Origin: Flammeovirgaceae bacterium BBD 1991-12
Lineage (GTDB): Bacteria; Bacteroidota; Bacteroidia; Cytophagales; Cyclobacteriaceae
Length of the DNA stretch: 49,159 nucleotides
NCBI GenBank assembly: GCA_001657315.1
Contig: LYSV01000034.1
Span: 1 to 49,159, forward strand
Direction: 5' to 3'
Within the stretch, counting starts at the first letter, position 1, and each line of letters starts with the position of its first letter. A model generated the notes under the pieces. That model saw only the letters and a program-made list of their open reading frames with translations. It was not told the origin of the DNA and searched no databases. Shown piece after piece: positions 1 to 49,159 of the stretch. The translations under genes and the position numbers were made by a program.

Positions 1-15
1 AAATGCGTTTGCCCC

Positions 16-50
16 GAACTTTGAACTTTCAACGTAGAACATTGAACGAA
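16..50. repeat. Degenerate heptamer tandem repeat (GAACNNN type)
   Basis: Five consecutive 7-bp units (GAACTTT, GAACTTT, CAACGTA, GAACATT, GAACGAA) lie directly upstream of the prfC promoter. The part at 23-47 matches the reverse complement of 21778-21802 at 23 of 25 positions, so this is a dispersed family. Confidence 0.75.
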
Positions 51-57
51 TTACCCT

Positions 58-65
58 TAACTTTG
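58..65 (+). promoter_or_regulatory. Putative prfC -7 promoter element
   Basis: TAACTTTG is an exact match to the Bacteroidota -7 consensus TAnnTTTG and lies about 20 nt before the prfC ATG. No well-spaced -33 TTTG is visible, so only the -7 element is claimed. Confidence 0.45.
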
Positions 66-84
66 CACCTTTATTTTTCAGCGT

Positions 85-1665
85 ATGTCAATAACGGAAG
101 AAATAGAGAAAAGAAAAACGTTTGGGATCATAAGCCACCCCGATGCAGGTAAAACCACGCTAACGGAAAAGCTGCTGCTGTTTGGCGGCGCTATTCAGTC
201 GGCCGGGGCTGTTAAATCCAATAAAATAAAGATGCATGCCCGTTCGGATTGGATGGAGATCGAGAAGCAACGGGGTATCTCAGTGGCTACATCAGTCATG
301 GCTTTTGACTATAAGAATAAAAAGATCAATATCCTGGACACACCGGGTCACCAGGACTTTGCCGAAGATACGTACCGCACCCTAACTGCTGTGGATAGTG
401 TGATCATGGTGATCGACTGTGTGAAAGGAGTGGAGATACAGACAGAGAAACTGATGGAGGTATGCCGTATGCGCAATACTCCGGTGATGTGTTTTATCAA
501 TAAGCTGGACCGGGAGGGGAGAGACCCCTATGATCTGCTGGATGAAATCGAGGAAAAGCTGAATATCAAGGTCAGGCCTCTTTCCTGGCCGGTAAGTATG
601 GGCAAAACCTTTAAGGGGGTATACAGCCTGTACAATCAAAGTCTGTACCTGTTTGAGCCGAGCAAATCCAAGGTTGAGGATGAAGGATTGAAGATCGGGG
701 ACATTAATGATCCCCGCATTGATGAGCATATTGGCGAAAGTGATGCTGCTCAATTGCGTGAAGATGTAGAGCTGATCGAGGGAGTGTATCCGGAATTTGA
801 CACAAAGGAATACCTGGCCGGTAAGGTTGCACCGGTTTTTTTTGGTAGTGCCGTCAATAATTTTGGTGTACGGGAGCTACTGGATTGCTTTATCGATCTG
901 GCGCCATCACCATTGCCCCGGGAAACGGAGGAGCGTGTAATAGTACCGGAAGAAAAGAAATTCTCCGGGTTTGTTTTTAAGATCCATGCCAATATGGACC
1001 CCAACCACCGTAACCGGATAGCTTTTGTACGTGTATGTGCCGGAAAATTTCAGCGGGGTAGCAACTATCATCATGTAAGGGCCAATAAAAAGATCCGGTT
1101 TTCAAACGCAACTGCGTTTATGGCACAGGAAAAGGAAATTGTGGATGAGGCGTGGCCAGGGGATATTGTAGGGTTGTATGATACCGGTAATCTGAAGATC
1201 GGCGACACCTTGTCGGAAGGAGAGGGAGGAATGTACAAAGGGATTCCCAGTTTTTCTCCCGAGATCTTCAAAGAGGTGATCAATAAAGATGCCATGAAAA
1301 CCAAGCAGTTGGAAAAAGGACTGAATCAATTGATGGAGGAAGGGGTAGCTCAGTTGTTTACCTATGAACTGGGATCGAGAAAGGTGGTCGGTACTGTGGG
1401 GATACTACAGTTTGAAGTGATCCAGCATCGGTTAAAAAACGAGTACGGAGCCTCCTGTGACTTTACTCCCATCAACTTATTCAAGGCCTGCTGGATAGAC
1501 AGTGACGATCCGAAAAAGCTGAAGGAGTTTGTCGATTCCAAGTCACGTCATATTGCAAGGGATAAGGAGGGTAAGCTGGTGTTTATGGCTGAGTCGAGGT
1601 CGTGGCTGAGTATGGTGCAGGATAACTTTCCTGATATCCGCTTTCATTTTACTTCGGAGTTTTGA
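85..1665 (+). CDS. prfC: Peptide chain release factor 3 (RF3)
   Basis: This is a translational GTPase of 526 aa, the usual RF3 length. In the family it removes RF1/RF2 from the ribosome after peptide release. The G domain is intact: the P-loop is at residues 14-25 (HPDAGKTT), the DTPGH switch at 85-89 and NKLD at 139-142. Domain II and the RF3-type C-terminal domain follow, ending with the family-typical [15 protein letters not shown] stretch. The ATG sits about 20 nt after an exact -7 element. The gene is monocistronic and convergent with the AhpD-like gene downstream. Identity is secure from sequence and length. Confidence 0.97.
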
Positions 1666-1714
1666 ACGGTAACCTTACCCGGAAATTATAGTTTCCTGTT
1701 TATTGGTTAAAAAG

Positions 1715-1748
1715 ATCATCTGACAATGACCCGTCATTGTCAGATGAT
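1715..1748 (-). terminator. Intrinsic terminator with perfect 15-bp stem
   Basis: Arms 1715-1729 and 1734-1748 are perfectly complementary around a 4-nt loop (CCCG). On the minus strand the stem is followed by CTTTTTAA, so it best terminates the AhpD-like gene ending at 1789. It may also stop read-through from prfC, which ends at 1665. Confidence 0.8.
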
Positions 1749-1788
1749 GATTGATTGGTCAGTTTCCTGCTCCGCTTAGGGATGAAAC

Positions 1789-2361
1789 TCAGGTCAGTTC
1801 TTTTCTGCTGGCCAGTTTATCAAGAAAACCTTTATCAACATTGATCTTGGTGGCATTGGCCAGATGATTGTAAAATACAGCCATCCCTGACATAGCTATG
1901 ATCTCCATGATCTCCTCATCACTGAATCCCATTTCCTTAAGATTGTCAAAGTCCTCCTGAGTGGATGAGTTGGAATCTTTCGCGAGCTTTACCGCATAAT
2001 CTATGGCCGCCTTTTCCTTAGGGTCTGCAGTGTCACAGGTATAGGTACTGATCAGAGCGTCTATCTGCTCAGGAGTAACACCTATGCTCAGGCAAAAGGC
2101 ATGATGTGCATCTTCGCAATAATGGCACTCTTTCAGGGATGAAATGGCCACGAAGATCATCTCCTTTAGCTTTCTTCCTACTTTTCCGCTTGTGAGAATA
2201 TTGCGCATAACGGGCCATATGCCCTCAAGGGATACTGGAGAAACCGCCCATACCTTAAAAAAGTTGGGCGTAAACGGTGCGTTAAGTGCTGTTTGGATCT
2301 TGTCAAAGACTTCACTCAATTCGGGATTGAATGGTACTTCTACCATGTTGCTGATCTTCAT
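1789..2361 (-). CDS. AhpD-like / carboxymuconolactone decarboxylase family protein
   Basis: The protein has 190 aa from the ATG at 2361; the upstream in-frame TTG is less likely. Near residues 78-86 it carries the E-C-x-x-C-x3-H core (ECHYCEDAHH) of AhpD-type alkylhydroperoxidases. In that family the two cysteines form the redox-active pair and the Glu and His relay protons. The fold should be all-helical and the protein cytoplasmic. The likely role is peroxide or redox protection, but the substrate is not deducible. It is monocistronic, ending at the strong hairpin at 1715-1748. A true carboxymuconolactone decarboxylase is unlikely because the CxxC pair is present. Confidence 0.85.
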   Translation of the reverse strand: MKISNMVEVPFNPELSEVFDKIQTALNAPFTPNFFKVWAVSPVSLEGIWPVMRNILTSGKVGRKLKEMIFVAISSLKECHYCEDAHHAFCLSIGVTPEQIDALISTYTCDTADPKEKAAIDYAVKLAKDSNSSTQEDFDNLKEMGFSDEEIMEIIAMSGMAVFYNHLANATKINVDKGFLDKLASRKELT

Positions 2362-2478
2362 AATCAAGTTGTTTTATTTGTGTTACATAATTTACGCGTT
2401 GGTTCAGAGCCTTCTTCAAGATCACGTTTCAGGAAGTAAGACCTGCTTTTGCCGGGGTGTTACTCCCTGACTGTTGTT

Positions 2479-2874
2479 TTAGGATTTAGACCTTGCCCAT
2501 TCCATTACCTCCTCCTCGTCGGTGGAGATGAAGTGGTCATAGTTGCGGTCTCCGTCCTGTCCGCCCTGCACCAGATACTGAATGGTAATTTCCTTGGCCA
2601 GACTGGGCACGACTACACCCCATTTTACCAGACCGTTCTGATCGGCAAGGTCTCCGGTCATTAACCATATCTCCTGCATCTCCTTGTTAAACATCGTTTC
2701 ATCATCTTCCACTACTACCACTATAACATCTACATTCGGCAGTGACATGTTGTCCTTGCATTCCTGCAGGCCTACCTGATAGTTTTCAAGATCATTCCCC
2801 TTTAAAAATCTGAAGTAAAGAATGTGGTCATCAATGATTTTGGTAATGTGCGCCTTTTGTTCAGTGTTGCTCAT
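2479..2874 (-). CDS. Small conserved-looking cytoplasmic protein of unknown function
   Basis: About 131 aa from the ATG at 2874; an in-frame TTG at 2907 would add 11 implausible residues. It has no signal peptide or membrane segment. It is acidic, with a central hydrophobic strand (VDVIVVVVED) followed by a helix and a second strand (KWGVVVPSL). That alternation loosely recalls STAS/SpoIIAA-like folds, but I do not recognise a named family. It follows the HAMP/GAF/PAS sensor gene after about 40 nt on the same strand, so co-transcription and a regulatory partnership are plausible. This is inference only. Confidence 0.6.
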   Translation of the reverse strand: MSNTEQKAHITKIIDDHILYFRFLKGNDLENYQVGLQECKDNMSLPNVDVIVVVVEDDETMFNKEMQEIWLMTGDLADQNGLVKWGVVVPSLAKEITIQYLVQGGQDGDRNYDHFISTDEEEVMEWARSKS

Positions 2875-2913
2875 TATTTTATGGGTTTTGGTAAATAAAA
2901 AAATCAATTATAG

Positions 2914-4446
2914 TTAGTGGGAACTGGAAGTTTTCAATTCCTTTAATTCTGCCTTTAGTTCGTCGAGATACATGAGGTTTTCGGCGATCTGATGTTCTTT
3001 TTCCATCTCTTTGGTAATATCTCTGGCGTACAGAATATAGTGGATGGTCCCACCAAGGTCTTCCTTGTTCATGTACACCTCTACATTGGTCTGCGACCCA
3101 TCCAGACCGGAGGCCCGGGTTCTTCTTCTCCTTCTAAAGAAATCAGGGTTTTCAGGGTCAAATTTCTTAATGAATTGCTGCACATAGAGCTCCGTTCCCT
3201 GAAGGTTAAGTTCTCCTGCCTTGAACAGCTCTTTGGCAGAACTGTTGAGTGAATCGACCTTGCCCTGTGCGTCGCATACCACTATGGCGTCATTGGAGTT
3301 TTCAAAGATAGCGGCGCTTTTCTTCTCGCTTACCTCCAGTTCTGACTGTTTCCGTTGCAGTGCCTCCTGGGTGGCCAGCATTTCCTCCTGGTTCTGACGC
3401 ATTTCTTCTTCCTGAGATCGTAGCTCTTCCGTCTGCTGCTGGGAAGCTTCCAGCAGGTTTTTGGTTTTTTCATTGATCTGGACACTTGAAATGGTAGAGG
3501 CAATGTTTTCCCCCAGCCTTTCTATAAGCTCGATCTTATGGTCAGGAAATTCCCAGAAGGATGCCAGTTCGATCATACCATAAACTTCCTCATTCATCTT
3601 GAGCGGTACTATAAGCAAACTGTTGGGGGGCGCTTCCCCCAGCCCTGATGTGATATTGACGTAGTCCTCAGGAACGATTTTCAAATGGACAGTTTGTTTT
3701 TCAAGAAAAACCTGTCCCAGCATACCTTCGCCTGCCTGCACTTTCTTGTTATGGAACTTCTTCCTGTCATAGGCATAGCAGGCTACCAATTCCAGATAGG
3801 TTTCTTCCCCCTCATCATTGTTCACTATGAATAGTCCACCCTGATTCACCTCCGTATACTTTACCAGGTTGGAGATTATTTTGTCACTTAAACTCTTAAG
3901 ATCATCGTTGTCAGCCCTTAGCAGATCAATGAACTTGGCTAGCCCTTCGGTGATCCAGTTACGTTTTTGATCTTCACTGGCAATTTCCCTCATCCTTGCC
4001 CTCATGCTTAGCAAGGCCCCTTCAAGAGGATCCTGACCGTTTTGCTTACTCTTGTTCTTTTCAGTAACCTCATCGTCAGAGTAGCTTACATCCAACTCTC
4101 CGTTTTCAATGCTTTTTATGAATCTGGAAGCATTCAGGGTATTCTTTCTCATGGCGTTAAAAGCCTCTGCAATTTCTCTGAATTCCACAGGCTTTGTGAT
4201 ATCAACAGCCTGTGCATAGTGGTCCTCGTCTGTATCGAGAAGGCTGTTCCGTATCTTGGTCAACGGCCGGATAAGGTTTTTGAGGATAAAAAGATGAGCA
4301 ATGATCAGTAATGGAACTATTAAAAGGACCAATTCGTCCCTCAGCGTAGTTGTATCAAAATTGAAAAAATAACAGGCTACAACGCCGAGGTTGAGAGCAA
4401 TGAAAAGCAGGTTCCAGTAGACTGCAAGGGGTTTTCGTTTCTTCAT
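2914..4446 (-). CDS. Membrane HAMP-GAF-PAS sensor protein lacking a kinase domain
   Basis: The protein has 510 aa. Two membrane segments (about 7-28 and 38-58) are joined by a very short loop. They are followed by a HAMP-like region (about 59-110), a GAF domain (about 165-320), a Gln/Glu-rich coiled coil (about 325-375, with repeats such as EEMRQNQEEM) and a PAS domain (about 375-490). No histidine kinase, cyclase, EAL or methyl-accepting output domain follows: it ends about 20 residues after the PAS domain. Families with this layout sense cytoplasmic ligands or redox state and must signal through a partner. The neighbouring 131-aa gene and the histidine kinase further upstream are candidates. 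Domain boundaries are estimated by eye. Confidence 0.75.
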   Translation of the reverse strand: MKKRKPLAVYWNLLFIALNLGVVACYFFNFDTTTLRDELVLLIVPLLIIAHLFILKNLIRPLTKIRNSLLDTDEDHYAQAVDITKPVEFREIAEAFNAMRKNTLNASRFIKSIENGELDVSYSDDEVTEKNKSKQNGQDPLEGALLSMRARMREIASEDQKRNWITEGLAKFIDLLRADNDDLKSLSDKIISNLVKYTEVNQGGLFIVNNDEGEETYLELVACYAYDRKKFHNKKVQAGEGMLGQVFLEKQTVHLKIVPEDYVNITSGLGEAPPNSLLIVPLKMNEEVYGMIELASFWEFPDHKIELIERLGENIASTISSVQINEKTKNLLEASQQQTEELRSQEEEMRQNQEEMLATQEALQRKQSELEVSEKKSAAIFENSNDAIVVCDAQGKVDSLNSSAKELFKAGELNLQGTELYVQQFIKKFDPENPDFFRRRRRTRASGLDGSQTNVEVYMNKEDLGGTIHYILYARDITKEMEKEHQIAENLMYLDELKAELKELKTSSSH

Positions 4447-4897
4447 TCGCTTTACAGGTAGTAGATTGACTTTGTCCTGCTTCCGGAATTCTCAGCATTG
4501 CATTGTTAATACACTATGGACCACTACAAACTTTCTACCTATAAACAACTGTCAACTTCCTGAAAATCGGAGTATTAAGACTTCTATAAAGTTAAGCAAA
4601 CGTTTTCATTCTCTTTTTGCAGATGATTTATGGCAGAAGTAAGGTTTTAATCATTTTTTCACAAATCATGCTAAAAAAACTAAATATAATTAACGCTTTT
4701 GATGGTGTGGGAAATGGTTGCGACTAACAACAACCATTTTAAAACCGGTTATTGCTATTTTGAGGGGTAATAAAATTCATTTTATGCTATAAAAGGTATG
4801 TATGTATTAAATATGTGCTTATTTATAATAATTGACTTTAACCGGGATCAATGTGCTGGTTTACAGACAAGTACATGTGCCAAACCGGACAACTTCC
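4447..4897. other. 451-bp AT-rich intergenic region
   Basis: The region lies between the kinase-less sensor gene and the histidine kinase gene, both on minus. It is AT-rich with no credible ORF. I see no strong hairpin terminator for the kinase gene and no exact promoter pair. It should contain the promoter of the sensor gene. Confidence 0.5.
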
Positions 4898-6601
4898 TCA
4901 TGCGCAGGCTGATGCCGGATTATCATTAATGACAGATCTGGACCGGGGAAAGCTGATCCTGAATGATGTTCCCTCGCCATAGCTGGAGTGGATGTCGATC
5001 TTACCGTTCAGCTTTTCGACGGATTCATATACGATAAAGAGTCCGAGACCGGAACCTTCTGACTGTTCGGTGGCACGGAAGAACATCTTAAACACATCCC
5101 CTATGTGTTCTTCCCTGATCCCAATACCATTATCTTCCACATGGATGCATAGGAAATTAGGGTCTTGTTTCCCTGAAATGACTATCCTGCGCTGTGCTTT
5201 GCTTTTATCGCTGTACTTGATGGCATTGCTGATGAGATTGCGGAAAATTATTCTAAGTCGCTGGTAGTCAGAATAGATCACATCACAATCATCAAGCCGG
5301 GACTCAATTTTGATGTCCTTGATCCCATCCACATAGGAAAGTTCCGTAATACTGTCATTGATGACCTCTTCCAGCCGAATGGGTTTTATATTTGGTTCTG
5401 TACGTGAGTTTCTGCTGAAGTCAATAAGACTTTTAATGACCTCTTCCAGCTTTTCTATACACTTACCAATCTGATCCAGATATAGCTTAAGGTTTTGGGG
5501 GTCGTTTTCGTACCTTGATATCTGCACCAGCCCCAGTACTGACTTAAGGGGTGCACCAAGATCATGGGATACGCTGTAAACAAACCGATCCAGCTCACCC
5601 ACTGTCTTGTTGAGCTGATCAATGGCCCTCTCCAGTTTCCGGGTTCTTTCCTTTACCTTGTACTCAAGGTTTTGATTACTTTCTTCCAGTTGTGTTTTAA
5701 CAGATATGAGTAATTTATTCTGTTCGTCGATCTTTTCCTTCTGGGTTTCGATCTCTTCGGTTTTTTCCCTGAGCTTCCTGTTGCCTTCCAGCAGCTCACC
5801 GTTCAATTGTTCCAGCTGCACCCTTGCCTTTTCCTGTTCCCTGAACGAATTTTTGAGGTTACGGATCATGACGTTAAAGGCCTCCGACAGTTTTCGTGTT
5901 TCGTCGTTACCTATCACCTTCACTTCTTCCATCCTGTCAGAGTGGACGATCTTTTCAAAGGCACTTTCGAGCCGTGCCAGAGGTACCGTTACTGACCGGG
6001 CAGTGAGGGTTGCTATAATTAATGCCAGCAGGGTGGTCATAAAAAGGAACAGTAAGGCTTCTGACCGGGTTTTTTCCAATATTTCGTCTGCCGCTTCCTT
6101 GTTTTCCTCAAATTCGAGGATCTCACTTCGCATACGCTTCAGGCTAAGGTCTGACAACTTCTGCCAGTATGTTTCCGCCTTAAGAGCATATACACTATCC
6201 ACTATAACTCCACTGGAATACCCCTTAATGCCGGATTCGTAGAGGCCGTTTATACTCGTTTTCGTTAATTCCAGTAGTTTCAACTCTTCGTCACCATTGT
6301 TGACCACGGTTTCATATTTTTCATCTTCTTCTTCCCAAATGTCCATGGCAGCCAACTGTTTCATTACTTCTGAATGCAGGGAATCCGCTATGCGTCTTTT
6401 CCCCTGTTTCAGGTTAAGCATCAAATTGTAGGTAAGTGCGTAAATACTGTGATTATTCAGTAGCTCCGGAATGCTTTCATTGGCAAAATTACCAATGCGG
6501 CTCATGGACTGTTCTGCTCTTCTGAGTTGTATGTATTCCGTAAGCGCGCTGCTAATAATGATAATACTCAACCCTGTAATGATCTTCTTTTTTATCCTCA
6601 T
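4898..6601 (-). CDS. HAMP-domain sensor histidine kinase
   Basis: This is a 567-aa membrane kinase. TM1 is near residues 8-24, a helical periplasmic sensor domain spans about 28-182, and TM2 is at about 183-202. HAMP follows (about 203-255), then a long coiled coil (about 255-335). The HisKA box SVSHDLGAPLKS has the phospho-acceptor His at about 346. The HATPase domain shows an N box (NLISNAIKYS), DNGIGI and GSGLGL. All catalytic motifs are intact. It starts 16 nt after the outer-membrane-like gene at 6618-7343, so the two probably form an operon. No response regulator lies nearby, so the output is unknown. Confidence 0.9.
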   Translation of the reverse strand: MRIKKKIITGLSIIIISSALTEYIQLRRAEQSMSRIGNFANESIPELLNNHSIYALTYNLMLNLKQGKRRIADSLHSEVMKQLAAMDIWEEEDEKYETVVNNGDEELKLLELTKTSINGLYESGIKGYSSGVIVDSVYALKAETYWQKLSDLSLKRMRSEILEFEENKEAADEILEKTRSEALLFLFMTTLLALIIATLTARSVTVPLARLESAFEKIVHSDRMEEVKVIGNDETRKLSEAFNVMIRNLKNSFREQEKARVQLEQLNGELLEGNRKLREKTEEIETQKEKIDEQNKLLISVKTQLEESNQNLEYKVKERTRKLERAIDQLNKTVGELDRFVYSVSHDLGAPLKSVLGLVQISRYENDPQNLKLYLDQIGKCIEKLEEVIKSLIDFSRNSRTEPNIKPIRLEEVINDSITELSYVDGIKDIKIESRLDDCDVIYSDYQRLRIIFRNLISNAIKYSDKSKAQRRIVISGKQDPNFLCIHVEDNGIGIREEHIGDVFKMFFRATEQSEGSGLGLFIVYESVEKLNGKIDIHSSYGEGTSFRISFPRSRSVINDNPASACA

Positions 6602-6617
6602 ACCCTTCCGGTTTTGA

Positions 6618-7343
6618 TCATTTCACATCAAACTCCAGCGTCAGCCTGATCACTACTCCGGTCTTATTGTCCGTGCCATAAAGTTTCAGTGGCACGCCCA
6701 ATGCCAGCTCCGATCCTTCCCAGCCGTTCCACACCACTCCCGGGGTTACCTGCCACCGGGTGGGATCTGTAATCAATCCGTTGAACTCCAGAATACCCTT
6801 GAAATCCCTGACAGGAGCGATCAAACCCGTATTCCACGTCCATTCCGTATTTTCGGACAGTTCCACACCTACTTCCGTATGTACCTGAGCGAAACCCAGT
6901 GGTTTTGAGAATATGACCTTAGACTCCCACTCTACATTGGTTTCTTTCTTAAGTTCCTCGTCGAGCTCTTCTTCAACCCCCCCTTCGGTGGCTATGGAAA
7001 GGGCAGTATTTCTGCTATTCAAAATGGCATACAGGAAACCAACCTGACCGGAACCCCCCCCTGAGTTTTTGTTGGTAATGTCGGAAAACTCCGCCTCGAT
7101 CTGAAGCCGTTCGGTAAGGCCATATTCCATCAGCAGCCCGATCTGATTCTGATGCTGGTAATAGTTGCTCAGTGTAAACTGAAGCTCATTCTTTTCCTGA
7201 ATGTACGCCGCTTCGGTGTAGAAGAATTCCTGTATGTACTGCGGGTATTCACTCTGATCTTCATCGAAAACCTGACCTATTCCGCTTAGCGGCAACAGAC
7301 AGGTAATTGTACCCCAAAAAATATCTGTTATTCTGTAGCCCAT
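6618..7343 (-). CDS. Secreted/outer-membrane beta-barrel-like protein of unknown function
   Basis: About 241 aa from the ATG at 7343; a GTG codon directly upstream is also in frame. The N-terminus looks like a signal peptide (hydrophobic stretch, then GIGQ as a probable cleavage region). The rest is a run of alternating amphipathic strands with Trp/Tyr/Gly, as in small outer-membrane barrels of the phenol-degradation transporter-like class. The final strands (VVIRLTLEFDV) fit a barrel closure. It is co-directional with the histidine kinase and 16 nt upstream of it, which suggests a surface component tied to that sensor. The exact family is not recognised. Confidence 0.6.
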   Translation of the reverse strand: MGYRITDIFWGTITCLLPLSGIGQVFDEDQSEYPQYIQEFFYTEAAYIQEKNELQFTLSNYYQHQNQIGLLMEYGLTERLQIEAEFSDITNKNSGGGSGQVGFLYAILNSRNTALSIATEGGVEEELDEELKKETNVEWESKVIFSKPLGFAQVHTEVGVELSENTEWTWNTGLIAPVRDFKGILEFNGLITDPTRWQVTPGVVWNGWEGSELALGVPLKLYGTDNKTGVVIRLTLEFDVK

Positions 7344-7458
7344 CACTATAAAACAATGTACTGCAGTTAGTGATCATGGGCAGATAAGCCACCGACCACA
7401 AACTGACAAATTATACCGGTACGAAGGTAGTAAGGAAGAAGGCACGACTGAATAGCGT

Positions 7459-7466
7459 TAATTTTG
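7459..7466 (+). promoter_or_regulatory. Putative -7 element for the RluA-family gene
   Basis: TAATTTTG matches TAnnTTTG exactly and lies 54-75 nt before the two possible ATG starts. No clear TTG is seen at the -33 distance. Confidence 0.35.
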
Positions 7467-7520
7467 TATTTTGCGCCAGGTACTTTTACCGGTATCTGAA
7501 TACAGGAATATCCGTATTTT

Positions 7521-8213
7521 ATGCGATCGATACCCGAGAATATGAAAGGCATCATACTTTATGAAGATAATCACCTCATTATAGTGAACAAGCCTGCCGG
7601 CATGCTTGTGCAGGGGGACAGCACGGGAGATGAAACACTGGCGGATCAGGTGAAAACCTATATCAAGGACAAATACAACAAACCGGGTGAGGTTTTTTTG
7701 GGTGTTGTACACCGGCTGGACAGGCCCGTAAGTGGTGCCGTTGTCTTTGCGCGCACTTCCAAGGCGCTCGAAAGGATGAATGCTTTGTTCAGGGACAGGC
7801 AGGTACAGAAGGTGTACTGGGCAATAGTAAAGGAACGCCCTCCCCAAACGCAGGACACCCTGATACACTGGCTTAGGAAAGACCGGAAATCCAATAAAAC
7901 CACAGCTTTCAACAAGGAGACAAAGGGCGCCAAAAATGCCGAATTGTCCTATAAACTGATTGGCCGGATAGCGGAATACTATTTGCTGGAAGTAACTCCG
8001 GTGACGGGCAGACCCCACCAGATCAGGGCACAGCTGGCCAAAACAGGTTGTTCTATACTGGGCGACCTGAAATATGGCGCCTCAAAGGCCAACCGGGAAG
8101 GGAGTATACATCTGCACTCCAGGGAGGTCGCTTTTCTGCATCCGGTAAAAAAGACTGAGCTAAGGATCACGGCCAGAGTACCTGAAGACAATATCTGGAA
8201 GCTTTTTCGGTGA
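7521..8213 (+). CDS. RluA-family RNA pseudouridine synthase
   Basis: 230 aa from ATG 7521, or 223 aa from ATG 7542, which would begin MKGIILYEDN and fits the family N-terminus better. The core motif HRLDRPVSG holds the catalytic Asp. Also visible are the N-terminal NHLIIVNKPAGM strand, the GRPHQIRAQL motif and the LHS.EVAFLHP region. There is no S4 domain, so it belongs to the short, S4-less members that modify rRNA or tRNA. The target site cannot be told from sequence. It is monocistronic, diverges from the outer-membrane-like gene and is unrelated in function to the ECF operon that follows. Confidence 0.92.
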   Translation: MRSIPENMKGIILYEDNHLIIVNKPAGMLVQGDSTGDETLADQVKTYIKDKYNKPGEVFLGVVHRLDRPVSGAVVFARTSKALERMNALFRDRQVQKVYWAIVKERPPQTQDTLIHWLRKDRKSNKTTAFNKETKGAKNAELSYKLIGRIAEYYLLEVTPVTGRPHQIRAQLAKTGCSILGDLKYGASKANREGSIHLHSREVAFLHPVKKTELRITARVPEDNIWKLFR

Positions 8214-8292
8214 TCGGATGATCCTTCCTGTGATCACGGGGTTGTACAGAAGGAACTATCTTTTCGCTTAATTATAATTGGGACAGTTTTGA

Positions 8293-8300
8293 TACGTTTG
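8293..8300 (+). promoter_or_regulatory. Putative -7 element of the ECF/FecR operon
   Basis: TACGTTTG is an exact TAnnTTTG match, 60 nt upstream of the TTG start of the sigma factor gene. A properly spaced -33 TTTG is not evident. Confidence 0.4.
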
Positions 8301-8359
8301 TTAGATAGTTACCTGCTGATCTGAAAAATGTATAGACCCATATAGCTCAATCCTGCTTT

Positions 8360-8938
8360 TTGAAAAACAACCAGAACGATATATCCATTGGTGAATTTGA
8401 AAACCTGTTCCGGAAGGAGCATGTCAGACTTACCCAACATGCATGTAATTTGGTGCGTGATCCGGAAGTAGCCCGCGATATTGTGCAGGAGGTATTCTAC
8501 AAACTGTGGAAAACGAAGGACAGGGTTAATTTCCATGATAACATTTCCGGTTACCTGTTCAAGGCTACCACAAACGGCGCCCTGAACTATTTAAAATCAC
8601 CCAAAAGAGTCTTACATGTAGCTGTGGAAAAGGCTGTTGAGAAAAAAACTGCCGATCATTCCGATCACCTGGAGTACAATGAGCTGGAAAGAAGTGTAAG
8701 AGCAGCCATTGACCGGCTGCCTTCAAAATGCCGTGTTATTTATCTTCTAAGCAGGCATGAAGATATGAAAAACCATGAGATAGCCGAGCATCTTGACATA
8801 TCCGTAAAAACAGTTGAAAATCAAATGACCATTGCTTTAAAGAAGCTGAGAGAGTTTCTTGAGCATTACCTGATAGAGTTTTTGGTGCTGTTACTGGCCC
8901 TTTCCTACGTGATTTGGTCCTTCTTACAGGGCATTTAG
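8360..8938 (+). CDS. ECF RNA polymerase sigma-70 factor with hydrophobic C-terminal tail
   Basis: 192 aa, starting at a TTG codon with no in-frame ATG near. Region 2 is clear (DPEVARDIVQEVFYKLWK), as is region 4 (LPSKCRVIYLLSRHEDMKNHEIAEHLDISVKTVE, quoted here only as a region at about 118-152). The last 23 residues (about 169-191) are strongly hydrophobic (FLVLLLALSYVIW), enough for one membrane segment. Hydrophobic tails occur on some Bacteroidota ECF factors, and this one could tether the factor to the membrane. The FecR-like anti-sigma gene follows after 153 nt. There is no TonB receptor gene beside it. Confidence 0.92.
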   Translation: MKNNQNDISIGEFENLFRKEHVRLTQHACNLVRDPEVARDIVQEVFYKLWKTKDRVNFHDNISGYLFKATTNGALNYLKSPKRVLHVAVEKAVEKKTADHSDHLEYNELERSVRAAIDRLPSKCRVIYLLSRHEDMKNHEIAEHLDISVKTVENQMTIALKKLREFLEHYLIEFLVLLLALSYVIWSFLQGI

Positions 8939-8987
8939 GCTGTTAAACACAGAAAAATTCCGTTTTTATTAAAAAAAGTTCTGCTGC

Positions 8988-9001
8988 CTTTAGGGGTAAA
9001 G
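8988..9001 (+). promoter_or_regulatory. Possible ECF-type promoter motif upstream of fecR-like gene
   Basis: CTTTAGGGGTAAAG, an imperfectly symmetric AGGGGTA-containing element after an A-tract (8971-8977), sits about 90 nt before the FecR ATG. Similar A-tract plus AGGGGTA arrangements are, as I recall, common between ECF and FecR genes in Bacteroidota. The role as autoregulatory promoter is inferred. Confidence 0.3.
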
Positions 9002-9091
9002 CCTGTAAATTTTGCTATATCATTATCAGGGTAGTTCCAGGGCCGCTCCTGATGCAGGTTTTTTAAAGCCAAACCAAAGTATTTGTAACTC

Positions 9092-10186
9092 ATGAAAGAT
9101 CAGATCCGGCAATTAATGATACGTCAGATCTCGGGGAATTCAGATCCATCCGAAGAAAAAGTGTTGCAGTCTCTGTTGGCTGGTGACACATATCTTGCTG
9201 AGGAATATGAACAACTCAAAAGGATCTGGCAGGCTTCAGGGCACAAGTACACGGTAGAAGAGCTGAATTCCGATGAAGAATGGTTTAATCTAAAGGAAAG
9301 GCTGAATGCCTCTGCAAAAAAGAGCACCAGAGAGGTAAGGTTCACCAACTCGTGGATAGGAGTAGCGGCTGCTGTGAGTCTTTTGATGATCTGGACCTAT
9401 ATCATGTTCAATAGCTTTGATCTGAGTGAGGATCCTTCCCTTGTCAGGATCATTACATATGACAGCGTCAGATCAGTTTATCTGCCTGACAGTAGCAGGG
9501 TATGGCTTGATGTACACAGTGAACTCACCTACACTTCGGACTTTGGCAATGACCGGAGGGAGGTAGTGCTGAACGGGGAGGCGTATTTTGAAGTAGAACG
9601 GGATACCACCAGAAAATTCTCCGTGTCTGCGAATGGCGTGATCGTGAGTGTACTGGGCACTTCCTTCAATGTGAGGTCAAACCTTGAGGATGATGAGGTA
9701 GAAGTTTCCGTATCTACCGGAAAGGTAGCAGTTAGGGACAGTACTCAAATGATATTGCTTGCTGCCAATGAGCGTGCCGTTTATTCGAGGGAGAAAAAGT
9801 CACTTGTAAAAAGTCGCATCCGGGACCGCAGGTACCTTCAGTGGAGAAAAAGCAATGACGCCATTTATCATGATGAGGTGACCCATTTTCACAACTACAT
9901 CCGTCATGATTATAACTGGAAGAAAAATGATATTAACCTGACCCGTGTCAGCGGTAAGATCGTCAATAATGCCACACTGGCAGTTTACCAGAGTGTAAGG
10001 CTCAAAGCCACATATTTTACAAAAAGCAAAGGCCGCAGAGCCAGTACTTATTTTACTGTAGACGGACCGATCCGGCCGGGCGAAAGCCTCAGTTACAAAA
10101 AGACATTGCTGTTTGATTGGCTTAGCAGGACTTCCAACATAAAAATTGAAATGCAAGATGTCAAGATTGAAAAGAAAGATCATTAA
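9092..10186 (+). CDS. FecR-family anti-sigma factor with atypical C-terminal domain
   Basis: 364 aa. Residues 1-85 are a cytoplasmic anti-sigma-like helical region and a single membrane segment lies at about 88-106. The FecR domain (about 118-232) is textbook, with LPDSSRVWLD, EVVLNGEAYFEV and VLGTSFNV. The Bacteroidota DUF4974 domain that usually follows is absent. Instead, after a charged linker, residues about 284-360 form a beta-sandwich-like module (VSGKIVNNATLAVYQS, GPIRPGESLSYKK) that resembles FxLyD domains. It forms a probable operon: the bactofilin starts 16 nt downstream. With no TonB-dependent transducer nearby, the usual surface-signalling route is doubtful. The FecR call is firm; the FxLyD resemblance is by eye. 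Confidence 0.85.
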   Translation: MKDQIRQLMIRQISGNSDPSEEKVLQSLLAGDTYLAEEYEQLKRIWQASGHKYTVEELNSDEEWFNLKERLNASAKKSTREVRFTNSWIGVAAAVSLLMIWTYIMFNSFDLSEDPSLVRIITYDSVRSVYLPDSSRVWLDVHSELTYTSDFGNDRREVVLNGEAYFEVERDTTRKFSVSANGVIVSVLGTSFNVRSNLEDDEVEVSVSTGKVAVRDSTQMILLAANERAVYSREKKSLVKSRIRDRRYLQWRKSNDAIYHDEVTHFHNYIRHDYNWKKNDINLTRVSGKIVNNATLAVYQSVRLKATYFTKSKGRRASTYFTVDGPIRPGESLSYKKTLLFDWLSRTSNIKIEMQDVKIEKKDH

Positions 10187-10202
10187 AAATGAAGCTCAGA
10201 AA

Positions 10203-10580
10203 ATGAATGACCAACATGGAAAAATAGGTATAGTTGGAGAAGGAACCCGGGTAAAGGGAGACATTAAAACTATGGACAACTTCAGAGTGGAGGGCTTCAT
10301 AGAAGGGAATGTCATAACGAAATCCAAATTGTTTTTAAGTGAGACCGGTCAGATCGACGGAGACGCATCAGCAGAGGTTGCAGAGATCTGCGGCAGATTC
10401 AGCGGTACACTTTCCGTATCCGGGCGACTGATCCTTCGTGCCGGATGTGTGGTGACAGGCAATATACGGGCAGAAGAATTTATCATCGATGAAGGGGCTG
10501 AATTCAATGGAAATGTGACGACCACCCCTGACAGTATAAATAACACGAATGAAGAAATGCCATTGTCCGTGGCGGTCTGA
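10203..10580 (+). CDS. Bactofilin (polymer-forming cytoskeletal protein, DUF583)
   Basis: 125 aa from ATG 10203, 16 nt after the FecR stop; longer in-frame starts would overlap FecR. The short N-terminus leads into GIVGEGTRVKGDIK, then repeated right-handed beta-helix rungs with alternating hydrophobic and Gly positions (VEGFIEGNV, GQIDGDAS, GRFSGTL, GCVVTGNI, AEFNGNV). The tail (about 105-125) is disordered. Bactofilins polymerise without nucleotide into filaments, often at the membrane, and organise cell-wall enzymes or envelope structures. Its place inside an ECF/anti-sigma operon suggests filament expression is tied to an envelope signal. Confidence 0.9.
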   Translation: MNDQHGKIGIVGEGTRVKGDIKTMDNFRVEGFIEGNVITKSKLFLSETGQIDGDASAEVAEICGRFSGTLSVSGRLILRAGCVVTGNIRAEEFIIDEGAEFNGNVTTTPDSINNTNEEMPLSVAV

Positions 10581-10608
10581 TCCTGTGAATATACAAACCA
10601 ACTTTTCA

Positions 10609-11388
10609 ATGAAACAGATAACGCTGTTCTTGTTTATGGTGGCGATAATTTTTGCGTTGAGTTTGGTAAGTTGTGATGATGACAGCAGCGACATGGCCCG
10701 GATACAGGTCCGTCTTACGGATTCGCCATCGGACTATGATGCGGTGCTGATCGATGTTCAAAGCATTCAGATCAATTTTTCGGATGATGACGAGGGCTGG
10801 ATACTGTTGGGTACGAACAAGGGAGTTTACGACCTTTTGCAGCTAACCAATGGCATTGACACGTTGCTGGCAGATGGCTCAGTACCTGAGGGCACCATCA
10901 CTCAATTACGGCTCATACTCGGTGAAGACAATTTCGTGGTGATGGATGGCGATACACTGACGCTGTCAACACCAGGCGCACAGCAGTCCGGGCTAAAGCT
11001 TAAAATAAATGAAACGCTTCTGAGCGGTATAACTTACGTGCTCATGTTGGATTTTGATGCCGCCCGTTCGATTGTCAAAGCAGGCAACTCCGGTAAATAC
11101 AATCTTAAGCCGGTCGTCAGAGTATTAACGATGGCCGCCGATGGGGCCATTACAGGGGTGGTGGAACCTGCTCAGACGGCTCCGGTCGTATATGCCCTTC
11201 AGGGGGATGACACTGTTGCATCGACTTTTGCCAGCGATACCTCAGGGATGTTCCTGCTGAAGGGGCTTGCAGCCGGTAGCTATACCCTTGATTTTGATGC
11301 CACAGATCCTTTTTTGGATATTCTGCTTTCAGGCATAGCTGTAGAAGAAGGGGTTGTCACCCGACTGGATACCCTGGGCTTTCAATAA
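10609..11388 (+). CDS. DUF4382-domain lipoprotein
   Basis: 259 aa from ATG 10609, 28 nt after bactofilin. The signal peptide is a lipobox type: hydrophobic residues 4-20, then LVSC with the lipid-bearing Cys at 22, followed by an Asp-rich stretch (DDDSSD) that may favour surface export. The DUF4382 region (about 28-165) starts ARIQVRLTDSPSDYDAV and includes GVYDLLQL. A carboxypeptidase-regulatory-like beta-sandwich (about 170-258; AGSYTLDFDATDP) follows. The function of the family is unknown. It is the last gene of the ECF-FecR-bactofilin unit, which ends at a strong terminator. Confidence 0.85.
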   Translation: MKQITLFLFMVAIIFALSLVSCDDDSSDMARIQVRLTDSPSDYDAVLIDVQSIQINFSDDDEGWILLGTNKGVYDLLQLTNGIDTLLADGSVPEGTITQLRLILGEDNFVVMDGDTLTLSTPGAQQSGLKLKINETLLSGITYVLMLDFDAARSIVKAGNSGKYNLKPVVRVLTMAADGAITGVVEPAQTAPVVYALQGDDTVASTFASDTSGMFLLKGLAAGSYTLDFDATDPFLDILLSGIAVEEGVVTRLDTLGFQ

Positions 11389-11461
11389 ATATAATATCGA
11401 TCACGATTCAGGTTGATAAGGATAATCGGGTTAACCGATTGGTAGTAGTTTAGTTAATTGA

Positions 11462-11488
11462 CCCTGCCGGCCTCCGGCGGGGTTTTTT
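11462..11488 (+). terminator. Intrinsic terminator of the ECF/FecR/bactofilin/DUF4382 unit
   Basis: A 9-bp GC-rich stem (11462-11470 with 11474-11482, one G-U pair), 3-nt loop and T6 tail. It lies 73 nt after the DUF4382 stop. Confidence 0.9.
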
Positions 11489-11548
11489 GATTAGGCTTCA
11501 GGTCTCTTTTTTTGCTAAATTTAGCCCCGGGATTCAAGTGATGATATT

Positions 11549-11854
11549 TTGGCAGCCTGGATTGAAAGATTAAAGAAAAAATGGAAAGTGAGTACCTCAC
11601 GGGTGATCATTATTCTGGTGGTTTTTGCCTGTACCGGCTTTACCGTATTATTCCTAAAGGAACCGGTCTTATCACTTATTGTGCCCGAAGAAGATAGAAA
11701 CTGGATATTTTCACTGGTGTATTACCTTCTCATTTTCCCAATCTACAATGTCATATTACTGGCTTATGGTTTTGTTTTTGGCCAGTTTAAATTCTTCTGG
11801 GAGTTTGAGAAAAGGATGTTTTCCAGAATAGGAGGGAACAAAAAGGCGTCATAG
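11549..11854 (+). CDS. DUF6787-like small membrane protein
   Basis: 101 aa with a TTG start; no in-frame ATG precedes. A basic amphipathic N-terminus (WIERLKKKWKVS) is followed by two membrane segments (about 19-36 and 50-76), then FGQFKFFWEFEKRMFSRI. Length and pattern match the Bacteroidota DUF6787 family as I remember it, whose function is unknown. It lies after the terminator at 11462-11488 and is convergent with the rhodanese fusion gene. Expression is probably independent. Confidence 0.65.
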   Translation: MAAWIERLKKKWKVSTSRVIIILVVFACTGFTVLFLKEPVLSLIVPEEDRNWIFSLVYYLLIFPIYNVILLAYGFVFGQFKFFWEFEKRMFSRIGGNKKAS

Positions 11855-11883
11855 GAACAGAAACTACCTCTCCATCCCCGACT

Positions 11884-12615
11884 CTAGAGTTTCAGGGCAT
11901 TGTCAAACCCGCCAAGGTTATAGGCTTCCGCCAGACCGCTTTTGTTGATCTCCTTCACCGCCTCTTTTGCCCTGAGGCCGCTCCGGCAATATATGAGTAG
12001 TTTTTCTCCGTGATAGGAGGTGTCCTCCTTAAGGTCATACAATGGTATATTCTGTGAACCTGTCAGAGACTGCTTTTGGTATTCCACTGGTGTTCTCACA
12101 TCCACAAGCAGTGCACCCTCCATTCTTATTTTCCGGGCCTTTTCAAGGTTTATGGCATCATGAAGATGCAGGAAATTAAAAAAGTATTCATACAGCCAAC
12201 TGGCATAGCAGAAATGTGTAGTTATCGAGAGTAATTGCATACTGACCAGCAGGGTACCACAGATGTACGCCAGCATGGTATAATTCATGATAAAGCCGAT
12301 GCCGATGATGAAGTTAAATACACCGGAGCTCAGGCAGGCATATTTTCTGGGAAGAGGGTTGGCCGGTATTTCGTATTTACTGCCAAGCCATGCTGACAGT
12401 TTGGTGTACAATCTGTCCAGCGGATGTGGCCCCCTCAGGAAAAATGCACTGATACCTAAAATCGAAAGACCAAAATGAATAACAGGAGCCTGTAAAAGGA
12501 GCCCGGTCAGAACCAGTGCCATGCACGTTAGCGGCATGAACCGGATGGCCCTGTTCATACGTTGATAGTCGTTCAGATCACACGAATAATATCCTTGTTG
12601 TGTTAAGTATTGCAT
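11884..12615 (-). CDS. DUF4395-rhodanese fusion membrane protein
   Basis: 243 aa from ATG 12615; the preceding GTG is an alternative. The N-terminal half (about 10-150) is DUF4395-like, with paired membrane helices, RGPHPLDRLY, and GVFNFIIGIGFIMNY. The C-terminal half is a rhodanese domain (about 155-243) with ALLVDVRTPVEYQ and the active-site loop LLIYCRSGLRAK, so the sulfur-carrying Cys is present. The fusion suggests sulfurtransfer or sulfide/thiosulfate handling at the inner membrane. DUF4395 alone has no assigned activity. It appears to be a single-gene unit. Confidence 0.8.
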   Translation of the reverse strand: MQYLTQQGYYSCDLNDYQRMNRAIRFMPLTCMALVLTGLLLQAPVIHFGLSILGISAFFLRGPHPLDRLYTKLSAWLGSKYEIPANPLPRKYACLSSGVFNFIIGIGFIMNYTMLAYICGTLLVSMQLLSITTHFCYASWLYEYFFNFLHLHDAINLEKARKIRMEGALLVDVRTPVEYQKQSLTGSQNIPLYDLKEDTSYHGEKLLIYCRSGLRAKEAVKEINKSGLAEAYNLGGFDNALKL

Positions 12616-12618
12616 CAC

Positions 12619-12932
12619 GGAATTTAATCCCGGATTTCAGCCTGAAGTAACCCGTAAAATCCCCTTTTTAAGAGCAACTTTCAGGGGAATATCTCACTAT
12701 CAATACGTTAGGGTACGGAAAGGTGTTTTTGTCTTCATGACCTGTTGAATAGAGGTGGAAACTATGACCCCTGGAGGGTGCCTACACAGCTGGTTATTTG
12801 AGATCAGAATATAACTGACTGGTGATCAAAAGCTAAGTACTTCTTTACTTACTTTATTTTCATTCAGGGCTTGTATAAAACGGAAAAAGCTCCTCAGCAG
12901 GAGCTTTCTTAAATGTCATAGTATGTGTATGA
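12619..12932. other. 314-bp intergenic region
   Basis: Apart from the atpC terminator (12884-12907), no gene is seen. The region next to 12615 should hold the promoter of the rhodanese fusion gene, but no exact TAnnTTTG was found at a convincing distance. Confidence 0.5.
12884..12907 (-). terminator. Intrinsic terminator of atpDC
   Basis: Arms 12886-12894 and 12899-12907 (AGCTCCT / AGGAGCT core) pair perfectly around CAGC. The minus strand continues into a short T-run. It lies 25 nt after the atpC stop. Confidence 0.9.
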
Positions 12933-13181
12933 TCACTGATCCTTTAACCCGTCGGCAAGCACCACTATTTTATTGTGAAGTACCTCTACCACGCCTCCTG
13001 TGATCTCCACATTGTATTCTCCATCCTGTCCCTTGTAGGTCAAGGCGCCTTCTTTTAATGTACTTACAAGCGGAGCGTGATCATTAAGGACCTGAAAAGA
13101 GCCGTCTGATCCGGGAAACGTAACAACATTCACCTCTCCTTCAAATACTTTCTTGGCAGGTGTCACTATTTCTAAAAACAT
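12933..13181 (-). CDS. atpC: ATP synthase F1 epsilon subunit (short form)
   Basis: 82 aa covering only the N-terminal beta-sandwich domain (LEIVTPAKKVFEGEV, then FPGSDGSFQVLNDHAPLVSTLKEG). The C-terminal inhibitory helical hairpin found in E. coli epsilon (about 139 aa) is missing; this short form is common in Bacteroidota. It couples the F1 rotor to the c-ring in the inner-membrane ATP synthase. It follows atpD by 8 nt and ends at a strong terminator. The remaining atp genes are not in this window. Confidence 0.95.
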   Translation of the reverse strand: MFLEIVTPAKKVFEGEVNVVTFPGSDGSFQVLNDHAPLVSTLKEGALTYKGQDGEYNVEITGGVVEVLHNKIVVLADGLKDQ

Positions 13182-13189
13182 CCTGTGAA

Positions 13190-14698
<1,509 letters not shown>

Positions 14699-14739
14699 TT
14701 AATTTTTTATGAAATAAAGTGCCGAGTCAGTTAAAGCCG

Positions 14740-14770
14740 CAAAACTAAGCCTTATCCTGTACAAAGCAAA
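14740..14770 (-). promoter_or_regulatory. Promoter of atpDC
   Basis: On the minus strand TTTG (14767-14770) is followed after 19 nt by TAGTTTTG (14740-14747). Both boxes match the Bacteroidota consensus with standard spacing, about 44 nt upstream of the atpD ATG. Confidence 0.8.
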
Positions 14771-14796
14771 TAACTCAATTTCTTTTTTCCCGACCG

Positions 14797-14831
14797 CATA
14801 GGGCATAGGGCAAGGAGCATAGAGCATAGGG
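14797..14831. repeat. Degenerate heptamer tandem repeat (CATAGGG type)
   Basis: Five 7-bp units in register: CATAGGG, CATAGGG, CAAGGAG, CATAGAG, CATAGGG. It lies upstream of the atpD promoter, 15 bp from a second heptamer array. Confidence 0.75.
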
Positions 14832-14846
14832 GCCTACTCCTTATTC

Positions 14847-14930
14847 CAGCTCCCAGCTTCTAACTTCCGACTTCCGACTTCCAGCTTCTAACTTCCGACT
14901 TCCAGCTTCTAACTTCTAACTTCCAGCTTC
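14847..14930. repeat. Twelve-unit heptamer tandem repeat (NNNCTTC type)
   Basis: Twelve in-register 7-bp units: one CAGCTCC, then a mixture of CAGCTTC, TAACTTC and CGACTTC. Positions 4-7 of the unit (CTTC) are constant after the first copy, while positions 1-3 switch between CAG, TAA and CGA. It ends 8 bp from the stop codon of the histidine kinase gene. Confidence 0.9.
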
Positions 14931-14938
14931 CAAACCAA

Positions 14939-16153
14939 CTAAGACTGAAGCACGATCCGGAACGTGGTCCCCTGATTTTCTTCTGAAGACTTCACATAGA
15001 TCTTGCCCTGATGGTAGATCTCAATGATCCTTTTGGCCAGTGTAAGCCCCAGCCCCCAGCCACGCTTTTTGGTGGTAAACCCGGGGTTGAACACCTGCTT
15101 GATCCTGGACTTCTGGATACCCTTGCCTGTGTCAGCCACATCGATGAATACGCGCCCTTCACTGCCTTTCAGAATATAGATGCTGATGGAACCTGCTCCG
15201 CCCATGGCATCTACTGCATTTTTACACAGGTTTTCGATCACCCACTCAAACAAAGGTGCATTTACCTGGGCTTCAATATCCGGGGTGAGAGAGTCGACCG
15301 ATATGGAAACCTTGGGTGAGATGCGGGGTTTCAGGTACTCAATGATGCCCTTTATCAAGGGTTCTACAGGCTCTTCAGTGAGCACTGGTGCTGACCCTAT
15401 ATTCGAAAACCGTTCCGTGATCACCTGCAGCTTCTTTATGTCCTTGTCCAGCTCGCCTATTAGGTGCTTGTCCTCAATACTGGCCTGATCTCTGAAATAC
15501 TCCACCCAGGCCATTAATGATGATATCGGGGTGCCCAACTGGTGGGCGGTCTCCTTGGCGAGTCCTACCCATACGCGGTTTTGTTCAGCTGCCTTGGAAT
15601 AGTCAAAAGCCATATAGGCTATAAAAGCGATGATAGCGATGATCGAGAGCTGTACTATAGGATAGTAGGTAAGCTGGGTCAGCAGAAAGGAATTTCTGTA
15701 ATAGACGTAATTGATCACATAGATCTCATTGGTGAGCTCATCACGGTCCACTACCTCTATAGGCTCATATTCAGAGCGCATTTTCTCCAGCTCCCGGTAG
15801 AGTCGCTGTTGCTGTTCCTTGTCAGTTAATGTAGAATCTATATCAATATTTCTGTAGTGCAGGATCTCTCCATTCTCAGAAAGTAATATGGTAGGAATGG
15901 AATTATTCCTTACCAGTATCTCATCGGAAATAAAATTCAGGTCCTTATCGAGCTTGGCATCCAACGTGTATTGAATAGCTTTGGCATACAGCTCTATTTG
16001 TCTTTTTTCGCGCTCCTGGAGCTGGTCCACCAGTACATTGGTATAAAAGATAGAGCCAACACTGATGATGAGGGATACAATGAGAATGATCCATTTGATT
16101 TTGGATTTGTCATAGTACAGATCAATCCCTCCTGTTTTACTTACCTCAGCCAT
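14939..16153 (-). CDS. Two-TM sensor histidine kinase (orphan)
   Basis: 404 aa. TM1 is at about 19-41, an extracytoplasmic sensor domain at about 42-162, and TM2 at about 165-183. There is no HAMP domain. The phospho-acceptor box is ETAHQLGTPISSLMAW with His at about 204, a variant common in Bacteroidota. The ATPase domain has ENLCKNAVDAM, DTGKGI and GWGLGLTLAKRI, so it is probably active. No response regulator is adjacent. It lies between the ABC exporter genes and atpD, separated from the former by a terminator and from the latter by heptamer repeats. Confidence 0.9.
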   Translation of the reverse strand: MAEVSKTGGIDLYYDKSKIKWIILIVSLIISVGSIFYTNVLVDQLQEREKRQIELYAKAIQYTLDAKLDKDLNFISDEILVRNNSIPTILLSENGEILHYRNIDIDSTLTDKEQQQRLYRELEKMRSEYEPIEVVDRDELTNEIYVINYVYYRNSFLLTQLTYYPIVQLSIIAIIAFIAYMAFDYSKAAEQNRVWVGLAKETAHQLGTPISSLMAWVEYFRDQASIEDKHLIGELDKDIKKLQVITERFSNIGSAPVLTEEPVEPLIKGIIEYLKPRISPKVSISVDSLTPDIEAQVNAPLFEWVIENLCKNAVDAMGGAGSISIYILKGSEGRVFIDVADTGKGIQKSRIKQVFNPGFTTKKRGWGLGLTLAKRIIEIYHQGKIYVKSSEENQGTTFRIVLQS

Positions 16154-16297
16154 TTTACAGATGATCGATCATTATGGTGGTCATGGCACTGACTACCCTC
16201 TGAGAGTTTATGGAATACAGCTTAAACAAACTCCTGAGATCATAATGTGCCATCAACAAATTATACCACTCCAATGAAGGATACCGGCAAATTAAAT

Positions 16298-16330
16298 AAA
16301 AAAACCGGATACAAAAGCATCCGGCTTTTG
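16298..16330 (-). terminator. Terminator of the ABC exporter operon
   Basis: An inverted repeat with core CCGGAT/ATCCGG around a 4-nt A-rich loop is followed on the minus strand by T7. It lies 20 nt after the permease stop. Confidence 0.75.
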
Positions 16331-16349
16331 GTTGGATATAATACCCTCA

Positions 16350-17675
16350 TCAATTCTTCATCATGAACCACTTGGCCAATACCTTGTAGTTCACTTTGGT
16401 GCCGTGCATTAATATACCCACACGATAGATCCTGCCAGCCAGCCATATGGTAAAGATGAACCCCCCGATAAGTGCGGCGATGGACAAAAGCAATTCCCAC
16501 ATAGGCACACCAAAGCCAATGCGTCCCATCATTACTATAGGCGAAGTAAATGGTATAATAGAGAGCCAGAAGCTTACGGAACCGTTAGGGTCATCAAATA
16601 CGAACATGGACATACCGGCAAATCCTATTATGATCGGTAGCATAATAGGTAACATGAACTGCTGTGCATCTGCCGGGGTATCCACGGCCGAGCCCACAGC
16701 CGCAAAGAGCGCTCCATACAGCAGATAACCCCCTATAAAATAAAATACAAAGTTCACTATGATTTGGGCAATGGGGATATTGGCGATCTCATCCAGCACC
16801 TTCTTCATTTTAGGATTATCCTGTAAACCAGCCCTGACTTCTTCTGAATCAATGGCCTGAGCCTGTTCTGTGAGCTGTTCCGTGCCCTTAGAACCTACGA
16901 AAAAGGCAGAAGCCGCTGTGTAGATACCTGCCATTAGTACTATCCAGATCAGGATCTGTGCCAAACCCACGGTAGCCACACCGATGACTTTACCAAGCAT
17001 GAACTGAAAAGGTTTCACGGTACTCACGATCACCTCTACGATCTTGCTGTTTTTCTCTTCTATCACTCCCTGCATCACCTGACCTCCATAGACAAAAAGG
17101 AAAAGGTAAATAAGGAATCCCGTTACATAGCCTATACCTGAAGCGAGGCCGGAATTGCCTTCCTTTTCTTCTTCATCTTCCGCCGAGCTGATGATCGTGT
17201 CCAGATCGATATTTGTTTCCAGCTTTGCCAGCGTTTCGGAATCGACATTGTACCGGACCAGTTTCAGGTCCTTGATCTTTCGTTCTATCGCGTTTTCTAT
17301 TCGGTTGACTACTGTAGGTCCCAGTATATTCTGTGAGTACAAGGTCATGCCCACCGGATCTTCAATTTCGAATTGCGGTATATAAAGCAATGCCAGATGA
17401 TCACTCTCCCTGAAGGCGTCGAGAGCCTGGTCCAGAGGGCCCGGTGTAGGAATGAACTGATAATTGTCTGTGCTTTCCAGGTGGAGGCTGTCACTTTCAT
17501 TCACCAACAGTACCTTCCTTGGGCCGGCGCTTTCCTTTTCCTTCATCATTATATACCCCAACCCCCCAAACACAGCTGGAAATAATATGGGGACCAATAA
17601 TGTGGCAATTAGAAAAGACTTTTTCTTTACCCTGCTGGTAAATTCTCTTTGTATGATCAAAAACAGCTTATGCAT
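16350..17675 (-). CDS. ABC-2 type (NatB-like) exporter permease
   Basis: 441 aa. TM1 is near residues 21-38 and a large extracytoplasmic domain follows (about 40-180). Five further membrane segments are clustered in the C-terminal half (GYVTGFLIYLFLFVYGG; VGLAQILIWIVLMAGIY; IIVNFVFYFIGGYLLYG and others). The N-terminus LFLIIQREFTSRVKKKSFL is typical of NatB/YhaP permeases, which export sodium or small toxic compounds. Its first codons overlap the ATPase gene by 8 nt, so the pair is translationally coupled. The substrate is unknown. Confidence 0.9.
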   Translation of the reverse strand: MHKLFLIIQREFTSRVKKKSFLIATLLVPILFPAVFGGLGYIMMKEKESAGPRKVLLVNESDSLHLESTDNYQFIPTPGPLDQALDAFRESDHLALLYIPQFEIEDPVGMTLYSQNILGPTVVNRIENAIERKIKDLKLVRYNVDSETLAKLETNIDLDTIISSAEDEEEKEGNSGLASGIGYVTGFLIYLFLFVYGGQVMQGVIEEKNSKIVEVIVSTVKPFQFMLGKVIGVATVGLAQILIWIVLMAGIYTAASAFFVGSKGTEQLTEQAQAIDSEEVRAGLQDNPKMKKVLDEIANIPIAQIIVNFVFYFIGGYLLYGALFAAVGSAVDTPADAQQFMLPIMLPIIIGFAGMSMFVFDDPNGSVSFWLSIIPFTSPIVMMGRIGFGVPMWELLLSIAALIGGFIFTIWLAGRIYRVGILMHGTKVNYKVLAKWFMMKN

Positions 17676-18585
17676 GGTTACCTCCTTCTACTTTGGCAAT
17701 AAAAATATCATTGATACTGGGTACCTTTTCCACAAAAGAATGTACTTCGGTAGTGGAAATAAGATTGCGCAACAGGTCATTCGGGCCGGAGTCAGTGCTG
17801 ATCCTGATAACGGACTGATGGAAGTCATCTTCCAGCGAAGATTGCTCCAGCACTTCATAGTGACTGGCCAGAGACCCATTGAGTATTCCCTTGTGCTCCA
17901 CAGTGTAGGTATTGCTTCTGTATGAGTTTTTGATCTCCTTTTTTGTTCCTTCCAGTATTTTTTTGCTTTTGTTGATAAGGGCAATGTGATCACAAAGCTC
18001 TTCTACAGACTCCATCCGGTGTGTGGAGAAAATAATGGTGCTGCCATTGTCTCTCAGTTCGAGTATTTCATCCTTAATGAGGTTGGCGTTCACCGGATCA
18101 AAGCCTGAAAACGGCTCATCCAGTATGATCAGCTCTGGCCGATTAAGTACGGTGGATATGAACTGTATTTTCTGGGCCATTCCTTTTGACAGGTCTTCCA
18201 CTTTTTTATTCCACCATTCGTAAATGTCAAGCTTCTGGCACCATTCCCTACTGCGTTTTATGGCCTCACGACGGGGCAGGTTCCTCAACTGTCCCAGGTA
18301 TACCAGTTGCTCACCCACCTTCATTTTTTTGTACAAACCCCTCTCTTCAGGCAGGTAGCCGATCATGGAGATGTGCCGGGCATTAAGCAACTCACCGTTG
18401 ATCCATACCTGACCCTCATCAGCATTGATGATCTGATTAACAATTCTTATAAAAGTGGTTTTTCCCGCACCGTTGGGTCCGAGCAGGCCATAGATACTTC
18501 CTTTGGGGATGGTCAGGTCTACATTGTCCAGAGCAGTGTGTTCTGCATACCGCTTGGTGATACTACTTGCTTTTAATGCCTCCAA
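17668..18585 (-). CDS. ABC transporter ATP-binding protein (NatA-like)
   Basis: 305 aa with a TTG start; no ATG is available upstream. Walker A GPNGAGKT is at 36-43, the signature LSKGMAQK at about 137-144 and Walker B LIILDEPFSGFDP follows, with the switch His in IIFSTHRM. The C-terminal 80 residues form the accessory DUF4162-like domain of NatA-type ATPases. It overlaps the permease gene and forms the complete exporter with it: two ATPases plus two permeases in the inner membrane. Confidence 0.93.
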   Translation of the reverse strand: MEALKASSITKRYAEHTALDNVDLTIPKGSIYGLLGPNGAGKTTFIRIVNQIINADEGQVWINGELLNARHISMIGYLPEERGLYKKMKVGEQLVYLGQLRNLPRREAIKRSREWCQKLDIYEWWNKKVEDLSKGMAQKIQFISTVLNRPELIILDEPFSGFDPVNANLIKDEILELRDNGSTIIFSTHRMESVEELCDHIALINKSKKILEGTKKEIKNSYRSNTYTVEHKGILNGSLASHYEVLEQSSLEDDFHQSVIRISTDSGPNDLLRNLISTTEVHSFVEKVPSINDIFIAKVEGGNHA

Positions 18586-18869
18586 AGATTTTCTGATTTA
18601 GATTCCAAAGTTGTTAGTACTCCCCCACCGTATTTTATTACAGGCCTGGGGAATTTTAATTTGCATTGAAATTAAGTCAATATTATGAAAGGTAAAAAAT
18701 GAAATGGGGAATGGTGGACTGAACGTTTGAGCGATTGGTTTTACAGGCTCGGCACGTAGTGGCGGTCAATAGGTTTGTTGAGTGAAATGCACTGTTTAAG
18801 GCATACCTAAAAAATAATAAAGCCAACCGGCGGCCGGAAATCTTAAAGATAAATATTCCTGAAAGGGAG

Positions 18870-19769
18870 TTACTTTTTTTCCTTGAAAACAATGCTGCCC
18901 ATACTGACGTCCAGGTTGAAATTCAGCAGGTTATCAACACCTTCCTTATAGTCTGCATTGACATAGGCGCCATCTGAGAGCCGGGTGAAGGAGTCACTTA
19001 ATTTGACCCGGCAAAGCCATGAATCATTGATACTTACTTTGACAGGAGTACCCTGACGAGGCAGTACGATCACCAGATTACCGGCACCTACCGAACCTCT
19101 TATGGTACTTGCTACTTCGGATTTGTCGCTGAAGTCGAGCATTAGGTTGCCAAAGCCAATGTCAGCTACTACATGTCTTGCTCTTGAGTGGTTTAGCTTA
19201 TGGACGGATACAGAACCAAGGTCTACCTTTACATAAAAGGTATCCATTTCCGTGGAGTTGTGTGCTTCTTCAAAGTAGCCAACGTTCACGTCGGCGCTGC
19301 CGGTATGTATTTTCAGCTTTTCAATAGACAGGTCTGAAAGATCGATATCTGCCTGACCTATGCCGTAGTTCAGGCTCAGGTCGTAGGCCTTCTTTTCAGT
19401 GAGGTATACTTTCCAGATCTTCTCCTTTTCCTCGGCGGATCTGCCGAACATTCGGTACGAAATGGACTGGCTGAGACTTTCGGATCGGTCGTCTTCAAGC
19501 GCCAGACGGATCCGGCATGTATTATTGCTTATCTCTTTTTCGAACGAATGGCCATAGCTGTCATAATCCTGATTGCCATATACATTCAAAAGTTCCCTTC
19601 CGTCTCCTGCTTTAATAAAACAGGAGCCGCTATTCACCTTAAAATCGAGATCTACCTTTTCAATTCTGTCATTGTCCTCAACTGAGAACTGCTTCTTCAC
19701 CTGTGCAAAAGAAATGGTAGTACCGATCATCCCTAATCCTGCACCCAAGGCAACTAATCTTCTCCGCAT
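18870..19769 (-). CDS. Secreted beta-rich protein (putative adhesin-domain, DUF4097-like)
   Basis: 299 aa. A basic signal peptide (MRRRLVALGAG...TISFA) is cleaved about residue 22. The rest is an extended series of short strands resembling putative-adhesin/LiaF-type beta-helices (KLKIHTGSADVNVGYF, VKVDLGSVSVHKL, VVADIGFGNLMLDF). Such proteins are periplasmic or surface-located and poorly characterised. It lies downstream of dnaJ but beyond dnaJ's terminator, so it probably has its own promoter. Family assignment is by pattern only. Confidence 0.6.
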   Translation of the reverse strand: MRRRLVALGAGLGMIGTTISFAQVKKQFSVEDNDRIEKVDLDFKVNSGSCFIKAGDGRELLNVYGNQDYDSYGHSFEKEISNNTCRIRLALEDDRSESLSQSISYRMFGRSAEEKEKIWKVYLTEKKAYDLSLNYGIGQADIDLSDLSIEKLKIHTGSADVNVGYFEEAHNSTEMDTFYVKVDLGSVSVHKLNHSRARHVVADIGFGNLMLDFSDKSEVASTIRGSVGAGNLVIVLPRQGTPVKVSINDSWLCRVKLSDSFTRLSDGAYVNADYKEGVDNLLNFNLDVSMGSIVFKEKK

Positions 19770-19826
19770 GGAGTGTAAATACGTGAAAATGAGACCGGTG
19801 TTACGTTTGTTTTTAAGTTTTTTACA

Positions 19827-19861
19827 TAAAAAAAGCGGCTAAATCTTACATTGCCGCTTTA
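19827..19861 (-). terminator. Intrinsic terminator of grpE-dnaJ
   Basis: An 8-bp stem AAAGCGGC/GCCGCTTT (19832-19839 with 19853-19860) is followed on the minus strand by a T-run, about 22 nt after the dnaJ stop. Confidence 0.85.
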
Positions 19862-19882
19862 GTAATATTTGATCCTTTTTTA

Positions 19883-20989
19883 TTAAAAGAATTCCTTCAT
19901 TCTCTCAAAAAATCCTTTCTCGCTTTTACCGGGTTTAGGCTGGAAATTCGGCGAATTTCGTAGCCTTTCCAGAGTACTCTTTTCTTCTGGCGTAAGGTGT
20001 TTGGGTGTCCATACATTAACGTGTACCAGTTGATCGCCACGCTCATATCCGTTAATATCCTTGATACCCTTACCTCTCAGGCGCAGTATCTTTCCACTTT
20101 GGGTGCCCGGGTCAATTTTTATCCGGAGTTTTCCTGAGATCGAAGGTACTTCCACAGCAGTGCCAAGCGCTGCGTCAATAAAGCTGATGTAGAGATCATA
20201 AACCACATTGTTGCCCTCACGGATGAGTTGATCATCCTCTTTTTCTTCAACCAGTATCAACAGGTCACCCGCGGGCCCTCCGCCAGGAGCTTCATTACCC
20301 TTGCCGGACATTGATAGTTGCATGCCTTCGCTTACACCGGCAGGGATCTTGATGGCGATAACTTCTTCTTTGGGTAGAAGACCTGAACTGTCCACTCCAG
20401 GAGGCCTGTGATCGATCAGCTGACCTGAACCATGACAGGTAGGGCAGGTACTGGTAGATACCATTTGTCCCAGCATGGTATTTACAGCCTTTCTCACCTG
20501 TCCCGTTCCATGGCAGGTGGGACAGGTCTTGAATGTAACACCATCAGCCTTGACAAGGCGGTTCACCTTTATTTTCTTTTCTACTCCCTCTGCTATTTCT
20601 TCAAGGGTGAGTTTCAGTTTGATCCTCAGGTTGGACCCCCGTCTCTGGCGCGAGCGACCTCCGCCTCCAAAGAAACTTTCAAAGGGATTGCCACCGCCGA
20701 AAATATCACCAAACTGCGAGAAGATATCCTCCATGTTCATGCCACCGCCGCTGAATCCGCCACCATTCACACCCTGGTGACCGAAGTGATCATATCGCTG
20801 ACGTTTCTCGCTGTCACTCAGTACCTCATAGGCCTCAGCAGCTTCCTTGAACTTCTCCTCAGCCTCAGCATCTCCGGGATTTTTATCAGGATGATATTTA
20901 ATAGCTACCTTGCGGTATGCCTTTTTTATTTCATCCTGACCGGCAGACTTGTCGACTCCCAGTATTTCGTAATAATCTCTTTTTGCCAT
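19883..20989 (-). CDS. dnaJ: DnaJ co-chaperone with a reduced zinc centre
   Basis: 368 aa from ATG 20989 (MAKRDYYE). The J domain has HPD at 33-35, then a Gly/Phe-rich linker (about 70-112) and the substrate-binding CTD. The zinc region holds only two CxxCHGxG motifs (Cys 156/159 and 182/185) instead of four. By their flanking sequence these are canonical repeats 2 and 3 (zinc site II). Repeats 1 and 4 are replaced by KADGVTF and by [17 protein letters not shown]. It acts with DnaK and GrpE in protein folding. The gene lies 18 nt after grpE in one operon. Confidence 0.95.
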
Positions 20990-21007
20990 ATCCAAATTGT
21001 GTCCCGG

Positions 21008-21625
21008 TCAGCTTCCAATTACCACCTTGGCATACCGGATCACTTTATCTTTTAACAAGTATCCCTTCTCCACGACGTCCACTACTTTACCCTTGAGCTT
21101 TTTATCCGGAGCAGGTATCTGAGTAATGGCATCATGGAATTCCGGGTCAAAATCAATGCCTTGCTTATGTTCCATGGTTTTCAGGCCCTTTTGCTCCAGC
21201 GCTTTCTTCAGCTTGCTGAATATCAGGTCAATGCCCTCTTTCACAGCCTTGATATCGGCATCTTCTGCTGTGAAGGACTTTTCAGCGCGTTCAAAGTCAT
21301 CTATTACAGGGAGCAACGAGGTGATAAGGTCTTCATTGGCAGTCTGGACCATGTCCAGTTTTTCCTTTGCCGTGCGCCTTCTGAAGTTTTCAAATTCTGA
21401 GTATAATCTCAGATACTTGTCCTTGCTCTCTGCCAATTCGTCCTGCAATGCCTCCAGCGGATCCTTTTCCTCTGCCATTGCTTCAGGTTCTTCTTCATGC
21501 TCTCCCTCTTTCACTTCTTCTGAAGCATTAGCGGCTTCTTCTTTTTTACCTTTATCTTCGTTATTGTTTACCTCCTTTTCCGGAGATTCCTTGATCTCTT
21601 TCTCTTCTACGTTATCGTTTTTCAT
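21008..21625 (-). CDS. grpE: GrpE nucleotide exchange factor
   Basis: 205 aa. A highly acidic, Glu/Lys-rich disordered N-terminus (about 1-60) leads into the long dimerising helix (EELQ-type region with YLRLYSEFENFRRRTAKE) and the C-terminal beta-wing (EHKQGIDFDPEFHDAITQIP; VVEKGYLLKDKVIRYAKVVI). It releases ADP from DnaK. It is first in the grpE-dnaJ operon; a sigma54-like element and an inverted repeat lie about 95-137 nt upstream of the ATG, consistent with stress control. Confidence 0.96.
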   Translation of the reverse strand: MKNDNVEEKEIKESPEKEVNNNEDKGKKEEAANASEEVKEGEHEEEPEAMAEEKDPLEALQDELAESKDKYLRLYSEFENFRRRTAKEKLDMVQTANEDLITSLLPVIDDFERAEKSFTAEDADIKAVKEGIDLIFSKLKKALEQKGLKTMEHKQGIDFDPEFHDAITQIPAPDKKLKGKVVDVVEKGYLLKDKVIRYAKVVIGS

Positions 21626-21719
21626 AACATTCGTTGAGTAAATACCTTACTTGCGGTCCTGCTTCAAATAAAAATTATATGTCTCACCTTCATAATATGA
21701 AGTGGAGCTACCACACTTC

Positions 21720-21737
21720 GACAATTATTCTGCCAAA
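21720..21737 (-). promoter_or_regulatory. Sigma54-like -24/-12 promoter upstream of grpE-dnaJ
   Basis: The minus strand reads TTTGGCA, six bases, then TTGTC. The GG and the TTG sit at the -24/-12 spacing of RpoN promoters (consensus TGGCAC-N5-TTGC), with T in place of C in TTGC. It is about 95 nt upstream of the grpE ATG. Assignment is inferred. Confidence 0.4.
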
Positions 21738-21747
21738 CTTACCTTGG

Positions 21748-21762
21748 GTGTCAAAATGACAC
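21748..21762. promoter_or_regulatory. Perfect inverted repeat upstream of grpE (regulator site candidate)
   Basis: GTGTCA-AAA-TGACAC, a 15-bp perfect dyad, lies just upstream of the sigma54-like element; an extra half site TGACAG follows at 21765-21770. It could bind a heat-shock regulator or activator. Confidence 0.5.
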
Positions 21763-21812
21763 GTTGACAGTTTGGGAGTTCAATGTTCAATGTTGAAAGT
21801 TCGAGGTTTGTC
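21763..21812. repeat. Degenerate heptamer tandem repeat (GTTNNNN type)
   Basis: Units GTTGACA, GTTTGGG (plus one extra A), GTTCAAT, GTTCAAT, GTTGAAA, GTTCGAG, GTTTGTC. The best part, 21778-21812, is five exact-register heptamers. 21778-21802 is the inverted relative of 23-47 (23 of 25 identical). Confidence 0.75.
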
Positions 21813-21855
21813 TTTCCGGATGTTTAACTCTCTACTATTTATAAACAACTGTCAA

Positions 21856-22848
21856 TCAGCTGTTCAGTATTTTCCAAAGCTCATCCTTAAGCCTTTCCAG
21901 CCCTGTCTGGGCTACACTGGAAATGAACAAATGAGGGATATCTCGGGGCAGCTCCTTTTCCATTTCCTCCATCAGTTCCTGATCAAGCATGTCACATTTC
22001 GATACGGCCAGTAATCTTTGTTTATCCAGTAGCTCCGGGTTGTATTTTTCAAGTTCCTTCAGCAGTATGGCATACTCATCGGCCAGGTCATCGGCATCGG
22101 CCGGAATAAGAAAAAGCAGGATGCTGTTGCGTTCAATATGCCTGAGAAAACGTGTGCCCAGACCCTTCCCCTCAGCGGCTCCTTCAATAATGCCCGGGAT
22201 ATCGGCCATTACAAAGGACTTGTAATCCCTGTAGGGTACCACCCCCAGGTTAGGGGTGAGCGTGGTAAAAGGGTAATCTGCTATTTCAGGTTTGGCAGCA
22301 GAAAGAACGGATAGTAGTGTCGATTTGCCGGCATTGGGGAAGCCTACCAGACCCACGTCTGCCAAAAGCTTTAGCTCAAGAATGATCCATTCTTCCTTCC
22401 CTTCTTCACCGGGTTGGGCGAATCTGGGCGTCTGATTGGTGGCTGTCTTGAAGTTTTCATTCCCAAGCCCACCTCTTCCACCTTCAGTAAGGATCTTTTC
22501 CTCCCCGTCTGCTGTAACCTCGAAGAGTATCTCCCCGGTATCGGCATTTTTTGCCACTGTTCCCAGTGGTACATCCAGTGCTACATCAGCGCCCTGCGCC
22601 CCTGATCTTCTGCCACCTTCCCCCGGTTTACCGTTTTCAGCGATCACGTGCTTTTTATACTTCAGGTGCAGCAGGGTCCATAGCTGGTGGTTCCCTTTCA
22701 GAACGATATGACCTCCGCGGCCGCCATTTCCCCCGTCGGGCCCTCCCTTGGGTACATGCTTTTCTCTCCTGAAATGAACGGCCCCGGCACCTCCTGACCC
22801 AGACCGTGAACAGAACTTCACATAGTCAATGAAGTTGGTGGATGACAC
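21856..22848 (-). CDS. obgE: Obg-family ribosome-associated GTPase
   Basis: 330 aa with a GTG start. The N-terminal Obg fold (about 1-158) is Gly-rich ([32 protein letters not shown] region). The G domain has [25 protein letters not shown] (switch II) and SKCD. It stops soon after the G domain, so the extra C-terminal domain of some Obg proteins is absent. The family acts in 50S ribosome maturation and the stringent response. It follows adk by 6 nt, in a probable hpt-adk-obgE operon. Confidence 0.97.
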
Positions 22849-22854
22849 TCCACG

Positions 22855-23439
22855 CTAGGGTTTAGCTACTTCAAAACCATCGGCCACCTGGCTGATCTCT
22901 TCGAATATTCCTTCTATGGATCCTATGCCATTGACTGTTTTTAAACGGTTCTGGTCGCGATAATAGGGTAGAACGTGAACCGTTTTGCCAAAATACTCGG
23001 ATATCCTTTGATTCAGCTTTTCTTCTTCGTCATCAGCGCGGTTTTCTATGGATTTCCTTTTGGCAATTCTCTTTCTCACCTCCTCTTCCGATACTTTTAG
23101 TTCTATGACTCCGTGAACGGAGGTATTCATGGACTCCATAAGCTTGTCCAATGCTTCAGCCTGTGCTACAGTACGTGGAAAGCCATCGAAAAGAAAACCA
23201 TTGACGTCCGGATTTTTCTCTACTTCTTCCTTCAACATGGCTATGGTGATATCATCGGACACCAGGTTACCACTGTTCATAATCTCCTTAACCCTCTTTC
23301 CAAGCTCTGTCCCGTTACGGGTGTGCCACCTGAAAAGGTCTCCGGTAGAAATGTGTTTGAGGTTGTATTTTTCAATGAGAAGTTCGCTTTGTGTGCCTTT
23401 TCCTGCCCCCGGAGGGCCAAATATGATGATGTTTAACAT
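22855..23439 (-). CDS. adk: Adenylate kinase (short-LID type)
   Basis: 194 aa, about 20 residues shorter than E. coli Adk. P-loop GPPGAGKGT is at 7-15, AMP-binding TGDLFR and FDGFPRT are present. The LID is the short form (SIENRADDEEEKLNQR) with no zinc-binding Cys. It interconverts 2 ADP with ATP plus AMP. It lies between hpt and obgE on the same strand with small gaps, a purine-salvage/ribosome GTPase grouping common in Bacteroidota. Confidence 0.96.
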   Translation of the reverse strand: MLNIIIFGPPGAGKGTQSELLIEKYNLKHISTGDLFRWHTRNGTELGKRVKEIMNSGNLVSDDITIAMLKEEVEKNPDVNGFLFDGFPRTVAQAEALDKLMESMNTSVHGVIELKVSEEEVRKRIAKRKSIENRADDEEEKLNQRISEYFGKTVHVLPYYRDQNRLKTVNGIGSIEGIFEEISQVADGFEVAKP

Positions 23440-23476
23440 GCTTTTCGTTTTTACTATTTGTGAATAGAGCTGGGGA

Positions 23477-24007
23477 TTAATCCTTGAGTTTATATAAGTC
23501 CTTTAAATTACGACCCTGCCCATCATAATCCAAACCATAACCCAGAACAAAGGCCTCGGGTAGCTCGAAGCCTATGTATTTAAGGTGTTCCTGAATAATT
23601 ACTGCCCCAGGTTTACTGAACAATGTTACTACTTCTATAGAGTTGGCACCTAGGGACTTGAATTCTTCCAGTATCTTCAACATGGTGCGGCCTGTATCTA
23701 TGATGTCTTCTATAATGATCACATCTCTTTTAAAAATATTCTCGTTCAGACCTATGAGTTGCCGGACATTGCCTGTACTCTCCATCTCTTCATAGGAAGC
23801 CACTTTAATGAAGGATATTTCGCAGTTCAGACTGATCTCCTTTAGCAGATCAGCTGCGAACATGAAGGATCCGTTGAGTACGGCAATGAATAGGGGTTTC
23901 CTGTCTTTGTAGTCTTCATCGATGTTTCCGGCCAGTATGGCAATCCTTTCAAGGATATCTTCATAGCAGATGAATTTCTCAAATGTCCTGTCCTTAACAA
24001 CGATCAT
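23477..24007 (-). CDS. hpt: Hypoxanthine phosphoribosyltransferase
   Basis: 176 aa. The PRPP-binding loop VIIIEDIIDTGRTM and the flexible-loop region (ISFIKVASYE) are present, as is the C-terminal GYGLDYDGQGRNL region. It converts hypoxanthine or guanine plus PRPP to IMP or GMP. It is first in a probable operon with adk (37-nt gap) and obgE. Guanine versus hypoxanthine preference cannot be judged from sequence. Confidence 0.94.
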   Translation of the reverse strand: MIVVKDRTFEKFICYEDILERIAILAGNIDEDYKDRKPLFIAVLNGSFMFAADLLKEISLNCEISFIKVASYEEMESTGNVRQLIGLNENIFKRDVIIIEDIIDTGRTMLKILEEFKSLGANSIEVVTLFSKPGAVIIQEHLKYIGFELPEAFVLGYGLDYDGQGRNLKDLYKLKD

Positions 24008-24119
24008 AAGCCTGTAAACAACAATGCCCTTTGATGGGACAAAAGGCTTGCAAATATAGAAATTAACCGGTTGTGCAAAACTATTCGTGCTTATTTTCCG
24101 GCACTGATCCGGTCTGCCT

Positions 24120-25031
24120 TTAGAGGTGCTTCATTAAATATCTGTACAGCGCTGTCATGTCCTGAATATCCTGCTTGTGAACTGTTTCTTCAGGGGTATG
24201 TACATTCTCCTCAGCAGCGCCTATAAAACACCAGTCTATAGGGTAGGGGGATTGTTGTATTTCCCTTCCGTCACTGGAGCCACTGCCTTCCACCTCCGGC
24301 TGCCATGCGATCCCGGATTGTCTGGCAAGATCCATTACTCTGTCAATAAATGCCTTTCTGGGGATGTTCCTGTCCCGCAGGGATACTACGACCCCCTTGC
24401 CTGGATGCACCCCATCAGTTACCCAGGTGATATCGGAGATCAGAGCATGGCGGATTCCCCAGTTTTCATAGATGAACCGGATCAGGTAGGGCATCGATCC
24501 GCCGCCATGCTCCTCCCACGCACTGAATACGATCACTCCGTCTTCAAGGGATTCAGCCACCCGCAAGGCGTTGTACACTCCCAGCCGGTTATCAAGGTAG
24601 CAGGATGTAATGGAATCCGGTGTTTCTTTGAAATTGCACTTGTAAACAAGATTGGTGCCTGTGTTTATGGCTCTGCCGAAGCTGTAGAACAGTTGATTGT
24701 CTTTATTGACTTCCAATTCGCACTCTACAGGACCACAGGAGTCTTCGCCTACAAGAGTGTATCCGCTTTTGACATCCGGACCCCCGATGGCCACTAATTG
24801 GTTTTGATACCGGACTGTAAAACCTACCGTATCCATATGGGCAAAAATAGCTGTCCGTGGCTGCCCGAACTTTAGAATGATACAGTCCTGGAACTGGTCG
24901 CCATGGAAAACTTCAGGCGTCACCGTCCATGAATTGGAGTGCTTCCTGGTGTATTCCAAAATGAAATCCTTTACCCTCTTTTCGTCACCTGACGGTCCAA
25001 ATAATTTACATAGCTGCTTTAATAGTTCCAT
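24120..25031 (-). CDS. M42/M20-like metallopeptidase
   Basis: 303 aa, somewhat shorter than typical M42 aminopeptidases (about 350). Metal and active-site motifs can be read in order: AHMDTVGF (His and Asp), CYLDNRLGVYN (bridging Asp), AWEEHGG (catalytic Glu and metal Glu), LISDITW (Asp) and, near the end, NVHTPEETVH (final His). N-terminal LLKQLCKLFGPSGDE fits the family. It probably trims N-terminal residues from peptides in the cytoplasm. The specificity is unknown. It diverges from upp. Confidence 0.85.
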   Translation of the reverse strand: MELLKQLCKLFGPSGDEKRVKDFILEYTRKHSNSWTVTPEVFHGDQFQDCIILKFGQPRTAIFAHMDTVGFTVRYQNQLVAIGGPDVKSGYTLVGEDSCGPVECELEVNKDNQLFYSFGRAINTGTNLVYKCNFKETPDSITSCYLDNRLGVYNALRVAESLEDGVIVFSAWEEHGGGSMPYLIRFIYENWGIRHALISDITWVTDGVHPGKGVVVSLRDRNIPRKAFIDRVMDLARQSGIAWQPEVEGSGSSDGREIQQSPYPIDWCFIGAAEENVHTPEETVHKQDIQDMTALYRYLMKHL

Positions 25032-25161
25032 TCCTGTGACTTAAGGGATTTTGTGATACTTTTGTTCCTTTAACCTAACCAGTGTTTTACTTGCTTTTGT
25101 GATAATGAAAGTCTTTATTTAAACATTGCAATGTTCAATCTATTCCGGTTTTTATAACTAA

Positions 25162-25809
25162 ATGATCCATAACCTTTCCAGCACAAATTCAGTTGTCAAC
25201 CAATTCCTTTTTGAACTTCGCAGCAAAGATATTCAAAATGATCGTGGCAGATTCCGCTCCAATTTGAAAAGATTAGGATGGGTCATGGCCTATGAGCTCT
25301 CCCGCAAACTGAGCTATAGGGAAGAGAAATTTGAAACTCCTCTCGCGGGAATGAGTCTCCCGTTGATCAGTGAGCAGCCGGTACTGCTCGCCATTATGAG
25401 GGCGGCGGTACCTTTTCTCAACGGCTTTTTGGATATATTCGATCAGGCAGACACGGGCTTTGTGGGTGCCTACAGAAAAAAAGGCACAAAGGAGGTGGAT
25501 ATCGGTCTGGACTATGTAGCAGTACCTGATATAGCCGGTAAGCCACTGATCCTGGTCGATCCGATGCTGGCCACTGGAAAGTCAGCTGTAAAAGTACTTC
25601 AGGAATTAATGGGGCATGGTAAACCCTCACATATTCATTTGGTTTGTGCTGTTGCCGCGCCCGAAGGAATTGATTATATTTCGAGCCATTTGGAAAAGGG
25701 TCACTATACCATTTGGGCCGGTGCTGTAGATCAATTTCTGGATGAACGATCCTACATTGTTCCGGGACTGGGAGATGCAGGAGACTTGTGTTTTGGCTTT
25801 AAAAACTGA
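25162..25809 (+). CDS. upp: Uracil phosphoribosyltransferase
   Basis: 215 aa. The PRPP loop ILVDPMLATGKSAV and the ILLAIMRAAVPFL-type region (here VLLAIMRAAVPFLNG) are intact. The C-terminal VPGLGDAGDLCFG is the uracil-binding signature. It makes UMP from uracil and PRPP. An exact -7-like box TACTTTTG lies at 25057-25064, about 98 nt before the ATG. The Ca/Na exchanger starts 10 nt after its stop, so the two may be co-transcribed. Confidence 0.96.
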   Translation: MIHNLSSTNSVVNQFLFELRSKDIQNDRGRFRSNLKRLGWVMAYELSRKLSYREEKFETPLAGMSLPLISEQPVLLAIMRAAVPFLNGFLDIFDQADTGFVGAYRKKGTKEVDIGLDYVAVPDIAGKPLILVDPMLATGKSAVKVLQELMGHGKPSHIHLVCAVAAPEGIDYISSHLEKGHYTIWAGAVDQFLDERSYIVPGLGDAGDLCFGFKN

Positions 25810-25819
25810 GTTTTACTAG

Positions 25820-26773
25820 ATGCTTCTCAACATTATATTCCTCATTGTTGGTCTGTTCATTCTGATCCTCGGAGGAGATTTTTTAGTAAGGGGAGCTTCA
25901 AGTGTAGCGCTTCGCGCCCATATCTCACCTCTTGTAGTCGGCCTTACGGTGGTGGCTTTCGGCACTTCAGCCCCGGAGCTGCTGATAAGCGTGAAAGCCG
26001 CCCTTGCAGGGAGCCCGGACATGACCATGGGAAATGTGGTAGGCTCCAATATTTGTAACCTTGCGCTGGTTTTGGGGGTGACTGCCCTTATCGGGGTGAT
26101 CAAGGTGCAGCCGGATAGCATAAAGATCGACTGGCCCGTCACTATGGGTAGCTCGCTGCTGCTTTATTTTGTGATCAAAGGGGATGAGCCGATGATCAAT
26201 ACCTATGAGGGGGTGATATTTATTGTGCTCCTTATCATTTACACCGTATTGATCATCAGAAAATCCAGAAAGGAGAACAAGGCGTTGCGGGAGCTGGAAG
26301 ATGAAATAGGTATTCCCGAATCATCCTCCAACGTGTGGAAAGATGTCTTTTATATGGTAGGCGGATGCGCCGGCCTCTATTACGGGTCAGACTGGTTTGT
26401 AGGAGGCGCGAAGGAGCTGGCCCTGTATCTGGGAGTGAGCGAGAGAGTAATAGGTATTACCGTGCTGGCGCTGGGCACTAGCCTCCCTGAGCTGGTCACA
26501 GCTATTGTGGCATCGATCAAAAAAGAAACTGATCTGGCCCTGGGCAATCTCATGGGCTCCAATATTTTCAATATCCTTTCCATACTGGGTATCACCAGCA
26601 TCATTCAGGACATCCATGTCAGTGAAAAGATCATTGAGCACGATGTTACGGTCATGTTGGCCATAACCTTACTGATTTTGCCGCTGATGTTATACAAAAG
26701 GTCGTTGGGAAGGTTGTCAGGCGCCATCCTTCTGGGCGTTTATCTCGTTTATACCTACACGGTTATTTCATAG
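25820..26773 (+). CDS. Calcium/sodium antiporter (CaCA family, YrbG type)
   Basis: 317 aa with about ten membrane segments. The two inverted alpha-repeats are clear: GTSAPELLIS with GNVVGSNICNLAL in the first half, and GTSLPELVTA with GNLMGSNIFNILS in the second. These hold the acidic residues that bind the cations. It should exchange Na+ or H+ for Ca2+ at the inner membrane. It lies 10 nt after upp, and the next gene's ATG directly follows its stop codon. Confidence 0.94.
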   Translation: MLLNIIFLIVGLFILILGGDFLVRGASSVALRAHISPLVVGLTVVAFGTSAPELLISVKAALAGSPDMTMGNVVGSNICNLALVLGVTALIGVIKVQPDSIKIDWPVTMGSSLLLYFVIKGDEPMINTYEGVIFIVLLIIYTVLIIRKSRKENKALRELEDEIGIPESSSNVWKDVFYMVGGCAGLYYGSDWFVGGAKELALYLGVSERVIGITVLALGTSLPELVTAIVASIKKETDLALGNLMGSNIFNILSILGITSIIQDIHVSEKIIEHDVTVMLAITLLILPLMLYKRSLGRLSGAILLGVYLVYTYTVIS

Positions 26774-27229
26774 ATGGAAGGAGAAATTCTGAAGGGGATC
26801 ACGATATTCCTGCTGACCATGCTGAAATTCATTGCAGGTCCTACACTTGGTTATGCAGCAGGATTCAGTTTTGTAGTTACCGTGGGCATTACCGTTGGTG
26901 GTATGATGTCCAGTGTGTTTCTGTTCACCTACCTGGGCACGCTGTTGAGGGAAAAGGTCCTGTCAAGATTATTCAAAAGAAGGCGTACATTCACAAAACG
27001 TAACAGAAGGTTTGTGCAGATCTGGAAAAAATACGGCCTGTCCGGTGTTGCCTTTCTTACACCTCTGATCTTTACTCCAATTGGTGGAACGGTGCTGCTC
27101 ACTGCTTTTGGCAGCCCCAGACCAAAGATCATTTTGATGATGCTCATAAGTGCCACACTGTGGTCACTGTTCTTCACAGCGCTTATCTATCTGTTTGGTA
27201 CGACTTTTCTGGAAGATTTTATTCTTTAG
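26774..27229 (+). CDS. Small integral membrane protein (possible small multidrug export / DedA-like)
   Basis: 151 aa. About four hydrophobic segments (about 8-24, 28-54, 92-110, 118-142) flank a basic cytoplasmic loop (LFKRRRTFTKRNRRF). The stretch KYGLSGVAFLTPLIFTPIGG resembles the Gly/Pro re-entrant signature of DedA or small multidrug export proteins, but the match is loose. It begins immediately after the exchanger stop codon, indicating translational coupling. Its 3' end overlaps the convergent sdaAA gene by 11 bp. Confidence 0.65.
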   Translation: MEGEILKGITIFLLTMLKFIAGPTLGYAAGFSFVVTVGITVGGMMSSVFLFTYLGTLLREKVLSRLFKRRRTFTKRNRRFVQIWKKYGLSGVAFLTPLIFTPIGGTVLLTAFGSPRPKIILMMLISATLWSLFFTALIYLFGTTFLEDFIL

Positions 27230-28127
27230 TATCTTCATCAGGGAGGATCTCAATGTCCTGGATAAGTACTCGTTTTGAAATGCTCTGTCCTGTTTTAGTG
27301 GTGGCCAGCCCCCCAAGTGCAGTTTCCTTGTACCGGTTTTCCATACTCTGACCTACCTCGCCCATTGCTTCTACGCATTCATCCACAGGGATGACCCCGC
27401 TTACATTGGAAAGCGCTATTTGCGCTGAGGAATTGGCTATGGCTGCGGCACTGGCATTGCGAACCACACAGGGCACCTCCACCAGACCAGCCACAGGATC
27501 ACAGACCAGCCCCAGCATACACTGGATGGTGATAGCTACTGCATTGAATATCTGATCGATGTCGCCCCCAAGGCAACAAACAATAGCGCCGGCTGCCATG
27601 GCCGCTGCACTACCTGTTTCCGCCTGGCATCCCCCTACAGCCCCTGCCAGGGAAGCGCGCTGCTCAATGATCAGTGCAATACCTGCACCGACCAGTAATC
27701 CTTCCAATACTTTACGGTCTTTCAAACCATGGATCTCCTGTAACGTGTACAATGTGCCAGGCAAAATGCCGGAAGCGCCTGCGGTAGGTGCAGCTACCAC
27801 GCGACCCATGCATGAATTCACTTCCTTGGCAGCAAGTGCCCGGGCCACCAGGTTCCGGAATTCCCCTGACAGCACTGCGGTCGAATTGTTAAATACCTTT
27901 TTTGCGCCATTGTTGATCATGCCGGATCTGGAAGTCATTTCTTCTGTAAGTCCGGTTTCCACCGCGTCCTTCATTACGGCGTAAGCCTTTTGCAGCCCTG
28001 CCCATACCTGATCCTCGTCATGTCCCTTTTGCTCTTTTTCGTATTCCAATACCGTCTCATAGAGCTGCATTTTATGCTCAACGGCATACTCCTTCCACTC
28101 TTTAAAATCGGTAAACAGAAATCCCAT
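27219..28127 (-). CDS. sdaAA: L-serine dehydratase, iron-sulfur type, alpha subunit
   Basis: 302 aa. The alpha-subunit signatures are MGRVVAAPTAGASGILPG, QAETGSAAAMAAGA and CDPVAGLVEVPCVVRNASAA, with Cys residues that could ligate the 4Fe-4S cluster. It deaminates serine to pyruvate and ammonia. Only the alpha part is present (fused bacterial forms are about 450 aa) and no beta gene adjoins it, so the beta subunit must lie elsewhere if the enzyme is of the two-subunit type. It converges with, and overlaps, the small membrane protein gene. Confidence 0.93.
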   Translation of the reverse strand: MGFLFTDFKEWKEYAVEHKMQLYETVLEYEKEQKGHDEDQVWAGLQKAYAVMKDAVETGLTEEMTSRSGMINNGAKKVFNNSTAVLSGEFRNLVARALAAKEVNSCMGRVVAAPTAGASGILPGTLYTLQEIHGLKDRKVLEGLLVGAGIALIIEQRASLAGAVGGCQAETGSAAAMAAGAIVCCLGGDIDQIFNAVAITIQCMLGLVCDPVAGLVEVPCVVRNASAAAIANSSAQIALSNVSGVIPVDECVEAMGEVGQSMENRYKETALGGLATTKTGQSISKRVLIQDIEILPDEDTKE

Positions 28128-28227
28128 AGCAGTACTTTATTTTAAATAATAAACAAAGTTATAGCAGAAAGGGCAGATTGCAAACGTTTGAAATATCCGG
28201 TATGTCACGAGTAACAACAATAGACAA

Positions 28228-28262
28228 AAAAAGAGGCTGCCTTTTTGAGACAGCCTCTTTTG
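28228..28262 (-). terminator. Intrinsic terminator of rho
   Basis: Stem AAGAGGCTG (28231-28239) with CAGCCTCTT (28251-28259). On the minus strand it is followed by a run of Ts, 25 nt after the rho stop. The near-symmetry could also let it act on plus. Confidence 0.9.
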
Positions 28263-28284
28263 ATATATTCAAACGGATCGCCGA

Positions 28285-29874
28285 TCATCCATTCATGGAG
28301 ATCAGGAATTCTTCGTTGTTTCTTGTTCCTTTCATTTTTGACAACAGGAACTCCATTGCTTCTGTTGAGTTCATATCAGACATGAACTTGCGCAGTATCC
28401 ATACACGTTGTAATTCTTCTTCAGACATGAGCAGGTCTTCTCTTCTGGTACCGGATGCCGGTACATCGATAGCAGGGTAAACACGTTTGTTCGACAGCTT
28501 CCTGTCCAGTTGAAGCTCCATGTTACCCGTACCCTTGAACTCCTCAAAGATCACCTCATCCATTTTGGAACCGGTCTCTATAAGCGCAGTGGCCAGAATG
28601 GTCAGGGAACCTCCGTTCTCTACATTCCGTGCAGCACCAAAGAATCGTTTTGGTTTGTGTAATGCATTGGCATCCACACCGCCCGACAGTATTTTACCGG
28701 ATGAAGGCACCACTGTGTTGTAGGCCCGTGCCAACCGGGTGATCGAGTCCAGCAGGATAACAACATCATGACCACACTCTACCATCCTTTTGGCTTTTTC
28801 CAGTACCATACTGGATACCTTCACATGCCTTTCAGCCTGCTCGTCGAAGGTTGAGGAGATTACTTCGGCCTTAACGCTTCGGGCCATGTCCGTCACCTCT
28901 TCCGGTCTTTCATCGATCAGTAAAATGATCAGGTAACACTCCGGGTGGTTTTCTGCAATGGCGTTGGCTACATTTTTCAGGAGGACCGTCTTACCGGTTT
29001 TGGGCTGGGCAACGATCATGCCTCTCTGTCCTTTTCCTATGGGCGAGAACAGGTCCAGTATGCGCGCAGAGTAATTATCCGGCTTGCTGCTGAGGCTTAT
29101 TTTTTCCTCCGGGAAAAGAGGCGTGAGGTATTCAAACGGCACACGATCCCTGATCTCTTCGGTGGTCTTTCCATTGACCGTACCCACCCTTAACAGAGCG
29201 AAATATTTTTCACCTTCTTTCGGTGGACGTATCTGCCCCTTTACAGTATCTCCGGTTTTAAGTCCGAAAAGCTTTATCTGAGAGGGAGAAACATAAATAT
29301 CATCAGGGCTGGCCAGGTAGTTGTAGTCCGAAGATCTCAGGAAGCCATAACCGTCCTGCATGATCTCAAGTACTCCTTCGTTTTCAATAACACCATCAAA
29401 GTCCTTGATATTGCCCTCTTTTTTACGGTTTTTTTGATCTTCCCTTTCTTCAGCCCTTCCATTGGACTCCTTTACTACCTCTTCCTTTTCCTTATCCTTA
29501 TCTGTTTTCCTGACTTCCTTGTCTTTTTTGTCCTTGTCAAAAGATGTGAGGCTATCTTCTATTTCTATATTGAAAGACTCAAGGAGTTCGTCGGAAGATA
29601 ACTCCTTTACCTGTTCCTTTTTTTCCTTCTTCGCGGTAACGTTCTCTCTTTTACGTGGTTTTTTTACTGTTTTTTCCTTCTTTTCAGGTTTTTCCTGTTT
29701 CTCTTCGTCCTTTTTCTTTGGCAGTTCATTTTCCGGAGTTACTGCCTGCTGATCAAGAATTTTGTAGATCAAGTCTTGCTTGGTGAGCTTACGGTAGTTT
29801 TTAAGTCCAAGCTCCTCGGCTATTTCCTTTAGCTCAGAAAGAAGCCTGACGTTCAATTCTTCAATAGTGTACAT
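28285..29874 (-). CDS. rho: Transcription termination factor Rho with long charged insertion
   Basis: 529 aa against about 420 in E. coli. The Rho N-terminal helical domain (1-45) is followed by a Lys/Glu/Asp-rich, low-complexity insertion (about 46-155), then the cold-shock-like RNA-binding domain ([21 protein letters not shown]) and the RecA-like motor. The motor has P-loop [12 protein letters not shown] and Walker [17 protein letters not shown]. All motor motifs are intact. Such insertions are common in Bacteroidota, and the one in Bacteroides thetaiotaomicron is reported to drive phase separation. It diverges from serS and ends at a strong intrinsic terminator. Confidence 0.97.
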
Positions 29875-30169
29875 AAAAGTTTGTTAGTCGTTTAAGACCA
29901 AATAGAAATGTTAATTATTATAATGTTATAACGAGTGATTTAAAAAAATTCACTGCGATGTTCAAATGCTGTGTTTGTGATTGATTACGAGTAAGCTTTT
30001 TGGAATCGGATTGACTTCTAAAGCTCGGCTTAATATTCTGGTTCTGCAATAATAGATCAACAAAGGCCAATAGCCAAATTTTTAGGAGCAAATAATCATT
30101 CTTGTTTTCAAAAACTTAAGTTTTACTTCCAAAATCCATTATTTTGCAGCGATTTTAACAACGACAGGA
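29875..30169. other. Divergent rho-serS intergenic region
   Basis: 295 bp, AT-rich, without a credible ORF. It should carry both promoters. Near-matches to TAnnTTTG are seen (TTATTTTG on plus close to serS; CTATTTGG on minus close to rho), but none is exact. The long leader on the rho side would suit autoregulation, which is only inferred. Confidence 0.5.
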
Positions 30170-31444
30170 ATGCTACAGGTAGCCTATATCCGTGATAATG
30201 AAGATGTTGTGATCCGGGCATTGAACAAAAGAAGATTCCAGGATGCTGAAAATACGATACGGAAAGTATTGCAGCTTGATGAATCCAGAAAAGCTGCTCA
30301 ACAGGACCTCGACGGTGTGCTTACGGAACTGAACAGTCTGTCGAAACAGATAGGTGGCCTGATGAAGCAGGGCGATACGGCCGGCGCTGAACAGATAAAG
30401 GTCAAAACAGCGGGGCTGAAGGAGAAGAGCAAGGAACTGACCGATGCCCGCACCACGGTGGAAGCAGAGCTTCAGAACCTGCTCTACACGATTCCCAATA
30501 TCCCCAATGGGGATGTGCCTGACGGGGTGGGGGAAGATGATAATGAGGTGGTATTTGAACACGGGAGTACTCCAGACCTGCCGCAGGGCGCTTTGCCCCA
30601 CTGGGAGCTGATCAGAAAGTACGACATCATTGACTTTGAGCTGGGCGTGAAGATCACCGGTGCCGGCTTTCCGGTGTACAAGGGAAAAGGTGCCAGATTA
30701 CAGCGTGCCATGGTCAATTTATTTTTGGATGAGGCGCTGAAGATGGGCTATACTGAGATCCAGCCTCCTATCGTCATTAATGAAGCGTCCGGTTATGGTA
30801 CGGGCCAGCTGCCGGATAAGGATGGTCAGATGTATCATGTCACGGAAGAGGACTTTTACCTGATACCTACAGCGGAGGTGCCGATCACCAATATGTACCG
30901 TGATGTGATCCTGAAAGAAGAAGACCTCCCCGTAAAAAACGTTGGCTATACACCTTGCTTCCGGCGGGAGGCGGGCTCATGGGGTGCTCATGTACGCGGA
31001 CTTAATCGCCTGCATCAGTTTGACAAGGTAGAGATTGTACAGATACAGCCACCTGAAAAATCCTATGAAGCCCTTAAGGAAATGTGCAGGTACGTTCAGG
31101 GGCTTCTGGAAAAGCTCGGGCTTCAATACCGTGTACTTAACCTGTGTGGAGGCGACCTTGGATTTACGGCCGCACAGACCTTTGATATGGAGGTGTACTC
31201 TGCTGCTCAAAAGAAATGGCTGGAGGTAAGCTCTGTGAGTAATTTTGAAACCTACCAGGCTAATCGCTTAAAGCTGAGATATCAGACTTCTGACAAGAAA
31301 AAACAACTGCTGCATACGCTCAATGGCAGCGCATTGGCTTTGCCGCGGATTATTGCTGCCGTGCTGGAAAATAATCAGACAGACAATGGGATAATCATTC
31401 CGGAGGTTCTGGTACCTTACACAGGGTTTGATATTATTAATTAA
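30170..31444 (+). CDS. serS: Seryl-tRNA synthetase
   Basis: 424 aa. The N-terminal long coiled-coil arm (about 30-105) binds the tRNA. The class II catalytic core shows motif 2 (PCFRREAGSWGAHVRGLNRLHQF region at about 263-286) and motif 3 (NGSALALPRIIAAVLEN). TAEVPITN and the serine-binding Thr/Glu region are present. It charges tRNA-Ser. It is divergent from rho and monocistronic; a weak hairpin lies just after the stop. Confidence 0.98.
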   Translation: MLQVAYIRDNEDVVIRALNKRRFQDAENTIRKVLQLDESRKAAQQDLDGVLTELNSLSKQIGGLMKQGDTAGAEQIKVKTAGLKEKSKELTDARTTVEAELQNLLYTIPNIPNGDVPDGVGEDDNEVVFEHGSTPDLPQGALPHWELIRKYDIIDFELGVKITGAGFPVYKGKGARLQRAMVNLFLDEALKMGYTEIQPPIVINEASGYGTGQLPDKDGQMYHVTEEDFYLIPTAEVPITNMYRDVILKEEDLPVKNVGYTPCFRREAGSWGAHVRGLNRLHQFDKVEIVQIQPPEKSYEALKEMCRYVQGLLEKLGLQYRVLNLCGGDLGFTAAQTFDMEVYSAAQKKWLEVSSVSNFETYQANRLKLRYQTSDKKKQLLHTLNGSALALPRIIAAVLENNQTDNGIIIPEVLVPYTGFDIIN

Positions 31445-31640
31445 AAGGGAAGATCACCTATCTTAAAAGCATAGGCGACAGCACTTGTCTTTTCCCTTAT
31501 TTTAGCAGATCCTGTAACTCATTGATCCGTTTCATGTGCTGCCAGGTGGATTTACGGAAGCCACCGACCACCCATCAATATCTCTGAGGTTTTCAAAAAT
31601 GATAATCATTAAGTTAGCAAACCTCTTAAAAACACAAAAC

Positions 31641-33770
31641 ATGAAAAATATACTGATACCTGCCGGGCTGCTGTTGCTGGTTTTTTCCTGTACAACTGCC
31701 GAAAAAGAGAAGTTCAGTTACCCCGAAACCTCCAGTGTGGATACTGTAGATGTTTATTTCGGAACTTCCGTACCTGACCCGTACCGGTGGCTTGAAGATG
31801 ACAATGCTGATAAAACAAAGGAGTGGGTGAGCTCACAGAATTCGCTCACATTTGACTACCTGGGCAATATCCCTTTTAGAGAAGATATAAAAAAGCGACT
31901 CGAAGAAGTATACAATTACGAACGGGTAACAGCTCCGAACAAACATGGTGATTACTTCTACTACTACCGTAATAATGGTCTCCAAAACCAGAATGTGCTG
32001 TACCGCAGGGGCGTGGATTCAGAAGTCGAAGAGATCTTTCTGGATCCCAATAAATTCAGGGAAGATGGCACCATATCCCTTGGTGGTACTGGGTTTTCGG
32101 ATGATGGAAGCCTGTTTGGTTTCCTTATCTCCGAGGGTGGATCCGATTGGAGAAAGGCCATAATACTTAATACCAATGATAAATCACAGGTGGATGATAC
32201 GCTCAGACATATAAAGTTCAGTGGTATTTCATGGCTTGGCAATGAAGGTTTTTTCTATACCCGGTATGAAGAGCCAAAAGCAGGGGAAGAATTATCCGGC
32301 CTGAATACAAAGGGACGGGTCTTCTACCACAAGATCGGCACCCCACAGTCCCGGGATGAAATGATTTTTGAACCTAAAGGGGATAAAGTGGGTGCTGGAG
32401 GATATCTTACGGAAAATAACCGGTTTCTGGTTATCACTACATTTGCAGGAACTTCCGGTAATCAGCTGTTTGTCAGGGACCTTGAGGGAAAAAATGAATT
32501 GATCACTATTGTTGATGATTTTGACAATGACCATAATGTTCTTGATACCAAAGAGGGCAAGCTTCTGGTCTACACCAACAGGGAGGCTCCTAATTACAGG
32601 GTAGTGGAGGTGGATCCGAGTGCTCCTGCGCACGAAAACTGGAAAGATATCATTCCGGAAAACGAAAACGTGCTTAATGCCGGTACCGCAGGTGGGTTCA
32701 TATTCGCCAACTATCTGGAAGATGCCAAAACAGTTGTAAAACAGTTTGACTATGAAGGTACTTTTGTAAGAGAGGTGGAATTGCCGGATATAGGCAGTGC
32801 GTTTGGGTTTGCCGGCCTCCGTGATGATACCGAACTTTACTACGTATTCACCTCGTTCACCTACCCCTCTTCAATATTCAGATATGACATCGCAACAGGC
32901 ACATCTGAACTGCATGAGAGGTCAAAGGTGGATTTTAATGCCGAAGATTACGAGACAAAACAGGTATTCTACAACAGTAAAGATGGTACCCGTATACCTA
33001 TGTTTATCGTTCATAAAAAAGGAATAGAGCTGAACGGGAAGAATCCGACCTGGTTATACTCTTATGGTGGGTTCAATGTAAGCCTGCGTCCGTCATTCAG
33101 CACATCAAGGATCGTTTGGCTGGAAAACGGGGGTATCTACGCACAGCCGAATATCCGTGGTGGAGGAGAGTACGGTAAAAAATGGCACGAAGCGGGTACT
33201 AAAATGCAAAAACAAAATGTATTTGACGATTTCATAGCGGCAGGAGAGTACCTTATCGATAACGGTTACACTTCCAGTGACTATCTGGCCATAGCGGGGG
33301 GTAGCAATGGCGGACTGCTGGTGGGTGCTACCATGACCCAGCGCCCTGATCTGATGAAGGTGGCCTTCCCTGCCGTAGGGGTAATGGATATGCTACGCTA
33401 TCACAAATTCACCATTGGCTGGGCATGGGCTACGGACTATGGTACGTCAGAAGATTCAAAGGAAATGTTTGAGTACCTGAAGGGATATTCTCCCCTGCAT
33501 AATCTCAGACCTGAGATGAGCTACCCTGCCACTTTGGTGACTACGGCTGACCATGATGACCGTGTGGTGCCTGCTCACTCTTTTAAGTTCGCGGCTACAC
33601 TTCAGAAAAATCATGCCGGTGATGATCCTGTGCTGATCCGTATTGAAACCAATGCCGGACATGGCGCAGGTACGCCTGTGAGCAAGACTATTGAGCGGCA
33701 GGCTGACATTTATTCTTTTGCATGGTACAACATGGGCGTCATTCCACCTATTGCCAAAAAAACACAATAA
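31641..33770 (+). CDS. Prolyl oligopeptidase, lipoprotein (S9A family)
   Basis: 709 aa from ATG 31641; the in-frame extension to 31536 is not convincing. It has a lipoprotein signal (MKNILIPAGLLLLVFSC) with a Cys at about 17, so it is anchored in the periplasm or on the surface. A seven-bladed propeller domain is followed by an alpha/beta-hydrolase domain. The catalytic residues are visible: Ser in GGSNGG, Asp in DHDDRV and His in GHGAG. It cleaves proline-containing peptides after Pro. It is an independent gene after serS. Confidence 0.95.
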   Translation: MKNILIPAGLLLLVFSCTTAEKEKFSYPETSSVDTVDVYFGTSVPDPYRWLEDDNADKTKEWVSSQNSLTFDYLGNIPFREDIKKRLEEVYNYERVTAPNKHGDYFYYYRNNGLQNQNVLYRRGVDSEVEEIFLDPNKFREDGTISLGGTGFSDDGSLFGFLISEGGSDWRKAIILNTNDKSQVDDTLRHIKFSGISWLGNEGFFYTRYEEPKAGEELSGLNTKGRVFYHKIGTPQSRDEMIFEPKGDKVGAGGYLTENNRFLVITTFAGTSGNQLFVRDLEGKNELITIVDDFDNDHNVLDTKEGKLLVYTNREAPNYRVVEVDPSAPAHENWKDIIPENENVLNAGTAGGFIFANYLEDAKTVVKQFDYEGTFVREVELPDIGSAFGFAGLRDDTELYYVFTSFTYPSSIFRYDIATGTSELHERSKVDFNAEDYETKQVFYNSKDGTRIPMFIVHKKGIELNGKNPTWLYSYGGFNVSLRPSFSTSRIVWLENGGIYAQPNIRGGGEYGKKWHEAGTKMQKQNVFDDFIAAGEYLIDNGYTSSDYLAIAGGSNGGLLVGATMTQRPDLMKVAFPAVGVMDMLRYHKFTIGWAWATDYGTSEDSKEMFEYLKGYSPLHNLRPEMSYPATLVTTADHDDRVVPAHSFKFAATLQKNHAGDDPVLIRIETNAGHGAGTPVSKTIERQADIYSFAWYNMGVIPPIAKKTQ

Positions 33771-33867
33771 ACGTTAAGGACAAGGCGCATGTAGAGAATG
33801 TCGCAATAACCGGTGAAGAGTGACCGTCGCATCTGTGGTGTAGCGATTGCTTAACTTTAACCACACT

Positions 33868-34317
33868 ATGACTATACGAAAAGGAAAAAAGCAGGACCTG
33901 TCCAGGGTACTGGAACTGATAAAGGAGTTGGCCGAATATGAAAAGGCTCCGGATCAGGTGACCAATACCATTGAAATGATGGAAGAGGACGGTTTTGGTG
34001 AAAATCCCGTATTCGGATTCTTCGTAGCTGAGGATGATGAAAAGGGTATCGTAGGCATTTCTTTGTATTACTATCGCTATTCCACATGGAAGGGGAAAAA
34101 GCTTTATCTGGAGGATATTGTGGTCACGGAAAATGAAAGGGGTAAGGGAATTGGGAAAATGTTATTTGATGCTACCATAGAGCAGGGTAAGGCCACTAAT
34201 TGTACAGGCATGATGTGGCAGGTACTGGAATGGAATGAACCAGCGATAAATTTTTACAGGAAGAACTACCAGGCGCAGTTCGATCCGGAATGGATCAATT
34301 GTAGTATTGACTGGTGA
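33868..34317 (+). CDS. GNAT family N-acetyltransferase (diamine/thialysine acetyltransferase-like)
   Basis: 149 aa from ATG 33868; an upstream in-frame TTG at 33847 is less likely. The acetyl-CoA-binding motif is ENERGKGIGKMLF, and the rest (YSTWKGKKLYLEDIVVT; WNEPAINFYRK) matches the spermidine/spermine and thialysine acetyltransferase subgroup closely. The likely substrate is a small amine. It is a stand-alone gene, convergent with the M56/BlaR-like gene. Confidence 0.88.
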   Translation: MTIRKGKKQDLSRVLELIKELAEYEKAPDQVTNTIEMMEEDGFGENPVFGFFVAEDDEKGIVGISLYYYRYSTWKGKKLYLEDIVVTENERGKGIGKMLFDATIEQGKATNCTGMMWQVLEWNEPAINFYRKNYQAQFDPEWINCSIDW

Positions 34318-34359
34318 TCCATTGCATAGTAATCAGACAGTTCCGCTGCTCTGTTAGTG

Positions 34360-36141
34360 TCAGGGTTTTTTGGTTTTGATCCGTATGATACCCCCGGCCT
34401 CCACGCCGTATTTTTTGGCAGCTGTCGGCCTGCGTATCACTTCCATGGATTCGATCTCGTGGGGTTCGAGATAAAAAGGATCACCATTGTAAACTTCATC
34501 ATCAATGATGTAGATCAGCAGACTATTCTGCATTTTCAACAAATTATTTTGCATATCCTGCACGTACACCGGGTGATTGGGTCGTATTGGTATGTGTGTT
34601 GTATCTGACCAGAAATTACTTTGTGGATTCCTTCTGATTCTTTCTATAACCGGTACCCTGGTAGAATCATAACGGTAAGTGGAGATAACAACTACTCCGT
34701 TTTTAGCGGCACTTCCGTAGAGGGCTGTAGCCGCCTGATCTCTCAAAATATTAATGCTTTTAATTTGTTCTGGTGTCAGGTCCCTGATTGGATTACGTTC
34801 TTTAGTGGCCTTTCCATCAATAATGTAAAGAGGTTGTTCGAGATTGTCAGCTGTACGTAAATCAATGAGCGGATTCCTTCTTACAGGTTGATATGAAGAG
34901 GAGGAATACCATCCCGGGGCAGTATTTTTCCTGTAAGACGGAAGATGGGACTGGCTTAGATTTACATCAATCAGACTGTCGGCTGATAGTAGAGGAACAA
35001 CAATGAAATCATGCTCCACAGCAAAGAAAACTACTTCGAAGGCAGATTGGGGTACATCTTTAAGTCTGTAAAAACCTTCTTCATCGGTAAGGGTGCTGAT
35101 CCCAAAGCTCCTTACCATCACCTGTACCTCTGGGATAGGCTTGCCGTCATTAATATGATTTACTTTCCCGGAGATGTCACGGGTTTCTTCTTGTTCGTCT
35201 TTTGTGGGATCCGGGTAGATCGGTTCGGACCAAAAAGCCAGGAGAGTGATGGCTAAGGGCAACAGGATCAATGTTTTCAATCGGGTCAGTTTACCAGAGC
35301 GCTTTTTATTCATCATGATGATCCTTTTTTTCAGAGAATGCCGGGCAAAAGTATTGGTCGGTACTATTTGTTCATAGCCGGTGCTGTATTTGAGTAAAAG
35401 CATCTGATATTGCTCTGAGGTGCTGCCATTGAGGATAACACCTTCATCGGCAAGGTATTCGTGGATTTCCTGCAGTGCTTTTTTTAACAACCATGCTGCT
35501 GGGTTGTACCACTGGATGACGAGCATCAGCTCAGCGAGTAGGAGATCCACCGAATGATACTGCCTGATGTGAGTATTCTCATGCGCTAGTATTGTATGGA
35601 ACTCTTCACCCTGGATGGAAGGCGGTACAAACAGGAGGTTGCAAAAAGAGAAGGGGGCACTGACCTTTGAGGTGATCGCCAGCCGGATACCGCTTGGTGC
35701 TATTTCAAATTGTGCAGACCTGTATAAACTCCATATTTTGATCAGCATCAATACAAGCCTGATGAAGAATACTACAACTCCTGTGAAATACACCCAAAGT
35801 AGCCACGTAGCCAGACTATGGATAAAGGATGGCCGGCCGGGTCGGGCGTCATACATGAGCTTTTGTTCTGTGATGAAAGGTATTGGTTCGGTAGGATGTG
35901 TAACGTTGTATGATGGGCCTGATTCTGTGGGAATGGGGGAAACATTATACTCACCTTTGAAAAAGGCAAGGTGTGGAAAGTTAATGAACGGTAGTGTTAG
36001 TGCGAGGCAAATGGATAAGATCAGGTAAGCCCGACTGAATGCGAAGTGAGTAGTGTTCTTAAAGAACACCCAATAAGCAAAGTAAAAGACAGCTATACCT
36101 GCTGAAGCCTGCAGGAGGTAAACGAGGGGGTCAGTTTCCAT
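34360..36141 (-). CDS. BlaR1-like M56 peptidase fused to tandem TonB-plug-like modules
   Basis: 593 aa. The N-terminal part (about 1-300) has four or five membrane helices and the zinc motif LAHENTH (HExxH), as in BlaR1/MecR1. After the last helix (about 287-303) a periplasmic region carries a carboxypeptidase-regulatory-like sandwich (about 318-385; ISGKVNHINDGKPIPEVQV) and then two plug-like segments: PLYIIDGKAT...ALYGSAAKNGVVVIS and IYIIDDEVYNG...AKKYGVEAGGIIRIK. No penicillin-binding sensor domain is present. It overlaps blaI by 11 nt. It probably cleaves BlaI in response to an envelope cue. Confidence 0.9.
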   Translation of the reverse strand: METDPLVYLLQASAGIAVFYFAYWVFFKNTTHFAFSRAYLILSICLALTLPFINFPHLAFFKGEYNVSPIPTESGPSYNVTHPTEPIPFITEQKLMYDARPGRPSFIHSLATWLLWVYFTGVVVFFIRLVLMLIKIWSLYRSAQFEIAPSGIRLAITSKVSAPFSFCNLLFVPPSIQGEEFHTILAHENTHIRQYHSVDLLLAELMLVIQWYNPAAWLLKKALQEIHEYLADEGVILNGSTSEQYQMLLLKYSTGYEQIVPTNTFARHSLKKRIIMMNKKRSGKLTRLKTLILLPLAITLLAFWSEPIYPDPTKDEQEETRDISGKVNHINDGKPIPEVQVMVRSFGISTLTDEEGFYRLKDVPQSAFEVVFFAVEHDFIVVPLLSADSLIDVNLSQSHLPSYRKNTAPGWYSSSSYQPVRRNPLIDLRTADNLEQPLYIIDGKATKERNPIRDLTPEQIKSINILRDQAATALYGSAAKNGVVVISTYRYDSTRVPVIERIRRNPQSNFWSDTTHIPIRPNHPVYVQDMQNNLLKMQNSLLIYIIDDEVYNGDPFYLEPHEIESMEVIRRPTAAKKYGVEAGGIIRIKTKKP

Positions 36142-36505
36142 TTTGGTTCTGTTTTGATTGGATCAATTGGATAATCTCTTTTAATTCTTCTTCATTTATC
36201 TTTTCTTCTTTGGCAAAGAAGGAGATAACATCTTTATAGGAGTTTTCGAAGTAGTCCCTGATCACCCTTTTAAGGTCAAACTTCCTGTATTCGTCCCGGG
36301 AGACGATAGGAAAGTATTCATAGGTCTTTCCGTAGGCCTTATATCCCACAAAACCTTTCTTTTCCAGGATCCTTACTACAGATGAAACCGTGCTGTAAGG
36401 TCTTTTTGGTGGCGGCAGCTTTTCCAGTACATCATTGACAAATCCCCGGCCGATCTGCCAGATGATATGCATTACCTCTTCCTCTTTTTTAGTGAGTCGT
36501 TCCAT
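36131..36505 (-). CDS. BlaI/MecI-family transcriptional repressor
   Basis: 124 aa from ATG 36505; longer in-frame starts run into the operator region. The winged helix is recognisable (MERLTKKEEEVMHIIWQIG; PYSTVSSVVRILEKKGFVGYKA), followed by a C-terminal dimerisation helix (about 85-118). The 3' end overlaps the M56 gene, giving the standard repressor/protease pair. Inverted repeats just upstream of the ATG suggest autoregulation. The regulated envelope genes are not obvious. Confidence 0.92.
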   Translation of the reverse strand: MERLTKKEEEVMHIIWQIGRGFVNDVLEKLPPPKRPYSTVSSVVRILEKKGFVGYKAYGKTYEYFPIVSRDEYRKFDLKRVIRDYFENSYKDVISFFAKEEKINEEELKEIIQLIQSKQNQNGN

Positions 36506-36516
36506 AACAACAAATA

Positions 36517-36558
36517 TATAACGTATTAAACAGTTATACAACGTATAAATACGTTATA
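36517..36558. promoter_or_regulatory. Probable BlaI operator (nested inverted repeats)
   Basis: Arms TATAACGTATT (36517-36527) and AATACGTTATA (36548-36558) are perfect inverted repeats. Between and overlapping them is a second dyad TTATAC-AAC-GTATAA (36534-36548). It lies 12-53 bp upstream of the blaI ATG. Confidence 0.65.
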
Positions 36559-36812
36559 ATAGATTGGATCTCTGCCCGATCAATGAGCATGTTCCCATGC
36601 CTTTTTGTATGCTTATGGATCATTGAGTGAGATACCTTGCGGGAGCAACTCCCATTCTGCATCAAAAGTGATGGATTGAAGCATATTACCGAAGGTCATA
36701 AAAGAGAGTTCGGCAAAAGACAATAAAATGCCGTTGCCACTTGTACAAGTGGATTGGATGGAAAGGGATTTATCGTGTATCAGGCTGGAATTCCGGGTAT
36801 GAGCTGTGGTTT
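36559..36812. other. Intergenic region between DUF1987 gene and blaI
   Basis: No gene is seen. It contains a perfect 16-bp palindrome at 36737-36752 (CCACTTGT/ACAAGTGG) and a looser inverted repeat TCAATGA/TCATTGA near 36579-36627. Confidence 0.5.
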
Positions 36813-37190
36813 CTACGCCAGCGTTCTATACTCTATTGGAATGTCAAACATTTCACCGAGTTCTTCTCCCATCTCAGCAAGTGACTCATCCTCAGGAGGG
36901 TAAGCCCAGATCACCCTTACCTTGTTGCCAAGTATAAAGTATTTATTGAACTCTGCCAGTACATCGATGACCATTCTTTCTGATGCGGAATTAATATATT
37001 CAAATTCCAATTCGATGGTTGTTTCAGGCTGAGGGTCTTTGAAATAATCTCTCAGCCATTCCAGTATGGCAGAGTAGTACGGAATGGTATCTTCCATAAA
37101 AGAACGTCCTTTTACCTGTATTTTGCCCGATTTTGGATCTAAAAGCAATTTTGGGCTGTCCTCCGTAGCTTCAAGAAATAACGTTTTCAT
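36813..37190 (-). CDS. DUF1987 (SiaC-like) protein
   Basis: 125 aa. The family layout is clear: FLEATEDSPKLLLDPKSGKIQVKGRS at the start, an acidic middle (PETTIELEFEYINSASERMV) and a C-terminal helix with YPPEDESLAEMGEELGEMF. SiaC-type proteins are phosphoprotein regulators whose Thr or Ser is controlled by a SiaB/SiaA kinase-phosphatase pair and which can activate a diguanylate cyclase. No such partners lie nearby. The residue ASER could include the phospho-site (inference). Confidence 0.8.
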   Translation of the reverse strand: MKTLFLEATEDSPKLLLDPKSGKIQVKGRSFMEDTIPYYSAILEWLRDYFKDPQPETTIELEFEYINSASERMVIDVLAEFNKYFILGNKVRVIWAYPPEDESLAEMGEELGEMFDIPIEYRTLA

Positions 37191-37306
37191 AACCGCTGGC
37201 TTTTGACTGAATATGAAATATACTACTTTACCAACTTCCAGTGAAGTTTAGAACGTTAAAGCGCATATATGAAAGTTCAGGCCAGAATTTCAGCCTTTAA
37301 GCCGCT

Positions 37307-37612
37307 TTATGGTATTTCCTCCAGCAATGTACGGAACGCAACATGGCGGTCCCTGTATTTGGCCTGATGTTCACGGATAAGACCCGGGGCATACTCGTTT
37401 AGGTATTCTTCTACTTTACCTATACTGTCAGCAAAGTACTGAATAGAATATGAAGTGGTTTTGGGATCGTCATGCCCCAGTACCTTGTACATTTTTGAAT
37501 CATAGAACATCCCGGTTTTCATGACATCGGGGATATGTTCCCCTTTCATCCAATCGAGCCATTCGTGCTCAATTTCCTTGTCTACTCCCACAGTTACATT
37601 ATACAGAATCAT
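37307..37612 (-). CDS. DUF4286 family protein
   Basis: 101 aa, the usual length for this family. The signature N-terminus MILYNVTVGVDKEIEHEWLDW and central QYFADSIGKVEEYL fit a small ferredoxin-like alpha/beta dimer. Function is unknown. It diverges from the MltF-like gene with about 67 bp between the starts. Confidence 0.85.
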   Translation of the reverse strand: MILYNVTVGVDKEIEHEWLDWMKGEHIPDVMKTGMFYDSKMYKVLGHDDPKTTSYSIQYFADSIGKVEEYLNEYAPGLIREHQAKYRDRHVAFRTLLEEIP

Positions 37613-37679
37613 TGATCAGGGTACAGTTAAAAGTGATCCGAATTTTTCCGAAAACAAAAATATCACTATTTTAATAATC

Positions 37680-39158
37680 ATGTTGCTAAAGTTGGTATTG
37701 AAAAATCAGCGCTATGCCTTACTGGTGATCGGGGTGTTCCTTTTACTGGCTTCCTGTCGTCGGTCGGGTAATGAAAGTACAAAATTAGCGGACAATGGCA
37801 GGCTGGAAAGGGGTTTAAGTGTTGTTGACTTTGATCTGGAAAAAATAAAAAGCCGTGGTTCACTGATCGCCATAGTCGACAACAGTTCTACCGGTTATTT
37901 TATTTACAAAGGGCAGCCTATGGGATATGACTTCGATCTGCTCAGCCTCTTTGCCCGATACCTGGGGGTGAGGCTGGAGATAGAGATCACCTCCAGTATT
38001 GATGCTGCCTTTGATATGCTTAACGAAGGAAAAGGAGATGTCATCGCCTACAGCCTGACCATCACCAGAGAACGCCGGAAGCTGGCAAAGTTCACCAACA
38101 GCCACTATACCACCCGGCAGGTATTGGTGCAAAGAAAACCCGATGGCTGGAGAAGGATGACGCGTGATGATCTGGAAAGATCGCTGATACGCAATCAGGT
38201 AGATCTGATTGGCAAGGAGGTGCATGTGCGCAAAAGCTCTTCCTATGTAGACCGGTTGTATAATCTTGCGGATGAGATAGGAGGGGACATCATTGTAGTA
38301 GAGACCGGTGATACACTGGAGACGGAGCGGCTCATCAAAATGGTGGCCCGCGAGGATATTGAGTATACCATCGCTGACGAGTCCATGGCGCTGGTCAATG
38401 CTGCCTACTATACCAATATTGATGTATCAACACCGGTTAGCTTTCCACAGCAGATCGCCTGGGCCGTAAGAAAGAATGCGGATGAACTCCTGGAGCAGCT
38501 CAATAGCTGGCTGAGAGCTACAAAAAGGCAGCCCACCTACAATGTGATTTACAACAAGTATTTTAAAAGTCCGCGTGCATCCGTTATCCGGGCCAGTAGT
38601 GATTTCTCTTCTATTTCAGGGCAAAGAATATCGCTTTATGATGATGTTATTAAGGCCGCAGCTGACTCTATTGGATGGGACTGGCTCCTGCTGGCATCCC
38701 AGATTTACCAGGAGTCACGCTTCGATCCTGAAGCAAAGTCATGGGCCGGAGCCATAGGGCTTATGCAACTGGTCCCTGAAACAGGCAGGCGGTTTGGGGC
38801 AAGAAAAATGACTGACCCGGTACAAAGCATCTGGGCAGGAGTGGGTTTCATTCATCATTTGAACACGCTATGGAGCAAGACCGTAGCGGATGAGGAGGAA
38901 CGTATCAAGTTTGTGCTGGCTTCCTACAATGTGGGATTGGGTCATGTGACAGATGCCCGTGATCTGGCAAAAAAATACGGCAAGGACCCTACCGTATGGG
39001 ACGGGAACGTGGAGTATTACCTGCTTAATAAGAGTAAAAAGAATCTCATTGTTGACCCATTGGTAAAATACGGCTACTGCCGTGGAGAAGAACCTGTGAA
39101 TTATGTACACGAGATCCTCAACCGTTATTCACAATATAAACAATTGATGAGCTCCTGA
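37680..39158 (+). CDS. MltF-like lytic murein transglycosylase lipoprotein
   Basis: 492 aa from ATG 37680. A lipoprotein signal ending LLLASC places it on the periplasmic side. Residues about 55-290 are a family-3 solute-binding domain (GSLIAIVDNSSTGYFIYKGQPMGYDFDLL region) and about 330-490 the SLT lysozyme-like domain, where the catalytic Glu is in QIYQESRFDP and the fold signature is GAIGLMQLVPET. It cleaves peptidoglycan between MurNAc and GlcNAc. Start choice rests on the lipobox. Confidence 0.93.
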   Translation: MLLKLVLKNQRYALLVIGVFLLLASCRRSGNESTKLADNGRLERGLSVVDFDLEKIKSRGSLIAIVDNSSTGYFIYKGQPMGYDFDLLSLFARYLGVRLEIEITSSIDAAFDMLNEGKGDVIAYSLTITRERRKLAKFTNSHYTTRQVLVQRKPDGWRRMTRDDLERSLIRNQVDLIGKEVHVRKSSSYVDRLYNLADEIGGDIIVVETGDTLETERLIKMVAREDIEYTIADESMALVNAAYYTNIDVSTPVSFPQQIAWAVRKNADELLEQLNSWLRATKRQPTYNVIYNKYFKSPRASVIRASSDFSSISGQRISLYDDVIKAAADSIGWDWLLLASQIYQESRFDPEAKSWAGAIGLMQLVPETGRRFGARKMTDPVQSIWAGVGFIHHLNTLWSKTVADEEERIKFVLASYNVGLGHVTDARDLAKKYGKDPTVWDGNVEYYLLNKSKKNLIVDPLVKYGYCRGEEPVNYVHEILNRYSQYKQLMSS

Positions 39159-39372
39159 TTCATATTATGATAGTATTTATGGTTTAGTAGATTGATTAAA
39201 CGTTCCGCCCTCCTTGCATGTCCAAAGGATAGAGATGAACATCAATAACTAAAATTAAGGGATAGTGAACCTATCGTCTGGTAATTTCTGTTAAATTTAC
39301 TACATACAGGCTTAGGGGAGACATAAATTCCGAGCCAGGGTACCTCGGGTTAGTTTTAGCTTTAAAATAATT

Positions 39373-39609
39373 ATGGAAATACAATTCGATAACAGAATAA
39401 CCATTCATCCGGATATATGCCATGGAAAGCCGACCATTAGAAAATCCAGGATAATGGTGAATACCATCCTTGATCTCTTATCTTCAGGGATGACTCAGGA
39501 CGAGATACTGGAAGATTATCCGTTTCTTGAAAAGGAAGATATTCTTGCATGTTTTTCATTTGCAGCTAAACTTACCAATGTCAAAGGATTTTCGCGACTG
39601 TCAGCATGA
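39373..39609 (+). CDS. DUF433 antitoxin-like protein
   Basis: 78 aa. The DUF433 pattern is complete: ITIHPDICHGKPTIRKSRIMV, then TILDLLSSGMTQDEILEDYPFLEKEDI and CFSFAAKL. DUF433 proteins are helix-turn-helix antitoxins, often paired with PIN-like toxins. The stop overlaps the next start (ATGA), so the two are co-translated. It likely binds DNA and its partner. Confidence is high for family, moderate for role. Confidence 0.9.
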   Translation: MEIQFDNRITIHPDICHGKPTIRKSRIMVNTILDLLSSGMTQDEILEDYPFLEKEDILACFSFAAKLTNVKGFSRLSA

Positions 39610-39956
39610 AGGTAATTGTTGATGCGCAATTGCCACCTTTGTTAAGAGACGTATTGGTTCAAATAGGTGTTGATGCGGTTCATGCAAGTGATTTAGACCA
39701 GGGATATCTCGCAAATGATTCTACCATTGCTAACTTTGCTGATAACGAAGATCGTATTGTGTTTACCAGGGATTCTGACTTTTACCTTTCCCATATCGTC
39801 GCCAATACACCAAAGAAATTACTCATAATATCTACAGGGAATATAAAAAACCGGCAATTACTTGATCTGTTCAGAGCCAATACGGCAAAATTGGAAGAAG
39901 CTTTTCAGGATTGCAATTGCCTTGAAATGTCTGTATTCGAGATCATCAGACGCTGA
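39606..39956 (+). CDS. DUF5615 PIN-like protein (probable toxin)
   Basis: 116 aa. It opens MKVIVDAQLPPLLRDVL, with the first PIN-type acidic residue, and continues with VHASDL, DSTIANFADNEDRIVFTRDSDF, holding further conserved Asp residues. PIN-like nucleases cleave RNA. It forms a 4-bp-overlapping pair with the DUF433 gene. Toxicity has not been shown for many such pairs, so the toxin role is inferred. Confidence 0.88.
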   Translation: MKVIVDAQLPPLLRDVLVQIGVDAVHASDLDQGYLANDSTIANFADNEDRIVFTRDSDFYLSHIVANTPKKLLIISTGNIKNRQLLDLFRANTAKLEEAFQDCNCLEMSVFEIIRR

Positions 39957-39997
39957 ATCCTGATTTCCCGAAATATTATGTATAATGAAAGGAAAGC

Positions 39998-41338
39998 CTA
40001 TGTTGCTTTCAAACGATCCGCTATTGACCTAAAGTCAAGATCCATCCAGCGTTCATGGATATCCGGTGATCGCATTACTTCATCCATGATCCTTTGCTGG
40101 GTTTCCCCCTGTCGAAGCGCCTCTGAATAGCGCAGTTCTTCCTTGAAGGTCACCATGGAATAAAGTGGGATCCATTCTTCAGGATAGAGTTCGTAAAGTC
40201 TGGCTTCAATCTTTTTTCTGAGAAGAAAATTTTCATCACCCACCAGGTCTCTCATCTCTATGAAATTACTAAGCGCCAGATGGGATATTGCGTCGGCATC
40301 GGGCTTGCGCTCTTTCTGAAATTCAGGCAGGACCTTATCCCAATTGTCACCATGCTTGTCCAGCAGCGCATTTAACACCCTGCAATCTTCAAAGCCACTG
40401 TTCATTCCCTGACCGTAGAAAGGTACTATGGCATGGGAGGCATCACCGATCAGAAGGGTTTTGTTCTTAACCCAGGGGTAGCATCTGACGGTGACCAGTG
40501 ATGACGTCGGGTTATGATGAAAGTCCTCCAGCAGGGTAGGCATCCGTTCGAAAGCGTCCGGGAAATCCTGACGGAAAAAGTTGAGGATATCGTCATCTGT
40601 TTTCAGTTGGCTGAAGGATCTTTCTCCCTCGAAGGCAAGAAACAAGGTACATGTGAAGCTGGCATCCTTGTTGGGTAGGGCTATTAGCATATAATTGCCC
40701 CGGGGCCATATGTGCAAGGCATTCTTATCCAGCAGAAATTCACCATTTTTGCCTGCCGGTATGGAAAGCTCCTTGTAGCCGTGTTCTATGTAGTGCTGGG
40801 AATAGTTAAACCGGTCAGTGATCTGCATGAATTTCCGTACTACCGAAAAGGCCCCGTCCGACCCAATAATGACATCGGAAAGATGCATCATGGGTTTTCC
40901 ATCTTTCACACAGCTGATCGTACTTTGATCAAAATCAATGTGCTCAATAGTGCAATTGAAATGAATAACAGCGCCCGCTTTTTCAGCTTCCGTCATCAGA
41001 AGAGCATTCAAACCGCCACGTGATATTGAATTAATGGCCTGGCCTTCCTTACCGTAGGGCTGAAAAGTGAGGTCCCCGGAGCTATCATGCATCGCTCTGC
41101 CTGCCATAGGTATGATCATATCCTGCACCTGGTTTTCAAGGCCCACCTCCTTCAAAGGCCACCAGCCCCGATTGCTCAGGGCAAGATTGATGGAGCGGCC
41201 ACCCTCCATGCCCTTCTGACGCATATCCGGTCTTTTTTCGAATATTTCCACTTTATAGCCACGCCTGGCCAGATAGATACCTATCAGGGAGCCTACCAGT
41301 CCGGCACCGGCTATTGTCACTGATTTCGTGCTACTCAT
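39998..41338 (-). CDS. kmo: Kynurenine 3-monooxygenase
   Basis: 446 aa FAD- and NADPH-dependent hydroxylase. It shows the Rossmann GAGLVGSLIGIYLARRG (about 11-27), EGGRSINLALSNRGW (about 46-60), DG in VIIGSDGAFS and GDASHAIVPFYGQGMNSGFEDC (about 311-332). It converts L-kynurenine to 3-hydroxykynurenine. Its first codons overlap the kynU stop by 4 nt, so the two are translationally coupled. It has no C-terminal membrane anchor like mitochondrial KMO. Confidence 0.97.
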   Translation of the reverse strand: MSSTKSVTIAGAGLVGSLIGIYLARRGYKVEIFEKRPDMRQKGMEGGRSINLALSNRGWWPLKEVGLENQVQDMIIPMAGRAMHDSSGDLTFQPYGKEGQAINSISRGGLNALLMTEAEKAGAVIHFNCTIEHIDFDQSTISCVKDGKPMMHLSDVIIGSDGAFSVVRKFMQITDRFNYSQHYIEHGYKELSIPAGKNGEFLLDKNALHIWPRGNYMLIALPNKDASFTCTLFLAFEGERSFSQLKTDDDILNFFRQDFPDAFERMPTLLEDFHHNPTSSLVTVRCYPWVKNKTLLIGDASHAIVPFYGQGMNSGFEDCRVLNALLDKHGDNWDKVLPEFQKERKPDADAISHLALSNFIEMRDLVGDENFLLRKKIEARLYELYPEEWIPLYSMVTFKEELRYSEALRQGETQQRIMDEVMRSPDIHERWMDLDFRSIADRLKAT

Positions 41339-42618
41339 TCCAATCCTGCTTTTAAGATCTCATAAAACCGGTAAACTTCGGCAAAGGTATTGTAAAGCGG
41401 AACAGGTGCAACACGTATGATCCCCCCCTTACCCGGGATATGTGGTTCACGCCAGTCTGCTACCACGCCACGTTCCGTTAACAGGTTAAAAACCTCCCGG
41501 CCATGCTCATGTATCAGCAGTGACAGCTGACACCCGCGTTCTTCAGCCATTGCAGGAGTGATGATCTCTAATCGATTTTCAGGGAGGCTGCCCAAAAGGA
41601 ACTGCAGGTATCCCGTGAGTTGATTGCTTTTCTCACGCAAGGTAACTATGCCGGCCTTATCAAAGATCTCGAGGGAAGCAAGATGGGCAGCACTGGCCAG
41701 TACGTTTACATTGCTGAGCTGCCAGCCGTCTGCTCCACGCATAGGCATAAAGCCTTTCTCCATTTTAAAGCGCTCCTCTTCATTATGTCCCCACCAGCCT
41801 GCAAACCGTGGGATTTTATCGTTGTTGCCGTGTTTTTCATGAACGAAGATCCCGCTTACTCCGCCTGGTCCTGAATTCAGGTATTTGTAGCTGCACCATA
41901 CCGCAAAATCCACCTCATCGTTGTGAAGGTCCAGTGGCACATTACCTATGGCATGTGCCAGGTCGAAGCCTGCAAGGGCTCCTGCGTTATTTGCCGCTGT
42001 GGTAATAGCTCTTATGTCAAACAGCTGACCTGTAAAATACTGAACCCCGCCAAAGAGTACCAGCGCCAGCTCATGGCTATGCTCTTCTATGGCTTGCAGG
42101 ATGTCCTCCGTTCTCAAAGTATGTTCACCTTCACGCGGGGCGATCTCAATCAATGCATCTTCGTACGGGTAGCCGTGGAATTTTATCTGGCTTTCCACAG
42201 CATACTGATCAGAAGGAAAAGCGCCACTTTCCATCATGATCTTGTATCTTTTACCCTCCGGCCGGTAAAAGCTTACCATCATCAGGTGAAGGTTGGACGT
42301 GAGGTTATTCATGGAAACCACCTCAGAAGGCAATGCACCTACAAGTCTGGCCAGAGACTCCTTGCTGAACTTGTGATAATGAAACCACGGTCTGCTGTTG
42401 CTGTGAAAATGTCCCTCTACCCCCAGTGTGGACCATCCGTCCAGTTCTTCATTGATATAGTTTCGGGTCGTTTTGGGCTGCAGCCCCAGTGAATTACCTG
42501 TAAAATAAATGCAGTCCTGTCCGTTTTTTTGAGGGATGTGAAATTGATCACGGTAGCTTCGCAGCGGATCTTTTTCATCCAGCTGCCGGGCAAACTCAAG
42601 TGAGTTTTCGTAGGTCAT
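41335..42618 (-). CDS. kynU: Kynureninase
   Basis: 427 aa from ATG 42618, the usual kynureninase length; the in-frame ORF extends to 42729 but that extra part is coded by heptamer repeats and is not credible. PLP enzyme: the lysine is in WCSYKYLNSGPGGVSG, with NSLGLQPK near the N-terminus and AGFDLAHAIGN. It cleaves 3-hydroxykynurenine to 3-hydroxyanthranilate and alanine. It is coupled to kmo by a 4-nt overlap. The 227-nt gap to ogt is unusually long within this unit and holds repeats. Confidence 0.97.
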   Translation of the reverse strand: MTYENSLEFARQLDEKDPLRSYRDQFHIPQKNGQDCIYFTGNSLGLQPKTTRNYINEELDGWSTLGVEGHFHSNSRPWFHYHKFSKESLARLVGALPSEVVSMNNLTSNLHLMMVSFYRPEGKRYKIMMESGAFPSDQYAVESQIKFHGYPYEDALIEIAPREGEHTLRTEDILQAIEEHSHELALVLFGGVQYFTGQLFDIRAITTAANNAGALAGFDLAHAIGNVPLDLHNDEVDFAVWCSYKYLNSGPGGVSGIFVHEKHGNNDKIPRFAGWWGHNEEERFKMEKGFMPMRGADGWQLSNVNVLASAAHLASLEIFDKAGIVTLREKSNQLTGYLQFLLGSLPENRLEIITPAMAEERGCQLSLLIHEHGREVFNLLTERGVVADWREPHIPGKGGIIRVAPVPLYNTFAEVYRFYEILKAGLE

Positions 42619-42693
42619 ACCTTGTGCCTTCAATGTTTTGTGTATCGCGGTTTTAAGATAAGCAATTTCACAAAGCCTGTCATTGGAGGGGTT

Positions 42694-42728
42694 GAAAACA
42701 GTTGGCAACAGGCAGTGAGCAGTCAACA
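42694..42728. repeat. Degenerate heptamer tandem repeat (NNNNNCA type)
   Basis: Five in-register 7-bp units, GAAAACA, GTTGGCA, ACAGGCA, GTGAGCA, GTCAACA, lie 76-110 bp upstream of the kynU ATG. Confidence 0.65.
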
Positions 42729-42764
42729 AAAATCAATGTGCTACGGGATGTGTCTCCGACCTGG

Positions 42765-42848
42765 TCCAGACACCAGAACAAGGAGACCAGTATCCGGTCA
42801 TCATCAATTAACCATCAACGATAAACGGTCAACCACTACCAATCATCA
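42765..42848. repeat. Degenerate heptamer array between kynU and ogt
   Basis: Twelve 7-bp units can be read from TCCAGAC through ACCAGAA, CAAGGAG, ACCAGTA, TCCGGTC to ATCAACG, ATAAACG, GTCAACC, ACTACCA, ATCATCA. The words are loose, but the CC/CA/AAC spacing of 7 is evident. The array reaches the last codons of ogt. Confidence 0.55.
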
Positions 42849-43334
42849 TTCAAAAAGACCCATTTGCTCCCCGGGTATGGCTCCTTCATGCCTTAGTAAC
42901 CAGTGCTTCCTGTCGAGTCCACCGCCGAAGCCAACAAGGGAGCCGTTTTTTCCTATTACCCGATGACAGGGTATCAGCACGGGCAGGTTGTTTTTACCGT
43001 TGGCTGTACCAGCGGCCCTGATCGACTTCAGATCGCCCAGACGAAGTGCCAACTCTGTGTAGGATATCGTTTTCCCGAAAGGGATCTTCATCAGTTCACT
43101 CCATACCTTGTTTTGAAATTCAGTACCTGTCAGTCTCATGGGCACAGAAAACTCCTCAAGTTGGCCCTCGAAGTATGCTGTCAACTCCTTTTCGCACTCA
43201 TCCAGCAGTGGCGAGGCATCATGGTACATATTATCAGCATCAAACCGTACCTTCAGAATAGAGGAGTCATCAGCGGTTATTTCCAGCAGGCCCAGAGGCG
43301 AGGGTATAGTCCGTTTCTTCGTTAGGTCAGACAA
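42846..43334 (-). CDS. ogt: Methylated-DNA--protein-cysteine methyltransferase
   Basis: 162 aa with a TTG start; no ATG is available. The active-site PCHRVIG lies in VLIPCHRVIGKNGSLVGFGGGL, and the helix-turn-helix recognition TISYTELALRLG precedes it. It transfers alkyl groups from O6-alkylguanine to its own Cys. It overlaps haaO by 8 nt and so seems to be translated with it, despite having no metabolic link to the kynurenine route. The overlap makes co-expression likely. Confidence 0.93.
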   Translation of the reverse strand: MSDLTKKRTIPSPLGLLEITADDSSILKVRFDADNMYHDASPLLDECEKELTAYFEGQLEEFSVPMRLTGTEFQNKVWSELMKIPFGKTISYTELALRLGDLKSIRAAGTANGKNNLPVLIPCHRVIGKNGSLVGFGGGLDRKHWLLRHEGAIPGEQMGLFE

Positions 43335-43854
43335 ATCTTGGGTCGGTAGGCATTATGTATCCACAATTTTTACAGGTTCTCAATTCTTCAGACCCATAAA
43401 ATTCACGGAAGCGGGGTAAAAAATCCTTTTCAATATTGGCGAGAGGAAAATACGTTTCATGAAGTTTGTTGTTGCATTGATCGCAGTACCAGATCAGCCC
43501 GTCCGTATGATCCTTTTCCCTCTTTCGTTCTATTACAAGTCCTATGCTTCCCTCCGGCCTTATGGGCGAGTGGGGCACTTTGGCAGGGTGCAGGTACATG
43601 TCCCCGGCTTTGATGGGTATCTCCACTGCTTTACCATCTTCCTGGATCTTAACCGTAATGTCCCCTTCCAGTTGATAGAAAAGCTCCTCGGTTTCATTGT
43701 AGTGATAATCTTTTCTGGCATTTGGTCCACCTACGATCATTACAATGTAATCCCCGGCATCGGCATACAAATTCTTGTTACCTACCGGTGGTTTGAGGAT
43801 GTCACGGTTATCTTCTATCCATTGGTTAAGATTAAAGGGTCTCTTGATGGCCAT
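43327..43854 (-). CDS. haaO: 3-hydroxyanthranilate 3,4-dioxygenase
   Basis: 175 aa, a cupin with a 2-His-1-Glu iron site read from DYHYNETEELFYQLEG (His and Glu) and HPAKVPHSP (His). The C-terminal rubredoxin-like site is complete: CDQC and CKNC, as in the bacterial HaaO/NbaC enzymes. It opens 3-hydroxyanthranilate to 2-amino-3-carboxymuconate semialdehyde. It is first gene of the minus arm and shares a 70-bp divergent promoter region with the SDR gene. Confidence 0.96.
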   Translation of the reverse strand: MAIKRPFNLNQWIEDNRDILKPPVGNKNLYADAGDYIVMIVGGPNARKDYHYNETEELFYQLEGDITVKIQEDGKAVEIPIKAGDMYLHPAKVPHSPIRPEGSIGLVIERKREKDHTDGLIWYCDQCNNKLHETYFPLANIEKDFLPRFREFYGSEELRTCKNCGYIMPTDPRFV

Positions 43855-43857
43855 AGG

Positions 43858-43887
43858 TTTGGTTTCTTGTAATTCTGGTTAAATTTA
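43858..43887 (+). promoter_or_regulatory. Putative promoter of the SDR/ALDH arm
   Basis: TTTG (43858-43861) followed after 18 nt by TAAATTTA (43880-43887), a 7/8 match to TAnnTTTG, 37 nt upstream of the SDR ATG. Confidence 0.5.
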
Positions 43888-43889
43888 AG

Positions 43890-43916
43890 CAAAAATAAAA
43901 CCACGCTGATAATCAA
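43890..43916 (-). promoter_or_regulatory. Putative promoter of the haaO arm
   Basis: On minus, TTG (43914-43916) and, after 16 nt, TATTTTTG (43890-43897), an exact -7 match, 35 nt before the haaO ATG. The spacing is slightly short. It is back to back with the plus-arm promoter. Confidence 0.6.
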
Positions 43917-43924
43917 TTTAAGAT

Positions 43925-44713
43925 ATGGATCTGGATTTAACAGGTAGGCGGGCCTTCGTATGTGGAAGCACACAGGGTATTGGCAAGGCCGTAGCAATTG
44001 AACTGGCCGCACTGGGTGCTGGCATTACCCTGATCGCCAGGAATGAAAACGCTTTAAAAAATACCCTGGGAGACCTTTCAGATGGGCAGGGACAAAGCCA
44101 TGATTATATCTGTGCTGATTTTGACCGTCCGAAAGAGCTGAAAGAAGCCATCGATCAATATCTGGCCGGAAATGACGGCGCTCATATTCTCATTAATAAT
44201 TCCGGTGGTCCTCCGGCAGGATTGGCTATTGATGCAGACCTCGAGGAATTCAGAGTGGCTTTTAACCGCCACCTGATATGCAATCAGATCCTCACACAAG
44301 CGCTGGCCCCATTTATGAAGGAAGCTGGCTATGGCCGTATTGTGAATATAATCTCCACCTCTGTTAAGGCGCCCATTCCGGGGCTTGGAGTATCCAATAC
44401 GATCAGAGGAGGTGTGGCCAGCTGGGCCAAAACGCTGGCTAATGAACTGGGACCCCATGGCATTACCGTGAACAATGTACTTCCAGGTGCTACTATGACT
44501 GCCCGGCTGGACTCCATTATTAAAAACAATGCTGCGAAGGCAGGTACTACTCAGGAGGAGGTACGGGAAAAGATGAAGTCAGAAATACCTGCCCGAAGAT
44601 TTGCCGGGGCCGAAGAGGTAGCTGCTGCAGTGGCATTCCTGTCCAGTCCGGCGGCTGGCTATATTAACGGTACCAACTTACCCGTGGATGGTGGACGGCT
44701 GCCCAATTTGTAG
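43925..44713 (+). CDS. SDR-family protein lacking the catalytic Tyr and Lys
   Basis: 262 aa with an intact Rossmann nucleotide site (CGSTQGIG, 13-20), NNSGG and the conserved Ser (S144). The YxxxK pair that should lie 13 residues later reads S157-N-T-I-R161, so Tyr is Ser and Lys is Arg. Such members resemble the 3-oxoacyl-ACP reductase-like subgroup without the catalytic Tyr. It heads the plus arm of the kynurenine cluster, back to back with haaO. Role unknown: a non-redox step on aminomuconate chemistry or a scaffold are possible. The fold is certain; the function is not. Confidence 0.92.
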   Translation: MDLDLTGRRAFVCGSTQGIGKAVAIELAALGAGITLIARNENALKNTLGDLSDGQGQSHDYICADFDRPKELKEAIDQYLAGNDGAHILINNSGGPPAGLAIDADLEEFRVAFNRHLICNQILTQALAPFMKEAGYGRIVNIISTSVKAPIPGLGVSNTIRGGVASWAKTLANELGPHGITVNNVLPGATMTARLDSIIKNNAAKAGTTQEEVREKMKSEIPARRFAGAEEVAAAVAFLSSPAAGYINGTNLPVDGGRLPNL

Positions 44714-44811
44714 GAAAGGCATGTACAGGCAACTATATCGCGCTCTGTGAGTATATAAAGTTATCAATATTCCATTGGCAGTGGCTGGCGGGCAAATATT
44801 ATACAATTATA

Positions 44812-45879
44812 ATGCATCTGATCCTTTTGATAACTCAACTGTTTTTACCGATATCCTGTAAGCCGGCTGAACCCGTCCCGTCACTCAGAAATATTGAAAG
44901 GAAAGTCATGAAAATTGCCCGGGAAAGGAATATTCCTTCCCTGGCACTGACCATCACCACACGGGATGATCATCTGGAGGTTGAGTATCACAACCGGCAT
45001 GTGCAAAAGCAAAACATCTACGGTATCGGTAGTGCTACCAAATTTTTGTCGTCGGTACTGGTCTTCAAACTTATTGAGGAGCAAAAACTGGCGCTTGATG
45101 ACCGTATCGTACAATATGTAAGCTTAAACGAGCACATAAGCGGGACAGAGACCGTTACTGTAAGAAATCTCCTTAACCATACCGGTGGCCTGTCAGATTA
45201 TACAAAAGATCCCCAATGGATTGAAAACGTGATGAATGATGAGCCTCCGAAAACATTTGAGAAAAAATTAAGCATGGTAGATCAGGTGCTGATCAAAAAA
45301 GATACATTTTCCTATAGCAACACCCACTATCTGATCCTGGAAAAAATAGTAGAATCCATAACCGGGAAGCCGTTTAACAAGGCTTTCAATGATTTCTACG
45401 AGGAACTGGGGCTGTCCGGAATAGAGCTCAGAACCACGGCTCCGGGGCTTCAGGCTTTTTTTGCCCAAACGGACAAGGCAAGTTCTGATGTGTCTCATTG
45501 GGAGGAGCACTACGGATTTGATGCAGGTGTGTATTCAACACCGGGTGAGCTCAGCAGGTTTTTGAAGCTTTTGTTTACGGACCGGTCCGTTTTGGATCAA
45601 AATACATTGTCCCAAATGAAGGAATGGATACCTATGCAGCAAATGTCAATACCCGTTGGGGCAGGGATCATATCAGCGTACGGAAATGGAATAATGAAAC
45701 TGAGCTACAATGGAAAGGTTTACATTGGTCATTCAGGGGGTACGTTGAAGTATCAATCCTTCGTGTTCTTTAATGAAGATGATGATATAGCTGTTAGTAT
45801 AACCACTAATTGTAGTGGAAGATATTACAACAACATATTCTTTCAGGAGCTTATACCTGCTATACTTGGAGAGCTGTAG
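44812..45879 (+). CDS. Serine hydrolase lipoprotein (beta-lactamase/S12 family)
   Basis: 355 aa. A short lipoprotein signal ends PISC (Cys about 17). The S12 catalytic set is visible: SATK (SxxK) in GIGSATKFL, YSN in FSYSNTHYL, and HSGG in the KTG position. These proteins act on D-amino-acid peptides, esters or beta-lactams in the periplasm. It sits between the SDR and the ALDH genes on the same strand. Its link to kynurenine metabolism is unclear; it may be a bystander. Confidence 0.9.
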   Translation: MHLILLITQLFLPISCKPAEPVPSLRNIERKVMKIARERNIPSLALTITTRDDHLEVEYHNRHVQKQNIYGIGSATKFLSSVLVFKLIEEQKLALDDRIVQYVSLNEHISGTETVTVRNLLNHTGGLSDYTKDPQWIENVMNDEPPKTFEKKLSMVDQVLIKKDTFSYSNTHYLILEKIVESITGKPFNKAFNDFYEELGLSGIELRTTAPGLQAFFAQTDKASSDVSHWEEHYGFDAGVYSTPGELSRFLKLLFTDRSVLDQNTLSQMKEWIPMQQMSIPVGAGIISAYGNGIMKLSYNGKVYIGHSGGTLKYQSFVFFNEDDDIAVSITTNCSGRYYNNIFFQELIPAILGEL

Positions 45880-45926
45880 GCTACTTGCCATGGTGTGAGA
45901 TAGGTGAGGCAGAAAATTTTATTGAA

Positions 45927-47369
45927 ATGCAAAAAATAAAAAACTACATAAACGGTGAGCTGATAGCCCCTGCTTCAGGTGAATACCTTGACAATTACAA
46001 CCCTGCCGAGGGTAAGGTTTACAGCTATACGCCTGATTCCAATGAGGAAGATGTAAAGGCAGCGGTTGGATCGGCAAGATCAGTTTTTCAGGAATGGTCC
46101 ACCATGCCGGTCAGGCAGCGGGCCGACCTTATGTTACGGATAGCCGATCTGATCGACCGGGATCATGAGAAGCTGGCTTTGGCGGAGTCTGTAGACAATG
46201 GCAAACCATTGAAGCTGGCCAAAAGAGTAGACATACCCAGGGCGTCTGCCAATATGCGATTTTATGCCACGGGTATTCTGCATTTTGCCTCAGAGTCGCA
46301 TCAAATGGATCAGGAGGCCATTAACTACACACTGAGGAAGCCCATTGGTGTTGCAGGTTGCATCTCACCATGGAACCTGCCCCTGTATCTGTTTACCTGG
46401 AAAATAGCTCCCGCCCTGGCTGCTGGAAATACGGTGGTGGCCAAGCCTTCTGAGATTACTCCTATGACGGCTTACCTTTTTTCGGAGCTTTGCATAGAAG
46501 CAGGACTTCCGGCCGGGGTGCTGAACATAGTTCACGGTATGGGGGGCAAGGCCGGACAGGCGATTGTGGCGCATCCTGATGTACCGGTGATCTCATTTAC
46601 CGGAGGTACAGCCACGGGAAGGCAGATCGCGCTCACCACCGCGCCCATGTTCAAAAAACTGTCACTGGAGCTGGGTGGTAAAAACCCCAATATCATTTTT
46701 GCAGATTGTGATTTTGAGGAGGCACTGCATACTTCAATTCATTCCTCATTTGCCAACCAGGGAGAAATATGTCTGTGTGGCTCCAGGATCTTTGTAGAAG
46801 AAACTATCTATGATAAGTTCAGGGATGAGTTTGTAAATAAAGTAAAGAACCTTACAGTGGGGGATCCGCTGGAAGAAGGTACGAAAGTGGGTGCGGTGGT
46901 GTCCGAAGCTCACAGGGACAAGATATTGTCGTACATCCAGCTGGCACAGGAGGAAGGGGGGCAGATCCTCACCGGCGGTGCGCAGGTGACAGTTCCCGGA
47001 CGTTGTGAGCAGGGGCATTTTATAGCTCCAACCGTCATTGAGGGGCTGGACGCTCAGTGTCGTACCAATCAGGAGGAGATCTTTGGACCTGTGGTGACGC
47101 TCATGCCTTTCCGGCAGGAGGAAGAGGTGATTGACTATGCCAATAGCACAGCCTATGGACTTTCTGCTACCATCTGGACCGGGAATCTAAAGCGGGCGCA
47201 CAGGGTGGCAGACCAACTGAAAAGCGGTATTATCTGGGTAAACTGCTGGTTGCTGAGGGACCTGAGAACGCCCTTCGGTGGCATGAAGCAATCCGGACTG
47301 GGTAGAGAAGGTGGGTGGGAGGCCATGAGGTTTTTCACCGAATCCAAAAATGTATGTATCAAAATGTAA
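45927..47369 (+). CDS. 2-aminomuconate semialdehyde dehydrogenase (ALDH8A1/AmnC-like)
   Basis: 480 aa from ATG 45927. It has the aldehyde dehydrogenase core: Asn 150 (SPWNLPLY), Glu 248 (LSLELGG) and nucleophilic Cys 282 (NQGEICLCGSR). It follows human ALDH8A1 very closely in the stretches recalled (SFANQGEICLC, NCWLLRDL..PFGGMK). Arg 111 (NMRFY) and the Arg of WLLRDLR match substrate-binding residues of the 2-aminomuconate semialdehyde family. It should oxidise the semialdehyde produced after ACMS decarboxylation to 2-aminomuconate with NAD+. Its presence ties the plus arm to tryptophan catabolism. Confidence 0.93.
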   Translation: MQKIKNYINGELIAPASGEYLDNYNPAEGKVYSYTPDSNEEDVKAAVGSARSVFQEWSTMPVRQRADLMLRIADLIDRDHEKLALAESVDNGKPLKLAKRVDIPRASANMRFYATGILHFASESHQMDQEAINYTLRKPIGVAGCISPWNLPLYLFTWKIAPALAAGNTVVAKPSEITPMTAYLFSELCIEAGLPAGVLNIVHGMGGKAGQAIVAHPDVPVISFTGGTATGRQIALTTAPMFKKLSLELGGKNPNIIFADCDFEEALHTSIHSSFANQGEICLCGSRIFVEETIYDKFRDEFVNKVKNLTVGDPLEEGTKVGAVVSEAHRDKILSYIQLAQEEGGQILTGGAQVTVPGRCEQGHFIAPTVIEGLDAQCRTNQEEIFGPVVTLMPFRQEEEVIDYANSTAYGLSATIWTGNLKRAHRVADQLKSGIIWVNCWLLRDLRTPFGGMKQSGLGREGGWEAMRFFTESKNVCIKM

Positions 47370-47396
47370 TGTTCACCCCAGCTTTCTGATCAGCTT

Positions 47397-48380
47397 ATGG
47401 AATCCATTCAGTTTGGGAATACAGATGTAAAGGTTACAAGAATAGGTCTGGGGCTGGCAGCGCTGGGTCGTCCCGGATACATCAATCTGGGACATGGAAA
47501 AGACCTTCGGGAAGATTACAGGGTGCAGCACATGAAGGAAAGCACCCATGAGGTACTGGATGTGGCCTATGAAAAGGGTATCCGGTATTTTGATGCGGCC
47601 AGGAGCTACGGCAGGGCGGAACATTTTTTGGGCGAATGGCTTCAGGGAAAAAATGACATCGCCGTAGGGTCCAAGTGGGGCTATACCTACACGGCTGATT
47701 GGAAAGTCAACGCCGAAAAACATGAGATCAAGGAGCATTCCCTGGAGGTACTGAACAGGCAATGGCCGGAGTCTTTGGAGTTGCTGACATCCTATTTAAA
47801 GATATACCATATTCATTCTGCCTCGGTGGAAAGCAAGGTGCTGGATAATCCGCAGGTGCTGGACCGCCTCTGGGAGCTAAAAAGCAAAGGGGTGATCATA
47901 GGGCTATCCCTGAGTGGTGCGCGGCAGTCCGCTACGCTGGAAAAAGCATTGAGTGTCACAGACCATGAGGGATGCCTCTTTCAGTCAGTTCAGGTGACGT
48001 GGAATATGCTGGAACGATCCACCACTAAGGCACTTCAATTGGCCGGTAAAGCCGGTTTTGGTATCATTGTCAAAGAGGCGTTGGCTAACGGACGCCTGAC
48101 CAATAGAAATACTGATCCAACGTTTTCAGCATCCTTAAGCCTACTTAAGGGCATGGCAGATAAGTATGAGGTAGGGATAGACGCCCTTGCCATCGCCTAT
48201 GTGTTACGTCAACCGTGGGTTGCAGTGGTATTGAGTGGAGCAGCTACGAGTGACCAGCTTTTGTCGAATCTTGGAGCCATGGAACTGAAACTGGAGGAGG
48301 CAGATGTCCATATTCTGGATCAATTGGTTGAATCCCCAGACGATTACTGGCGCTCACGTTCGCAACTGGAGTGGAATTAA
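47397..48380 (+). CDS. Aldo/keto reductase
   Basis: 327 aa TIM barrel. The tetrad is intact: Asp and Tyr in YFDAARSYGRAEHFLGEW, Lys in GSKWGYTY and His in YHIHSA. The C-terminal NADPH-binding section ends with YWRSRSQLEWN. It follows the ALDH by 27 nt, probably co-transcribed. Substrate unknown; a side reaction on an aldehyde of the pathway is possible. The convergent ndk lies downstream, beyond a composite inverted repeat. Confidence 0.93.
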   Translation: MESIQFGNTDVKVTRIGLGLAALGRPGYINLGHGKDLREDYRVQHMKESTHEVLDVAYEKGIRYFDAARSYGRAEHFLGEWLQGKNDIAVGSKWGYTYTADWKVNAEKHEIKEHSLEVLNRQWPESLELLTSYLKIYHIHSASVESKVLDNPQVLDRLWELKSKGVIIGLSLSGARQSATLEKALSVTDHEGCLFQSVQVTWNMLERSTTKALQLAGKAGFGIIVKEALANGRLTNRNTDPTFSASLSLLKGMADKYEVGIDALAIAYVLRQPWVAVVLSGAATSDQLLSNLGAMELKLEEADVHILDQLVESPDDYWRSRSQLEWN

Positions 48381-48382
48381 CT

Positions 48383-48465
48383 GTTGTGACACCACAGATA
48401 CCTCATATCGCAGATAATGAGCTCATTATCTGCAATAATACGGTGAACCAGCGTGGTGCCACAAC
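48383..48465. terminator. Composite nested inverted repeat between convergent genes
   Basis: Outer arms 48383-48395 and 48453-48465 pair at 12 of 13 positions. Inside lies a perfect 24-bp palindrome (48410-48433, half GCAGATAATGAG). It separates the aldo/keto reductase gene and ndk. A bidirectional transcription block is likely, although no T-run follows. Confidence 0.55.
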
Positions 48466-48471
48466 CTTATG

Positions 48472-48891
48472 TCAGAACTGTTCGGTTTTTGAAAAGAAAA
48501 AGCTTCCTTCTATCTCGGCATTTTCATCGGAATCCGATCCATGAATGGCATTGGCTTCAATGGACTCAGCGAAAAGCGCCCTGATAGTGCCTTGTGCTGC
48601 TTCTTTGGGATTGGTGGCGCCTATCAGCTTTCGGAAGTCTTCTACAGCATTGTCCTTTTCCAGGATCATCGGCACGATAGGCCCCGAAGACATATAAGTA
48701 GTCAGATCATCATAAAAAGGCCTTTCCTTATGAACAGCATAGAACTGTCCGGCTCTCTCCTTTGACATGTATGTTTTTTTCATGGCAATGATCTTAAATC
48801 CAGCCTCTTCTATCATTTTGATGATAGCACCTGTATTTCCGGCCCCTGTGGCATCGGGTTTAATCATTGTAAAAGTTCTGTTTCCAGCCAT
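48472..48891 (-). CDS. ndk: Nucleoside-diphosphate kinase
   Basis: 139 aa. The catalytic His lies in the [12 protein letters not shown] segment, with TFTMIKPDA at the start and the [15 protein letters not shown]-type helix (here [14 protein letters not shown]). It moves gamma-phosphates between NTPs and NDPs. A strong promoter lies 30-58 bp upstream of the ATG. It is divergent from the nrnA-like gene, an arrangement seen in other Bacteroidota. Confidence 0.97.
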
Positions 48892-48920
48892 AATCGTCTA
48901 TAGGTTAATATTTTTGGCCG

Positions 48921-48949
48921 CAAAAATAGCACAATAATTTATAGGTCAA
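48921..48949 (-). promoter_or_regulatory. Promoter of ndk
   Basis: TTG (48947-48949) and, after 18 nt, TATTTTTG (48921-48928, exact -7 match) on the minus strand, 30 nt upstream of the ndk ATG. Confidence 0.75.
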
Positions 48950-49078
48950 TGGTGATCCCAAACGATTTATGTCAGGTAAGCTTATGACCATTTATGTTTT
49001 GTATTTGACTTATTTTATTATCAATTTTGCCGCTTACTTAAGTTATAACCTCCCTAAATAAAGGGTTGGGGATATGCG

Positions 49079-49159
49079 ATGCAGAATGTTGAAACGTTTA
49101 GAGGGTTAATAAATTTACCTCAAAAAGTGGTGATCACCACGCATCACAAACCTGATGCT
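49079..49159 (+). CDS. DHH-family phosphoesterase, NrnA-like (partial, cut by window end)
   Basis: Only 27 codons are present (MQNVETFRGLINLPQKVV, then ITTHHKPDA). The THHKPDA stretch is the N-terminal metal-binding motif of DHH-family oligoribonuclease/pAp phosphatases, usually followed by DALGSS. NrnA degrades short RNA oligonucleotides and 3'-phosphoadenosine-5'-phosphate. Its divergent position next to ndk fits Bacteroidota gene order as I recall it. The gene continues beyond the window. Confidence 0.8.
   Translation, partial: MQNVETFRGLINLPQKVVITTHHKPDA

What the first reader, a model, noticed from the sequence alone, without database searches (positions are those of the whole stretch)
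14797..14930. Period-7 tandem repeats with several unrelated words
Two arrays sit side by side: five CATAGGG-type heptamers and twelve NNNCTTC heptamers, in perfect register. Four other intergenic sites (16-50, 21763-21812, 42694-42728, 42765-42848) also show units of 7 bp but with different words. Words vary at fixed positions within the unit while the rest is held. A shared period with different sequence classes suggests a common copying or slippage process, or a binding helix-phase signal, rather than descent from one element. Heptamer repeats (STRR) are known in filamentous cyanobacteria; I know of no matching description for Bacteroidota.
Basis: partly seen in the sequence, partly recalled or inferred. 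Interest (0 to 1): 0.72.

Follow-up and report, generated by a model that had tools for sequence, protein, structure and literature searches.

The report
Fast-changing seven-letter repeats between genes
Some of this bacterium's spaces between genes carry short stretches built from repeated seven-letter DNA words; they are real and recently gained where that could be checked, but they belong to a kind of repeat already described in other bacteria, and how they spread is still open.

Summary
The main observation is real. Window 14797-14933 holds a CATAGGG-type array and a roughly twelve-unit CTTCNNN array, both period 7. Sites 16-50 and 21763-21812 are supported; 42765-42848 is marginal; 42694-42728 is not above chance. 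In 826 kb of the same genome not chosen by hits, intergenic arrays number 8 at period 7, against 0, 1, 4 and 0 at periods 5, 6, 8 and 9, so 7 leads but 8 also occurs. Three word families recur across contigs: CTTCYRR (at least 15 sites), CATRGNG (21), GTTSAAN (26). In 14 of 14 congeners the gene pair is kept with a 102-129 bp gap and no array, against 243 bp here: a recent gain, lying upstream of the promoter-like stretch of atpD. A sister species has its own heptamer hairpin where this genome has none. Best reading: dispersed intergenic heptanucleotide repeats, made by slippage plus fold-back and ectopic copying, tolerated rather than functional. The kind is known from cyanobacteria, Xanthomonas, Beggiatoaceae and five Bacteroidetes, so this is a new member. 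A lexicon shared across phyla failed its controls; an RT generator was not supported.

The parts
14797..14831 (+). five CATAGGG-type heptamers (CATRGNG word family; third unit CAAGGAG)
14832..14843 (.). short spacer between the two arrays
14844..14933 (+). about twelve CTTCNNN heptamers (CTTCYRR family) with higher-order 21- and 28-bp units; first units degenerate
13190..14695 (-). atpD, F1 ATP synthase subunit beta (TIGR01039, above cut-off); its start lies about 100 bp from the array
14740..14770 (-). promoter-like stretch TTTG-N19-TAGTTTTG (Bacteroidota consensus recalled); box TAGTTTTG is identical in G175 and G174, box TTTG is kept in G175 and reads TTGG in G174; lies between array and atpD
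14939..16153 (-). sensor histidine kinase (many histidine kinase models match, none above its cut-off among the 25 shown) ending about 5 bp from the array; synteny anchor
21778..21802 (+). GTTSAAN array, 3-4 units; sister G174 has only a two-unit TTCAGTR pair at this place
16..47 (+). period-7 array GAACTTT..., resembling the GTTSAAN word by eye; no array seen at the matching place in G174 or G175
42765..42848 (+). weakly period-7 stretch (ATCAACC/ATCATCA type), marginal

Best explanation
The arrays are dispersed intergenic heptanucleotide tandem repeats that turn over quickly and have no conserved function at this site. Proposed working: (1) a short seed of one or two heptamers is lengthened by slippage in steps of 7 nt or multiples (14, 21, 28); (2) point changes accumulate and are re-duplicated with the unit, giving fixed variable positions and higher-order units; (3) fold-back template switching makes inverted copies, giving hairpins with heptamer arms; (4) blocks of existing arrays are copied to other intergenic sites, so a few words come to dominate one genome; (5) coding DNA purges them, intergenic DNA tolerates them. 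Shown here: period 7 leads in intergenic DNA, recent gain at the atpD site, recurrence of three words, inverted pairs, one clear shared block between two contigs. Inferred: slippage, template switching and ectopic copying as the enzymatic steps, and lack of function.
For: Period: in 57 stretches (825,926 bp, window and three hit-list contigs left out) 8 intergenic and 0 coding arrays at period 7, against 0, 1, 4, 0 intergenic at periods 5, 6, 8, 9; 14 against 0, 1, 4, 0 when those are included (935,085 bp); 14 against 0 at periods 3-30 other than multiples of 7 in 446 kb taken from contigs in the hit lists, window included. Words: CTTCYRR x3 has 273 hits here, 0 in the two closest congeners G174 and G175, and 2, 4, 1 in three others of the 15 genus genomes; CATRGNG x3 45 hits at 21 sites here, 2 at one site in G174, 0 in the other 13; GTTSAAN x3 36 hits at 26 sites here, 2 in G107, 0 in the other 13. 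Empty site: 14 of 14 congeners keep the kinase-atpD pair with a 102-129 bp gap and no period-7 run, against 243 bp and two runs here. A two-unit seed in G174 where this genome has an array. G175 has its own heptamer hairpin upstream of the kinase where this genome has none. 10 of 25 intergenic stems of 20 bp or more have an arm with lag-7 identity of 0.6 or more. An 84-bp block covering a CATRGNG array and adjoining sequence is 93% alike on contigs C243 and C156 (L044, L084).
Against: Simple slippage does not explain why one word appears at dozens of sites, and block copying rests mainly on one clear pair (L044/L084) plus the order CATRGNG then CTTCYRR in four gaps read by eye. Period 8 is not negligible (4 against 8), and its multiples 16 and 24 have 3 each, so a strict rule of 7 is not shown. 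The reversed GTTSAAN control has 9 hits in this genome. After arrays are masked, the rest of the intergenic DNA has lag-7 identity 0.272, below lags 3 and 9. No rate data exist; three window sites were compared with sisters.
Confidence: 0.62

Rival explanations
1. A dedicated copying machine (mobile element, reverse transcriptase or repeat-writing enzyme) disperses specific heptamer words, like a telomerase-type RT making tandem repeats from a short RNA template.
For: Lineage-specific abundance of few words at many sites; recurring order of words and one shared composite block. DRT10 shows that bacterial RTs can write short tandem repeats (PMC12632851, passages read).
Against: The only RVT_1 match in the genome is a group II intron maturase (TIGR04416, 415.9 bits, cut-off 300; DRT and retron models match far below their cut-offs). 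Several different words coexist; no target duplication is seen at the atpD site. The DRT10 passages that I saw concern cDNA, not chromosomal arrays.
Confidence: 0.13
2. The arrays or their hairpins are selected parts: transcription terminators, mRNA 3'-end stabilisers, or binding sites for a regulator.
For: Heptamer-armed hairpins occur; by my count of the rows, 5 of 13 stems with an arm identity of 0.6 or more at lags 5-9 lie between convergent genes, against 96 of 546 gaps overall; a fixed core with variable positions resembles a recognition motif.
Against: Array gaps as a whole show no clear orientation bias: 2 divergent, 12 tandem, 5 convergent of 19, against 118, 332, 96 of 546. The atpD array is absent in 14 of 14 congeners. 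Several unrelated words coexist.
Confidence: 0.16
3. Phase-variable contingency repeats: changing unit number tunes atpD or kinase expression.
For: The array lies close to a promoter-like stretch and differs between species.
Against: It ends 26 bp upstream of the -33-like box, not inside the spacer or a reading frame; atpD is not a surface gene; other arrays lie at dozens of other places.
Confidence: 0.05

Closest known systems
GGGAATC and GGGGA(C/T)T heptameric repeats of Xanthomonas and Nostoc (Rehm et al. 2015, PMC4692102; passages read)
   Same: 7-bp unit, mostly intergenic, 186 and 183 repeat patterns in two Xanthomonas genomes, variable copy number, some unit positions fixed and others free, inverted pairs noted, length varies between close species
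   Different: Those are G-rich and studied as G-quadruplex formers; CTTCYRR units hold no GGG on either strand, and 17 of 55 CATRGNG units do. One word type per genome was studied there; at least three families occur here
TAACTGA repeats of Beggiatoaceae, cyanobacteria and five Bacteroidetes (MacGregor 2015, PMC4679880)
   Same: Intergenic heptamer arrays, also in Bacteroidetes, with other heptamer arrays alongside and shorter array-free gaps in relatives
   Different: One exact word, mostly just before start codons in the BOGUAY genome; here several degenerate words, and the atpD array lies upstream of the promoter-like stretch
Long simple sequence repeats (Mrazek et al. 2007), known here only through MacGregor 2015 and Rehm 2015
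   Same: [quoted passage not shown] polymerase slippage proposed
   Different: Paper itself not read; I cannot say whether relatives of this genome were included
Tandem heptanucleotides of the cyanobacterium Calothrix PCC 7601 (cited in PMC4692102; the name STRR and its words are recalled)
   Same: Several heptamer words in one genome
   Different: Different phylum; words not compared
Tandem heptanucleotide elements of Geobacter metallireducens (PMC2700814, passages read)
   Same: Four tandem heptamers (GGGACCG) at 49 places in one genome
   Different: Four-unit elements, some inside genes

Membership tests
Dispersed intergenic heptanucleotide tandem repeats (LSSR/heptameric SSR) | Unit of 7 bp above neighbouring periods | tested here: met
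   8 against 0, 1, 4, 0 at periods 5, 6, 8, 9;
Dispersed intergenic heptanucleotide tandem repeats (LSSR/heptameric SSR) | Mainly outside genes | tested here: met
   8 intergenic, 0 coding by a simple ORF caller; some arrays in the hit-chosen set fall inside called ORFs (L057, L067)
Dispersed intergenic heptanucleotide tandem repeats (LSSR/heptameric SSR) | Same word at many sites of one genome | tested here: met
Dispersed intergenic heptanucleotide tandem repeats (LSSR/heptameric SSR) | Site or length differs between close relatives | tested here: met
G-quadruplex heptamer repeats (Rehm type) | G-tract of three or more in each unit | tested here: not met
   CTTCYRR cannot hold GGG; 17 of 55 CATRGNG units do
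TAACTGA repeats (MacGregor type) | TAACTGA word, in BOGUAY just upstream of start codons | tested here: not met
   the window arrays have other words, and the main one lies upstream of a promoter-like stretch. TAACTGA itself was not searched in this genome
Telomerase-like RT product (DRT10) | RT of that class with an RNA carrying the repeat template | tested here: not met
   one RVT_1 match, a group II intron maturase; no DRT10 model was searched genome-wide
MITE/REP-type mobile element | Conserved non-repeat core, terminal inverted repeats or target-site duplication | tested here: inconclusive
   no duplication seen at the atpD site; one shared composite block elsewhere
Phase-variable contingency locus | Unit number varies within a clone and alters expression | not testable with these tools
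   needs reads or culture

The most novel reading that the evidence does not exclude
A heptamer-specific dispersal process exists: within the time separating sister species, a few seven-letter words, in direct and inverted orientation and in a recurring order, were written into dozens of intergenic sites, with each lineage adopting different words. Such a process would be a source of intergenic DNA distinct from transposition and plain slippage.
Probability: 0.15. Interest if true: 0.75.

Novelty: new member of a known kind. Interest (0 to 1): 0.42.

Why it matters
Period-7 repeats recur in unrelated bacteria, and why 7 is favoured is unsettled in the papers seen here. This genus offers an empty-site series, a two-unit seed, a sister species with a different word, and hairpin copies, so how such repeats start, grow and spread could be tested with a handful of strains.

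Tried and rejected
Controls removed most of it: in 296 Bacteroidota genomes the word x3 occurs in 4 (this one included) and its reversed control in 8; CTTCYRR x3 occurs in 15 of 48 genomes picked because they carry CATRGNG, control 9 of 48; in 118 family genomes CTTCYRR 19 against 9 and CATRGNG 3 against 0 (the other two are the two genomes seen of genus g46). In viral contigs CATRGNG x4 gave 43 stretches against 1 for the control, CTTCYRR x4 87 against 69: mixed, not pursued. My reading is that array-rich genomes have largely their own words.

Common RACT core in the words: 5 of 10 distinct words in the less biased own set (shuffle p 0.017) and 7 of 32 in cyanobacterial stretches (p 0.02), but 5 of 15 in all own stretches (p 0.10), 2 of 11 in g46 (p 0.51) and 19 of 106 in CATRGNG loci (p 0.08): not established.

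Helix phase: higher-order periods 14, 21 and 28 have 8, 9 and 4 intergenic runs, no clear preference for two helical turns. ACTGCCN x3 as a sister word: 0 of 15 genomes, although G175 has imperfect units of it. Reverse transcriptase as generator. Literature: 'heptamer repeats' plus Bacteroidetes plus intergenic gave one paper. Mrazek 2007 was not sought by identifier and not read.

Full report
WHAT IS THERE. The window is a whole contig (C15, 49,159 bp) of an 8.59 Mb genome in 282 contigs. Window 14797-14831 holds five CATAGGG-type heptamers and 14844-14933 about twelve CTTCNNN heptamers. In 40 Markov shuffles of the 49 kb no window reaches the lag-7 identity of either. The other four sites are uneven: 16-50 and 21763-21812 are supported, 42765-42848 is marginal, 42694-42728 is matched in 40 of 40 shuffles.

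GENOME-WIDE. Three samples were read, with a simple ORF rule for coding or intergenic. (a) 57 stretches, 825,926 bp, without the window and without the three stretches whose contigs were in my hit lists (C25, C218, C267): period 7 has 8 intergenic and 0 coding arrays; periods 5, 6, 8, 9 have 0, 1, 4, 0 intergenic; 16, 23 and 24 have 3 each; 14, 21 and 28 have 3, 4 and 2. (b) The same with the window and those three: 14 against 0, 1, 4, 0 (935,085 bp). (c) 446 kb from contigs in the hit lists, window included: 14 at period 7 and none at other periods 3-30 except 14, 21 and 28; three Markov shuffles gave none at period 7. Sample (a) is the fair one: period 7 leads, with period 8 as a clear second. 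After arrays are masked, lag-7 identity of the remaining intergenic DNA is 0.272, lag 9 is 0.275 and lag 3 is 0.274: the signal is in discrete arrays.

WORDS. CTTCYRR x3 has 273 hits (15 sites in the part of the list that was shown), CATRGNG x3 45 hits at 21 sites, GTTSAAN x3 36 hits at 26 sites; site counts are mine, joining hits within 300 bp. Reversed-pattern controls in this genome are 0, 0 and 9. Arrays found without word choice in sample (b) are mostly one-off words: 11 arrays, 10 distinct words. No word-blind count of the whole genome was possible. Among 152 CTTCNNN units in 20 arrays, CAG, CAA, CGA and TAA make up 124; longer periods of 14, 21 and 28 occur within arrays.

RECENT GAIN. 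All 15 genus genomes, this one included, hold the kinase. In the 14 others atpD follows directly, with 102-129 bp between and no period-7 run; this genome has 243 bp and two runs. The alignment with G175 (kinase 91% identical) and G174 (86%) puts the insertion right after the kinase stop codon; it ends 26 bp upstream of the -33-like box, and the box TAGTTTTG is kept in all three while TTTG is kept in G175 and reads TTGG in G174 (consensus recalled). So the array is upstream of the promoter-like stretch, not in the atpD leader. At 21763-21812, G174 has a two-unit TTCAGTR pair where this genome has 3-4 GTTSAAN units. At 16-50 neither sister shows an array by eye. Conversely G175 has heptamers with a hairpin (GTCGGCAATCGGCAA and its complement) upstream of the kinase, where this genome has none by eye. 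In 94 kb of sister sequence the stricter scan found no period-7 array; about one would be expected at the density of sample (a), so that is uninformative.

INVERTED PAIRS AND BLOCKS. Of 41 array-bearing gaps, 29 entries with CTTC or CATRG words were printed (a few gaps twice); I saw inverted partner arrays in L017, L033, L037, L038, L042 and L047. In L017 and L047 the variant units match in order across the arms, as expected of an inverted copy. In a scan of 546 gaps, hit-chosen stretches included, 25 have stems of 20 bp or more; 10 of these have an arm with lag-7 identity of 0.6 or more, 4 have one at lag 5, 6, 8 or 9, one stem being in both groups. 5 of 19 array gaps have such a stem, 20 of 527 others. 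Array gaps show no clear orientation bias. The order CATRGNG then CTTCYRR is seen in the window, L035, L059 and L040, and an 84-bp block with a CATRGNG array and its neighbour is 93% alike on two contigs, L044 (C243) and L084 (C156). Most other non-periodic matches listed in that search join pieces outside the array gaps.

ACROSS BACTERIA. Period 7 leads in stretches of Calothrix parasitica (26 arrays in 100 kb, at most 4 at other periods not multiples of 7), Oscillatoria (11 in 80 kb, at most 3) and Nostoc (9 in 40 kb, at most 2); all three were chosen because they carry CATRGNG. It does not stand out in Lentimicrobiaceae (1 in 60 kb, with 1 each at 8 and 9) or Bacteroidales (2 in 40 kb, 1 at 8), and G112, a family member, has none in 60 kb. 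The words are largely each genome's own: see Tried and rejected for the controls.

HOW IT PROBABLY WORKS. Seeds of one or two units grow in 7-nt steps or multiples, changes in a unit are re-duplicated, fold-back template switching makes inverted arms, and blocks are copied to other gaps. The first steps are what established knowledge of slipped-strand synthesis would give; that 7 is favoured has been tied to the stretch of DNA in contact with the polymerase (Mrazek 2007 as cited in PMC4679880 and PMC4692102, passages read). Copying between sites is my inference from word recurrence and one block. A conserved function at this site is unlikely because the array is missing in 14 of 14 congeners.

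KNOWN OR NEW. The kind is known: Xanthomonas and Nostoc, Beggiatoaceae, cyanobacteria and five Bacteroidetes, Geobacter. MacGregor also reports shorter gaps without obvious repeats in relatives of Gramella forsetii and A. sublithincola. What is added is several word families in one Cyclobacteriaceae genome, an empty-site series of 14, a reciprocal gain in a sister, and heptamer-armed hairpins. The family name rests on the match of G110:C43 (26,088 bp, same positions; called same family by the tool) to BQJT01000043.1, titled Cyclobacteriaceae bacterium DHS20C17; the window's genus was not named.

Noticed in passing
L099:4348-4487 and L006:1305-1544: Period-8 word of the GTGYTGAA type, once with a 31-bp hairpin; four intergenic period-8 arrays exist in the 826 kb sample, the second commonest period.
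   Followed up: partly
L059:7887-7957, L064:14346-14425, L072:6834-7071, L070:13005-13140: Similar long hairpins built from GTTATTG- or GTTACTG-type units of 7-8 bp at four gaps, three of them between convergent genes; they may act as terminators.
   Followed up: partly
L185, L191, L226, L248, L265, L277: By eye, Microcoleus/Tychonema-type loci share flanks GAGGTA ... TACCTC or parts of them around a CATAGGG array of varying length.
   Followed up: no
G000:C39 end (36651-36980) and G000:C50 start (1-126): Contigs break inside CTTC arrays, so the longest arrays may be cut or missing in this assembly.
   Followed up: no
L289:307-1566: Only RVT_1 match of the genome: a group II intron reverse transcriptase/maturase.
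   Followed up: yes
window 36515-36558: Tandem pair of a 20-bp unit (TATACAACGTATAAACACGT) at the start of ORF 36131-36541 and the gap beside it.
   Followed up: no
L126:18632-19302: Near-perfect 30-bp inverted repeat with a 14-bp loop, not heptamer based.
   Followed up: no
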